A DNA stretch of 64,000 bases from Tachypleus tridentatus. Its lineage: Eukaryota > Arthropoda > Merostomata > Xiphosura > Limulidae. The DNA is taken from positions 167,255,310 to 167,319,309 of the forward strand of contig NC_134837.1 of the NCBI RefSeq assembly GCF_004210375.1, read 5' to 3'. The position numbers were made by a program, and so were the translations under genes. Within the stretch, counting starts at the first letter, position 1. Every line of letters begins with the position of its first letter. Positions 1 to 64,000 of this stretch are shown here, piece by piece. Under the pieces are notes generated by a model. That model did not search any database, was not told the DNA's origin, and was given only the letters and a program-made list of their open reading frames with translations.

Positions 1-239
1 AGTGAAACCCTGATCTACCCTAACAACAGATTTAAGATATGAAATAATACAACAATCAGAAAGGATAGAACAAATAACTGTGACATGAACAAAGGATGTT
101 AATGTTGATATAAAAAACATCCTTCAGTAACTGAAATTAAACTGAACAGCAATAATGAAAATATAATTGTTGATATCCTGCGAGGTAACCACTAAATTAT
201 AACAGCAGCAGGTATTTATTGTTTACCAACAAAATGCAT

Positions 240-640
240 TGATATAAACCTATTCCATAGCATATTCTCCAACAACCAAAATACAATTGTAATAAGTGAT
301 CTGAATAGTAAACATAAGAACTTTGGATGTAAATCTATCAATACAAACGGAATACACCTATTACAATTCATCGATAAAAATAATTTAGCCCTAATAAACG
401 ACGGTACGTCTACGCATACTACCTATGCCATAAATACAAGTGACATCTTGGACATCTGCCTCACCTCTTTTAACATAAGTCAGAAGTTATTGAAATTTAA
501 TATGGGAGAAGATGTTGACAGTGATCACGTACCTATATGGTGTGTCTTCAATCTCGCCCCCCATAAAGATATAACTTTCAAACAATATAAATTCAACTAT
601 AAAAAAGTTAATCGGCAAGAATATTAAAAAGAATTAGATA
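240..640 (+). pseudogene. Apurinic-type endonuclease domain remnant of the non-LTR element
   Basis: One frame reads NTIVISDLNSKHKNFG, then LINDGTSTHTTY, SDILDICLT and DSDHVPIWCVF. These match the spacing of the GDxNxxH, T-Y, D-I-D and SDHxPI motifs of non-LTR retrotransposon endonucleases. Asn/Ser substitutions and stop codons interrupt it. Confidence 0.75.
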
Positions 641-1559
641 GCATATTACCAGTCAATATTGAACATACAGCCAACAACAAATAAGAAATTAACAGTCACA
701 GTCAAATAATCACGGAGTGCCTCCTGAAAGCAGCAAAGGACACTGTACCAAAGCAACAACAGAAAACTACAAATAACGGATGGAAACCAAACAAACAACT
801 AATAACACTGATAAAACAACGAAAACAATTAAGAATACTGTTCATGGCAACAAGAAACAAAGAAATAAAAAAAAATTAATGGTATTAGAAATAAAATCAG
901 AACAGAAATTAAAGTGCTAAAATAGGAAAAATGAGATAACTTCTGCTCCCAACTAAACGAAAAAACAAGCCCCAGAAAGTTTTCATTTAAAAAGACTCAC
1001 CAATTAAGCCACAACAAGAAAACACTCAACACTGGAATGTAATAACACCTTAGTACACACCAACAAAGAAAAAGACAACAACTACAGAACATTTTCAAAA
1101 CACATAACGACCCAGATATGAATAACTATTTTTACAATATAGTAAACAGTCATGTACAAATAACACAGAATTATACAAACCATATTTCTCAGTCAATATC
1201 AACAACAATAACACTAATAACAAACGATTATAATACTGCTAACCAAAAAAATCGCACTAAGAGAACTCAAACAAGCAGTAAAGAACTCAAAAACAAATCA
1301 CAAGGAAATAACGGCATACAAGCAATCCTCATCAAAAAAGCCACCCCGAAATTATTTGATCATCTATTAGCAAGCTTTAACTTATAATTTTACTCTAGCT
1401 ACTGTACATCCAAGTTTCTTGGAAGCAAGCCAATATACTAATGTTCCAGAAAGAAGGAAAGCCAGCCAATAAACTAATCAGCTGCGTAGACAAAATTCTT
1501 GAACAAATAATAAGCAACACTCTCCACATTTTTGGAGATAACATCAAAATTACCTGAGG

Positions 1560-2633
1560 AACAAAACGGACTCGGAAAATTTAGACAAACGACAGATTAT
1601 TTAGTTAGGTTAACTGAAACAATAATAGATAGCTTTCATAATAGAGAATGCACTGTCGCTTGCATCCTCGACATCGAGAAGGTATTCGACACTGTATGAC
1701 ATAATGGTTTCCGGTTCCGCATGAATGAAATGAGACTATCGCGTGGAACTATTCGCTAGCTTTCTAACTTTTTGAAAAACAGACAACGTAGCGTAAACGT
1801 AGAGGGAACTTTCTCGGAGTTCTTCACTCCAGAAGCCAGAGTTCCTCAAGAAGGGGTGGTAAGTCCTATTCATTTCATCATGTATGTGAACAAGATGCCA
1901 CTTAAAGATCCAGATCATAGATATTCATTCCAGTTTGCTGATTATGTAACAAACTGGAAAATTGTCCCAACACCAACAACAGCAGCCACAAATATGCAAC
2001 CGCAATTAAACAGAATATGTGAATACTGCCAAAAATATAGAATCAAAATAAACACAGAAAAAACCCAACTAGTGATATTTTCAAAGTCAATGAAACATCA
2101 AAAAGCACAACCACAGATTTACATGAATGGAGCACTTCTCCAGACCGCTACATCTGCAAAACTTTTAAGATTAACATATGATTCTAAACTTACTTGGACA
2201 AACCATGTAAATAATATAAAAACTAAAATTTGGCGGAGAACAAACTATGCTAGAAGTCTAATTGGTAAAAAACAGTAGGGCAACACCCAAAACCATCCTG
2301 AAAATATACAAGACATAGATAAGACCTGTAAAAAACTATGCAGCTCCAGCATGGATTAATGTAAGCAAAGAATAATTGAAAACCAAACTACAGTCATTAC
2401 AAAATACACTACTTATGACAGCATATAGAGTATCTAGAACAACCTCTTCAAAGCTTATGCGTAAATATTCAAACACACAAATAATATCAGATAGACTGTT
2501 ACATAGTACAATAAAATATTTTGATAAAAATGGAGAAAAAATGAACTATTATGCGAACTCAACAGGTACTACATATATGATGAAGATGGTCCTAAGCATC
2601 TCTCCCCGATTAATTTATATATTAGATCATTAA
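1560..2633 (+). pseudogene. Reverse transcriptase remnant of the non-LTR element
   Basis: Pieces in order are RQTTDYLVRL, CILDIEKVFDTV (block A), FLKNRQRSVNVEG, RVPQEGVVSPIHF (block B), FQFADYVTNW (block C), INTEKTQLVIFSK, and a C-terminal part with QSLQNTLLMTAYRV. In block C the catalytic pair Asp-Asp is Asp-Tyr, which alone would abolish activity. In-frame stops are present at about 1697, 1757 and 2276. Confidence 0.85.
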
Positions 2634-2980
2634 AATTATTAAATAATTTAAAAAGTTAAAAAATAATAATAATAAATAAAATTTATATATATAGTATAAT
2701 AATAATTAAGTTCTGAAATAAACACAGGCCATCTATGAGCTAGACATTAGTGAGGAACTGTTGGTGCAAGATACATGGACATTGTCCTGAAAGGGACCTG
2801 AGTAAATGTGGGTTACTCTGGCCCTCATGTAGTAATTATTAATATACTAAACAGTTCACACCAACAAAGAAAAGGAAGGAGGAAGAGGTCAACTGGACCT
2901 GACCCTCCTGAGTATATACATATATACACCCAAACAACAAGAGAGGGAGAGAGCAAACAAAGATCTTAGTGTTTTAGTGA

Positions 2981-3027
2981 TTTGGTTTGAATTTTGCGCA
3001 AAGCTACTCGAGAGGTTTTTGCGTTAA
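2981..3027 (-). mobile_element. SINE family A tail fragment
   Basis: TTTGAATTTTGCGCAAAGC and TACTCGAGAGG match the 3' end of family A read in reverse; the rest of the element is absent. Confidence 0.6.
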
Positions 3028-4235
3028 GTTTATAGTGAGGACAGAAAATGTGTGAATCGAGAAGAACGTAGTTAAAACATACTTACATGAAATTTACAGA
3101 TCTTCTCGTAAGACCTCTGTAAAGATAAAAAACTTAGACATAAGTCATATAAAAATAATAATAATATATTTTAAAACAATTCGGATTAAAACAAAATGGT
3201 TTTACTTATTCCATTTGTATTTAAATAGTTTAAGTTTGAAAACATGGTTATTTATTTTTTAAACAATGAAAAAAAATAAACGAAAATTGATTCATCACAG
3301 ATCATTTTTTCTTTGTTATTAGCACATAGATACACAACGAACCATACTCACCCCAGAACCCGATTTCAGTGTGATAACTCTTCCAGTTTACCTCTGAGTC
3401 AATCGTAAAAAAGTGAGCTATTTGATGCTATGAAATTCGTATACTTAAATATATATTACATTCTATGCTGAGTTCCGATAACTAATAACTCTCAGTTAAA
3501 AACCAAAATGATGATAAACAGGAAAATATATTACTTCATCTCAATTTGCCAAGCTCTAAGTTTACAGAAGGTCTGTCAATATCCACATCAACAATACGGG
3601 AAAGGGCGCCTTAGCCAAGCTTTAAGTTTACAGAAGGTCTGTCACTATCCACATCAACAATATGGGAAAGGGCGCCTTAACCTTACAGCCTCTTTTTCCA
3701 GCAATAGTGTTCTATGTGAAGGCCCTGTCTATGGACTGTTGTTTTACAGTGCAAGTTTCACTACGAATTATGCAACGTTGTCCTCTCTCCTCTTTACTTA
3801 TCTTCCAAAGTCCATCAACCGTAAGTGGACGCGACTTCCTTTTGAGTAAACCCAAAAGAGTTGCTGAGAGCAGTATAATAGATATTTACGTTTAAATTTG
3901 TACCTCGATGGAAAACTAGCGCACTAACTTTGACTTGTGACTGGATGTTTTGTCTGGATACAACGTATACATGATTGATACTTAGTTCGTAAAAAGGTAT
4001 TGTTTTCGTGTAGTGTTTGATGTCAGGAAGTTTAACTTCACAATGTGTAAGATCAGTCTTTAATTTTCCCCAACCCTCTGAGTGTTTAATTCATCATTAC
4101 AGTTGTAGATTGAAACCTCCATAAATCACTGAAAAATAGTTCATGATGTGCTTTGTGTATGTTTGAAACACTATACCATTGGTAAGACATTAATAAATCG
4201 CCAAAGTTTGCACATTTTTAAATAGACATATTCTT
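3028..4235. other. Non-coding stretch with an unrecognised open frame
   Basis: Apart from the 66-bp duplication I see no repeat of a known type. An open frame at 3508-3849 (113 codons) covers the duplication but has no recognised domain. A very short exon-like segment on the minus strand near 3355-3405 is described under findings. Confidence 0.4.
3549..3680 (+). repeat. 66-bp tandem duplication, two copies
   Basis: Two adjacent 66-bp units starting CCAAGCTCTAAG and CCAAGCTTTAAG differ at only a few positions. Since 66 is a multiple of three, an open frame (3508-3849) runs through both and repeats KVCxYPHQQYGKGRL. I do not recognise the peptide; coding potential is doubtful. Confidence 0.85.
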
Positions 4236-4351
4236 GTCCCCCGCTGATACAGCGGTAGGTCTACAAATTTACAACGCTAAAATCAGAGGTTCGATTCCCC
4301 TCGGTGGACTCAGCAGATAGCCCGATGCGGCTTTGCTGTAGGGAAGACACA
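4236..4351 (+). mobile_element. SINE family B (tRNA-derived, CA-rich tail)
   Basis: The head is CCCCGCTGATACAGCGGTAG, the B-box GAGGTTCGATTCCCCTCGG, then GCAGATAGCCCGATGCGG and GACACACGCAGAGAC. AGACATAT occurs on both sides and may be the target duplication. Confidence 0.88.
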
Positions 4352-6324
4352 CGCAGAGACATATGCTTCATGTAGTGTGATGACATACTTTCATTTGTTG
4401 CATACCAGACAGAACTTTCGGCAGTTAGACATTTGTTGCTACTAAGGTGATTTTTGTTTTATATTGTAAATAATTTCGCACCACAGTTGCAATGAATTAT
4501 TATTTTCTTTGATTACTTCCATAATAATGTGTTTAACATTTTCATCACTATTGGTTTGTTTTTTGTTTTTTTATCTGCTTGGTTCACTTGTAGAAATATC
4601 CATTTAATTAAATCATGAATACTTTATGATTTGTATTTTTATATATTTGCAGAATAGAAGAATTTCATACATTCCAGAATCCTCTGACATCACCATATCA
4701 GAACAGGCCAACCTCAGGCGTCATCTGCACTCGTAAATTATTGAAGTTCAAGTTTATTGCACCAGAGGGTCATGATTTAGAACATGTGTGCCATAGGCAA
4801 CGGGGATGCCTAAGATCAAGATGATTAAATATGCAACTTATTAACATAGAACGTAAAAGCTCTACGTAATAACTTATTTTACTAAACCCATTATTGTTTG
4901 CTCATATAAATGAACTTTATGATTTTTTTACGATGCAATTAAACAATTTTTAATTAGAGTTTTCTGAATGCAGTTTTCAGCAAAAATACAACTTTGGAAC
5001 CAAATGTATGTACGTACATCCTCTATAATTAATATTAAATGTGGAAAGTTTTGCATCTCTTAATGAAACACACAAAAAAAGAAAAATATATTTATCCACC
5101 AAACACTTTGGTAAAGATGTTCTTTCACTAAAAACAGAGCACATTACCGGGATTTAGATATAATTATCGTTTACTGGACGTTAAGGATTAAAATGAACAA
5201 TCGCTTGTAATTCTGAATGCAAATATTTTGAAGAAATCGTGTCACTCACATCTTATATATATATATATATATTTAAATCAATATTATGTTAAATTCAACA
5301 GTCATTTTGTTATCGATGTTGGGGTTAATCCTTTGACAAAATCACCCAATTTCAAAACTGCCTTGTTGAAACCTTAATATCTTAACAACCTATTTAGGGT
5401 AACAATTAATGTACAGCTTTAGCAGAGAGACCGCCAATTGTTTTAACCGCTCATTATAGCTGAATAACACTAATTACTGTAATTGTAATTATTGTTATTT
5501 TTAAAGTTTTATTATTATTGTTATCTTTCTCATATTTTATTATCACTTGCACCTGTTAGCTAGTTATTAAGGTTTAACCTCATCATATGTTTTTGGTATT
5601 GTAAGCTAAAATATTGCTATCAGCGAGGGAACTGTACTAATGAATCACTGTGTTCTATTCATTACATGTTTTTATTTTATGACTTTGCGTACTTCCAATA
5701 AGAACATTATATTACGTTACCTATGATAGTCAATTTTTACACATAATCTTTGTATGTATGTTAATTTGATCAGACGGTATTAATAATGTGTAATTATCAT
5801 ACTCTTGGTGGTTTTCTAAATCCTTGCAATATTATTTACACAAGAGCTAACTACGCTAGCAAGTCCCTGATTTTGAACTGATAAAGTGGGTGGATGGTAG
5901 CTAGTCAACAAAATCCACGGGGATAGTTTGCTATAGACATTTTAATAAAACAGCTTTGTGATTACGACATATTAGTAATTTAGAGCAAGTTAAACATTGT
6001 AGGATTATTCAAAAGTACGATATTAGCATGTGAGAACGGTAGGGGGAGCAGTAGATCCCCTGATTAATGTTCCGGAATGTTTATAACTAATGTGCAAGTA
6101 ATACAAAATGGTGTTAAGAGAATATCAATTAGTCATTTTATCACTTAAATTATATATACCGTCTTACAACTGCAAAGAAAGATACGTAAGTACGACCTAT
6201 AAAAGGGAACTATCATAATACAAGCAACATAGACATGAAATAATTAGTATTCTGAGGTCAAACTATGTGGTATTTAGCAAATATTTATGTATAAAAGGAA
6301 TATATGCTGTCGGAGGATGTTTAA
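4352..6324. other. AT-rich intergenic DNA, no gene seen
   Basis: There are no open frames above about 60 codons and no recognised repeats except a short (TA)n at about 5256-5271. Confidence 0.6.
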
Positions 6325-6607
6325 AGTCATGGCATGGTGGTTCGAACGTTTGACTCGTGATTTGAATGTCAGAATCCAAATCCCCGTCACACCAAATGTG
6401 TTTGTTCTTTCAGCCGTGAAGGCATTGTAATGTTACGATGTTTCCCACTATTCGTTGGTAAAAGAGTAGCCTAATAGTTGGCGGTAGGTGGAAATGACTA
6501 GGTGCTTTCCTTCTAGTATTACACTGCTAAAGTAGGGACATCTAGCGCAAGTAGCCGTCATGTAGCTTTGTGCGAAATTTAAAAAAAACAAGGACAAACA
6601 AAACAAA
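6325..6607 (+). mobile_element. SINE family A, diverged
   Basis: The head GGCATGGTGGTTCGAACG, body GTAGCCTAATAGTTGGCGGT and tail GTAGCTTTGTGCGAAATTTA are followed by an AAAC-rich end. The B-box is damaged (AATCCAAATCCCC). Confidence 0.85.
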
Positions 6608-7695
6608 CCTCTTTCCAATTAAATTCCTATTTGAAAACAAACTAGCGCCATCTGTCATTAATATTTAATATTAAATGTTTTGTACAAAATAAGTATTCAT
6701 TATTGGATGTTAGTGTCCTCTCTTGGCATATATAAATGAAACTCATTAGCAAAGAGCTCGGTTCAACCTAAGGAAAATGTGATATTTAAAATTCTTGTTC
6801 AACTTTTTACTAGTATGATAGAATAACTCTCAAGAGAATTCGTTTGTATTGGCCCTTCTATTTCGTTTGAAATATCAATTAAAACGTAATTGGTGTATTT
6901 GTTTATTTCTACAAAGAGCGATACTAGCTCTCTGTTAAAAAAAAGCAAGATATAATCCATCGTATGAAACATTAAATTAACAAATGTAATTTACTTCTGT
7001 TTCACATATTACAGCGATGAATATTACCCTTAATATCTCGCGGGGACTGTTTGTAGTAGCATTCATTTTATGATATTTTAATGTCAAAAGAATAATAATT
7101 AATCAAATCAAAATTCTATGTTCATATTAATGTTATCAGCAGGACAGAAAATATAATTTTCTCGTGTCGTTTTGAATAATTATCTTGTTTTAAACCATCA
7201 GTATAAAGTGTAAACACCACTATTATTCGTTTTGTTTATTATTATTGTTTATTTCAACAAGCTTTTAAATTCAAGTAAAATCATATAATGTCATATTCAA
7301 TTTTATTCTTAAACACCTTTAAACTACTGCCTCGCTTTCTACTTCCTGGGTTGCAAATAACAGTAATACTGGACAGCAATTTAACCATATCAAACCAGAT
7401 CGTATTTGAAATGATATTGTGCCCATTAAAACAAGTTATATATCTTATCAGTGAAATCTTGAAGAATTTCTTATCAAAGTTATTCTGGAGTAAGTGTATA
7501 AGTGAGGTTTTAGTACCTGAATATGATGGAACTACAAGATGGTGTGGTGCGGACAGTAAGAATAAAATTCATAAATTAAATTCAACCTTTAGACACAATG
7601 CTTCTTAAAACGAAGATTTCTCAAAACGATGGGTTCTAACAAAAATAAGATAACGCATGCTGAGTAAACAATTATTGAATTATTTAATTATTTCA
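6608..7695. other. Intergenic DNA with an unrecognised 106-codon open frame
   Basis: The frame at 7288-7608 starts MSYSILFLNTFKLLPRF. It has no recognised domain and AT-biased composition like its surroundings, so it is probably fortuitous. Confidence 0.4.
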
Positions 7696-7975
7696 GTTTT
7701 TTTGTTTGTTTTTTTAATTTCGCGCAAAACTACTCGAGGGCTATCTGCGCTAGACGTCCCTAATTTAGCATTGTAAGGCTAGAGAGAAGGCAGCTAGTCA
7801 TCACCACCCACCACCAACCCTTTGGCTACTCTTTTACCAGCAAATAGTGGGATTGATCGTCACATTATAACGTCCTTACGGCTGAAAGGTCGACCATGTT
7901 TGGTGCGGCTGGGATTCGAGCCCGCGACTCTCAGATTACGAATCGAACGCCTTAACCCACCTGGCCATGCCGGGA
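7696..7975 (-). mobile_element. SINE family A, full length
   Basis: On the minus strand it begins TCCCGGCATGGCCAGGTGGG, followed by the B-box-like GGGCTCGAATCCC, the conserved body and tail AGTTTTGCGCGAAATT, ending in AAAC repeats. It abuts a family B copy in the same orientation at 7985. Confidence 0.92.
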
Positions 7976-7984
7976 TGGTTAAAA

Positions 7985-8105
7985 GTGTGTTTTTGTTTTC
8001 TTATTGGAAACCACATCGGGCTATCTGCTGAGCTCACCGAGGGGAATCGAACGCCTGATTTTAGCGTTGTAAATCCGTAGACATACCGCTGTACTAGCGG
8101 GAGGC
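7985..8105 (-). mobile_element. SINE family B, full length
   Basis: On the minus strand it reads TGCCTCCCGCTAGTACAGCG, ACAACGCTAAAATCAGGCG, TTCGATTCCCCTCGGTGAGC, then GCAGATAGCCCGATGTGG and an AACAAAAACACAC tail. Confidence 0.92.
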
Positions 8106-8274
8106 AAATTACAAAAAAAAATAAGTTTTAAATGTCGATGTGAGATTGGTTTGCTCTAGAAATAAAAGTAATGGAATGATATATTCTCATGTACCTAATG
8201 AGAATTATAAAGTTGTTATAAACAATATTTCTTCACGATTAATTCGAATTAAACTTCATCCTAAAGAACAAGGT

Positions 8275-8350
8275 GACGGTGGACTCAGCAAATAGCCCGA
8301 TGTGGCTTTGCAATAAGAAAACACACACACACACACACATATATATATAC
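8275..8350 (+). mobile_element. SINE family B 3' fragment with (CA)n(TA)n tail
   Basis: It begins in the body at GGTGGACTCAGCAAATAG, continues GATGTGGCTTTGC, and ends in about 11 CA units then TA units. It is truncated at its 5' end as LINE-mobilised copies often are. Confidence 0.88.
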
Positions 8351-9126
8351 CGAAACATTTATCTTGTTCCCCAGATTCGAGGTAAGCAAGTCAATTAAAA
8401 GGAAAACATTACGATATTCAATGACCTTAATATATTAAGAACATGGAGAAGAATTAATAAGGATAAATATTTTACTGAATATTACAATGTTCAGTTCAAA
8501 GATGGTGAATTAGAACATTATAGATATTACTCAAATTTGTCAGCAGCAGCCGGGTCAGATATCATCAATACGGATACCGGATACATAGTACAACATACCA
8601 CTTACAGAAGATTGTGTATCTTAATTTTTTTCGACGTTTCGAACCATAAATCCTATAGTATGTATTATTTGAAAATTTAGCTGTTCTGGCAATTAGAAAA
8701 CAAATTCCAACAGAACTAAACATACTTTATTTCTCATCAATTCAAAACATAAAATATGAATCTATGAAACTCTTGAATAACAATAAATGAGTTTTGGGTT
8801 CTATGTGGTAATCTATATAAAGAAGCATCTGAGGGTACTATAGGTCCACGTGAAAACGAGTTTAAATTAACTAATTATGGTAATTATGATGTGAAAAATA
8901 AAAAAATAAAAAATATTAAGTTGAAACTGGTATTAATTATATTATTAATTTATCGTTAATGGGTAAAAACATGTTCATAGTCAAAATCAAAATGGACAAC
9001 AAATTAATAAGTAGTATTCTTAATGGAAATAAAAAATGATGTTGTGTACCAAAATTATTGTTATCAATCATTGATAATTTTAATGCTGATAGCAAAAATA
9101 TAAAGGATCTAAAACAGTCAGCTTTT
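8351..9126. other. AT-rich intergenic DNA, no gene seen
   Basis: I see no open frames of note and no recognised repeats in this stretch. Confidence 0.55.
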
Positions 9127-9165
9127 TGTTGTTGTTGTTGTTGTTGTTTTGTTTTGTTTTTAGAG
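9127..9165 (+). repeat. (TTG)n / (TTTTG)n simple repeat
   Basis: About seven TTG units are followed by GTTTT units. This probably corresponds to the reverse-strand tail of the degraded SINE fragment that follows. Confidence 0.8.
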
Positions 9166-9282
9166 TAAAGTCACATTGGACTATCTGTTGTGTTTACCAC
9201 AGTGAATAGTGTTCCGGATTTTAGTACTGCGTATGTGTTTGTGTGTGTTTTCTTATAGCAAAGCCACATCGGGCTAACTACA
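9166..9282 (-). mobile_element. SINE family B fragments (two, degraded)
   Basis: 9166-9235 resembles family B in reverse (AAAGTCACATTGGACTATC, then ATTTTAGTACTGCG). 9237-9282 is a better tail piece in reverse (TGTGTGTTTTCTTATAGCAA, CCACATCGGGCTA), cut where family C sequence begins. Confidence 0.65.
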
Positions 9283-9358
9283 CTAGAAAACGAGTTTCGA
9301 TACCTGTGGTGGGCAGAGCACAAATAGCTTATTGTGTATTCTCGTGTTTAATTCCAAA
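9283..9358 (+). mobile_element. SINE family C, 5'-truncated, left arm of a palindrome
   Basis: It contains GTTTCGATACCTGTGGTGGG, CAGAGCACAAATAGC and the tail GTTTAATTCCAAAC. Bases 9283-9327 are an inverted match, with few differences, to 9385-9429. Confidence 0.85.
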
Positions 9359-9361
9359 CGA

Positions 9362-9473
9362 GCATAGTTTTTGTACTTGCAGTACTATTTGTGCTCTGCC
9401 TACCACAGGTATCGAAACCCGTTCTCTAGTGTTGTAAGTCCGCAGACATGCTGCTATGCAATTGGGGAGACAT
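9362..9473 (-). mobile_element. SINE family C, right arm of a palindrome
   Basis: On the minus strand it reads CTCCCCAATTGCATAGCAGC, ATGTCTGCGGACTTACAAC, then GGGTTTCGATACCTGTGG and CAGAGCACAAATAG. It faces the truncated copy at 9283-9358. Confidence 0.88.
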
Positions 9474-10006
9474 TAGAAAAAAAAAAAAAGACAATTAATG
9501 AAATTATTCCTCATCATAATGCCTTTAATTCTGAAACTACAAGAAAAAATAAAATAATCGGATGATAATTCATTGATAAGAGACAACGTGAAATATGCGT
9601 TAATTACCCTTGCAGTGAAAACGATGATGCCACAGGTTTTACGCAGATAATGTAACTACAGGCTTTACATTATATGATATTTGACATTTAGAGAATAATA
9701 AGTTTTTATTAATAAAATGAGTTATTTTTTCATAGATACAAATATAATGCTTATAGAAGATGACTATTTGAAAATGATTGTAGAATTTGGAATACAAAAG
9801 TAAAATATTTATTCCAAAGATGGCTAATGTGAGTATTAAAACATTAAAGTACAGAAATTACATTTTGTGGAGCTGAGAAGACGATAAGATATTGTTATAT
9901 GCATGATTTCATTATGGTATTCACTGTGATGCATAGTTAAAAACACAAAATTTCAGTCCCACCTAGTAATCAATTACAAGCTTCACAAGGTAGAAAGCCT
10001 AAGAAA
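9474..10006. other. AT-rich intergenic DNA, no gene seen
   Basis: It starts with an A-run; nothing else is recognisable. Confidence 0.55.
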
Positions 10007-10382
10007 TGTTTGTTTGTTTGTTTGTTTTTGAATTTCGTGCAAAGTTTGTTTGTTTGTTTTGAATTTCGCGCAAAGCTACACGAGAACTATCTGCGCTAGC
10101 CGTCCCTAATTTAGCAGTGTAAGACTAGATGGAAAGCAGCTAGTCACCACCACCCACTGCCAACTCTTGGGCCACTCTTTTACAAACGAATAATGGGATT
10201 GAACGTAACATCATAACGCCACCACGGCTAAAAAGGCAAACATATGTGGAGTGACGGGGAATCGAATCCGCAACTTTCAGATTACAAAACAAGCGTCTTA
10301 ACCACCTGACCATGCCAAGCATCCAAATCCGCAACCATCAGATTGCAAGTCGAGCGCTTTAACCATCTGACCATGCCGGGCA
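10007..10382 (-). mobile_element. SINE family A with duplicated head and tail (nested or dimeric copy)
   Basis: The tail sequence (TTTGAATTTCG.GCAAAG) appears twice, at 10028-10045 and 10059-10077. The tRNA-like head ends twice, at about 10310 and 10375 (GCATGGTCAG.TGGTTAA). One intact body lies between. This looks like one family A copy inserted into another near its ends, or a slipped dimer. Confidence 0.85.
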
Positions 10383-11152
10383 TTTTGCCTTCTAATCTAC
10401 AATGCTAAACAAATGAATTTTCGTCCTTATGATCTGATTAAAAATTCACCTAGAATTTGTAGATCTGGTCCACTAGACAGGTTTTGTAAAAGAGTGAGTT
10501 AACTTGGATGATTGTTCTCCAAAGAAGACATATCTTGGAAACATCATTGCTAGACAAGCATTAAAAAGTAGACAAACCCTGATCACTGAGGAAATAGGGT
10601 GTTCGTGCTATTATGTTGAACTTATTGCTTCCAAAATGTATCAATAATCTTCCATAGAAGTGTTGCTATCTGTAAATACAAAATGGTAGAAATTTACGGT
10701 ACGTATCGTAGTAATATGTATCTTAACCACATAAGTACTGCATGGTAGTAACATACACTAAGTACTGCAGTAAATAAAGGGCTTTCTCATAAATACAGTC
10801 TTGGCCAAAATATTTGCATATTTTACAACAAATAAGAAAGATCATCAGCATTAAGGTAGAATACAAATACACTTAGAGCTGTTAAACTAAGAAACGCAAG
10901 TTATATCAAACATCCATATGAGTAATTTGTATGATAAGACAGGTTCTATGCATATCTTGAACAATTTATTAGAAGATACTCAGAAAGATAAGTAATTCAG
11001 CCTTTCATCTTTACAACAAAACCTTACTAAACCATATATGGTGACATAATACATCATAAAGCTATTATAAGTATCGTCTGTAATTATACATCAGTTCACA
11101 TCAAACATACGGCACTTGGCTGGTCCTCGTGTTTTAATAACCTTCCCAAGGT
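10383..11152. other. Intergenic DNA, no gene seen
   Basis: I see no recognised repeats and no meaningful open frame. Confidence 0.5.
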
Positions 11153-11212
11153 GGTCTACCAGTAGCACAGCGATAAATCTGCGGACTTATAACACCAGAA
11201 ACCGGTTATCAA
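11153..11212 (+). mobile_element. SINE family C, 3'-truncated
   Basis: It reads CAGTAGCACAGCGATAAATC, TGCGGACTTATAACACCAG and AAACCGGTTATCAATACC, then breaks into Tc1-derived sequence at about 11208. Confidence 0.7.
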
Positions 11213-11290
11213 TACCTCAATAATCTCATCAAAGCAAGCCATGTTATCTTGAGGGATTTTTTTTTTCTTCTGTTTCGTGACGACGAGAAA
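11208..11290 (+). mobile_element. Tc1 transposase C-terminal fragment (left arm of the inverted duplication)
   Basis: AATACCTCAATAATCTCATC and GCAAGCCATGTT match the Tc1 relic at 13010-13085 in the opposite orientation. In the protein frame this corresponds to YLNNLI just before the C-terminus. Confidence 0.8.
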
Positions 11291-11359
11291 CTTACTTGAA
11301 GTAAAAATATATCTCAGGACGGCTGGTATGGGTATTAACACTTTTACTAATAAAGCAGA

Positions 11360-11396
11360 GAACAACGTTTCGACCTTCTTAGGTCATCTTCAGGTT
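11360..11396 (-). ncRNA. Hammerhead ribozyme-like motif in Penelope terminal repeat (left)
   Basis: On the minus strand the core CTGAAGA is followed by stem II (TGACC / AGGTC around TAAGA), then GAAAC, GTT and GTTC. Conserved core bases are all present. The predicted cleavage follows GTT. Confidence 0.75.
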
Positions 11397-11589
11397 AACA
11401 AAGATAGAGTTTGTAACTGACAATTGTCGGGCACATATCTTAGGGACGAGAGTGCAAACGTGTATGGGATTGTAGGGGGCGTATAGATATAAAAGTGTTC
11501 CTTTATATTGATTTAGTTTTGGTTGTTGTATCAGTAGGAATTCCATAATTTTGCGTTTGTTTATATTGATTTCCCTACTTACTTATCTG

Positions 11590-11780
11590 GGTGTTTTCTA
11601 TGGTTATGTTGTGTTTATTTGGTTTGCAGTATTCAAAAACGTGTGAAAATGTTTTTTTGTGTTCTCTGCATCTGGCTTCCATTTTTCTGCCAGTATAGAA
11701 GTCGTGGCAGTTGTTGCATTGCAATTTACAAACATTGTTGGTGTTGTGTTTGTCATTTTGTTTTTTGAATAAATTTGGTA
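11590..11780 (-). pseudogene. GIY-YIG endonuclease remnant of the Penelope-like element
   Basis: A minus-strand frame reads CKLQCNNCHDFYTGRKMEAR, CREHKKTFSHVFEYC and NKHNITIENTQISK. The pattern NCxDFYTGRxxxxRxxEHKK with a downstream HN is that of the GIY-YIG module at the C-terminus of Penelope-like elements. The N-terminal GIY strand is not preserved. Confidence 0.8.
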
Positions 11781-11899
11781 TTTACTGAAATGTTGTGTTT
11801 TGTTATAAGAATTTTCCAATGTTGGTTATTGTTTTGCTGACATCGGGGATATATATGGAATATAACAGCGCAAAGTTTTGTAGTATCTTGGGATTTATT

Positions 11900-12716
11900 G
11901 TTGTTGATCTAGGTGTGTGTATATAATTTTTTCAAAGGTTTTTAGAGGAAATTTGTTGATGTTGATGAAATGTTGTTTTATTTTGTTGATTTCATCGTTA
12001 ATTTATCGAGTGACCATAGTTCATTCCCTATGGTTATTTAGTCTCTTAATATGTCGAGTTTTTGTTTTGTTTCATGTGCTGAGTCCCAGGAAATGTATAA
12101 TCCAGTATGGGTGATTTTTCTGTAGATTTCTATTTTAAATTGTGCATCTGTTCTTGTGATCTTGAGGTTGAGAAATGCTATTTGATTAGTTGTTTTTTTT
12201 TTCCTGTTCACAGATTAAATTAATGTTGGGGTGTATAGAGTTAATGTGGTTGAAACAACTAAGTATGTGTTCTGTAGATGTGAATCTGGCAGCTTTATCA
12301 TCAAAATACCTGTATCAGTATAATTACGGGTGTAAGGCTGAATTGATCGCTTAAGATTCAATCTGTGTCATAAAAATGTTGGCTAGAACTGGTGACACGA
12401 GATTCCCCATACTTAGGCCATTTATTTGTAGGTAGTTTTGGTTATTAAACATAAAGTTAGTTTTGGTGGTAGTAAATTCTATGAGGGTTGCCAATTGGTT
12501 GCTGGGGATGTGTATCAGTGGATTGGGGTCTTGGATAAAAAGTTCTAAAGCTACCTTGCAGGCTTCAGTGATTGGGATTTCTGTGAAGAGGGAGATTACA
12601 TCAAATCTGGCCATTAAGGCTTTATAATTTAGTTGATTAATAATAGATCTAAAGTTAAAAGAGTTTTTGAAAAAGGAGTCGGCTGTTGTTATAAATATAA
12701 ACAAACGCAAAATCAA
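11900..12716 (-). pseudogene. Penelope-type reverse transcriptase remnant
   Basis: The best part is 12716-12351, reading SIINQLNYKALMARFDVIS, LFTEIPI (block with first catalytic Asp), then INGLSMGNLVSPVLANIFM. Further on, after a stop, RYFDDKAAR is the likely YxDD block with both Asp residues kept, followed by AFLNLKITR and HTGLYISWDS. Conserved order and spacing match Penelope-like RTs, which resemble telomerase. Several in-frame stops show it is dead. Confidence 0.87.
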
Positions 12717-12898
12717 GAAACCCTACATATACAACAAATAAAACCAAAATTAAACCAATATAAAGGAATACCTTTATACCTATACTAATTAATAACCTAA
12801 CATCTCACCACAACGCCCCCTACAATCCTGTACTCGTTTACACTCTCGTTTCTAAGACATGTGCCTGGCAATGGTCAGTTGCAAACTCTATCTTTGTT

Positions 12899-12935
12899 AA
12901 CCTGAAGATGGCCTAAGAAGGTCGAAACGTTGTTC
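12899..12935 (+). ncRNA. Hammerhead ribozyme-like motif in Penelope terminal repeat (right)
   Basis: The core CTGAAGA, stem II TGGCC / AGGTC (one G-T pair), and GAAACGTTGTTC are the same as in the left repeat but on the plus strand. Stem II is slightly weakened by the substitution. Confidence 0.72.
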
Positions 12936-13030
12936 TCTGCTTTATTAGTAAAAGTGTTAAAACCCATACCAGCCGTCCTGATGATACATTTTTACTTCAA
13001 GTGAGTTTCCCGCCATTACGAAACAAAAGA

Positions 13031-13745
13031 AAAAATCTCCCAAGAAAACGTGGCTTGCTGTTGATGAGATTATTGAGGTATTCCACTGTGATTTTATTCC
13101 AATTTGTCGCTAAAAGGTGTTGCAACTTAGATACATTTTCTAATTTAGGGTTATGTCTATCAATTTTCTTACTCATTTCTGACCAACAGGTCTAAATAGG
13201 ATTATAATGTGGAGACTTTGCTGGCCATGGTTATCTGGTAACATCATCCTGAACGAAATAATCGTGTACAATACAATACACGCACAGTAGACAGTGGCAT
13301 TGTCATCCTGGAACATAAAGGTATTGCCAAAGCTTGTTCTAATAAATGGCAGCAGTATCGTCTCCATTTGATTCTTGTAAGATGCACCGCTGACGTGTTC
13401 TTGGAAAATATGAAAAGCAGTTTTTCCATGATGCTGAATAGCTGCTCTAAAATATATTGTACTACCTCCTGCGTGTTTCTTGTAGGAAAGACAACTTTTC
13501 TTCATCTGTTTTCCGGAAAAAACAACAAACACGAATAATACCATAAATTTTAACAAGTTGGTAACATAATTTCTCTAAAAACATGTCACGTCACCAGTGT
13601 AAGTTGACATGCTGTCTTGCTCCAGTACCGTGGTGACGGTAGTAAATTCTGGTTAATGTCAGTTTGAAAAGTAATCATTTTTGGCCAGTCATTCTTCTGG
13701 ATAATCTGGAATGATTCTGTTCATGTACTTACTGTCGTAAGACAG
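13031..13745 (-). pseudogene. Tc1-like transposase relic
   Basis: Minus-strand frames read SSYSASWKNCF and HIFQEHVSGASYKNQM, then FMFQDDNATV (second catalytic Asp block, QDDNA for QDNA), PWPAKSPHYNPI (the DLNPIEH block, changed), ENVSKLQHLLATNWNKI and YLNNLINSKPR. This is the usual Tc1 order to the C-terminus. Stops, frameshifts and loss of the DLNPIE motif show decay. The terminal repeats were not found. Confidence 0.82.
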
Positions 13746-13798
13746 TACAAGACTTCTTTTGACTTTAAATATAAACAACAGAGTCATCATCTATATTG

Positions 13799-14072
13799 GG
13801 CTTGGCATGGCCATGTGGTTAGGGGACTCGACTCGTAATTGATGTTACAAATCCAAATTCCCGTCACACCAAATATGTTCGGCCTTTCAGCCGTGAAGGC
13901 GTTATAATGTTACATTCAATCCCACTATTTGTTGGTAAAAGAGTACCCCAATAGTTGGCAGTGGGTGGTGATGACTGGTTGCCTTCCTTCTAGTCTTACA
14001 CTAGTAAATTAGGGACAGCTAGCGCAGATGACCCTGGTGTAGCTTTGCTTCAACTTCCAAACAAAACAAACC
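13799..14072 (+). mobile_element. SINE family A, near full length
   Basis: The head GGCTTGGCATGGCCATGTGG, CCGTCACACCAAATATG, body AATAGTTGGCAGTGGGTGG and tail GTAGCTTTGC end in AAACAAAACAAAC. The B-box is damaged (CAAATCCAAATTCCC). Confidence 0.9.
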
Positions 14073-15356
14073 ATAATCTATAGCATCAAACAGACTCGCG
14101 TAAACACTTTCATACTGGATAAACCGGGAGGAAAATAAACCTCAGACATAGAGAACATCTTCAAAACTTAATCCTTTAAAAACTTCCTGGATGAATTTAG
14201 TAAAACACTTCATAAACACTTAATAAAAAGATGTCCATAAAACAAAATTTGACATCAGTAGAGGGAAAAGGCTTAAAAAAGCTTATTAACAAAGAGAACA
14301 TCGTCACTCAAAGAGCCAATAAATGAAACTTGAACGTTATTTTACCAATCTAACAGTATGATTCCTTAATGGTAAATATGTATAATGATACATTAAAGCT
14401 TATTCAGTAAAATACTGACCTTAATCCAACCAAAAAAAAAATTGAGAAAACTACTGAAAATACCATTAAAATAAAATGTATTCACTAAATTGTAATAACT
14501 CGAATATGAGAGAAGTAGGCTTAATGAAAATTCGTTCTTAGGTAACTCTCTTAATTACCGAAAGTCTATTTGACAATAAATGTAAAAATTAATAAAGTAA
14601 CTTTGCTCAGAAAGGGGATTATTATTTATAATGACTGTTTATTGTTCAGCACCGAGCTTGCAGAACTGTGTTCTGTGCACAGCGGGTATGAATATCTGAT
14701 TTGTAGTGTTGTAAGGCCCCAAGCTTATCGCTGCGCCAGAGGGAGGAAAGTTATGTTCAAGATAACTATAGCTAATAAAATAAAACTAACAATGTGGAAA
14801 TCACATATAGTTTGAAAAAATATATAGAGATAATAATTTAAAAAGAAAAGTAATCCATTCGATAGTTGAAAGTAACTGCCATTAATGTTTAGATCCTCTC
14901 ACGCAGTTATAATTATGTATAATTGAAATATATATAATTTTATAGAATGTAAATTTGTAATTTTTAAATAGTAAATTGGAATTAGAATTTCTCTTATAAT
15001 GGCGCGTCATATATCCTGAGACTAAGTAAAGTCGTCTCTAATTTGAGCTATTAACCCAGGCATGGTCATACAGCCAGCAGGAGAAGCTATATCCCGATAT
15101 TCAAACCGATTTATCGAATTGGATGTCACTTCTATATTGTTTCTAAAACTGGGTGTCCGAAGTGTGTTTGACAACATCGTGACTCAAGCCTTGGTCTATT
15201 CAATCCACAGCTCGGCACGCTAAATATAAATTCTTTCTGAGACTACACATCTTCCTGTGTCAACAGACAAGCAGATTCATCAGACTATTATACCTAATGA
15301 TAATTTAGTAATTTAGTGTCTAAAAATATGCATTATATTTTTACATAAATATATTT
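14073..15356. other. AT-rich intergenic DNA, no gene seen
   Basis: It contains only a diverged family C SINE (14655-14746). No coding frame is convincing. Confidence 0.5.
14655..14746 (-). mobile_element. SINE family C, strongly diverged
   Basis: On the minus strand TCTGGCGCAGCGATAAGC and CTTACAACACTACAAATCAG are followed by CTGTGCACAGAACACAG. The assignment rests on order of modules. Confidence 0.45.
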
Positions 15357-15480
15357 GAGTGTGTGTGTTTCCCTTATAGTAAAGTCACATCAGGCTATCT
15401 GCTGAGTCCATCGAAGTGAATTGAACCCCTGATTTTAGCGTTGTAAATCTTCAGACTTACCGCTGTACCAGCTGGGAACA
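15357..15480 (-). mobile_element. SINE family B
   Basis: On the minus strand it reads CCAGCTGGTACAGCGGTAAG, CAACGCTAAAATCAGGGG, GCAGATAGCCTGATGTG and a GGGAAACACACACAC tail. Confidence 0.9.
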
Positions 15481-16030
15481 GAGGTATTTGACGCTGTAAA
15501 AAATGTGCAACTTGTTTGATGTAAAGATATTTCATGCTATAAGAAAATTCAGTTTGTTTCACATATAAGTTGTCTGATGCTGTAGAAATTTAGTTTGTCA
15601 AATGTTATATACGGTGTTGTTTGTCGAACTTAACATTATTCGATGACACCTTGGGTGAAATTTTCTTTTTTACGTCAATATCCTCGATACTGTGTAAAGT
15701 CTTGGTTCTTGATATAAGACTTCTCGTTCCTTTACCTTCGACATGAAAATCTAAAATTAAGATTTCAAGGCATATTTATAGGTTTTGTTGAAACTATGTA
15801 GATGTTTAGTATAAATATTACAGTATGCATCAAACACAGCCACTCACCATACACATATTTCAGATTCCACTAAGTCTTAATAAGTAGAGAGAACAAAACA
15901 AAATGATTAGCTTCAAACTTATTTTATACACCTAACGAGTTTTATTCAAGGCATTTACTGATTTAAAGTAGGTTTTCTTGAAACTATGTAGGTGTTTAGT
16001 ATAAATATTGAGACAGTGTTCTCTATAAGC
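15481..16030. other. AT-rich intergenic DNA with a short near-repeat
   Basis: The string GAAACTATGTAGATGTTTAG at about 15789 recurs with one change at about 15979, suggesting an old local duplication. No gene is seen. Confidence 0.5.
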
Positions 16031-16157
16031 GTGGTACTCCGCTGGTACAGTGGTAAGTCAACAGATTTACAACGCTAAAATGAGGGGTTTGATTCCCTTT
16101 AGTGGACTCGGCAGATAGCTCGATGTGGCTTTGCTATTATAAAACACACCCACACAC
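16031..16157 (+). mobile_element. SINE family B
   Basis: It reads ACTCCGCTGGTACAGTGG, TTACAACGCTAAAATGAGGG, GTTTGATTCCCTTTAGTGG, then GCAGATAGCTCGATGTGG and a CA-rich tail. Confidence 0.9.
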
Positions 16158-16305
16158 TACATAAGCTTGATCTTGATGGTAATAATATCAGTGGATTTGT
16201 TTATCATTTTAGTCCTCTAGAGAATCAAAATAAATCAATAGTTATTACATTTGACTGAATTGAGTTTATTTTTTATAAACAAATATAAAACTTCAAAATA
16301 TACAA

Positions 16306-16383
16306 CAAAGTGACACAGCGGCATATCTGCGGACTTACAACTTCAGAAATGTGGCTTCGATACCTGTGATTTGCAGAGTACAG
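16306..16383 (+). mobile_element. SINE family C, 3'-truncated
   Basis: It contains GTGACACAGCGGCATATC, TGCGGACTTACAACTTCAG and CTTCGATACCTGTGATTTGC, then stops. Confidence 0.75.
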
Positions 16384-16651
16384 GTAAAATTTCATGGTTG
16401 ACTACTAAAAAGAAGGGTAACAAATTAAAAACAAATAAACTTGTACATAAATAGAAAAACTGAATAGAATGTCTCAGGTTAAGCCTCATTTTATAGTCAT
16501 AACGTTTGATATAAACGTACTTTAAGAAAAGTTTTAACACTTTTTTATGTACGAAAATGTAACTGTTTTTGTCTTACATTTTAAACATCCAGTCATTGAC
16601 GTCATAGAAGCGGGTATCATTTCAGTTGTAAATAGCCTCCTTTACAGCCTG

Positions 16652-16771
16652 TTTTTTGTTTTTTTCTTATAGCAAAACCACATCGGGGTATCTTATGTGT
16701 CTTCCGAGGGGAGTCGAACCCAAGATTTTAGCGTTGGAAATCCGTAGACTTACCGCTGTCCCAGCGACAGA
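16652..16771 (-). mobile_element. SINE family B
   Basis: On the minus strand it reads GCTGGGACAGCGGTAAGTC, CGCTAAAATCTTGGGTTCG, ACTCCCCTCGGAAG, and CCCCGATGTGGTTTTGC with an AAACAAAAAAC tail. Confidence 0.88.
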
Positions 16772-17389
16772 ATCCTTTAATTAAGTTTAATTAATTTTCC
16801 CGACATTTACTTATAAGATATAAACATGAGAAAGAAGATTTTTAGATAAAGATTAATTTATAAAAACTCTAAGAATCTTCGCTATCAAACTCTAAAAACG
16901 ATTAATAATAAAATAGGAAAGAGAAGATTGATTTGATGTTTTTTTACAACAGTATAAAATATTTTTGTAGTGATTAGTTGATAAAAATGCAAATATACAA
17001 AGTTTAGTCATCTTTGTGCGTGTATAGACTATTACAAACCACTTAATGGGTATAATCGTTTAGATTGTGAAATAAATGAAGTATTCAGTATCATAGTAAT
17101 TTTGAAATATAGCTTACTAACATCACTTGCATTTTGTAGATCTACAGGTTATATATACATTGAAGTGTATTTATCAGATATACTGAACACAGTATATTGA
17201 CAGAAGATTTCTTTTGTCGAATTTATTTGCTCTTAAGCACTGATTGCGCATCGCATTCGACAATTACGTTAGAAAAGCCCTATGTTCTAAAGTTTTATCA
17301 AAATGGTTTCCATAATTCTGGAAATATATTCTTTTACGTAAAACAGTACCTTTAAAGACATAACAGTTTTATTACAAAACTTTCTAAGT
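16772..17389. other. AT-rich intergenic DNA, no gene seen
   Basis: Nothing recognisable by eye. Confidence 0.5.
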
Positions 17390-17617
17390 TTTTTTGTTTT
17401 CTTAATTTCGCGCAAAGCTATCTGCGCCAGCCGTCCCTAATTTAGTAGTGTGAGAGTAGAGGAAGGCAGCTAGTCATCACCACCCACCGCCAACTCTTGG
17501 GCTACTCTTTTATCAACGAATAGTGGGATTGACCGTAACATTATAACGCTCCCACAGCTGAAAGGGCGAGCATGTTTGGCGCGACGGGGATGCGAACCCG
17601 TGATCTTCAGATTACTC
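17390..17617 (-). mobile_element. SINE family A, head truncated, first half of a head-to-head pair
   Basis: On the minus strand it retains the B-box-like GGGTTCGCATCCCC, CATGCTCGCCCTTTCAGC, the body and the tail GCGCGAAATTAAG. The first 40 or so head bases are missing at 17617, where a plus-strand body begins. Confidence 0.9.
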
Positions 17618-17740
17618 TGAGGGTCGGCGGTGGGTGGTAATGACTAACTGCCTTCCCTCTAGTCTTACACTGCTAAATTAGGGACTGCTTGTACAGATAG
17701 CCCTCGAGTAGCTTTGTGCGAAATTCAAAAACAAACAAGC
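17618..17740 (+). mobile_element. SINE family A 3' half, second half of a head-to-head pair
   Basis: It runs GGTCGGCGGTGGGTGGTAAT, CTTACACTGCTAAATTAGGG, then CTCGAGTAGCTTTGTGCG and AAACAAACAAG. Confidence 0.9.
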
Positions 17741-18041
17741 TTGATATTTACGCTTTAAATCGGTGGAAAAGGGTAATTTACGAATTGAGATACATTTTAG
17801 TAGGGAACCACCCAATACAGCACTATAAATATTCTTTCCTATGCAAAAGTTCGATTCAGTTTATAAATTGGTCATTTCAGATGCACTTCTGATGCCTAGG
17901 AAACTTATAACACTAAAGAATCAAGATTGGAGTGTGATTGCCAATGATAAGCTACCTGATCACATATAAAACTAGGTGTGCGTCATTAAATCTTATCCTA
18001 GTTATCAGCTAGGCAGTTACTGGGTCTGTATTTACTTTGGT
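17741..18041. other. Intergenic DNA, no gene seen
   Basis: No recognised feature. Confidence 0.5.
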
Positions 18042-18271
18042 TGCCCGACATGGCCGAGCGCGTTAAGACATGCGACTCGTAATTTGAGAGTCGCGGGTTC
18101 GCATCCGCGTCGCGCTAAACATGCTCGCCCTTTCAGCCGTGAGGGCGTTATTATGTGACGGTCAATCCCACTATTCGTTGGTACAAGAGTAGCTCAAGAG
18201 TTGGCGGTGGATGGTGATGACTAGCTGCCTTCCCTCTAGTCTTACACTGCAAAATTAGGGACGGCTAATGT
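18042..18271 (+). mobile_element. SINE family A with best-preserved tRNA-like head
   Basis: The head is GCCCGACATGGCCGAGCGCG (A-box TGGCCGAGCGCG), with CGACTCGTAATTTGAG and the B-box GGGTTCGCATCC, followed by the body to GGGACGGCTAATG. It resembles the D-arm and T-arm of a tRNA with a putative anticodon loop between. The usual tail is replaced by LINE-like sequence. Confidence 0.92.
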
Positions 18272-18420
18272 TTCTCCTCCTGGTTGGGGGTTGTGCAGTA
18301 GGCTAACAATCTACTCACTTCAAAAACCAGCCTGTTAATGAATCCGCAAGCGATTGCGGCCCTATGTTCCTTCATGGAATCGAGAGGCATAAATAATAAA
18401 ATAAATAATTTACTTTGGTT
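18272..18420 (+). mobile_element. LINE-like 3' tail fused to a SINE family A body
   Basis: TTTCTCCTCCTGGTTGGGGG, GTAGGCTAACAATCTACTC and AAAAACCAGCCTGTTAATG resemble, from memory, RTE-type LINE 3' regions. It ends in GAGGCATAAATAATAAAATA, an AT-rich simple tail. Confidence 0.5.
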
Positions 18421-18633
18421 AGTGTAGCTGTAAAATGTTCGTTATGCAAATTAGATATACATTAATTTTAAGGCTTTTATTATTATGGAAGTGAAAACTG
18501 TAAAGTTGATTATATAATTACATTGATATTTGTTAATCTATAACACCCGATGGTGGTTCGCTCGCGATTTGTCTATACTCTCATCATAGATGATCACGTT
18601 GTTTTACACTTTGATCTGCCTATTTTCACACAG

Positions 18634-18720
18634 TGGTATGTCTGTTTCGATATCCGTGGGGGGTAGAGCACAGATAACCCATCGTGTCGCTTTGTGCTTA
18701 ACTACAAACAAACTAACAAA
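18634..18720 (+). mobile_element. SINE family C, 5'-truncated
   Basis: It begins near GGTATGTCTGTTTCGATATC, continues GTAGAGCACAGATAACCC and TTTGTGCTTAACTAC, and ends in AAACAAACTAAC. Confidence 0.8.
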
Positions 18721-21556
18721 ACCTATTCCACCTATATGGGAAAAACTTGAAGTTATGACGTCGCAAACTATCTGCTCTTAATATCTTACACCTGGTAATA
18801 CTTCCTCTGGTGTTATATAACTCAAGCTCTCTATCGCTTGAGGCAGCCAAGGAGCATGAAACGGTATCCTTTGAACATTAAATACTTGCCTTACTATTAT
18901 AACCAGATATAGTTTCAACCAAACCCTTCGTGCTGGGTCATATGGTTTCATAGAACTTCTTATACGTCTCGTAATAAACTCTCTTTTACTTTAACCATAA
19001 TCGTAATCTAATGCCATTATATTTAAACTACTTGCAGAACGTGATGTTCAGTTAACGAGTTACAATAAATTAAAACACTTTCCGTTTCTTTCTGGGGTTT
19101 ATGACAGGATATTACCGCGATAAAGTTGAATTCGATACCAGGTGGGAGTTCTCACAAAATTACTATGCAGTGAAAACCTGTGAAAACATAACAAATAAAA
19201 TATGACTTTCACGTTTAACAGAACAAAAACAATACGCCTACACCACGAAATAAAAAAGGTATGTATTGTTTCAAAACTTTAAGTTCAATCAATGCACAGT
19301 GTTGCAATATGTCATGCAAAGTTTGATTATTCTAAGTGCACGACGTTTTCGTCACCCATATTGTGTTAAATCGAAATATTTGATCAAGTTCTTATTTTTA
19401 TCATGAGCAGTTATCGACAAATGCACATGATAAACGAAAAATTAATGGTGGTCATAGATCGTTCGTTGCAGTTTGTTAGTGAATCAGGAACAACTGTATT
19501 ATTCGAGGTTCTTTCTTCAGTTCACTGAATTTCACATTTTAACAAGGAAAAGAAAAAATCATAAAGAGTCATTATTGTTTTTATTTTCGTGTTATAAAAA
19601 GCAGGAAAATTCGTTTGTCATTTGGACCTTGAAAGAAACAATTCAGCGTGTCTCACAAGAAACTAATTAACTTTTTAATTTTATCTTTAATTTTATTTTT
19701 CTCAGAAGTTATTAATATTACATCTCGTTTATATGTCGCTTCTGAACTGTATTTTTTCGATTCATTGTTTTGGCGTATAAGTAAACAATATTACGTTTGT
19801 AATGTATTTTAGTAATTTTTTTTAAAGCCTCTCGAGTATCTTTTCCAAATAAAACAATTTTATGAAATGAATGTCGGTAAACTCAACAGAAATAAATCAT
19901 ACTCCTCATGTGTATAAACAACGAATTAATTACTTGTTCTCAAAGGAATAATGCACTGTAAAAATCTATAAATAAACCATTAAAATATTTTCACTTTGTA
20001 AATCAAAAACTAGAAAGAAACGAGTGAGATATGGAGTTGAAACCGGTGAAACGTTTCTTTTTCATTTCCAACAAATATATCTTATTTTATTTTGATATTG
20101 TAAATATTTAAATATTTAATTACAGATTTTGTAGTTTAATTAATTTATTTTAGAAATTAAAGTGATTGCACCATTTTCAGTCTTTGAAAGTTTAACCAAT
20201 TTTCTTTTAACTATCTCACTCATTTAAGGAGAAAACATCGCAAAATCTTTCTATTAGAAACGGTTTTGTAATCTCTAGCTCAAGAGAAATCACGAATAAC
20301 TAAAGTTTATCTCCTAACACGAAATCTAATCACGTACATGATAATGATAAAAATATTTTTGTAAATGGTTCAAATCCTAAAATATTCGTAAGAGAATTGT
20401 ATTGCTGTCTTACAGCAATGGTCGGGTATTTACGTGTCTTAACTGTTTTGAGTTTTATAAAACACAAACATCTTTATAAATTAATCCATGTGGACTCTTT
20501 ATGAATAGGTGTAAAAAACTGCCTTCTTTTATGTTAACTCTATTGTATGCGTTCTTTACAGGCATAGTAGGAAAGCACTTCTTCATCCTTACTAGCAGAC
20601 AGAAGATAATGAAACCTATATGTTTTGCGATAAACTACGTATTTCGCTTGTTTTGTTTTATTTGGAATATTGTAAGATGTGAACTTTCAGTGGAATTTAC
20701 AGTTATTTTATTGAGCCAATCTAATGTCAGAGCCTGGATTAAGGGAAATATATTGCAAGAATCGCGGAGAAATCTAGATGATAATTACTAGATATGTGTG
20801 TGTGGAGAGACCTTTGTTTTAAATATCCAAGATAAGCTTTTAGTTTCGATCGTCTATAAATGCTATTCTTCACCTTGTGCTAAATTCTAACGGGTTCGTG
20901 TTATTTTTTTTAATTAAACAATTGTTTAATAACTTTAATTTAATTGTATTAAACAATTTTAGAAACAAACGTTGCCCAGTTCCCCACTGCTACTTCTTTA
21001 GTTTGTTTGTAAAAATTATCTCCAAGTAATAAAAAAAACTTCTTTCACACATAAACTTTAGAAGTGAGAGTATAGAATAATGTATAACAATATGTAAGTA
21101 ACATTATATCTGATAAGTTCTTTTGGTTAGTACCAAGGATCATCAGACTGGCTGAGACACGACACAACAATGGTTGAGGCACTACTAACATCATCCAATT
21201 TAAAAAAACAACTATTATAATGTGGAGTAGTTTAACTTGGAAAAGTGGAATTTTTGTCGTTTGCAAGCAAGAGTTAAGGTAAGGACTAATAACACTTAAG
21301 GTAAGGACTAATAACACATTATAAATTTATTTGTTTTAAATTTTTTCATTACCATCACGAGGCATATTCCCAATATTGTATGTTGACGGTAGCCACTTTT
21401 TATTTTGTATAAGAGTTATGTATGTTTTTCTTTGTTAAATTGTAATATAATTAAGTAAGCCACTTACATCAAATTTCAATGTAATGCGAATTATGATGTC
21501 ATCACTATTACATGTAGATGTCATTATTTTAGGAAATAATTATTTAAAATTAGGTT
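18721..21556. other. AT-rich intergenic DNA with a 22-bp tandem duplication
   Basis: I see no gene. At 21274-21317 the unit TAAGGTAAGGACTAATAACA occurs twice in tandem. Open frames such as 20501-20791 have no recognised content. Confidence 0.55.
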
Positions 21557-21568
21557 AATAAAGTATAG

Positions 21569-21690
21569 ACCCCCGCTAGCACAGCGGTATGTCTGCGGAT
21601 TTACAACGCTAAAATCAGGGGTTTGATTCCCCTCAGTTGGCTGAGCAGATAGCCCTTTGTGGCTTTGCTATACGAAACACACACACACAC
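21569..21690 (+). mobile_element. SINE family B with 12-bp target-site duplication
   Basis: It reads CCCCGCTAGCACAGCGGTAT, GGTTTGATTCCCCTCAG and a (CA)n tail. The flanks AATAAAGTATAG at 21557-21568 and 21691-21702 are identical, a clear target-primed integration duplication. Confidence 0.96.
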
Positions 21691-22159
21691 AATAAAGTAT
21701 AGCCTACGTAGGAGATTAAAAGAGCAGGATCTCATTGAAAAACAAAAAGGGGCCTACTCAAACATCGCAAGATAGTAAGCCTATTTCTTTGGTGGGAAGA
21801 CGCTGGACGCTGGTTATTGTTAATTTTCTATGGTGCATATGGGGTAAAAAACGACAAGAAACATGCATATCCTCTTTTATCCCTATTCAGTTGGTCTTAT
21901 AGACAAGTTTTCTTAAAATCGAAACTAAAGCGTGAATTATGACACTGTTTCAATAAGCGTGAAATGTTTGACAAATTGGTGTGGAAGGAACGCACAGTGG
22001 GGAAATTAGCCATTGCAGACGAATAAAGCAAAATGGATCATTTTTGTAAAACATACGAGAACATGAAATTAGCAATTAATATGAGTATAAATTGTTTCTA
22101 CTCATGTATCTGTCGAACTTTTTATGTACTTTAATTTTTCTTTATGCACTAGAAATATA

Positions 22160-22558
22160 TTGGGTTGAGGAATAATTCGTGAGTGTTTTTTCAAGTTAAA
22201 AAATATATTCATAAATGAAACGCTTTCGCAAAATATTTCATGTCATTTGGTAGATAATTTTTTGCTCTAATAGATGGTGTGTTTGATTTTCATATGTCTT
22301 TAATTTTTGCTTTCATTTTCAGCTCATTAAATGGAATGTCAAAATCGAGCATTTTCGACACCATCTGCTTTTCGCATTTAATTTCTTGCAATTTCGTTTA
22401 AAACAATGCATACTATATACCTAGGTATTACATGAAATAAAGTATCATAATAAATGTTTTGGGTGTAATGTGTTCATGCATTGAAGTATTGTATAGTCTT
22501 GCATGTAATGCTTGAATGAAATTATTTAAAAACGCTCACGAATTATTCCTCAACCTAA
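22160..22558 (+). mobile_element. Mariner-type MITE
   Basis: The ends are near-perfect inverted repeats of about 30 bp: left TTGGGTTGAGGAATAATTCG, right read inward TTAGGTTGAGGAATAATTCG. It is flanked by TA on both sides (22158-22159 and 22559-22560). At 399 bp with no transposase frame it is non-autonomous. Left and right end types point to the mariner/Tc1 superfamily. Confidence 0.9.
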
Positions 22559-22914
22559 TATTTTACTGGAAAGGTTACAATTTCATCATAGAATAAAATA
22601 TAAATATTCTTATACATACACATAGATATATATCTTGGCCCTGATATTTCTTATTTATTTTGGATTTCTTTTCAACCATCATTGTCACTGTAATCCCAAG
22701 TTTAGTTTTAAATATCAGCGCAAAATTTCTTTGTAGACGAAAAGTAAAACGGAATGGATTAAACCAACACTAAGACCGATTTATTACTTTTAGCAGGCTG
22801 CACAGAAAGACCTCTGACCAATCTAAGTGCCTAGAGGTAAATATGTTTTTATTGATACGAAGGAAACAGTAGTTTTTGTTATTATTAGCTGAGCTACTGG
22901 CATAACTATCTCTT

Positions 22915-23036
22915 GCTTCCCGCTAGCATAGCGGTAAATCTACGGACTTACAACGCTAAAATCGTAGGTTCGATACCTCTCGGTGGGCTCAGCAGATTGC
23001 CCGATGTGGCTTTGTTATAAGAAAAACACACACACA
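22915..23036 (+). mobile_element. SINE family B with 11-bp target-site duplication
   Basis: It reads CCCGCTAGCATAGCGGTAAA, GTAGGTTCGATACCTCTCGG, then GCCCGATGTGGC and a (CA)n tail. AACTATCTCTT is present at 22904-22914 and 23037-23047. Confidence 0.95.
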
Positions 23037-23047
23037 AACTATCTCTT

Positions 23048-24299
23048 TTCTGAGTCATGAAGAAATAAAACAGTAGAAAACCTATTTTTCATGGTACATT
23101 TGAAAGTAATGAGCCTACAGAATATAGGTAGATATGAATTGTTTCTAATTTAGCACAATGCTGTGTCAGATATACACGATTGGTTAAGTTAATGAGTGTT
23201 ATGATTTAATTTATTTAAGTATAGCGTGAGTTTTAAATCAAGTTTATATTTAGAAGCAAAAGTTTATTGCAGATTTGTTTACATAACAGTATACAAATCG
23301 TACGTTGTATAATTAAATTATTATGGATTGACACTTGTATTTTTGTATCACGTTACTAGAACCTTTTAAGTTTTTCTTATTGTTTCAATTGAATATTATT
23401 GCATTATAATATCTCTTAGTGAGTAGAACGTTTTAGACCTCTACCAGGCTATAAATATGTGCACAAAATGTAGTTTGAGCTAGATATATAGAATAGGTAG
23501 ATTTAGATTGTGTGATTGCAAGTTAAGCAACAAAAAATGTTTAATATCAACTTCTAAGATGAAATTATCCCAGATTGTATGTAATGTAATAACAGAGTAT
23601 AGTAGAAATAATTTATCTTGTCAGTTATTTCTGAACTAACTGAAGCAACTTTTATGGACTTTGACGAAAATATTTGAACTGTTGGATCCTGCTATAGCTC
23701 CTCTGAAACGGTTCCTTCTCAATTAAAGTAATTTAAAACTAAAGTCTTTCAAAATTAAAATTCAATAGTTAATCTAATGTCAAGTTTAAAATCCTGTTTT
23801 AGCCAATCAACTTATTATGCTTGATTTGTTAACCCAGGTACTTGCTACTTCACCACAGCCTTGGTCTCATTCGTCTTCCTTGGACCACCTAATTACCATT
23901 GCCAATTATCCAAGCTTTTTAACCTTCTCTACTTTCGGTTCTGGTTTACAACCACCCCCAAGTATTACAATATTTACCATACCTTTCTAGCATTATCATC
24001 ACTTTATTTTAGTAGTACTTAGCCTTAATTCTACCAATGGAGCTGAAGTGAAACTAACGTCCTTGGTTGTCTCGCAAGCCCCTTCAGAGTTTGTGAGATA
24101 TAAACCCAAAATCACTTCCAAGATGTAACGTAACGTGGTAACCAACAATGTAACGTACGTAATTGAAATTGACACCGATTTTCTTGCAATAATTCGTCTT
24201 CAATTGTGTTCTAAGGTAACTCAATCATCTCGTGTGAACTTTAAAGAAAAGAGAGGTTTATTTAAATCTCTGTGTACAACTGGGGTGATCATCAACATA
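23048..24299. other. Intergenic DNA, no gene seen
   Basis: The 23800-24120 part is less AT-rich but I find no exon-like or repeat-like structure in it. Confidence 0.5.
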
Positions 24300-24369
24300 G
24301 CGAATATTTATGAAATATATATGCAAAAACGGCTCGTTTGGGTTGCGAAAATATTTTACATAGAAGAGC

Positions 24370-24406
24370 GAACAACGTTTCGACCTTCTTCGGTCATCGT
24401 CAGGTT
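24370..24406 (-). ncRNA. Hammerhead ribozyme-like motif (second Penelope subfamily, left arm)
   Basis: On the minus strand the core CTGACGA, stem II TGACC-GAAGA-AGGTC (fully paired outer bases) and GAAACGTTGTTC are all intact. Confidence 0.78.
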
Positions 24407-24431
24407 CACAAAGAAAGAGGTAACTGACCGG

Positions 24432-24559
24432 TGTGTGTGTGTGTGTGTTTTTCGTATAGCAAAGCCACAAAGAGCTCTCTGCTCAGGCCAACGAGGGGAA
24501 TCGAACCCCTGATTTTAGCGTTGTAAATCCGGAGACATACCGCTGTACTAGCGGGGAGC
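24432..24559 (-). mobile_element. SINE family B inserted into the Penelope arm, 12-bp target duplication
   Basis: On the minus strand it reads GCTCCCCGCTAGTACAGCGG, GGGGTTCGATTCCCCTCG and a (CA)n tail. GTAACTGACCGG flanks it at 24420-24431 and 24560-24571, so the SINE arrived after the Penelope relic. Confidence 0.96.
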
Positions 24560-24995
24560 GTAACTGACCGGAAGCTGACCACATGTTTGGAAGGGATTGT
24601 GTAACTGAGTGTCGGAATGTAGAAGGCGGTGTTAGATGTTTGAATATATAATTTTATTTTATTATATTAATATAAGTATAAAGGCGTTCCTTTATATTGG
24701 TTTATTTTGGGTTTAAGTTGTTGTATAAGTAAGGCTTCTTTAATTTTAAAAAGTCACCTTCACACGTTCCCGAACACTGCAAATCAAATAAACAGAACAT
24801 AACCATGAAAAACACTCAAATACTAAATAAAGAAATAAACATAAACAAACGCAAAATTAAAGAAGACTTACTTATACAGCAACTTAAACCCAAAATAAAC
24901 CAATATAAAGGAACGCCTTTATACCTGTATTAATATAATAAAATAAAATTATATATTCAAACATCTAACACCTCTTTCTAATCTCTTTATTTGTG

Positions 24996-25032
24996 AACCT
25001 GACGATGACCGAAGAAGGTCGAAACGTTGTTC
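24996..25032 (+). ncRNA. Hammerhead ribozyme-like motif (second Penelope subfamily, right arm)
   Basis: This is identical in sequence to the left-arm motif but on the plus strand, so the two sit as mirror images about 600 bp apart. Confidence 0.78.
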
Positions 25033-25112
25033 GCTCTTCTATGTAAAATATTTTTTCAACCCAAACGAGCCGTTTTTGCATATATATAGCGAATATTTGT
25101 TTGATTTGATTT

Positions 25113-26109
25113 AATATTTTAAAATAAATGAATTGTACGGTGTTTTTTTTTATTATTGATTGAAATTTATCACCAATAATTCCCACACATTTGATTAAAG
25201 AAATCTGCCATCCATACATAAAACCCAACATACTGCCTTAGTAAAAATTCCGTTATACTCTTCCTTGTGGAAAATGATATCTGTAAATATATCACCACGT
25301 AAGTCATTCTTGTTAAGCATTAAGTGGAGAATGTTTTTATAAACTTACCCATGTTTTGCATAAGTCATATTTTTAACCTCATGATTGTATAACTGTTTTC
25401 CTTGTGCTTTTCAAGAGGTAGGGTGTCACAGAATTGGGTTTTAAATTTTGATCTATTCGTGTTCGTTTTAAGTTAAATGTACGCCTGGCATACGAAAGTT
25501 CTTGTGAGTAACAGAATGAATCACAGGTGGTGACATCCATAAGTACTATTTCATCACGTCAGGGTATATTGAAAAGGCAATAACAATTCCTTCTTTTCAG
25601 TTACATTTTCACCTGCTTCATTTGTGTCATTATTTTCACCTAGACTTTGTTTTATAAGCTGAGAGACATGGCGTTCAACTTACTTTTAGTATATATAGTA
25701 CTTCATAACGTTTGGAAGTTGATGTAATGTGATTATAGACAATGAGACCTGTTACAGTTTCTGAAAAAAAAATTGTTCACATTACAAAATGTTTGAACCA
25801 CAAGGTATGGTTTCATATCTCTTATCTGTCTTGGACGTTTCGAAATAACTAAAAATCTATTTCAACAGCATCATGAATTGTATTACTGATTTAATTTTCT
25901 TTGCTTTGCTTTTTTCATTCTCTGTTGTTGAAAGCGACCTTTTTCAAGGACATGCTCACTGCTTTCTTAACCTTTCATTCATAGAAAACGAATTTTATTT
26001 ATTAGCAGGCTTTGCTGCTATCATCATAATGAGGTTCATTTCTTCCCTCTACATCTAAAATGATCATTTTCTCGAATTGTAATTTAAACATTTGACTATT
26101 CTCTGAATA
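25113..26109. other. Intergenic DNA, no gene seen
   Basis: No recognised feature; open frames are short. Confidence 0.5.
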
Positions 26110-26350
26110 GTTTGTTTTTGAATTTCGCGCAAAGCTACTCCAGATCTATCTGCGCTAGCCGTCCCTAATTTAGCAGCGTAAGGCTAGAAGGAAGGCAGCT
26201 AGTCATCACCACCCACCACCAACTCTTGGGCTACTCTATTATAACGTCCCCACGGCTGAAAGAGCGAGCATGTTTGGTGTAACGGGGATTCGAACTTGCG
26301 ACCCTCAGATTATGAGTCGAACGCCTTAACCAACCTGGCCATGCTGGGCC
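26110..26350 (-). mobile_element. SINE family A
   Basis: On the minus strand it begins GGCCCAGCATGGCCAGGTTG, then GCAAGTTCGAATCCCC, with a deletion of about 30 bp in the middle (the region around AATAGTGGGATTGACC is missing), body and tail TTTGCGCGAAATTC. Confidence 0.92.
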
Positions 26351-27424
26351 TCTTCTCTGTATAGTGATGTTGGAGAAGTGGTTATTTAATAATTATTGCT
26401 TGTCATTATACTTACTATGCTCCGTTATCACAAAGGTGTATATATAACTATTGACAAAATATTTGTCGTCAAACAGCAAAAGTACATGTGTTACAGCTTT
26501 TGGAAAACATTTTGTTGATCTAAGCTGAGAGGTAAGTCCTTTTTAGCAAAAAAAAAAAGAAGTTTACAACAGATGGTCCTATATGTATTGTAAATGCTGT
26601 CTTATTGTGTGTTGTGTGTATAAGTGTTTATGTGCCTTAGTGTGAAGAGGACACATAGATTTTATATGAGGTTTTATTGTTCTCCTTTTGAATTTCAACT
26701 TAAAGAAAAAATAACACTACACAGAACTACTTTCTCTAGATGCGTTCCCATTATCAACCAGCAATGTGGAGATAAGTTAGAGATACGATGAAGGATATGA
26801 AAATACACGTCCTCATATCTTTTCCATCAATCTCTGAGTCCTATCTAGATATACATTTTTCAGTTTAAAATTTCAGTACAGTAATTTAAACAGCATATAC
26901 AAATTTTCTAACCTGCTCAGCACAGAAGCCTGTTAATGGGTAAAATATTTCTAAGAAGTATATTTTATAAAGTACAAATAACTTTTGTGTTTACTTCTTA
27001 ATAGGAGCTGAAGGTGAAACTCACAAAGCTGTGTTATTATATTGCAGAATCTATAAGTACTTTTGTTCCACTAAGACGATAAAGGGCTGTTTGTACTATG
27101 GTAGTCTTTGTTTCTTTTATTTAGTGTTATAATGAACATACCTTTACAATTATTGTACTTAATTTTACTTTACTAGTAATTGAAAGTGGCATTGTACTAT
27201 TATCAAATGTTTGGGAGTCCTCTTTTAAAGCGAATTTTTACTATCCATAACTGGAGGTCGCCATGAGATGTTTTGCAAAAAAAAAAAAAAAAAAAAAAAA
27301 TTATCTTAACCTCGATCAAGTGTGAAGCAACGTTAGAGACTAGCTTCAAGTTAAGGCCCAGTGAAACAGTCTTTATTCCAAAGGCTTCACAAACACAATC
27401 AAGGTTTTAAATTGCAAGTGTATT
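26351..27424. other. Intergenic DNA with a 25-base A-run
   Basis: The A-run is at about 27277-27301. No gene or recognised repeat otherwise. Confidence 0.5.
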
Positions 27425-27508
27425 GTGGCACAACGTTTTGACCTTGTTCGCTCCTCTAGGTAAAAAAATTTTCTCAACCCAAACGAGCCGTTTTTACATA
27501 TATATTGT
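27425..27508 (+). mobile_element. Penelope-like terminal repeat fragment (second subfamily)
   Basis: It contains the degraded CACAACGTTTTGACC, TTGTTCGCTCCTC, then TTTCTCAACCCAAACGAGCC and GTTTTTACATATATA. It matches the outer ends of the element at 24300-25112; the ribozyme core is lost. Confidence 0.75.
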
Positions 27509-28618
27509 TTTCTACAATTAGGTTTTCTCGACATCGCTGATGAAACAATTGTATGAAAACTATATATTGACTAAAGAGATAGAAAATATACGGTAAGCTT
27601 TTATACCACATAAATACTGTATGCATCACTGTTGTAATAAACACAAGATAAAATTTTTATAACAAAAGAACTTTTGTAGAAGTTTGGAAAAATTTGCTTT
27701 AGAAAATAAAAGTAAATCTTAATAACGATTCATCTTGTGAAATATGAATCTGTTTGAACAAAGAATTCTTAATACCATACAAAATTAAAATATAACCGAA
27801 CAGCAAAGTTTGTGTGGAGAATGTATTAGTTCATGATAATCGATAACAGAAGGCGCAAAAGTACTGTAAGTAAAACTTCTTAACGTTAATTCTGTCACTA
27901 AACATTCTGATTTATAATTTTTCTCCTCTCAACTGTTTCTATAAAGTTTTAACTTCTCTACCTAGTTTTTTGTTGTAATTATTTTGATATTTTCTTTGTA
28001 TACTTTGTAATTTATTTTTGTAGTTAGTGGATGAGGGAACTGCAAAACCTTACTTTTATCTGACCGTTTTATATTTATATCTATGTTGTTCTTTTTAAAG
28101 AATCCCTTTCTCTGGAGGAATTTACTTATTTCATGAGAATTTTTAAACGGTTTTGTTGAGATCAGATTATTTCGTTCTGCAATGGTTTTGTTTCTAGTAA
28201 GTTGGCATTTGTTGAGTCAAAAAGTATTTTGTAGTTCGGGTTTTTGGAAAATTTTGGATATATTTGCTGTTGTATTGTTGTTGTTTTTCTAAGATGTCTT
28301 AATCTTTAAACGAATAGTAGATTATAAGATTTTCTTTACCTGATTTTTCGAAATGTTCTTCCAAGGTTGTTTTTTTTTAAAGTGAAATGAGAGTCTCAAG
28401 ATTTTACACTTTCATTTAATTTTCTACAACGTTGCAAACTGTGGATCTTTGACATGGAATGACAGATGATTGGGTTGGATATAAACAACTGCTTCTACGG
28501 GTCGTTTGGTTTGATTTATGACTGCTTCTGAGGGTAGTTTGGTTTGATTTATGGCTGTGTTTTGTTTTCATTCTTAGACTTAAAAAGGATTGGCTTTAGT
28601 TTTTGATATATTTTTTGC
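27509..28618. other. Intergenic DNA with a short direct repeat
   Basis: A 33-bp unit ending AGTTTGGTTTGATTTATG occurs twice around 28488-28553. No gene is seen. Confidence 0.5.
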
Positions 28619-28829
28619 TCTTCTGTTTTAAGTTTCGCGCAGAGCAACACAACGAAAGGCATCTAGTCACTACCACTCACCGTCAACTTTTGGGATATTC
28701 TTTTACCAACGAATAGTGGGATTGATAGCTAAATTAAAACGTCTCTACGAGTGAAAGACCGAACATTTTTGATGAGACGGAGATTCGAATCCGTGACCCT
28801 CAGATTGCGAGTCAAGCACCCAAACTACT
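28619..28829 (-). mobile_element. SINE family A, 5' head partly lost and body shortened
   Basis: On the minus strand GATTCGAATCTCCGTC (B-box-like), CACTATTCGTTGGTAAAAG, AAGTTGACGGTGAGTGG and TGCGCGAAACTTAAA are present. Confidence 0.85.
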
Positions 28830-31050
28830 TTTTTGATGGAGCTGATTGTTTGGAGTTGTTTAAAATTAATCAGAAATATTTCTTTTCTTTAAAGTTCGCA
28901 GTATTTTGTTTCAGAATTGACCAGTTTTATGTTTGTATATATTCGGTTATTTAGTTTTTGTTGGTAGTGATTCTAGCTTTTTTTATTTTCTATAAATTTC
29001 TAATGTTTTTATTTCAACACATTTCATAATGTTAGTATTAGATGCTTATTATGGTTTTGCTAAGTTGCTTTTCGATTGACACTTGATGATAATATATCTT
29101 ACGATTTTTTAAGTCAACAACGTCATAAACAATTATGAAAATTACTCACTGCTTTAGCGTTATTTCAAAAATAAACAGTTTGATGGAGAGCGCACGAGAG
29201 TGTAAATGATTCATACCTAAGCTCTGAAAATTTTGTTTGTTAAAGTCCAGGTAATATTCATCTTAATTTCTAATAGATCTTATAATTAATATCAAGTTAT
29301 TTGAAAAATGTAATTGTCAATTTGGATCACTTTACTTAACTTGTGTAATTGTATATCTACTTATTAATATAGGTTAAGCCTACGTTAAGATTACTGCTTT
29401 CCCTGCTGTTATAGCGTCGACCAGATAATTTGATAGTAAGTTAATAGGCCTATCTGTTAACTTTCAGATATTAAATCCTATTTGTATCAAACAAATATCC
29501 AACTTCACTGATTCCCCCTCAAAAAAGTTTTAAATTATCATTTGTACTACACTAAAATATAAAAAGCCTTATTATTGTTAATAAGCTTTCTCAATTATTG
29601 TAATCTAATTACGATATCAAAATTCTTCACATAACTTAAATATGAAGTAAATTCTGTAAGTAGAATTACACAGATTTTTATATTTAAACTTTAAGCGCGC
29701 TTACCGGCCTTCATTGAGCAATAAAGTTCAGGGCGGTAAAAATTATTTAAACAAGCCGGTTCTGTCATTCATCATTTGTCACCGAGTTTTACCGGTTTTG
29801 AAAAATTTCATTCATGAGTAATATAATGTTTCTTTATAATGGTGCAATTTATATTTACGTATGTTTAGGTTAGGTTGTACTGCGAACTAAAAAAACGTGC
29901 TACAACAAGACTCCTTAATTTCCGATAAATGTTCTAAATAATAATGATATATTTTGAAAATAGAATAGCGAAATTTTCTTAGCTTGTGTAATTATATACC
30001 AGATTGTTCATGTTAGGCTGAGTTTGTGTTTGTTTGCTCTCTTTCTATAGCAGCTACTGGCAGGCTTAATCTTCAAGTGTCTGTATAAAAGTTCAAAACC
30101 TTCCTTTCATAGGGAGCTTGGTGTAAAAATATAACAGAGAAATTTGAACAAAATAACATAGAAAATAGTAGTAAATTGCTACCGCCTGGTTGCCTCCATG
30201 CGGTGGGCGGTTCAAAATTACAGATGGCGCCACGTTATCTGCATTGTGCTCTGACAAAGACAAAGTGCGGAAGTCTATGACTGGATGCAAGATAACTTGT
30301 GCTGAAGAAAATGTCTTCTAACCTGCAACCGTTACAAATATTTGAGAAAGACAATTTACTCTTGCTAAAATAACGTCATATCTTCAGTATTGGTGTAATA
30401 AAAGTGATATTTATTTTATCCCTTAATGTTTTGTAATGTGACACAATGTTTAACAAAATTGTTTGTATTTGCTTCTATTTACACTTTTCATTGACGTAGA
30501 AATATTTACGTTTATTTAGTTACTTTTGTAATTATATTTGAAATAAGTTAAACCCTAGTATAAGTTTCAGATAAATATCAGCAAAACCAGTCGGTTAGTG
30601 TGTCATTAATTTAGTTAAAACCTGTTAATTTTTTTTTTAAGAAATGCTAAAATTGAAGTATGTAAGTTTTCAGTATCGATTTATTTGAGTAACTTGTTGA
30701 ACTACTGATTTATTCGTGCACTGGATACAATATTTCTAAATGTTAGTGGCTTTGATAACAATGTAAGAAAATATTTTATTAAAAGGATTATGCTTCAGGC
30801 TTCCTTTCCTAATTTAATAAAAAATATATTTAATTCGCCATTAAATGTTTTGTTATGCAACATAACACATAATTTGTAATAATAGAAATAATTTTTGTTT
30901 ATGATTCGTTACATGCTTTTTACGTATCCAAAAACCAAAACCGTGTCAAACTTATAACAAGAGTAACATGAAAAAGTAGCCTTCAAATCAAAGCTGTAAT
31001 ATATTCAAACAAAAGCTTAATTAGATTTATTATTAAAATAATAATATCAG
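28830..31050. other. Intergenic DNA; possible promoter-like patch near 30080-30300
   Basis: TATAAAAG at about 30085 is followed by a locally GC-richer patch (30180-30300, with GGTGGGCGG and ATGGCGCCACG). This could be a promoter and 5' exon but no open frame supports it. Confidence 0.3.
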
Positions 31051-31136
31051 TTTATGAAGTTGACAAGTGTACGAAAACGACGGGGTGATATCGTACTTAG
31101 TAAATTCAAGCTCAAAGCACATGACGAAAGCCGCAG
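31051..31136 (+). CDS. Possible orphan exon, unknown gene
   Basis: An acceptor-like AATATCAG precedes 31051 and a strong donor CGCAG|GTAAGTG follows 31136. Between them one frame is open: FMKLTSVRKRRGDIV then LSKFKLKAHDESRR, with an ATG as second codon. The base composition is higher in G+C than the flanks and the peptide is basic and hydrophilic. I do not recognise it and found no partner exons. It may be a real internal or first exon of a gene extending beyond what I can trace, or chance. Confidence 0.3.
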
Positions 31137-31366
31137 GTAAGTGAATAGAACATAAAGTTGGATATTCTTTATTACTTGAAGATGACACTGTGATTATATC
31201 CTGATAACACAATCTTTTATTGAAATGTTTATTATTTTGTTACATCAGAAAAAAATAATTCATTAACCCAACACATACTGTTAGAACCAGCCATTCATAC
31301 AAATTATCAAGTAAAACTTACTGAACAATGACCTATTAGAGTATTAATTGTACTATCCCCGTAAGG

Positions 31367-31566
31367 CAGTGGTTCTTAACCTTTTTCAGTGTTTGCACCC
31401 CTTTCAAATCAGTAATCATTTCTCGCACCCCCTTGAAACTTAAATATAAAAAAAGCTAAAAATATAAAGCATACTCTTATGTAAAAATATAGATTTGCTT
31501 TAATTATTCATGGGCATCCTCGCACCCCTTGGGAATCATCTTCGCACCCCTGGTTAAGAACCCCTG
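31367..31566 (+). mobile_element. hAT-type MITE with perfect 8-bp target duplication
   Basis: This 200-bp element begins CAGTGGTTCTTAACC and ends GGTTAAGAACCCCTG, inverted repeats of 15 bp with one mismatch or so. CCGTAAGG flanks it exactly at 31359-31366 and 31567-31574. Eight-base duplications and CA..TG ends are hallmarks of the hAT superfamily. Inside are GCACCCC repeats and AT-rich filler with no coding capacity. Confidence 0.95.
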
Positions 31567-31574
31567 CCGTAAGG

Positions 31575-32595
31575 GAACATCTCATTGTTCACTACAATTA
31601 ATAAACACTAAAAATAAATACAAGTATATTTTAGATTTCTCTAAATTACCACTTTCTCGACCTTGACCAAGATATTTTCCCTGGTTGAAAGAAGTTTAAA
31701 AATTAGAGAAATATTATCCCATCTCGTGTGTATCAGATATTTACGAACTGAATCATGAACTGTGTTTTATCCCAATTATAGGACCCGTTTTCTGCGTTTT
31801 CTATTATCTTCTTTTCAGAGTTTTTGAAAGTAGAGTGAAAGCTGTTAGTTTAACATGTAATCTACAATACTTGAAGCTAACAGCTAGTGTTTATGTGTTA
31901 CGTAAGTAATATATACTATTGTTTCTTTATTGTTACTTTCATTAACAGTATAAGTTATAATGTTAAATATATCTAGTTTATTATACTTTTATTATGGCTT
32001 TTGTGTTGCATTGTTATCTTGCGTTATATAAGTATATGACCTTAGGACTAGCCTGAATCTCCTAGACTGGTTAAACCTCGTGAAATATTATTGAATTAAC
32101 GGCTTATAACATTGTGAAGCGAGAGGGTACCCAAGTGATGAAACAACGCATCTTAATCTTATTAAAAATAAATAACGTAAAAAAATACGCTTAATTATCT
32201 TTGCTCAATCTCTGATCAAGCATTGATATTAATGTACAGAACACCCAAGTGTGTTAGATTCTAATAGCATCATGAAGATTAATTGAAAAAGGTAAATCAA
32301 AAGCACTGCTTATTCCTTATTATGAAGATTTTACATTTATAGCATTATAGAACCTCAGCGATGACGTCTTTGCTCAAACTAAAAATGTATTCATAATGTA
32401 TTGCCAAACATTTTAACATTTATTTCCAAATATTCCGAAGTATGAGGTAATTATAAAAATTCACTTGTTTAAAATTTACAGCAGCTGAATCGATTGTTGC
32501 AATCATTACTTATAAAGAAAAGTCCGGGAAAGACTATTCTTCACATGGCTTGATAACACGTGTGAAAATATTTTATCATATAAATATATAGAGGG
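31575..32595. other. Intergenic DNA, no gene seen
   Basis: AT-rich and without recognised repeats. Confidence 0.5.
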
Positions 32596-33455
32596 TTGAG
32601 TACGTTATACAAAACGATTTTGAATATTCAAATGAGAAGCCACATGACCATCACATTCGATATAGTGCGACGATGGAAGGTAATGTATCAGAACTACATT
32701 TTAATATTGTTTGTAGTAGTCTCGTGCCACCAAAATTGAGTGTTTTAAGGAAGGATATGGAAAAAAAACCCTTTCCGACATAAAATATTCATACACTCCG
32801 GTCAAAAGTTGTATTCAGATTGGGCATTTAGAATATGTAAACAGAAATATTTCTTTTACTTAGTGCCTTTGAGAAACAAAGGCATGTGGGTCAAATTCAA
32901 CTTTGGCCACCTGTACCATCCAGAAAAATATCTACAAGTTGTACTCACGCTATAGTAAGGAAAGTGTAGTGTCTTGTAGTAGGTGAGAACCTACGAAATC
33001 AAAGGTCAGTCTATTTGCCCTAGGCAACATTACGCAACACAGTTAAGAAGACCTTCCGTATGGAAAAGCAACACAAGTTTCTTCCACTAGCTTCCGTTTA
33101 GCTGCAGTATACCTTAAGCAGCTAGAGAATGAAACAAGTATTCATGCTACTGCATATGAAGATATACTGGTCAAATCGGTGAATGCTGTGCCTATGAATT
33201 TATGTGCGATCAGAGTGTTGGCCTGGCGTTGGAAAACCATCGTCCTCATGCACGAGAAAAATAATGAAAAGCAATAAGAAGGAGTGGGGTGCTTATGGCA
33301 TGACAGCATTACGATGCAGTCTTTTTGCAACGAAGATAATACTGAAGAACTATTTTCAAGATGCGCAGTCATCAGTTGGAACACGAGTAGGCGTACCAAT
33401 AGCAATTGTAACGATGTGGTGTGACTACAAAATTGTGTTAATATAACGTACTCAA
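32596..33455. mobile_element. Segment bounded by 14-bp inverted repeats, possible DNA transposon
   Basis: TTGAGTACGTTATA (32596-32609) and its exact complement (33442-33455) bound 860 bp of sequence that is less AT-rich than its surroundings. Short open frames on both strands (33142-33405 minus, 33204-33446 plus) are not recognised. No clear target duplication was seen. Confidence 0.45.
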
Positions 33456-34436
33456 TTTTTATATTATGTTTATGTTTCTTTTTTTTTTACACCTTTCATA
33501 GCCAAAGTGTTTTACAGTAGATCGGAAGTTCTTTATAAGATGATCGCTGTTAAAGAGTTGCATTCTGCAAGGTTACAATTACAGGAAAAGAAACAGAAAA
33601 CAAATAAATTTCTAGACTTCTTTTGTTGACCCTAGTTTGATAATTACTTGTAGAAATATTAACAAAACATTGGTTGAAATAATACTAATCACAATAAGTC
33701 CTTATTTTAAAATATCATAAAAATACCTAGAGTAACGGGTTGAAACAGCACTCTTTAATTTTACTCTGATATTTTAAAGATTTATTTCTGCCTTAACTAT
33801 AAAATGTACTGGTAATATGTACAACTCCAAAGTGTCAGTAACTGGTTTATATATTAAAATTTAGTCTGATTCTAACAAATATTACGTCTCAGCTGACAAA
33901 ATATAAAAGCAACGAAGGTCATTATTTTTCGCGAAACCTAACAAATTTCACATTTCAACTTCAGTTTATTTTTCATTTTGGCTGCTGGCCTGAAATACAC
34001 TGAATAAAAGAACCCTGTCTGCATTAGACCGTGAACAACAAAAGGTGAAAACTCTACTTATAAATACGTTTGACTGGTAACCCATAATGGGTTTACCATA
34101 CAAAACGATTGTACTAATAGGAAATAACAGCAGGTTACTATGTTGTTTCATCAGAAGCTATTGCCTATCAAAATCAACTGCTTTTTATTGAACTAGAAGA
34201 TAGGAACTTAGGTTAACCGAATAATGTTTTTCAAATGACGTAATGTCCTTGAAACTGGAACTTTTTTTGAAAAACGAAACCGTTTGTTCGCATAAGTAAT
34301 AAGTAAAATATTACTTTCGAGAAGTATATTTTGTATTGGTTTCCACTAATAGTATTGAATTACAATGCTACGAAAATAAAACATCTATCTTTCCCAACAG
34401 TAAATAAGACTTAAGTAATTGGATTAGTTAGCCTAA
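33456..34436. other. Intergenic DNA, no gene seen
   Basis: No recognised feature. Confidence 0.5.
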
Positions 34437-34530
34437 CTATCCCCTAGTGGCACGGCGGCATGTCTGCGGTCTCGCAGATATCCCATTGTGTAACCCTGTA
34501 CTTCATTTCAAACAATCAATCAATCAATTT
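34437..34530 (+). mobile_element. SINE family C, internally deleted
   Basis: The head TATCCCCTAGTGGCACGGCG, ATGTCTGCGG and the tail GCAGATATCCCATTGTG are joined with the B-box region missing; the end is (AATC)n. Confidence 0.8.
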
Positions 34531-34777
34531 AGCCTAACTTATACTATATAGGAAACCAGATTATGGAAGAATAGGCAGAATAATAATTTACTTTTCAGGT
34601 AAAAATGTTATTTGTGAATAAAAGTTTTTTGAATGAAATATTGTTTAATTAATTATACAAACCTTGAGCATATTTATTCAAATATAACCAAACTTTTTCA
34701 GAGCATGTTATGAAGACTTACATTCAAGTAATAGCGTTAAGTCATGGTTCATATTTATTATTATTATTCCAGGGTTA

Positions 34778-34902
34778 TGTTTGTTTGGAAATAATCACAA
34801 AGCTACACAATGGGCTATCTGTGCCCTGCCAACCACAGGTATCGAAACCCGGTTTTTAGCGGTGTAAATCTGCAGACATGTGGCTGTGCCACTGGTAAGG
34901 GA
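34778..34902 (-). mobile_element. SINE family C, near full length
   Basis: On the minus strand it reads CCCTTACCAGTGGCACAGCC, ATGTCTGCAGATTTACACC, GGGTTTCGATACCTGTGG, then CACAGATAGCCCATTGTG and GTAGCTTTGTG. Confidence 0.9.
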
Positions 34903-35087
34903 GGGAGCTTTAAGGGTTATGGAAAAATCAATTAGAGTCATAATATATTATTTTGAACCCAAAATAGATATTCTAAACGATGCGAGTTCTGCAAAGCTTC
35001 TCGAGAACTAAACCAAACACTTACAAAATATTTAGGGCATATTCTTATGGTAAAAAAAAACAACTATAAGTTTATATATGTATATAA

Positions 35088-35315
35088 CACTAAAGCACAG
35101 TCATAAAAAAGAAGGAAAATGCTATCAATATTTATACCTAATATGAAAGTACAGTCGTGAAAGAGAAAGGAAACATTATCAATGTACATATGTAACAATA
35201 AAACACAATTGTAAAAAAACAATAAAAACTATGAATGCATATATGTAGCAGTAAAACACCTGTAAAAAGAAAATGCATACATGTAACAATAAGGTACAGT
35301 CGTAAAATAAACAAC
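35088..35315 (+). repeat. Degenerate tandem repeat, about five units of 38-57 bp
   Basis: Units share an ATATGTAACAATAAAACACA-like start and a GTCGTAAAA-like middle. Lengths vary, so it is an old, eroding minisatellite. Confidence 0.65.
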
Positions 35316-35667
35316 CAAAGTACGTGTAACACTAACTTTTTTCATATTTGTGTAAACTTTTTGACATCAGCTCAATTTTTTTTTTTCATAATCACTTGGA
35401 AATGGAAAAACGTTCTGAGAAGTTGTAGTCATCAACTTCGTCTTCGAACAAGTGACAAAGAGAGATACAGGCGTTTTTGTGAGTCATTTTCGGATATAAT
35501 CATAAAATATACTTTTAAAGTGCAAAATATTTAGAGTTGATACGTGTGCTATGTCTCTACACTAATTTGATTAAGCATCAGATATATAAGAAAGTATTAG
35601 AGGTCTTAAGTTTGTTTCCAAAGTCTAAATACTAGTTAAAATGCCAAAACACAAATGTATACCAATC

Positions 35668-35800
35668 ATGTATCTCAGAACGGCTGGTATGGGTATTAAA
35701 TCTTTTACTAATAAAGCAGATGACCTAGGAAGGTCGAAACGTTGTTCTCTGTTTTATTAGTAAAAACGTTAATACTCATACCAGCTATTCTGAGATACAT
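35668..35800. mobile_element. Fold-back Penelope terminal-repeat relic
   Basis: Arms of about 53 bp (35668-35720 and 35748-35800) are near-perfect inverted repeats carrying the Penelope end sequence GGCTGGTATGGGTATTAA. The 27-base centre is the 3' part of the hammerhead (TGACCTAGGAAGGTC then GAAACGTTGTTC). The CTGA of the ribozyme core is lost. The right side continues to ACTTCAAGTGGG at about 35815, the normal outer end of the family. Confidence 0.88.
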
Positions 35801-35830
35801 TTTTACTTCAAGTGGGTTTATCTTCATCAA

Positions 35831-36986
35831 GGTATACCAATTATGTATTTCACGTAAAACACAATAACTAATACTTCCTTTTTATATTAACTACTCTTTA
35901 ATAGTTTTATAACAAACATTGTACTGGATATTAAAACTTCTATCTAGGCTTTATAATAACTGAAAATAAAAAATAAAGCTTATTTGATAATGTAAATTAC
36001 ATATTTACAGTTTTCTCATCCCAGATACAAAACTTACTATGGGATTAAATATGTAATGTTCTTATTAAAACTAATAAACAGTCATATAAAGGGCCATCTA
36101 TTTATTACATACGCATATAGGGAAGTGGAGTCTTTAAAACTGTTGTGCATACGCAAGGAAAATTTCGTTAACTGATAATCAGTTATAATCGCTATGTATT
36201 TTCATACATGCGCAATACAAACTGTACTCTACACAAATTCGACAATAATAATCATCATTCGGCCTATATTGCTTACTAAGTCTTATGTTTTGTGGTTCTG
36301 CCTGTTTAATATTTACTTTTAAACCCTGCATGGAAGGTTCTGACTTTGATTTGATTAAAGGCTGTTGTAGCATTCTAGATTGAAGTCAAATATATATATA
36401 TATATATATTTCAAATCTGTAGCACTCATTGATTTGGATTCACTGTATCCATTTTTTCTTTCAATAAATGTCACATAAAAAATTATTGTTCACGTTTTCA
36501 ATGATTACTGGTCAAATTATGTTCAAAATTGTTACAATATGAAATTCAGTTAAAATGGGTACTTTTGATATAATTAAACAACTTGTTCAACACGAAAGGG
36601 TGTGTACAACCACAACGAACATGCATGACAGATAACCTTAAAGAATTCATGACATTGCGATTTTAATATGATAAGAACGATTTTTATACTATGATTATAC
36701 AATTATACTGTGATTGTATTGTTAGTTCTATTTTGTTTTCTATTCATGATGAAAACTAAATTTTATTGTAAACAAACATAACAGTATTCATAAAGACTTA
36801 CGCGGCTGTGAACGTTTTAAAATTTTGAAACATTTGCAAATATCAGTCGTTCGCTTATATTAATAGACTTCCAGCTTGACATCTTTTGTAGACTGTGGGC
36901 ACGTGGGGTTCTTTCAGGCGAAAGTATAGTCACGCCCTTAAGCTTTCTCGTTCTGTTGCGATGACGTTACTCAGAAACTTGCTAAG
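35831..36986. other. Intergenic DNA with a (TA)n microsatellite
   Basis: (TA)n lies at about 36391-36408. No gene is recognised. Confidence 0.5.
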
Positions 36987-38230
36987 GGGTGTTGCAAAAA
37001 AAAAAAGTCCTTCTTTTCCACGAACAAGAAAAATCTTTGCAAGTCTGAAGATCCTTGCAAAACTCCCGTGGGATGATGTCGTGTCCTAAACGTCACTATC
37101 ACAAAATTAACATATTAACATCATTTTTATGGCATCGTAAGTTATCATGGTGTTGAATCAAGTCCAGATTCGTGTTGCTTCCGTTGCACTTGGGTTTACA
37201 CATAGACTATTAGCGGTTGTTTTAAAAAATTTCAAACCTCCGGATCGTCACATTGCAATGGTAAATTTGAAAAAACATAAGTAAAACGTGTGTAAGAAAC
37301 ATTGCAAACTACTGATAATAAAATGTCCAGCGTCAATGGAACTCTGAAAGTGTTTTTCAATGCATTAGAAAAATCATAAAATAACTCGCAGTCACATAAC
37401 CGTGCATTACACCACTGTCTTGAGAGCTTTGAAACACGAGAAGTTTAAACCTTTCAAGCGGGCGCAAGTTCCTTTTGTTTTTGCAATGAACAGAGGATGG
37501 GTTTCTGGAATTTCTTGAGTGAAGACGATTGCTTGCATTCCGCTCTTTCGGATGACTTGTTTATTCGCTTCAGAAACCAAGTTCTCAAAACATTCGTTGT
37601 TCAGCAATCAATCGCCACGAAATTTGGGATCTTTTGTGTGCTCCACATGCTTCGGATTTTTTTTTGTGCTTCACTTCAAAAGTAATGGTCTTTGATGTCA
37701 AAGAACGAGGAGTATCATGGAATAGCGAGTATTCCAGGAATCGTGTGCTTAAGGAAGTCATTCTTCAGTTTCTGCTTCAGAGAGAAAATCAAGGGACGTT
37801 TGATCAGTTGACATTCTTGCATGATCTGCCCTGATGCGTGAAATTGAACGAAACTCACGATCAGCTTATGAAGATGTATTTGATGTCATCTGTAAAGATA
37901 GATTCGGCCGCTGGCCTAGAAATTCTTCTGATCTCAACCCACCTAAAACCGTCGGTGTCATCATTCAGCTGCACCCTGAAGAGATTTTGGACACTTTGTC
38001 TGATAACGAAAAATTTAACCACAACGCTTTGGTTCGTGTACTTACACTGGTTTTGCGCGAGACCATCTCTGAAACTGAGATGTTTATTTCATTGTTCAAA
38101 TAAATCAAATCTCGCTTAGAAATGGTTTAAAATGATGATAGTCGGCATATCAAGAAATACTGACTAAATTCGTGATTACTTGGTTTGTTCATTTTCAGGG
38201 AAAAAAGGACATTCTTTTTGCAACCACATT
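36987..38230 (+). mobile_element. Mariner/Tc1-superfamily transposon, decayed
   Basis: Inverted ends (left GTGTTGCAAAAAA..GTCCTT at about 36989-37012; right, inward, GTGGTTGCAAAAAGAATGTC) bound 1.24 kb. On the plus strand KFKPFKRAQVPFVFAMNRG, FLHDLP and the block GRWPRNSSDLNPPKTVG followed by NHNALVRVLT are visible in different frames. DLNP is the third catalytic block region of the superfamily. Frameshifts and stops show it is dead. The subfamily is uncertain. Confidence 0.78.
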
Positions 38231-38553
38231 ATATACTGTAGTAGCTTCAAATTAGCACGTTCAGTGACACTGACGAATCTAACTAACGCTGAAGATGCAG
38301 TACGATAGCGGAAGAATTGTATCAAAGTTTTAGAAAGGTATAGGAAAGCCTTCCCCGATACAACACAATAATTGTCAAAAACAAAAGTGGCGGAAATATG
38401 GAGAACTCAAAACCTTGAATTAAAGAGTAAAAGTATGTTCATGTCATTTTGGTCAAAAATAATGTTTGTGTACGGTTTTGTTGCATTAAGTGAATTAAGA
38501 CATTTCGGGCATTTTACCTCCAGCGACATGATGCATGTTTAAGTTTATGGATG

Positions 38554-39711
38554 TACATTCATTGGCCACTTTATTAGATATGCCTGCTATTTAACGCAAA
38601 TAGCCAAACAGCAAATCATGTGGTTATAACTCACTATATAAAGCATATAGACATAATCAAGGGGTCCAGTTGTTGTTCAACCAAACATTAGAATGAGGAA
38701 GAAGCGTGATTTAAACGACTTTGACCGTGGAATGATTGTTGGAATTAAACGTGATTATCTCAGCATCGCAAGATTACAGAGAATGGTGTGGTGCAATAAA
38801 CAAAAACATCCAGTGAGTGGCATTTATGTGGGTGAAAGCACCTTCTTAAGGAGAGAGGTTAGAAGAGAATGGCCAGATTCGTTTAAGCTGATAGGAAGGC
38901 CAGAAATAATCAAATAATCATCTTTTACAACAGTGATATGCAGAAGGGCATGTCTAAATGCACAACGCGTTGAATCTTAAAATGGATGGACTACAGCAAC
39001 AGTGTTCCATTCCTGTCAACTAAGAACAGGGAGATGGGGCTACACTAGACACAGAATTACCAAAACTGGTCGATTAATTTTGAAAACACGTCGCCTGGTT
39101 TAACGAATCTTGACTTCTGCTGCGACACGCAGATGGTAGGGTTAGAATTTGGCGTAAACAACACGAATTCATACATCCATTAAGCTTTGTGTCAACGATA
39201 CAGCTGCTGCTGCTAGTGTAACGGTGTGAGAAATGTTTTCTTGGCAAACATTAGGTCCCTTAATACCAATTGAGCACCTTTTGAATGACACCACATACTT
39301 GAGCATTTTTGCCGATCATGTGCATCTATTTATGCCACAGTCTACCCGTTTTGCAATGACTACTTCCAGCAGGATAATAAGCGATATCCCAAAGCAAGCA
39401 TTATCTTAAGTTGGTTTCATGAACATCACAGTGATTTTAGTTTACTCCAATGGCCTACACAGTCACTAGATCTCAATCGAATAGAGCACCTTTCGGATGA
39501 CGTGAAACGGGAAGTTCACAGCATGAATATGTGGCCGACAAATCTACAGGAATTGCGTGATGCTATCGAGTCAGCAAGTACCAAAATCCCTAAGGAATGT
39601 TTCAGCACCTTGTCGAATCCACGCCGTGAATAATTTGAGCTATTCTGGAGGCAAAAGGGTGTTCTACCCAGTACTAGATAGGTGTACCTAATAACGTGTT
39701 AATTAAGTGTA
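38554..39711 (+). mobile_element. Tc1-like transposon of the type common in fish, decayed
   Basis: Inverted ends read TACATTCATTGGCCACTTTA and TACACTTAATTAACACGTTA. Inside, the transposase starts MRKKRDLNDFDRGMIVG (38693). After an internal deletion come RREVRREWPDSF, YFQQDNKRY (second Asp block), LQWPTQSLDLNRIEHLSDD (third block), LRDAIESAS and a terminal GGTGTACCTAATAAC. From memory this closely resembles, at DNA level, a Tc1 family abundant in teleosts and lampreys. Stops and frameshifts show it is non-functional. Confidence 0.88.
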
Positions 39712-40020
39712 CGTGTAATAGACGGCATCATATCCTCACGTAACCGAAGACAGCAGCATAAAAAAACTAAAAAGCTGTGCACGACTACTACAGCTTCCAC
39801 AGACACAGAAAGTGATACTAGATGGAAAAATTCCAACTCCGACAAACACAGTTAGGTCCTCAAGCAATAAAGCAGAAACTAGTGATGGAACTATCATAAA
39901 AGAGAATGACACAGCCAGCTGCAAAATTAACACGGAGAAACCATAATAAGATAAAACTAAACAGAATATGATTGATATTACGAAGAAAAATACAATATAT
40001 TGTCAACTAAAAGACATAAG
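39712..40020 (+). other. Possible upstream part of the following pseudogene
   Basis: One plus frame from about 39740 reads LKSCARLLQLPQTQ and KVILDGKIPTPTNTV without a stop for some 60 codons. It resembles a low-complexity linker. I cannot assign it. Confidence 0.3.
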
Positions 40021-41340
40021 TGACATATGATCGTGGCTCAGAACAAATGCTTCTGCATTCCTAAGTATTGTCGCAAGACAAGTGTCTCCTTCTGGATCTT
40101 AATGTGGAAAATTCCCAAGATACAATTTTGATGCATATGGAACGTAAAGTGCGCCTTCCACTCCACGATCTTATCATTGCACAGAGGCATAAACCTATAC
40201 CATTAGTTTATGCTGCATGGGAAATAAAATTCCAAATTAATTCAGGTGCGCTTACTCACAGTGGATTTACCTTCACTATTATTCGTAGTGGGAAGCATGA
40301 CACAAGTAACCTGTAGAGCCATGTGTAAGACTTTGAGAATTTTCTTGGCCAGAACTCGTTCATACCCTTCCTGAAAGATTCTGTAATAGATTGCATCAAG
40401 CCCATTCGCGTTCTTATGCAGTGGCGGATCAAATGTAAGTCTTAAATTTCCAGAAATTCTCACAGATGAAATGGAGTGCTTCAAAAAACATAACTTCGAA
40501 GTATGTATCGCACTCACTTATGTGCCTGGTTATCCTGTCTATAATCGAGTATAAGAAAAAATAGCACCATTTAGTTTTGAGCTGTATGGATTAATTCTTT
40601 CACACGACAATTTTGGATCTCATCTAGATGGTACAGGCAAAACATCTGATCCAGAAATTGAAAAAGGCAGCTTCAAGAAAGCTTGTGAAATATTTGCCGA
40701 GGTATAGGCAAGGATGGAGATTGACGGTCATTTAGTTAAGGCAGATTGTATTAGCATTGAGAATTCAGAGTTTGAAATAAGCGAGCCAGATGATGATTGA
40801 TTAGAAAGGCATGTGAAGCAATTAAATAGCTAAAGTAGTAACCAAGATTGTTGTTGAGAGTAGTATACCAAATGGATGGATATCACGTTTGCGAGATTCT
40901 TCCAATCTCCATTTCCTCTTACACAGATACTATTGAAATGAAGATACCCGAACGTGAAGATTTTCTGGAACCTCAGCAGACTGTATTTGCAACTGTAGGT
41001 CAAAGACTCGCGTTATGGAATGTGATTTTAAATGCAGCTTTACATGGAGAGGTTCTCTATGACATATTTTGCCCGAAAGTTCGCAATGAGATGTCTTCAA
41101 AAATATGTGAAACTTTGTAGAATATATTTTTATGGACTAGTTCAATGTAAGAGCATAGTCGTACTCATGAACTAAGTACAGAGCTAGATGAGGCCTTGGA
41201 GGACCACGAGAAAGACCTCGACCCATCTTGTGACACTAGTCATGAATCGCTTCCACAAGACCAATCCATTGCAAGAGAAACAAGTACTTCTGTTTATCAA
41301 TTTATGCGAGGCAATAATGTAACGTCAGCAAGACAATAAG
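40020..41340 (+). pseudogene. Decayed pseudogene of an uncharacterised, probably transposase-like, invertebrate protein family
   Basis: Plus-strand frames in order read SLKFPEILTDEMECFKKHNF, ALTYVPGYPVYNRV, APFSFELYGLILSHDNFGSH, LDGTGKTSDPEIEKGSFKKA, then VLYDIFCPKVRNEM and a C-terminal ELDEALEDHEKDLDPSC ending at about 41339. The string YNRV-x3-APxSxELxGLILxHDxxGSHLD is, from memory, shared by many long uncharacterised proteins in hydra and arthropods that look transposon-derived (the upstream part of such proteins has a DGG-D-ENP motif). I cannot name the family. At least six stops or frame changes interrupt it. Confidence 0.55.
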
Positions 41341-41746
41341 TAGAACTAGATTGATTTGATTTTTTTGGCATCACCTATTAACATTATTGTTTTATATTTA
41401 TTTTTTCATATTAATTCATTTTTGGTTTGCTATTGTCAAAATCTCCGCTTCTTGAAAAAGTACAATTCGAAAATCAAGTAAAATCTTTGTATTTGATCTA
41501 TTCAAACATACAATACACCTGCACACACACAAACAATCAAGCACACATACTACAAAAAAACTAAATGCGTTTGGCTCATGATCTTGTTAAATTCATTAAC
41601 AATTCATCTAGTTTTTCACTGATTAAAATATCTTTTTTTTATAATGGTCAAAATATTTTAGTAACCTATTAATAACATGCAGGGATTATTATAAAGAGGT
41701 TACTGCATATAAACTACGTACGCACGTACAGTGGAGAGGGACGTTG

Positions 41747-41926
41747 ATTTTTTGTTTGGGAATTTCGCACAAAGCTACTCGAGGGCTATCTGTGCTAGCC
41801 GTCCCTAATTTAGCAGTGTAAGACTAGAGGGAAGGCAGCTAGTCATCACCACCCACCGCCAACTCTTGGGCTACTCTTTTACCAACGAATAGTGGGATTG
41901 ACCGTCACATTATACGCCCCCACGTA
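41747..41926 (-). mobile_element. SINE family A body and tail, head lost at a filler insertion
   Basis: On the minus strand it starts at GGGGGCGTATAATGTGACGG, continues with a very well-preserved body and ends in the tail GTAGCTTTGTGCGAAATTCC. The tRNA-like head is absent; at the break a 75-bp copy of nearby sequence is found. Confidence 0.93.
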
Positions 41927-42001
41927 TACAGAGCTAGATGAGGCCTTGGAGGACCACGAGAAAGACCTCGACCCATCTTGTGACACTAGTCATGAATCGC
42001 T
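41927..42001 (+). repeat. 75-bp exact copy of 41177-41251
   Basis: The segment starting TACAGAGCTAGATGAGGCC and ending CATGAATCGCT is identical over all 75 bases to the C-terminal part of the pseudogene 750 bp upstream. It sits exactly where the neighbouring SINE is broken. Confidence 0.97.
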
Positions 42002-43119
42002 ACGTATTGAAGGTAGGTAATAAATTGAGATGGCACCTAACAGACATTCACAAACTGTAAATAAACAAGAGCACTGCTAAGGGTTAAACTACAAAACTAA
42101 AGAATTAACGAAGTCCACTTACTAGCATCACATTTTATATACTTTGACTGTATTAAGCGATAAATCGTATTACGAAAATACTTCATCTTAAGTATAGTTT
42201 TTAACTATATACTTGACTAGTCCTTGAAACTAAACATTAATAAAAAGCTTACATCTAATTTTATATATTTTGATATCTACTGCTAGGGCAAAGTCTAAAT
42301 TTAAACATATTTCACGTTATTTATTTCCATTTGAATTACACGGTTTGAACTTCGAGTATTCAGAAGTCACTCAACTTATTCTTTAAGCTAAAATGTGAAA
42401 GGTAAAGTGTGAGATCAAAATTGAATTGTTTGTTTTCTGCACAACAAGTAAGTTTAAAAATTGTCTACGCAATAACACCTGCCATGCAAACTGTGTTACA
42501 TAGTCCATTTTTTTTTTCTCTGAAGAACAGACAAAATGGGAAAAATTGCTTTCTTATATACCTAATGTTGCTCTAGCAATACGTTTCTTGAATATGTGTA
42601 CACACATGCGCAGGACGTGTTAGAGCAAAAACGTACTAAGAAATCAGTGATATGATATGATAACAGACGAAAATATTTTATTAATAGTTATTTTGGACTC
42701 AAAAATTCAAAGGCTAATAGTTACGGAATGGGTCATTCACATTTTTCTAGAATCAAACAAAATTGCACATTAATATAGGAAACCAGATTGAACCACATAC
42801 ATCAGTCAGCTGGTTCAATATTACAACATGTTGCAAATTCAGGAATAAAACTGTTTTAATGAGGTTGGTGGAAATATAGAAATTAAACTTCAACCAACTG
42901 AAAGGAATTTTATATTTACAGGGACCTGAATGATATTAAATAAACAATAAAAAACGTTATAATTTACTAGGGACGTGTAATACCACACTCGCCCCTGTAA
43001 TTAAGAGTGTTATTTGCTGCAAATACTATTGCCTACTATTCAACCCACTTTATAATGATTATGGGATTGAAGCCACGAGGTTGGGTTGATCTGTAATTTT
43101 CTCTTTTCTGTCTACAATA
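42002..43119. other. Intergenic DNA downstream of the P450 gene, no gene seen
   Basis: AT-rich; no recognised repeats. It may include the P450 3' end if a distal polyadenylation site is used. Confidence 0.45.
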
Positions 43120-43125
43120 TTTATT
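43120..43125 (-). promoter_or_regulatory. Candidate polyadenylation signal for the P450 gene
   Basis: AATAAA on the minus strand lies about 355 nt after the stop codon. An ATTAAA lies much closer (43451-43456) and could be used instead. In AT-rich DNA such hexamers are frequent, so the assignment is weak. Confidence 0.25.
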
Positions 43126-43478
43126 TTGTGTTGTTGGTTTTTACAGTGTGTTAACTTTCCTGTTTCGTCACTTCTCCTTCTTCACATTAATTTCTCTTCT
43201 CTCGACTTGTACTTTGAGCAACAGTAAAACATGGATTGTTCCAATTGATATTGCAGAGACACTAATTGTTTAGGCTCTTTTTTTTTTTTTTCAAAAGTAA
43301 AACTGAAACAATAATGATTGCACTTGATTTGCTGATACGAAGGTAATTGCTGTCTTCTAACATCAGCTGACATGACTGAAAACGCTCACTGGCCTTTTTT
43401 TGTTGTTGTTAATTAAAAACAGTAAAGTGATTCGCTGTATGACTTAGTCTTTTAATCCAAACATAATCTCTAGAAAGC

Positions 43479-43595
43479 TCACTTGCTACGATCCCTCAAA
43501 CGTAGTTTAATTGGCTCACTTGGAGTTGTAATCATTCTCATAATGATTCCCACATCTTTTGTGTTAGCGGGCACCAGGTGAAAATTTTGAATTAC
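43479..43595 (-). CDS. CYP315A1: CYP315A1-like terminal exon 8
   Basis: This exon is too short to appear as a long open frame. After a good acceptor (CTCTACAG) in phase with exon 7 it reads VIQNFHLVP, then MRMITTP and SEPIKLRLRDRSK, then TGA at 43481-43479. The pattern, with a short beta-sheet tail ending in a basic segment, is the normal C-terminus of mitochondrial P450s. It encodes residues 514-551. Confidence 0.9.
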   Translation of the reverse strand, partial: VIQNFHLVPANTKDVGIIMRMITTPSEPIKLRLRDRSK

Positions 43596-46500
43596 CTGTA
43601 GAGACAAGGAAAGGCCCATAACTTACAGATATGTGTATCTATTTAATAATAAGGTTGTGTTACAGTTCTTCACTAATTAAGACATGCATAAATCACATGA
43701 TAAAATTCATAAATAAATAACGTTTTGGATAACCTAACTTGTGTGTTAATATTATGTAACATTTTATCTTCTGAGTAATGGAAAATTAAAGTACTGTTAT
43801 TAGGTAAAAACAGTAAAACCAGCCTTATCCAGTTCAGTTGCAAAACCTACTTGGTAGAACATTATTATAATATAAAACTAACTTGTCCACTTTTAATTAT
43901 AAAGTAAAAAAGTCATTACTACTTACTTTCGCAAGAAGAAACTGCATCTGCATTTCTGCCACTCGACGACCAATACAGGATCGAGTGCCAAATCCAAACG
44001 GTAAGCATGCAAATGTATTAATGACGTCACGAGTGTCCCGATTCCGTAGCCATCTGTCAGGTTTGAATTTACTTGGCTCTGGGAAGAATCTAGGATCTCT
44101 TCCAGTTGTATACAAAGACATCAGGATAAGTTTCTAGAATGTTTAAAATTCTCTATTATCAAAGAGTTGTAGCACATCTTACAATTTATTACTTTTTTTT
44201 ACTTTTCGTAGCATAATAATGGATCATATGAATAAATAACATTTCCAAAATCATGCGCTTTGGCAGAATTTATCATTCTGTCATTTAATATTGTTTTAGG
44301 ATGTCGACGAAATTTAAGATTCCTGAAATCAATTAGATGATGTAAAACAGGAAATAAATTAATACTTTTTAACATAATCTATTTCAAACAGTTCTCATTA
44401 GAAGCAGAAATAATGTTTCATTTGCAATTTCTGCCGTTCTTTATTTGAAAGTTAACAGAACATGTTTTGTAGTAAATTCAACTAAGTTTTAATGTGAAAA
44501 TGAAGTTTCAGTTTCAGATTATACTATTGAAAGTAAATCATTTTACGACTTTGAGATGAATTCAGTTATATTGTATCAAAAACAAAGGAATAATGATAAG
44601 AGTAATGTAGGAAAAAACCAAGTTATAATTAAAATATTCCGAACTAGCTCACAATGTTCGAAGTGCTATTTTGGTAGTAAAGTGTTGAAACAGAATGTAT
44701 TTATCTTTTATCACAACTTTAGCCTTGAGAATATGTTTATAGTCTATAAAGTATATTACAACCAGTACTGAAACACCATATACTTGATAATAATGAATCG
44801 GTCCTCATAGAGTATGCAGTGCTTGGTAAGGCTTAGAAAGTTCATTTATTGGTATAGACAACCATTTGGAGCAAAGAATACACGAGAAAGGAGTTGACAT
44901 ATCTTTAAAAATGATGCGGTATTTATGATTTTAGTATTCTATAAGTTAGAGCGTGTCTACTGCTACTACCACCTAAACTTGTTGCGAGTAATATACTGAA
45001 TAAACAGGAAAGTAGTGGAAAGTGACTGCCAAAAATTGAGGACTTCTCACTCCATACGAATTTTGAAAGATATTATTAAACCAATATTACACTTATAATC
45101 AAACTTCATCATGAAAAATATTAATGAGAATTCCAGACGGTGAATGAGCACTGGGAACTCCATAGGCCGTTCGTCTCGTCTTTAATGCAAAGTATCTGGT
45201 TTCCTTTGCCTTGAGAATCTGAATGTATTCAACTTGGGCATGACAAAACAAAACACATAACTTAACTGACTAACGAATGAATATTTGCTATAAAATTTGT
45301 ATCGATGCTCTAAATGTAGGCCCAATATGGCCAGTTGATTAGGGCGCTCAACTTGTAATCTGAGGGTCTCGGGTTCGAATCCCTGTCACACTAAAATATG
45401 CTTGCCCTTAACTCCCTGGGGGCGTTAAATTGACGGTCAATTCGACTAATCTATGGTAAAAGAGTAGCCCAAGAGTTGGCGGTGGGTGGTGATGACTAAC
45501 TTCTCTCTAGTTCTACACTGTTAAATATGGGACAGATAGCGCAAATAGCCCTCGTGTAGCTCTGAACGAAAATTCAAAACAAACAAACAAGCTGTAAATG
45601 TAGCTACCAGTTTAGCTGCTAATTCTTCTTTCATTTCTTTAAGTTGCACGCCCCATATTTTTATCACTAAGTTCTATTTTATTAGATATCATGACATTTG
45701 TCAAAATCAACAAATAACCACAGCAAGTAAAGAGTGACACTCGATACTAAGTAACACAGATGCCTTGCAATATATAAGATCATTCTACTAAACTGTCAGT
45801 TTTCATTTGGGCAAAATTAGAAGCAGAAAATGAGGTGGTTTGTATAATTTTTAGATTTATTCGGGAAAGCGTGGTATAAAAATTTCCTAACTCATAACCT
45901 CATTCGTGCAAATATTGTACAGCTTCCTCTGAAAAATCTATGCTAACCGAATTAACTTTAGAGAATCACAACCCTATTTTACAGAACACATCTATACTTT
46001 ACAGAACCACCAGATTCCTTAATATATTATATATAGTGGTAGTCTTTCTTGCTTAAGCTAATATCATAGGATGCTAAACGCCCTGTTATTAATTAGGATA
46101 GTTTCACAAAAGTTATAAAATCTATGCTTAAAAACTGGCAATGAATAATTAATAAAAACTGTGTACCCATATGATTCTTTTTAAAAATTAAGCTCTAAAC
46201 TCATGAACGAGTTTGCTTGGTCTAATCAATACTTATGTGTCTGAATATCCTTTCACCTAAGTTTTGCGACTCTAAATCAGCCATTTTAAACTGAAGCACA
46301 AAAACTGGAAAAGGTCCACTGTTACTTTTACAAGAAGCAGTGATACAAATTTTAGACTGATAGATCAAGTGATTCTTTTTGTACGCATGTGCACATCTTT
46401 TGGTCAAATATAAATGATTTTCATTGAATAACCATGCTCGTATAATTCTTAATGACACAATACTGCGTGTCTTTTTTTTTCAGTTAATTGGAATTAATAT

Positions 46501-49500
46501 TAATATTTTCACTACATTTTAGAGGAGCTAGGTTTGATGATAAAAAGCTAGATCAACCCAACTATGGTGGCACAGTTATTATTGTCATTTTGATTTTTTA
46601 ATTCATGTAGTAATGCTCTCTGGCACGTACTTACAATGTTGATAGTTATCGTCTACTGTTGGTTTGGTTTGGTTTGTTTTGAATTTCGCGCAAAGCTACA
46701 CGAGAACTACCTGCGCTAGTCGTCCCTAATTTAGCAGTGTAAAACTAAAGGAAAGACAGCTAGTCATCACCACCCACCGCCAACTCTTGGGCTAGTCTTT
46801 TGCCAACAAATAGTGAGATTGACCATCACATTATAACGCCCACACGGCTGAAAGGGCGAGCATGTTTGGTGTGACGAGGATTCGAACCCGCAATCCTCGG
46901 ATTACGAATCGAGTGCCTTAACCACCTGGCCATGCTGGGCTTTAGTGTTGGACATAAGTAAATAAAAGCATTGTAAAAATGTGCATCCAAAGATATTAAA
47001 TTAAAAATATTGCCGTATGAAGCAATATTTGACTGGTCAGGCTATTGCCATAGCTAATCAACTTGGCATATGATGTGTGAAAAGCATACTGCCCGACATG
47101 TAAAAAATGCCATTTCTATGGGTGTCTGGAGAGTCATGGTTCCAGAAACATTTTAAAAATTTAATACAATTAGATTGAATTTTGTACTATTTTAACCAAA
47201 AACATTGCGTACACGCAACGTAATGTGTTGAACTTAAAAGTTATGGTGATGTATAGTTAAGTTATAGTCCTATATGCCATGAAAAAGTTGTCAAGCCATG
47301 ATCTGAGTGGTTGTACCGGTTCCTGCAGCCCTGAAAGTCATATACAAAGCATAGTATTTGATTTTTAAAATGAATAAGGATATAGTTGTTTTGTATCTGT
47401 TCTGTTAACATCGATGTTAAACATATTCATAATAATAATATTAAATGTAAAAAGTTTAACAAAACTACGCCAAAAGGGAGTGATATTAAAACACTCCATT
47501 AGAAAGTATTTCAATAGCGAAGGAAAGTACATACCCCAGCAGGAACCTTGTAACCATTAAGAATAATGTCTTGTGACAAAATTCGAGTCAAGAAGGGAGC
47601 AACTGGATACAGTCTGTTGAAGAGAATACGTTCAGTTATTTGATTCAGAAAGAACATTTCAGAATGCTAATTAATTTCGACAGACGGAGCCACAAGGTTT
47701 AACTTTATATCAAATCTATCTGCTTTAAATTGTAATAAAAGTGTTGCTTTATGTTCCGTAAGCTTAATTAATACACAACATTGAACAAAACATTAAAATC
47801 GTTGTCTAGACAATAAAAATAAATTATCAGTTATTGACATATATAATAGCTTTATCCTCACATATGTTTAGGTCTTAGTGCTCCTCATGGTAAGTTTACG
47901 GTTGTTTCTCTTAATCCATACCAAGCTAATATACTGAAATGTGCATGAAATTTCACATACATTACACATATACATGTTACACGGAGGTTAAAAAATACAA
48001 ATATGTTTAGTGCTCTAAACTAATGTCTAAGACACATCCGAGAAATATACATATTAAACTCAGATTCCATTTCACAAATAGTTTAGGAAACCACTCAAAA
48101 ATTTAAAAAAAGGGTACAGTAATAAAAAAATAAAATACTACCTTAGAGCTTCTTTTATCACAGCCTTTAAGTAGGGAAGTTGTTGAAGGTGTCCTTCTTG
48201 AATGACTTCTCTAGACGGTATGATTCTATTGACTTCTTCTGCAACCTTTTCTTGACATTCTGGGTATTTAGCCAACATATAAAGTGTCCATTGGGTAGCG
48301 TGCGATGTCTTATGTGACGAAAAATAAGTAATTATGGATTTTTTTTTACTGTTCATTTATGTATCTGTATCTTTGTGTCTGTATAAATAATATCAAGTGT
48401 CATTAAGGGAAAAAAATATACTAAAAGCCCTTGAAATTCTTTTTTTATTCTGAGTTTTATTTATATTTTTCGTGAACATAGTATAGTTGATTACAATGCA
48501 TACTAAATTTATTATATAAAATAATTTAACAATTCTTTTTAAGCACTTTCGAATAGTATCATTCGGAACTGCGCAAAAGTGTAAGAACAAAGTGAAACAT
48601 TAGATTTCAGGCTATTTTAAAAAACAATAGGAATAAATCAGAGATGAAACATCACAATTATATTAATCTTAATACTTAGAAATTAAATGAAATTGTTTGA
48701 GTTCACCAAACAACTAATATTTTGTGTGTCCCTCTGTTGCTTTGGAAAATACAGATAGTATTTTAGTTATTACTTTAACATCTTTAATAAAGTGTCCTTT
48801 GGGATTTTGCTCCAAATGTCTTTAATACACTTCCATAAAGTTTCTTTGGAATTAACTTTCGATTTGTTATGTTTTTTATTTTTTATCTCTAAAATCCCAG
48901 ATCTGCTCAGCTGGGCTGAGATCGGGGCTCTGTGAGAGCATCGCATCAAAAAAATAACTCCAGCAGCTTATTTCTTAATTGAGTAATTTCTTCATAGGTT
49001 GGATGAGTGTTTGTGGCCATTAACCTTTCGGTAGTATAATCATTCACCAATAATATGTAACAGGGTATACCATGACGGATCAGTATTTGATGGTAATTTC
49101 AATGCTCTGATATTCCATCTATTTTGCAAATATCTCCTGTCGCCTCAGCAGAGAAACACCCCCAAACCATCACACTGCTTCTCCTATACTTCCTGGTAGG
49201 TGCTATGCATTGAGGTAAGTAAATATCTTTGTCCTTTCTTCCGCTGGACGTACAACCTACGTTTTGAAGCAAGAATTTCAAACTTGGATTCATTCGTTTA
49301 TAACATCATTTTCCAATCATCAACAGTTTCTCTTTGTACTTTTTAGTAAATTTCAGTCTCTTGTCAATGTTTAGTGATCAAAGTATTTTTTTAATTGCTA
49401 CGCGACCAAATTCATTCTCGTTGACTCTCATTTATATTGTAGATTTGGTCACTTTTTGTCATTTGGTATATGTTCACTTAACTCGTACTTAAAATCAGTG

Positions 49501-52500
49501 GCAGCATTCCTTCCGCCACGAAGGCTTCCTAAACGAAATACTTAACATAAGTGTAACTGAGTTTAGGTATTCTGCCACTTACTTTATTTCCAGTTTTATA
49601 TGTATCGGTTTCAGTGTTTGGAGATTATTTCAAGTCTGCAGCATTATGTCGGAGATCGAACTCGTATCATGTAAAAACATTTATGCGAACTCTGTGTTCT
49701 ACTGACAATCCTTTTTGCTTTTTTGGCTGTGGCATAGCAACAAAACTTAATACATAATGTAAAACACTATTTTTATCAAAGTTTATTTGTGGAGTGCTAT
49801 TAAATTGAATTGTTGTAGTACATACCGATACCATAAGCTGTTTCCTTACTAGCTTCTTTCTATATAGTTAATACGCTGCATGGGTTATCACGATAGATAT
49901 TTCAAACCCTAAATTTGATCAGTATGTTCATTCAAACGAAACCCTTATAACATGCGTTGGGTGAGGATACATAGGAATTTTAAAGAATAAGTATTCTCAC
50001 ACTGGCTCATTCACTTGTTAACAGAAATCGGCGAAGCTTTAACAATGGTGAAACTTACATTTTCTAATGACATGGAAGAATTATCTCCTAAAATGAAAAG
50101 GATGACAAATATCCTCTTGTCGTAACACCTTTACACAGTAGTGTAGGTGTTATCACTGTAAGAACAACTAAAAACATGAGCATATCCGGATCTTAGTTGC
50201 ATAATAACAATTGAGGTAATGGATTTTCACCAAATTATAAGAACATATAGCACAACATTTCAATATTTTGAAAGCTCATATTTAGTATTAGATTTCATAA
50301 TGTATACTTATCGAATATTTGAATAAAGTGTAAAGAAGTTGCACAATTATTATGTCATAAACACGCTATAAACTTCCATTGAAAAAGTACTACTTTCCGA
50401 AGTAAGATTGTTTCCAGACATCACCACAAACATCATTTACTTTACAATATAGTTCATTTACTCGTTCAACTTGCTGTTGTACTTTCTGTTTTACTTTCTT
50501 AGTTGTTATTAATTTAGCAAATAGTTTATCATTTTCTCAAGCTTGTATGAGAACTATATGAAAGCTGTCGGACTATTTACAACGCAGTTAATAAACTTTA
50601 TAAAGAATTACATCACAAACTACTTTTATCAATGTGAAAATACTACACCTGAACAAAAACTGATCTTTTGTATGATGTTTGTTTGTATTTTAATTTCGCG
50701 CAAAGCTACACGAGGGCTATCTACGTTTGCTGACCCTAATTTAATAGTGTAAGATTAAAGGGAAGGCAACACAAACCATCGCCAACTCTTGACCTGCTCT
50801 TCCACCAAAGAATATATTTGATGTAATGGGGATTCGAAACCGCGACTCTCAAATTACAAGTAAGCGTCCCAACCACGTGGTGATGATAGGTTTTTCACAA
50901 GACCAAACAAACACTCTTTTTCCATATACTTCTAATGTCACTTTGTTACTTCTATAAATTTTGTATTTGTTACTGTTTCCTTTCCACTAATATTTTGAAA
51001 TATAAAACTAGCCTAGAAATCCTTATCTAAAAAATAAAAACGTATTATCAGTTAATATTACACTTTATCTCCTGAAATAAGTTGTGAATCAATTTTATCT
51101 AATTTGAAAAAATAAAAACAATTCATAATCAATTCCTTTTTTAAAATGAGAAATAGAAACAATGTTTGATATACCGTGTCAGCAGCTGCGAGAAAGAGGT
51201 CTGTGACAATTCGCACGATTTCGTCTTGTTCTATCTTGTCTTCAAGAAGCATTTGGCTTAAGACACCTTCTACTGGCTCTCCTGCCTCGGCCTTGGAGAA
51301 GATGTCTTTGACGTTATCTTCTACGTATGTTTTTGCTGCAATTAAAATACTATTCTTATAAATTGGTTGATGTGGAAATTGATCTGTCTAAACTAACTGA
51401 AAAATAATCATGTAATTAAAATTTCCGAATATTAATTTATCATGTTTTCTCAAAGCAGAGAAGTTGAAATAAAAATATGATTTATATTTTTATTAAAACT
51501 AGTATAGACTTTCACAGTGCATCAGATACAATCAAAAACAGTAACTTCTTAGTAGTCCAGTGGTAAGTCTGCAAGCTTTTGGCGAGAAAGCTCCGACTTT
51601 TCAACTCGTGGTGTGAGGAACAAATCTCTACGTAGCATTGTATTTAATAAAAAAACACTCTTTTGTTATGTAATTTTGTCTAACTCAAGGCACTTATGAA
51701 CACAGTCGTTCTCAATAGAGTATATGTTTGTTTAGTATCGCCATCTGTTGACCGAAATTATCTCTATAAGCAAATTCATGGAGAATTAGATTTATAATTC
51801 AATAAAGGTATATAGGCATAAAGAATAAACCTCGTGATAAAAATTAACTTATCTCATTTTTATCGTTTTATATATATAGATTGTGTTTTTTTTTGCAAAG
51901 TACTTTTGTATTTTTACACTATTTGTGTTTGTTTTTAGAAATTAGATGGTTGTCGTTTTTATTTTGTTTCTGTTTTACAGCAATATTTCTGTGAGCTCCC
52001 TATCTCATAAATTGTGTATATATAACCCATTATTTATTATTCAGTCCCGAACCGAAAGAAATTAAAAAATTCTTTTTAACTTACCACTATTATAAAAATA
52101 AAAAAATCGAAAGGCTTACCTAAACCTAAAGCTCTGTCAGCTGCCTGAACGAATCTCCGCCACACAGGTAATTTCAACCAGCACGCAAACCGAGGTGGGA
52201 TCATTGTCATATGAGCAGATTCCGTAAAGATTTGTTGAACACAGTGCACGAATTCATGAATATTCCCGATTTTACTGTCGGACGTCACACATCCCAAACG
52301 TCGTCCAAATATCATCGTTCCTAGAGCTGGGATGAACGATAATAATAAAAAAGCTTTGCTGTGTATTTATTTCATGTTGAAATACTTGTAAGAAATAATA
52401 TTAAATTTCCTTATTCTTGAATTTGTTGAAACAATGCTTGCACATAAATGGAACTTATCTAAAGAGACGTTTCGCACACCTTAGATAAATTTAACAATAA

Positions 52501-55500
52501 TTGTTTCGAAGTTTAAAAAATAGATAAGGTATTTACTACGAGAATTTCACGTTTCTTTTTTTTTTATAAATGCAAATTCATTATCATCATCAGTTGATAA
52601 AATAAGATCGGAGAAAATATCCCCTGAGAAACAGTACTTTTGGCATAACATTTCTGTACTGCAATGAAGTTCTCTGACGTACTACAGGGGCAAACTGTTT
52701 ATTTGGAATTATATAAAAAAGAAGAGAAGATTATTGCACAGAAATGAACTTAAGAAATACGGAGCTTTTTAGGTTTAGCTTGTAATATGAAATACGTAAG
52801 TTATGGGTACCTTAAATTATTCTTAGCTTAAAGTCTCTGATTTATCCTAGCTTGCAAATGTTTTTCGCGAAAATGTCTATATTGTTAAAATCAGCACCAT
52901 AGTAAATGAAAACGAATTTGGAGCTTCACCCCTTCGCTATAGCCCATGTCGCCTCTTCCGGTTATGTCTTTCCATACGACCGTAGTTTTTAAAAATAGCC
53001 CTGAAGCGTAGTTTCCATTGAAATGAACCCTTTCGTAAGGCTATAATGTCCAAATCACAAAAATCATACATGCTAATTTTCATAGTTCATTTAATGTACA
53101 AGAACTACGATTTCCTAGCGACCGTTTCAACAGTACAGTCTGACAACTTGGCTGATTTGTATGAATAGTATAAGTATCAATTTTACTTTCCAGCTACGTT
53201 GAGGCATGCGACAGTTGGAGGGATATATCGTAGAAGCAATTTGTTACTTAAGACACATGGATGGCTTAAGCCACTCATTTTTCAGTTTATGAATTCTTAC
53301 CAATTACAAGATCGCCACTTCTTACTCTGGTTGTGTACGACTTGTTTTTTATTTCTTTCTAGGTGGTTCTGGTACTTGATGTTGATCATATTCCTTAGTT
53401 TGTCAAGCACTTATTACATACCCTTAATAAGTACCTTTTATTCAAAACTGACCAATTTTTCAGTAGTATCGCACAACGTGACTTGGTGAGTTGCATATTT
53501 AAAATAATTTTAATATAATGCATTCAACCCTATGTATAAGAAAGTCTAAATCTCTATCATCCAATAAAATATAAATGAGGCTCAATGGTATAGCGGTATG
53601 TCTGCGAACTTACAATAGTGAGCAGAGCACAGAGAGTTCATTGTGTAAGCAATGTGCGTAACTTTAAAATAAAAAAAATATTCACAATGTTTTTTAGAAC
53701 CAAGTTGCCATTATGCAGTTATAAACAACTGAAATTGTTCACAAAAGACTTTCCAATTAGTCAATGTCGCCCTTATTTTTGTAAATAAAAAATAAATTAA
53801 ACAAAAACATGTGTAAATAAAGATTAACAGCCTTATAATTAAGTCATAGGATGATAAATTCTCCATAAAAATTTCTTCCGTCAATAAAATAAAAATATGT
53901 TCAATATTGTCTCCAACAGATGCTTTTTCCTTGTTCTATTTTTTTAATATTTTAGTACTGCTACGTCATAATTAGTCCTTTATACACAAGAAACTTTTCA
54001 AACGTAATATAACACTTTCAATTTCATGTTTGTCTTCCGTACAACTGTAACTGTTTCATAACGCTTTATTATTTCTAATTTTGCATTATTCTAAAACCAG
54101 AAGTAAAATTATTTTACAATATACCAGGAGCTGACCGCCATAGACATGAATAACTTGATTAAAACAGACAAAATTCTATGTCTACTTACAATCAATGGAC
54201 CAGTTGTAAAGTTCTAGCTATACTTACAATCAATGGACCAGTTGTAAAGTTCTAGCTATACTTACAATCAATGGACCAGTTGTAAAGTCCTAGCTGTACT
54301 TACAATCATTAGACCAGTTGTGAAGTTCTATCTATACTTACAACCAATAGATCAGTTGTAAAGTTATATCTATACTTACAATAAATGGGTCAGTTGTAAC
54401 GTTCTATCTGTACTTACAATCAATGGACCAATTGTAAAGTTTTATCTATACTTACAATAAATGGGTCAGTTGTAACGTTCTATTTATACTTACAATCAAT
54501 GGACCAATTGTAAAGTTTTATCTGTACTTACAATCAATGGGTCAGTTGTAAATTTCTATCTATACTTACAATCAATGGACCAATTGTAAAGTTCTCTTTC
54601 TAAATTTTCTAATTCCATATCTTCATCCCGTACCTTCCGCCATCTGTAAAGCAAGTCGTTGATAACCTCATTAAATACCCTAGCGTGATCCGAGACACTT
54701 TGTTGACGGAACACTTTGTTGAGGCTCTTACGCCTTTCACTCCATTGAGGGCCGTCCCTGGTTTTACAGAAACATTTATGTAATAGCCCGTGAGTTAGCA
54801 TCTGTTAATTAGCTCTAACTACACATTATTCGCATTTATATGGAACATTATTAAATTCTTAGTTTAACTTAAAATGTCAGATTCAAATTAAGTTTCTAAA
54901 GAAATAAGCATATAACAGTAAACATATGTAAAATATAAATTTAAAACACAATTAAGGACATGAAATTAATGCATAGGGGAGGATCCATTATTTCGTGAAA
55001 TTAGTCTAAGTAGAGTACTTACTATCAACAGATGTATAACGTTTAGTTAGGTACATTTATTGGATATTTTATTAATACTTTTTACTATGAGCATATTATA
55101 TTAAGAAGTGACTGATTTATACCACCTTACATTTAACTTTTAGGTGTTACTCGCGTTTGAGATAATCACCAATATATTCAATATAGTTGCATATCATTTC
55201 CTGCAATCGTAACATTTCTTTAAGCAAACTAGAACTGTACACTTACATAAAGAATAGTCCACGCTGAATACCGTTGATTTCATTGTAAATCAGCCAAGGT
55301 TCGGGGACCAGATGCATGGGGTAGCGCCCCTCATTTTGATAAACCCTCTGAATCAACTCACCCTCTGCAACAAACACAGCTTCAACAGCACCCAGTTTCT
55401 CACGATAGATACTGCCCAATTCCTTATGCCGTTTATCACAGTATTCATGGATTTTTGGAGCACCTCCACTGTAAAGGAGGTCAAATATTGTCCCAACCAA

Positions 55501-55776
55501 GGGAAGACCTTTAGGTGATGGAATATGGTCGTAAGGTTTGCCCGAGGTGACGCCGTTAAGGCAAGGCACTTCTGCAGGACAAGGTGCCTTAGCACCGGGG
55601 TTGCGATGACTGTGATGAAACGGACACCTGGCTTCAGCTGGCTGTAGCGACGATGACGTCAAACTTGAATGCAAGCATCTCTTTATGACAGTAGGACGAG
55701 AGGTGAAGCTATTTAAAACTTGTAGAAACTCTTTAACAAAAAACACACACAATCGTCGAGATCCTCTCACTGCCAT
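43479..55776 (-). CDS. CYP315A1: Mitochondrial cytochrome P450, CYP315A1-like (ecdysteroid 2-hydroxylase), 8 exons
   Basis: The coding exons are 55776-55247, 54757-54570, 52326-52120, 51335-51175, 48308-48142, 47613-47535, 44133-43927 and 43595-43479. Every intron is GT-AG, phases agree, and the sum is 1656 nt (551 aa plus stop). Visible P450 signatures are the proline-rich hinge (IPSPKGLP, residues 85-92), helix-C WxxxR (182-186), helix-I AAADTT (358-363), helix-K EALR (415-418), PDRW (469-472) and the heme loop FGFGTRSCIG with Cys497. The basic, Ser/Arg-rich N-terminus and the RR after the heme loop fit the mitochondrial clan, which takes electrons from adrenodoxin. From memory, residues 90-180 (GGAPKIHEY, YREKLGA, QRGLFFM) align best with insect Shadow, which hydroxylates C2 of ecdysteroid precursors. 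Function is inferred from family. Introns carry SINEs, a Tc1 copy and a splice-donor minisatellite. Another mitochondrial-clan CYP is the main alternative. Confidence 0.92.
43927..44133 (-). CDS. CYP315A1: CYP315A1-like exon 7 (PxRW and heme-binding loop)
   Basis: The acceptor ATTCTAG precedes 44133. The exon encodes residues 445-513 and begins KLILMSLYTTGRDP. It carries the meander PDRW (469-472) and heme loop FGFGTRSCIG (490-499), with Cys497 as the axial thiolate ligand. CIGRRVAE continues into helix L; the paired Arg residues are typical of the mitochondrial clan and its ferredoxin contact. The donor AAA|GTAAGT starts at 43926. Confidence 0.95.
45319..45590 (+). mobile_element. SINE family A, in P450 intron 6 (antisense to the gene)
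   Basis: The head reads GCCCAATATGGCCAGTTG, the B-box is GGGTTCGAATCC, the body has AAGAGTTGGCGGTGGGTGG, and the tail ends in AAACAAACAAACAA. It is in opposite orientation to the other intron 6 copy, so the pair could form a hairpin in the pre-mRNA. Confidence 0.92.
46663..46941 (-). mobile_element. SINE family A, near full length, in P450 intron 6
   Basis: On the minus strand it begins AGCCCAGCATGGCCAGGTGG (A-box), then GGGTTCGAATCC (B-box), CATGCTCGCCCTTTCAGCC, AGAGTTGGCGGTGGGTGG and the tail TTTGCGCGAAATTC followed by CAAA-rich sequence. It is one of the best copies in the window. Confidence 0.92.
47535..47613 (-). CDS. CYP315A1: CYP315A1-like exon 6 (small exon after helix K)
   Basis: This 79-bp exon has no long open frame of its own. 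I found it by looking for the conserved LYPVAP that must follow ExxR. The acceptor CAACAG ends at 47614; one base completes Arg418, followed by LYPVAPFLTRIL and GYKVPAG. The donor GGG|GTATGT starts at 47534. It covers residues 418-444, which form the beta-1 strands and the substrate-recognition loop after helix K. Confidence 0.92.
48142..48308 (-). CDS. CYP315A1: CYP315A1-like exon 5 (helices J-K, ExxR)
   Basis: The acceptor CATAAG lies next to 48308; its polypyrimidine tract is interrupted. The exon begins TSHATQWTLY and runs to KEALR, covering residues 363-418. Glu415 and Arg418 are the invariant ExxR pair that locks the heme-binding fold. The donor AG|GTAGTA at 48141 splits the Arg codon after two bases. 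Confidence 0.92.
48567..50140 (-). mobile_element. Tc1-like DNA transposon, decayed (copy 1), in P450 intron 4
   Basis: The ends are imperfect inverted repeats (left CTGCGCAAAAGTGTAAGAAC; right, read inward, CTGTGTAAAGGTGTTACGAC). Inside, on the minus strand, transposase pieces such as SVMVWGCFSAEATGDI and the basic CTSSGRK segment remain, with stops and frameshifts. It is homologous over its full length to the copy at 62433-63929. It lies antisense-neutral inside the P450 intron (same strand as the gene) and does not touch an exon. Tc1 transposases use a DDE-type catalytic triad; no intact triad remains here. Confidence 0.85.
50677..50890 (-). mobile_element. SINE family A, diverged, in P450 intron 4
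   Basis: On the minus strand this has a tRNA-like head with GGTTTCGAATCCCC (B-box-like), a body with GAGTTGGCGATGG, and the tail GTAGCTTTGCGCGAAAT. About 20 percent diverged from the best copies, with internal deletions. Confidence 0.8.
51175..51335 (-). CDS. CYP315A1: CYP315A1-like exon 4 (helix I, first half of the oxygen-binding motif)
   Basis: The acceptor ATTGCAG precedes 51335. The exon encodes residues 309-362 and ends LFLAAADT. The intron interrupts the helix-I motif between its two Thr residues, and exon 5 supplies the second. The usual second Gly of [AG]Gx[DE]T is Ala here; from memory fly Shadow has AAGDTT, so some variation at this site is normal in the family. The donor is ACG|GTATAT at 51174, weaker than the other donors in the gene. 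Confidence 0.92.
52120..52326 (-). CDS. CYP315A1: CYP315A1-like exon 3 (helices E-G region)
   Basis: This exon encodes residues 240-308, including MIFGRR, a motif typical after helix E in mitochondrial P450s. Two AG dinucleotides could serve as acceptor. The inner one (exon starting at 52320) would create TGA with the carried-over T. The outer one (start at 52326) gives Ser-Leu-Gly-Thr and matches the spacing of fly Shadow, so I chose it. The donor is TTAG|GTAAGC at 52119. Confidence 0.9.
53579..53670 (+). mobile_element. SINE family C, degraded, in P450 intron 2
   Basis: The head (GTATAGCGGTATGTCTGCG) and a shortened body with GCAGAGCACAGAGAG and TTGTGTAAGC are recognisable. The B-box region is deleted. 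Confidence 0.6.
54183..54600 (-). repeat. 38-bp minisatellite, 11 units, derived from the exon 2 / intron 2 boundary
   Basis: Eleven head-to-tail units of exactly 38 bp fill 54183-54600 with no remainder. The unit nearest 54600 is the true 3' end of P450 exon 2 (coding LYNWSID) with its donor. The other ten lie in intron 2. Each unit preserves TTGTAAGTA on the minus strand, so all ten intronic copies keep a consensus-like 5' splice site. Substitutions between copies fall mostly outside this nonamer. Because 38 is not a multiple of three and the unit has stops in frame, use of a decoy donor would generally truncate the protein. Confidence 0.95.
54570..54757 (-). CDS. CYP315A1: CYP315A1-like exon 2 (helix C region)
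   Basis: The acceptor AACCAG precedes position 54757; the first base completes Met177, giving FF-M-DGPQW, parallel to the MEGAEW I recall in fly Shadow. Residues 182-186 are the helix-C WxxxR that contacts a heme propionate. The exon ends LYNWSID plus one base, then donor GTAAGTATAG at 54569. The last 26 or so exonic bases and the donor form the parent unit of the adjoining 38-bp minisatellite, so this exon lies next to a run of copies of its own 3' end. Confidence 0.92.
55247..55776 (-). CDS. CYP315A1: CYP315A1-like exon 1 (start codon, targeting peptide, N-terminal P450 fold)
   Basis: This exon encodes residues 1-176 plus two bases of Met177. The first in-frame ATG is at 55776; the open frame continues upstream only through a TTG codon at 55869, so I chose the ATG. 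Its context has G at -3 and G at +4, which is favourable. Residues 1-45 are rich in Arg, Lys, Ser and hydrophobics with no acidic cluster, as expected for a mitochondrial presequence. Residues 46-80 form a Pro/Cys/His-rich linker. The conserved P450 body starts at about residue 83. The donor is AT|GTAAGT at 55246. Confidence 0.9.
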
Positions 55777-56370
55777 ATCGTGTAGTTTGCCAAACACAGA
55801 GTGTAATTTAAAGGTGAACAGGCTCGACGAACAACAGGTAAGGCGAGCTGCTCTGTATCGTTCACACAATCAATACACGACCACTCGCGACGGCTATAAA
55901 ATGCCGTCTGACAGCTTTTGGTTTGAGGTTTTATAGCAGTACCTACCACCCGAATAATCACCCCGCTCTGGATCCCCCAGGCATCACGCACCACCACCAA
56001 TGCTGGTCGAGCGGAGCTCTATACAGCAAGAACAAGTAGTGGTCTACCTGGCAGCCATGAGTAAATTACTAAAACCGCTCTGTTCTTAATGCTAAATCGG
56101 CAGTTTTAGAAAACCCATTTTTGTTTAAGTATATGAAAATATTATAACATACCTTTTAGCTTAATTCAACTAGCAATGAATATATTTAATTTAATTAGAC
56201 ATGCATTCATACAGAAACACTAAAGAGTAAGCTTTTATATGTTTCGTAAAGTACGAACTTTCACTGCAGAAAGTAGACTTAAGTTCAGAGGTATGTGTGT
56301 AACTGTTATAACGTATAGTTACAAAATCCTATTTTACCAGCTAAAAGCTAAACACATAATTCTAGTAACG
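55777..56370. promoter_or_regulatory. 5' flank and probable promoter region of the P450 gene
   Basis: The first 250 bases upstream of the ATG (55777-56030) are clearly richer in G+C and CpG than the surrounding DNA. They contain TATAAAA at 55895-55901, but this faces the plus strand, away from the P450; read on the minus strand it is TTTTATA. A true minus-strand TATA box in the usual position is not obvious. The remaining part to 56370 is ordinary AT-rich sequence. A 5' untranslated exon cannot be excluded. Confidence 0.35.
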
Positions 56371-56491
56371 AGTATGTGTGTTTTTCTTATAGGAACGCCA
56401 CATGGAGCTATCTGCTCTGTCCAACGAGGGGAATTGAACCTGTGATTTTAACGTTGTAAATCCGTATACTTACCACTGTCCTAGCGGGGAA
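56371..56491 (-). mobile_element. SINE family B
   Basis: On the minus strand it reads GTTCCCCGCTAGGACAGTGG, CAGGTTCAATTCCCCTCG, then GCAGATAGCTCCATGTGG and an AAAACACACAT tail. It lies about 600 bp upstream of the P450 start. Confidence 0.9.
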
Positions 56492-57097
56492 CATTAAGTA
56501 TCTTACCTGAAATTTCAATAAAATGAATCGTTTTATGATTTATTTTATTTCTTGCATATCCTTTCTTCTACACTCGCTATATGTACTTACTACTTCTATA
56601 TTCTTAAATATTGGAATCAGTTGAACTAATAAAATTACTTTAATAAATAAGCATATAACGCCAAAATTATTAACGTTAATTAAATATTAACTTTTCGGAC
56701 GTCATAGTCATTACGAAATCACTATAGGCATTAAGTGTAAGCTGCTAGTATCATTACAGATCATAAGAGGCCAAAACATCAACAGAGTTACTAAATAAAC
56801 TACTTTTAGTCAATGTTTTACCATCACGACTTCATCACAGCTAGAAGCAATAGCTACTATTACTAACTCAGACAATACAGTCATTATATATACAGAATAT
56901 TGAAGTCAGAGTAGTTTCAAGAGAATTGGATAACTGTTGTTTAGACAAGCGCAATATTTACAATAAGGATGAGTGGACTCTAAAGTCATTAAGTTTAGAA
57001 TGTTTAAGTCAGTATAATAAATAGTTATACAACGTTCGGAAACTACAGCCATTAATTGTATAATGCTTACGTTTCTATACTTGAAACTATAAACATT
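56492..57097. other. AT-rich intergenic DNA, no gene seen
   Basis: No recognised feature. Confidence 0.5.
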
Positions 57098-57352
57098 CAG
57101 GGGATTAGAGCACTCGACTCGCAATCTAAGGTTCGTGGGTTCGAATACCCGTCTCACCAAACATGCTCACCCTGTCAGCCTGGGAGCGCTATAATATTAC
57201 GGCCAATCCCACTATTTGTTGGTAAAAGAGTAGCCCAAGAGTTGGCGTTGGGTGGTAATGACTAGCTGCCTTCCCTCTAGTATTACACTGCTAAATTAGG
57301 GATGGCTCGCATAGATAGCCCTCGTGTAGCTTTACGGGAAATTCAAACACTA
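57098..57352 (+). mobile_element. SINE family A, first 20 head bases lost
   Basis: It starts GGGGATTAGAGCACTCGAC, with the B-box GGGTTCGAATACCC, CACCAAACATGCTCACCC, the body and GTGTAGCTTTACGGGAAATT. Confidence 0.93.
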
Positions 57353-57602
57353 TAATGAAATAATTTCGATATTTGAATAACTATCCCACCTGAATTTAAG
57401 AAGTTTGCTTTACTCAGTTTCCAGAGCGTTCGGAAATAATTGTCACTTAGCGTAAAATTGTGGGTATTTATTTTAATAAGATCTTCAGCCCTAATAATGT
57501 GATCATAAGTAAAGAAAGTGTCATTTACAAATGTTGTAGTTCTAATTAAAACACGTTCTTAAAGGCCATTTGTTAGAAGACTGAGACTGTCTAGAGAAAG
57601 AT

Positions 57603-57797
57603 TGGTTTGTCTTGAAGTTCATGCAAAGCTACAAGAGGGCTATTTGCTCTAAACGCTCTTAAATTAGCACCGAAAAACTACAGGAAATGCGGCAATCACT
57701 ACCACTTGTCGCCAACTCTTTTGGTGCTCTTATATCAACAAATTACAAGATTGACCTAACATTATAACTCCACCACAGCTGAAGGAGTTAGCAGACA
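57603..57797 (-). mobile_element. SINE family A, diverged, head lost
   Basis: On the minus strand it retains CTCCTTCAGCTGTGGTGGAG, AAAGAGTTGGCGACAAGTGG and GTAGCTTTGCATGAACTTC. More diverged than other copies. Confidence 0.7.
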
Positions 57798-59017
57798 CCT
57801 CGAGGGTTAAAAAAAAAAGTTGACTTAGCGCAGACGGTTCGTGACCCCTGAAAACCTGCTTGCGACCCGCCGTTTCAGGAAATATTTGAATTTTCGTAAA
57901 CTGCAGTTATTTGGTGATTTCAAAATATTTCATTTTCGTTTCGTTTTAATCTTACCCCAATATTGTGATTATTAATGTTATAATTAATGGGTTTAATTCA
58001 AGGCTATATCTCATATGATAAACTTAGCCAAAAACTTTGAACAGTATACTAAACAACAGCAAATTAATTTCTATGAAATAAAAATATAGTGTAATCATGT
58101 GCTTTTAAAGAAACACATAACTCTAACAACACCGTAGCCAAAAGTCAATTGATGCATGTGGTTTAAAATGTCTATTGAATAACTTATCTTTATTTTTTTA
58201 CCATTAATTTGGTCACGCACAAATAAAGGCTGAAATATGTTCTACAACTCCTGATATTCCTTTATCCTGTTCTTCGTTGAAAAGTCTTTGTACTAATGTG
58301 TTTTGTTTTAAAATAGAATCATTTGAAAGTTATCTTATGTTACAATATATTGTATTGAAATTGCCGTTTTACAAACGGACTCAATAAGACTTAGCTTTCC
58401 ATCGGTAGTATATTGCTTATCTTTTGTTATTGGATAGACAAAATGAATACAATAAAAAGGGATATTACTTATTTACAGGTGTGAAATTCGTAAACAACTT
58501 ACACATGTGTATAGATGTATCAATTATTTTTAATGTCCCGCATTATAGAGAAGGTAATTAAATACAACTGGACGTTATACCTAACCAACTTAGTTCTTCT
58601 GCATACTTGTAAGACTGTAAAACAGAAATCCACTGTGAACGTTAGATATACGATTTTGCGAAACAAAGAGAGTTGATGTAGTCAAGTGACTAGGATGTTT
58701 GAACTGTGAATGTAAGGATTTGTGGTTAAGCCCTACTGTTGCAAGAATGCTCTTCACAGTTCGACGCCAGGGATGTGCTTTGAGATTGAGGACCATTTTC
58801 CAGTATTCAGTTAGATAAGGATAGCCCCAAAGATGGCGGTCTGTACTCTTGATTACCTGCCCTTTTTTTAGTCTATCAGTTCAAAGTTAGAGGTCGCTTT
58901 GTACAGATAGCCCTTGTTTAGCTTTGAAAGAAAATTTTGAACTAATCAGCATCACAACGAAGTAAAATAACTTTCGTCTAACGCTGCAAAGAATCTCATT
59001 AATAAACAATGAACAGC
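57798..59017. other. Intergenic DNA with SINE and DNA-transposon debris
   Basis: 57831-57890 has a GTGACCCCTGAAAACC and TTGCGACCCGCCG pattern suggestive of a hAT-type end. 58895-58945 is a family A-like tail (TACAGATAGCCCTTGTTTAG). No gene is seen. Confidence 0.4.
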
Positions 59018-59190
59018 ACATTTTACCTTCATTCTGTTGTGTTTATTTTCATACAGTCTGGCTAAAGGTACATTTTACCTTGATTTTGTTGTGTTTTTTT
59101 TCATACAGTCTGGCTAAAGGTACATTTTACCTTGATTTTGTTGTGTTTTTTTCATACAGTCTGCCTAAAGGCACATTTTCCTAGCTAAAA
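59018..59190 (+). repeat. 52-bp minisatellite, about 3.3 units
   Basis: Units start ACATTTTACCTT at 59018, 59070 and 59122, and a partial one at 59173. Each contains TTTTTCATACAGTCTGGCTA. Copies two and three are nearly identical, so the array is fairly recent. Confidence 0.92.
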
Positions 59191-59327
59191 GCTTTTTTTC
59201 TATACAGTTTTTCCAAAATTATTTTAACGTGTGTTTGTTTCTTGAACTTTCAGGTATTAAAATTTAACAGTTCTTTATTGCTAGAAAAATATAGTTCCAA
59301 TTTTGAACAAAAATAAATTATTTTTTA

Positions 59328-60219
59328 TACGAGGTCTGTTCAAAAAATACGCGGACTGTTTGAATTGCGCGGCTCTAGTTGGTTCCAGGGGAATCCGCTT
59401 GGTGTCGCTAGGTTTACACAGATCAGCTGATTACGACGCCATTTCCCGATTGCAGATATCTTTATTTGTGTATTATCTACGCGGTTTTAAGTGAAGTGCG
59501 ATTTTTTCGTTTGGCAGATTTCAGAATGAATGACCTGAAGGAGCAACGACTTGCTGTGAAATTTTGTGTTAAACTTGGAAAATCTGCGACTAAAACTTTT
59601 GCTATGCTTAACACGGCTTGAAGCGTACGGCATGTTTCAAGTGGCATGAACGTTTTAAGGATGGTCGACAGTCCATTGAAGATGATGAGCGTCCTGGACG
59701 TCCTTCCACGTCAACTGACGACCCACACGTTGACAAAATCAACACCCTGGTGCGGGCAAATCGACGTCTGACTGTCAGGGAGCTTGCTGAAGAGTGTGGA
59801 ATATCAGTTGGATCTTGTTACGAGATTTTCACCGAAAAATTGAAGATGCACCGCGTTGCTGCGAAATTTGTGCCTCAGAACTCGTGAGGTTTTGGCCAAA
59901 CACTCGATCACTGTTCTTCCCCCCCCCTACTCACCTGACCTTGCTCCTTGCGATTTTTTCTTGTTCCCCAAACTCAAAAGACCCTTGAAAGGAAGAAGAT
60001 TTGAGACGATTCCAGAGATTAAGGCAAATGCGACGAAGGAGCTGGAGGACATTACAAAAGAAGCGTACCAGGACTGTTTCAACAAGTGGAAACACCGTTG
60101 GGATAAGTGGGTGCGTTGGGGAGGAGAGTACTTTGAAGGGTTCCCAGACCTGTAACTTCTAAATAAAGTACATTTTGTTTTATGACGTCAGTTCGCGTAT
60201 TTTTTGAACAGCCCTCGTA
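59328..60219 (+). mobile_element. Mariner transposon, internally deleted
   Basis: Terminal inverted repeats CGAGGTCTGTTCAAAAAATA and CGAGGGCTGTTCAAAAAATA are flanked by TA. It is 892 bp; intact mariners are about 1.3 kb. The N-terminal transposase begins MNDLKEQRLAVKF at 59526, then after a short deletion WHERFKDGRQSIEDDERPGR and LTVRELAEECGISVGS to FVPQ. It then jumps (near 59883-59893) to VLAKHSITVLPPPYSPDLAP and runs to the C-terminus GGEYFEGFPDL. The gap removes the first two catalytic Asp blocks, so it cannot encode an active enzyme but keeps both ends. Confidence 0.93.
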
Positions 60220-60586
60220 CTTCAGGGTGTGAAAGTCGATTCTCAAAAGTGTTGCCTCGAAGTGGTGAGATTTGTCTCCTACGTAAATGCGTATCGAAAA
60301 AGTTTAAGAAACAAATCTGTATAATAATATAAAAATATAAATAGAAAAATAAAATAAGCACATTAGCAATGTGAAAAAGTGATATTAGCGCAAGAGCTTG
60401 TTTCTTGTGCACCTTATGTTAAATGTGTAGAAATAGTGTATACTACACAATACATAAATAAGAAACTTGAAAAATTGTTGTAAAATTGGTGAAACATTAT
60501 CTTAGTAGTGAGAACTTAACAAAATCAAACGTTCGATCCATTAAGTTATTTAAGTTCACAGAATTTCCTCTTTTACGTAAAGCATA
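60220..60586. other. Intergenic DNA, no gene seen
   Basis: No recognised feature. Confidence 0.5.
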
Positions 60587-60708
60587 TCAGTGGTAGAGCG
60601 GTATGTCTGTGGACTTACAACACTAAAATCCGGGCTTCGATACAGTGGTAGGCAGAGTATAGATAGCCCATTGTGTGGCTTTGTGTTCTTCTTCAAACAC
60701 ACAAGCAT
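60587..60708 (+). mobile_element. SINE family C
   Basis: It reads ATCAGTGGTAGAGCGGTATG, TCTGTGGACTTACAACAC, GGGCTTCGATACAGTGGTAG, then TAGATAGCCCATTGTGTGGC and TTTGTGTTC with an ACACAC end. Confidence 0.9.
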
Positions 60709-61308
60709 TTACCTAAATATCTCTACATTACTTAAGTTTTATTTCGAGTACTAATGTGTTTTAAATTACAATACTCCAGCAACTCAGTTTAGTCTCTCTG
60801 AATGCACTGTATTAATGTACTAATGTTATTTTTACTGTTCGGTGAGAGTTTGTGCCTTTCTTTTTCTTATTTATATATTTTATGATTTCCTCCTCTTTGA
60901 CAGAGCGGTGAACTAAATACAAAACGCTTAGAAATGTTGTGATTTGTTCATATAATATTGAAAGATACATAATTTTTCATGGTACATAACCAATATAAGG
61001 AAAGAACTGCCCTCTAATTTTTACGTTTCCATCTATAATACCAGACGTTTCTTTCTGTATTCACACATCTCCTGACCTCATTTCAATATAATCTTAACAT
61101 GATCAAGATAAGCAAAGATCAATGGTTTGACATCTGCTTTTTAAGAAACCATTTTAAAAGGTAAATTAAGTGTTTTTTGTTGTTTTTTTAATATCGTGCA
61201 TTTACAAGGAGTAAATAGTTAGAATACCTGTCATCCTTAAAACTTCGCTGCAGGTTACTCCAACGTTTAATATACTTTTATTCTAAACCTTAAATGCGGA
61301 AGTTAGTT
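60709..61308. other. Intergenic DNA, no gene seen
   Basis: No recognised feature. Confidence 0.5.
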
Positions 61309-61433
61309 GTTTGTTCTGGAATTAAGTACGAAGCTACACGATGGGCTATCAGTGCTCTGGCGACCACAGGTATCGAAACCCGGTTCATAGCGACGCGAAT
61401 GTACAGACATAACACTTTGCCACTGAGGTTGGA
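61309..61433 (-). mobile_element. SINE family C
   Basis: On the minus strand it reads CTCCAACCTCAGTGGCAAAG, GGGTTTCGATACCTGTGG, then GAGCACTGATAGCCCATCG and GTAGCTTCGTACTTAATTCC. Confidence 0.88.
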
Positions 61434-62432
61434 GAAATTAAAATATGTAAATTTTGAATAAAATCAGTAAAACTGAGAATACACTCCTTCAAACAATAAT
61501 TGGCTTAGTTCATAAAATAACTCTGTAACGATTTCAGTGTACGTGTTTGTTTGTAGTTAAGCGTCGAGATAGTCATAAACTATATGTACTCTGACAGCTT
61601 CGCCTATCTAAATTTGAACTTTACTGTTATAAGCCTGTAGGCATACCATTTAGCTACAAGGTAACAATTTAAAAGTACACTGGACTTTAACAAATGAAGG
61701 AAATTATTGTTTGCTCGTTTCCATATTGTAAGCAATGTGCTAAGGAACTGAAATATATAACGTGTATAAGATGCACACTTGTCATCAATAATCTAATTGT
61801 TGTTGTTTTTCATATTTTAATACACAGTGAAGTTAACAAGGAACGTTCTTCTCTGTCTATTTATTCTGTGTATCTATATTTCACCATTATGATATAGTTA
61901 TTTTCATATTTGTCAAAAATCACGTATATTCCTGTAGATAACTAGCCATTATCATTGGTAATGCGATTTTTTCAAATGGTTTGTTGCCCACTTGTATTTT
62001 ACTTGTAACTGAAAAATGTTAAGTTTATTCTGATAATGCAGTTAAAACTCAGATAGGCAAAGCACACATAAATAAAATTCTAATATTTATTTAACTATTA
62101 GCACAGTTATCCAGTGTTGCTCGGGTTTTCGAAAAAAACAAACTGCTCTCGCTGTTGCACCATACCATATCTGGACAGATTAAAAATATTTTATAAACTT
62201 ACGAAGAAAAGAAAAGAGCCCTATGTTTGATTTTTGAAAATAAACTACAAATCCGTTTTAATTTAGAGCTTCCTTATCAAAAATATTTCTTCTTTTGTTT
62301 CCTTCACTGGCATAGAAAAATAGATCCTTTGGTAGAATATATAGATTATCTTTTATACGTATGTGTACCCGTTCTGGCAAATAGAAAAGCATAGCTCTAT
62401 TAAGTATGCGTAGAACTGCGTGTAACGTAAAG
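61434..62432. other. Intergenic DNA, no gene seen
   Basis: Short open frames (for example 61694-61897) have no recognised content. Confidence 0.5.
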
Positions 62433-63929
62433 TACTGTACAAAAGTGTTAGGACAGGAGTCAAAAATAGCATTTCAGACTACTTTCAAAAACAATGGAAG
62501 GTAAATCTCAAGTGAAACATAAACACTTTATTAATCAATCTTATTTAGAAACTCAGTGAAAGTGCTCGAATTCAGCAAACAGTTAATAATATTTGCTTTA
62601 ATTACAGCAGACAGACTTTCAGGCATTGTTGTAACATATTTAATCAAAGTGTTCTTTTGGAGTTTAATCTAAATATCTTTAATACAGTCCCATAAGATTT
62701 TTTTGGAAGTAGCTGTTGCTTTTTGATCTATCAAATCCCAGATCTGTTCAACTGGGTTGAAATCGAGGCTCTGTGAGGACCATAGCATCAGTTGAATGAC
62801 TCCAGGAAGTTCTTTCATAGCTAAGTAATTTCTGCATAGATTAAAAGAGTGTTTGTGTTCCTCTTGGTGGTAGAATTCTTTAACAATAATACTAGGTTTA
62901 TCATGACGGATCAGTATCTGATAGAATTCGTACTGGCTCACTATTTCATCTATTTTGTAAATATCTCCTGTCGCCTCAGTAGAAAAATACCCCCAAACCA
63001 TCACGCTGCCTCCCTCCTGCTTCATAGTAGGTATCTTTCACCTTTCTTCCGGCGGACGTACAACCTATGTTTTGAAACATACATTTCAAACTTGGACTCA
63101 TTCCAATTTTAGTACTTTTTAGCAAGTTTTAGTCTCTTTGACAATATTTGGTGATCAAAGTGAAGGTTTTTAAACTGCTACACAACCAAATATTACATTC
63201 TCATTGAGTCTTCTTGATACTGTAGATCTGGAAGCTTTTCTCACACTTGGTACGTGGTTGTTTATCTCATGCTTGAAATCAGTGGCAGTCTTCCTTCTGT
63301 CCCGATAGCTGCATAAATAAAGACACTTAACACCAGTGTCATTGAGTTTAGGTGTTCTGCCTTTTCCTTTATTTTCAGTTTTAAATGTATGAGTCTCAGT
63401 GTTTGGGAAGCATTTCAAGTTTACAGCAACTTAAAGAAAAGTACAACTAGTATCACGTAAAACTTTTATGCGAACTATCTGCTGCACTGAGAGTTGTATA
63501 TGCTTTTTGGGTTGTGGCACAACAACAAAACTTAATATATATAGTGTTAAAAGCTTTTTTATATATCAAAGTTTAGTTGTGGAATGATATTAAATTGATT
63601 TTTTGTAACATATACGGGTATCATAAGCTAGCTCCTTGGCAGCTTCGTTCTATATATTTAAGACACTGTATGAGTACCATTACAATTATTTTAGACTCAG
63701 TACCTTCGTTCAAGTAGAACCGTTATGAGATGCCCTTGGTACAAGTATATGGAGATTCTAAAGAATGATAAGTATTTTCATCCTGCCTTATTCAGTTGTC
63801 AATGGGAATCAGTGAAGCATTACAATTGTGTTAAAATTTATATTTACATTATAACGGCATGGAAGAATTAGCTCCATAAAATGGAAATAATGACAAAATA
63901 TTCTCTTATCCTAGCACTTTTGCACAGTA
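62433..63929 (-). mobile_element. Tc1-like DNA transposon, decayed (copy 2)
   Basis: Terminal inverted repeats TACTGTACAAAAGTGTTAGG and TACTGTGCAAAAGTGCTAGG start with TA, the Tc1/mariner target. On the minus strand the N-terminal helix-turn-helix part (63418-63170, with RKASRSTVSRRLNE) and the catalytic part (63025-62669, with SVMVWGYFSTEATGDI and SLDFNPVEQIWD) survive. The second catalytic Asp seems lost: FYHQEEHKHS stands where FQQDNxPKH is usual. Frameshifts separate the pieces, so it is non-autonomous. Confidence 0.88.
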
Positions 63930-64000
63930 CTGTATATGTTAACATATACAGGAGGGCGACATTTAAATATATATGGATTAGATCAATTGCCATGTTTAAA

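Follow-up and report, generated by a model that had tools for sequence, protein, structure and literature searches.

Turri, Cuin and Porter reportedly described in 1995 (NAR 23:1854) a minisatellite with multiple splice donor sites in the human gene IFI6 (6-16/G1P3). It reportedly sits where an exon meets an intron and has a unit of about 12 bp. In the accessible text of a later source, two downstream IFI6 repeat units act as donors and give rise to three mRNA species (PMC4526556). The intron-6 VNTR of hTERT is an intronic tandem repeat with a 38-nt unit, the same length as the unit described here, and the available part of PMC8150890 reports that it influences exon choice. At the third intron of the Drosophila P element, also an arthropod case, donor-like sites beside the real donor go unused as donors according to the available sections of PMC7776569.

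The window, a 64,000-nt stretch of the Tachypleus tridentatus genome, contains a P450 gene on its reverse strand whose intron 2 opens with a tandem array. TRF placed a 38-bp repeat of 11.2 copies at 54170-54595 of the window (85% matches, score 614), and setting the units in register gave eleven full copies, head to tail and within the unit range of roughly 10-100 bp that defines a minisatellite. We read the array as a locus-specific minisatellite that began where exon 2 meets intron 2 in one of four related P450 genes, grew into the intron and is tolerated rather than selected, with a probability of roughly 0.6. The features of the gene and the array are as follows.

55247..55776, reverse strand: P450 exon 1, coding part from the ATG (gene model)
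54570..54757, reverse strand: P450 exon 2, 188 nt, ending in phase 1 (gene model)
52327..54569, reverse strand: P450 intron 2, 2243 nt, its 5' end occupied by the array (gene model)
52120..52326, reverse strand: P450 exon 3 (gene model)
51175..51335, reverse strand: P450 exon 4 (gene model)
48142..48308, reverse strand: P450 exon 5 (gene model)
47535..47613, reverse strand: P450 exon 6 (gene model)
43927..44133, reverse strand: P450 exon 7, with the heme-binding Cys motif (gene model and motif)
43479..43595, reverse strand: P450 exon 8, with the stop codon (gene model)
54178..54595, reverse strand: minisatellite of 11 full head-to-tail 38-bp units (TRF and units set in register)
54558..54595, reverse strand: unit 0 on the exon side, made of the 3'-terminal 26 nt of exon 2 and the opening 12 nt of intron 2; the first intron base of the true donor is 54569, and the exon end is conserved in three paralogues
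54178..54557, reverse strand: the ten units in the intron; each contains TTGTAAGTA, and their decoy donors lie at 54531, 54493, 54455, 54417, 54379, 54341, 54303, 54265, 54227 and 54189
54368..54519, reverse strand: units 2-5, two copies of a 76-bp dimer (2 differences between units 2 and 4, none between units 3 and 5, 7 between neighbours)
54178..54215, reverse strand: unit 10, the intron-side end of the array (register of units)
54556..54558, reverse strand: in-frame TAG that transcripts from any decoy would include (reading from exon 2)

Set in register, every unit consists of 26 bases that match exon 2 at its end, followed by 12 that match the start of intron 2. The array thus has the layout of the IFI6 kind, spanning the exon 2/intron 2 boundary with GTAAGTA in 11/11 units; these runs start at 54569 and at each of the ten decoy positions listed, and the longer TTGTAAGTA is likewise present in 11/11. 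The preliminary description had taken the 38-bp unit for the end of exon 2 (LYNWSID) plus its donor, amplified in tandem into intron 2, and had counted one true donor at 54569 followed by ten decoys. Both claims are borne out, the first by the unit register, the gene model and the paralogue alignment, the second by the eleven GTAAGTA starts at 38-nt steps; the array that it had put at 54183..54600 is there, with its full units at 54178-54595. The edges are sharp. The outer flanking 38 bases agree with even their closest unit at 14/38 positions or fewer on the exon side and at 16/38 or fewer on the intron side, and the array therefore starts in the exon and stops in the intron. Searching the window for a 30-base core, up to 3 mismatches being allowed, gave 9 matches, every one inside the array; 100 shuffles averaged 0.00. 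Copy-number polymorphism between individuals is plausible, and a survey of the literature by titles and abstract openings turned up no description of this P450 array.

The host gene model comprises eight exons with GT/AG borders and consistent phases, encoding 551 amino acids with no internal stop. Its translation matches the Pfam P450 domain PF00067 (E 4.8e-102, 342.5 bits) and contains FGFGTRSCIG and KEALR, which we take to be the heme-Cys and ExxR motifs, respectively. The best 11 of 436 matched PDB sequences are vitamin D 24-hydroxylase, CYP11A1 and CYP11B1/B2, that is, mitochondrial steroid or vitamin D P450s. With its domain, both motifs and mitochondrial P450s as the closest among the matches listed, the enzyme falls within the mitochondrial clan. 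The earlier label of a steroidogenic P450 is upheld as far as a P450 of the mitochondrial kind, to which these best PDB matches extend; the steroidogenic role is putative. From its motifs, the gene is presumably CYP315A1/shadow-like and active in ecdysteroid synthesis. The joint of exons 2 and 3 reads ELYNWSID-SLGTMIFGRRLG, and PDB proteins align across it free of gaps (3 alignments). Hence, the true donor is at 54569.

A protein search of the genome (2,167,478,450 bases in 205 contigs) found at least three further copies of the P450 gene, near 109.50 Mb on C13, 125.48 Mb on C1 and 70.87 Mb on C2. Of 241 first-look candidates, 79 were scored, giving at least 50 matches of which many are other P450s, and more distant copies may be missing from this set. 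All 8 exons were matched in each of the three paralogues, with no stop in the 532-541 codons compared after exon ends had been trimmed. The end of exon 2 encodes ELYNWSID or ELYSWSID in 3/3 paralogues found and lines up as coding sequence across the four genes; on this alignment, the exon end in unit 0 is ancestral coding sequence. Pairwise dN/dS is 0.09-0.12 in 5/6 pairs, at saturated dS of 1.4-2.9; in the sixth pair dS is infinite. By these ratios the P450 reading frame is under purifying selection.

The paralogues carry one exon-2 donor each, their exon 2 ends reading GACT|GTAAGTTT, GATT|GTGGGTAT and GATT|GTTAGTAT. TRF found no 38-bp array in any of the three. When the exon end and its 12 adjoining nt were held against the 600 nt that follow, the best match reached 19-20/38 positions, compared with 36/38 in the window gene. 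Because all three have a single donor and no array, the repeat arose in one copy of the gene, from the exon into the intron, and most simply after the gene duplications. The four P450 copies likely derive from genome duplication; three rounds of it are argued for horseshoe crabs in the available text of PMC7815833.

Other tandem repeats lie in the introns of these paralogues. In the C13 copy, a 31-bp, 4.2-copy minisatellite (locus coordinates 3056-3185) starts 13 bases inside intron 1, and its unit holds CTTACC, which is complementary to a donor and resembles the U1 5' end. Repeats of 27-59 bp lie in intron 2 of the C13 copy, at locus coordinates 7187-7334, and by eye extend in degenerate form toward the exon-3 acceptor. 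Intron 4 of the C1 copy contains a 44-bp, 5.3-copy array with 97% matches (about 5234-5465 in locus coordinates).

What would use of the decoys do to the transcript? Splicing at decoy n would add 38n nt, beginning TGT AAG TAT AGA TAG, whose leading T is the final base of exon 2. All ten decoys would include a stop, since the TAG at 54558-54556 starts in unit 0 just past the true donor, so that the earlier expectation of added stops holds and its qualifier "mostly" can be dropped. Predicted U1 pairing gives little to separate the sites: -7.3 kcal/mol at the true donor, the same at 6/10 decoys, -7.0 at one and -6.8 at the remaining three. At -8.0 and -7.8, two GT sites that are unrelated to the array and lie deeper in intron 2 outscore the true donor, and U1 pairing alone therefore cannot pick the donor. 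Intron 2 also holds polyadenylation signals, five AATAAA and three ATTAAA by count, a figure relevant to U1 control of premature polyadenylation. As regards single-unit micro-exons, inspection by eye found that the unit end TATAGATAG has an AG and lacks a pyrimidine tract.

Decoys that pair with U1 as well as the true donor, or nearly so, and that all lead into the same early stop could act as a brake on splicing, competing for U1 or splicing to exon 3 to yield stop-containing mRNA; a longer array would then lower P450 output from this one gene copy. The donor run, unchanged in 11/11 units, fits such a role, and there are precedents in the accessible portions of two sources: in the P element, U1 binding to pseudo-5' splice sites blocks the real one (PMC7776569), and elsewhere intron retention is promoted by decoy or cryptic sites (PMC8706089). 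However, the two higher-scoring GT sites mean that the pairing score predicts little, and heavy loss of product is unlikely, unless the paralogues compensate, because the coding sequence is under strong purifying selection. We consider the brake doubtful. A bolder form of it, a "splicing rheostat" following genome duplication, would have each 38-bp unit add a donor and a route to stop-containing mRNA, with an array length alterable by slippage setting the dose of one hormone-making P450 copy; this we regard as quite improbable.

The opposite effect can also be envisaged. U1 particles bound downstream of an exon aid its inclusion, according to the literature in the part available, and the downstream units could help to define exon 2 while going unused themselves. 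Exon 2 ends ATT|GTAAGTA, a donor with poor exonic bases that might profit from such help. Yet 3/3 paralogues manage without an array despite donors of weaker predicted pairing (-5.4, -6.6 and -3.4 kcal/mol versus -7.3 in the window gene), and an aid to splicing is accordingly unlikely.

RNA structure offers a further account, in which the units fold back on themselves (ACTT(T)ACAA with TTGTAAGT), hiding donors or joining distant sites. Folded singly, 9/11 units (0-7 and 9) have the donor paired, and the 38-nt repeats of hTERT intron 6 act on splicing, with RNA:RNA pairing proposed in the available text of PMC8150890. The whole array folds no better than chance, however: its stability has z = 0.62 against shuffles, 74/100 of which were at least as stable, and a special structure of the array was rejected with its stability inside the shuffle range. 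Nor does predicted accessibility give the true donor an advantage: the values are 0.0008 against 0.0033-0.24 for the decoys with a span of 80, and 0.0027 against 0.0001-0.031 with a span of 150. Accessibility as the cause of true-donor choice was rejected on the same values, the true donor being no more accessible than the decoys. A structural role is very improbable.

The units themselves record how the array may have grown. Among the eleven, 15/38 positions are variable and 23/38 invariant, and units differ from one another by up to 9/38 bases. Mean distance between units is lowest at lag 2 (4.1, versus 5.3-5.8 at the other lags of 1 to 5). Since units 2 and 4 are nearly and units 3 and 5 fully identical, while neighbours are 7 apart, a 76-bp dimer was duplicated. 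Unit 0 groups with units 2 and 4, differing from either at 2 positions, yet it stands as close to unit 9 (2 differences) and departs from the consensus at 1 position; the tie of unit 1 to the 3/5 type is loose (4 differences). Past unit 10 the intron reads ATAGAATTTTGT, which resembles the between-unit joint ATAGAACTTTAC, and the first duplication may have started from this short homology. Assemblies easily mis-size tandem arrays; units 3 and 5 are identical, and the assembled copy number could be wrong by a few units. That the array as a whole is an assembly artefact is nonetheless extremely improbable, given units that differ by up to 9/38 bases and a length of only 418 bp.

The preliminary description had also noted that all eleven units keep the donor while other positions vary, and had seen in this a hint of either a young array or a constrained donor. 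The first part is confirmed by TTGTAAGTA in every unit beside the 15 variable positions. Across the nine donor positions (-2 to +6) there are 0/99 differences from the consensus, compared with 33/319 at the remaining 29 positions. This invariance has P = 0.005 if the nine positions are named beforehand and 0.099 for any nine-base run in the ring (20,000 shuffles); the Poisson chance of zero changes in nine positions is 0.004-0.014, given at least 18 independent changes. Because the donor positions were picked after the data had been seen and the units are copies of one another, these values are not clean probabilities and the invariance is a hint rather than proof. The invariance thus stands, and donor constraint across units is only suggestive. 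No decoy has lost its GT (0/10). This counts against the minisatellite account, on which mildly harmful decoys should sometimes have lost it; the invariance also argues against decoys that are strongly harmful.

To place the array in its genomic setting, we consider the frequency of similar repeats. Three GTAAGTA at gaps of 12-42 bases gave 39,073 genome matches (16,997 forward, 22,076 reverse) and the reversed control pattern 18,530 (9,111 and 9,419), about half as many; the GTAAGTA matches overlap inside arrays and include simple repeats, and do not amount to an array count. Tandem repeats with donor-like sequence are common in the T. tridentatus genome, and a chance origin of the array therefore suffices. 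With such repeats common genome-wide and the array fold at z = 0.62, the earlier suggestion that the array tunes splicing efficiency is not supported so far. A 451-base array query against the genome matched only itself and 63 bases at a paralogue exon-2 end, in a search that skipped simple repeats and gives lower bounds. In viral contigs, no relatives were found by DNA pattern or by protein, where 4 stretches matched a pattern and 0 were confirmed. Across the four gene loci (57.4 kb), TRF returned 14 rows, about 12 distinct arrays, 1 of them overlapping a coding exon match.

The surroundings of the gene hold further repeats. A 52-bp, 3.1-copy array at 59018-59179 of the window lies near a mariner-like transposase frame at 59612-60155 (the transposase named by eye). 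Intact or broken frames at 196-2275, 48700-49300 and 62672-63037 resemble, by eye, retroelement reverse transcriptase and Tc1-like transposases. A SINE in the window also resembles, we assume, horseshoe-crab SINEs.

Repeat growth of an ordinary kind, in a genome rich in repeats, is thus the most likely origin of the array, which may have an effect on splicing. Slippage or unequal exchange would have extended the exon-2/intron-2 boundary unit into the intron. Because the coding frame needs 54569 and every other array donor yields a stop, we infer that exon 2 is normally spliced at this exon-most donor. The decoys would be used at most occasionally, perhaps as leaky non-productive splicing, and the resulting mRNAs would be cleared by nonsense-mediated decay. 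Coding constraint would hold the exon part of unit 0 while the other copies drift.

Apart from the question of donor choice, the array is an ordinary minisatellite as a genome feature. That question gives it value as a natural test of splicing choice, in which one donor is taken among eleven near-identical ones 38 nt apart and the single-donor sister genes of the same genome serve as built-in controls. Should the decoys be ignored, there would be good reason to rank position or exon definition above donor sequence; should they be used, the array would reveal a simple route from repeat growth to changed gene dose.

Among known systems, hTERT intron 6 shares the unit length but differs in being human, in its 18-38 copies, in the RNA:RNA pairing proposed for it and in not consisting of donors copied from an exon end, as far as the accessible text of PMC8150890 describes it. 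The P-element intron, in the sections available of PMC7776569, has two sites upstream in the exon, bound by repressor proteins, and no tandem array. Intronic minisatellites of the T. tridentatus genome are alike in being tandem arrays, frequent with or without GTAAGTA, whereas the P450 array takes in 26 nt of coding exon. IFI6 and the P450 array are both minisatellites with several donors, putative ones in the P450 case; donor use is reported for IFI6 in the available text, whereas the P450 decoys are predicted, each bringing a stop. By its layout, the P450 array belongs with the exon/intron-border minisatellites that carry a putative donor in each unit.
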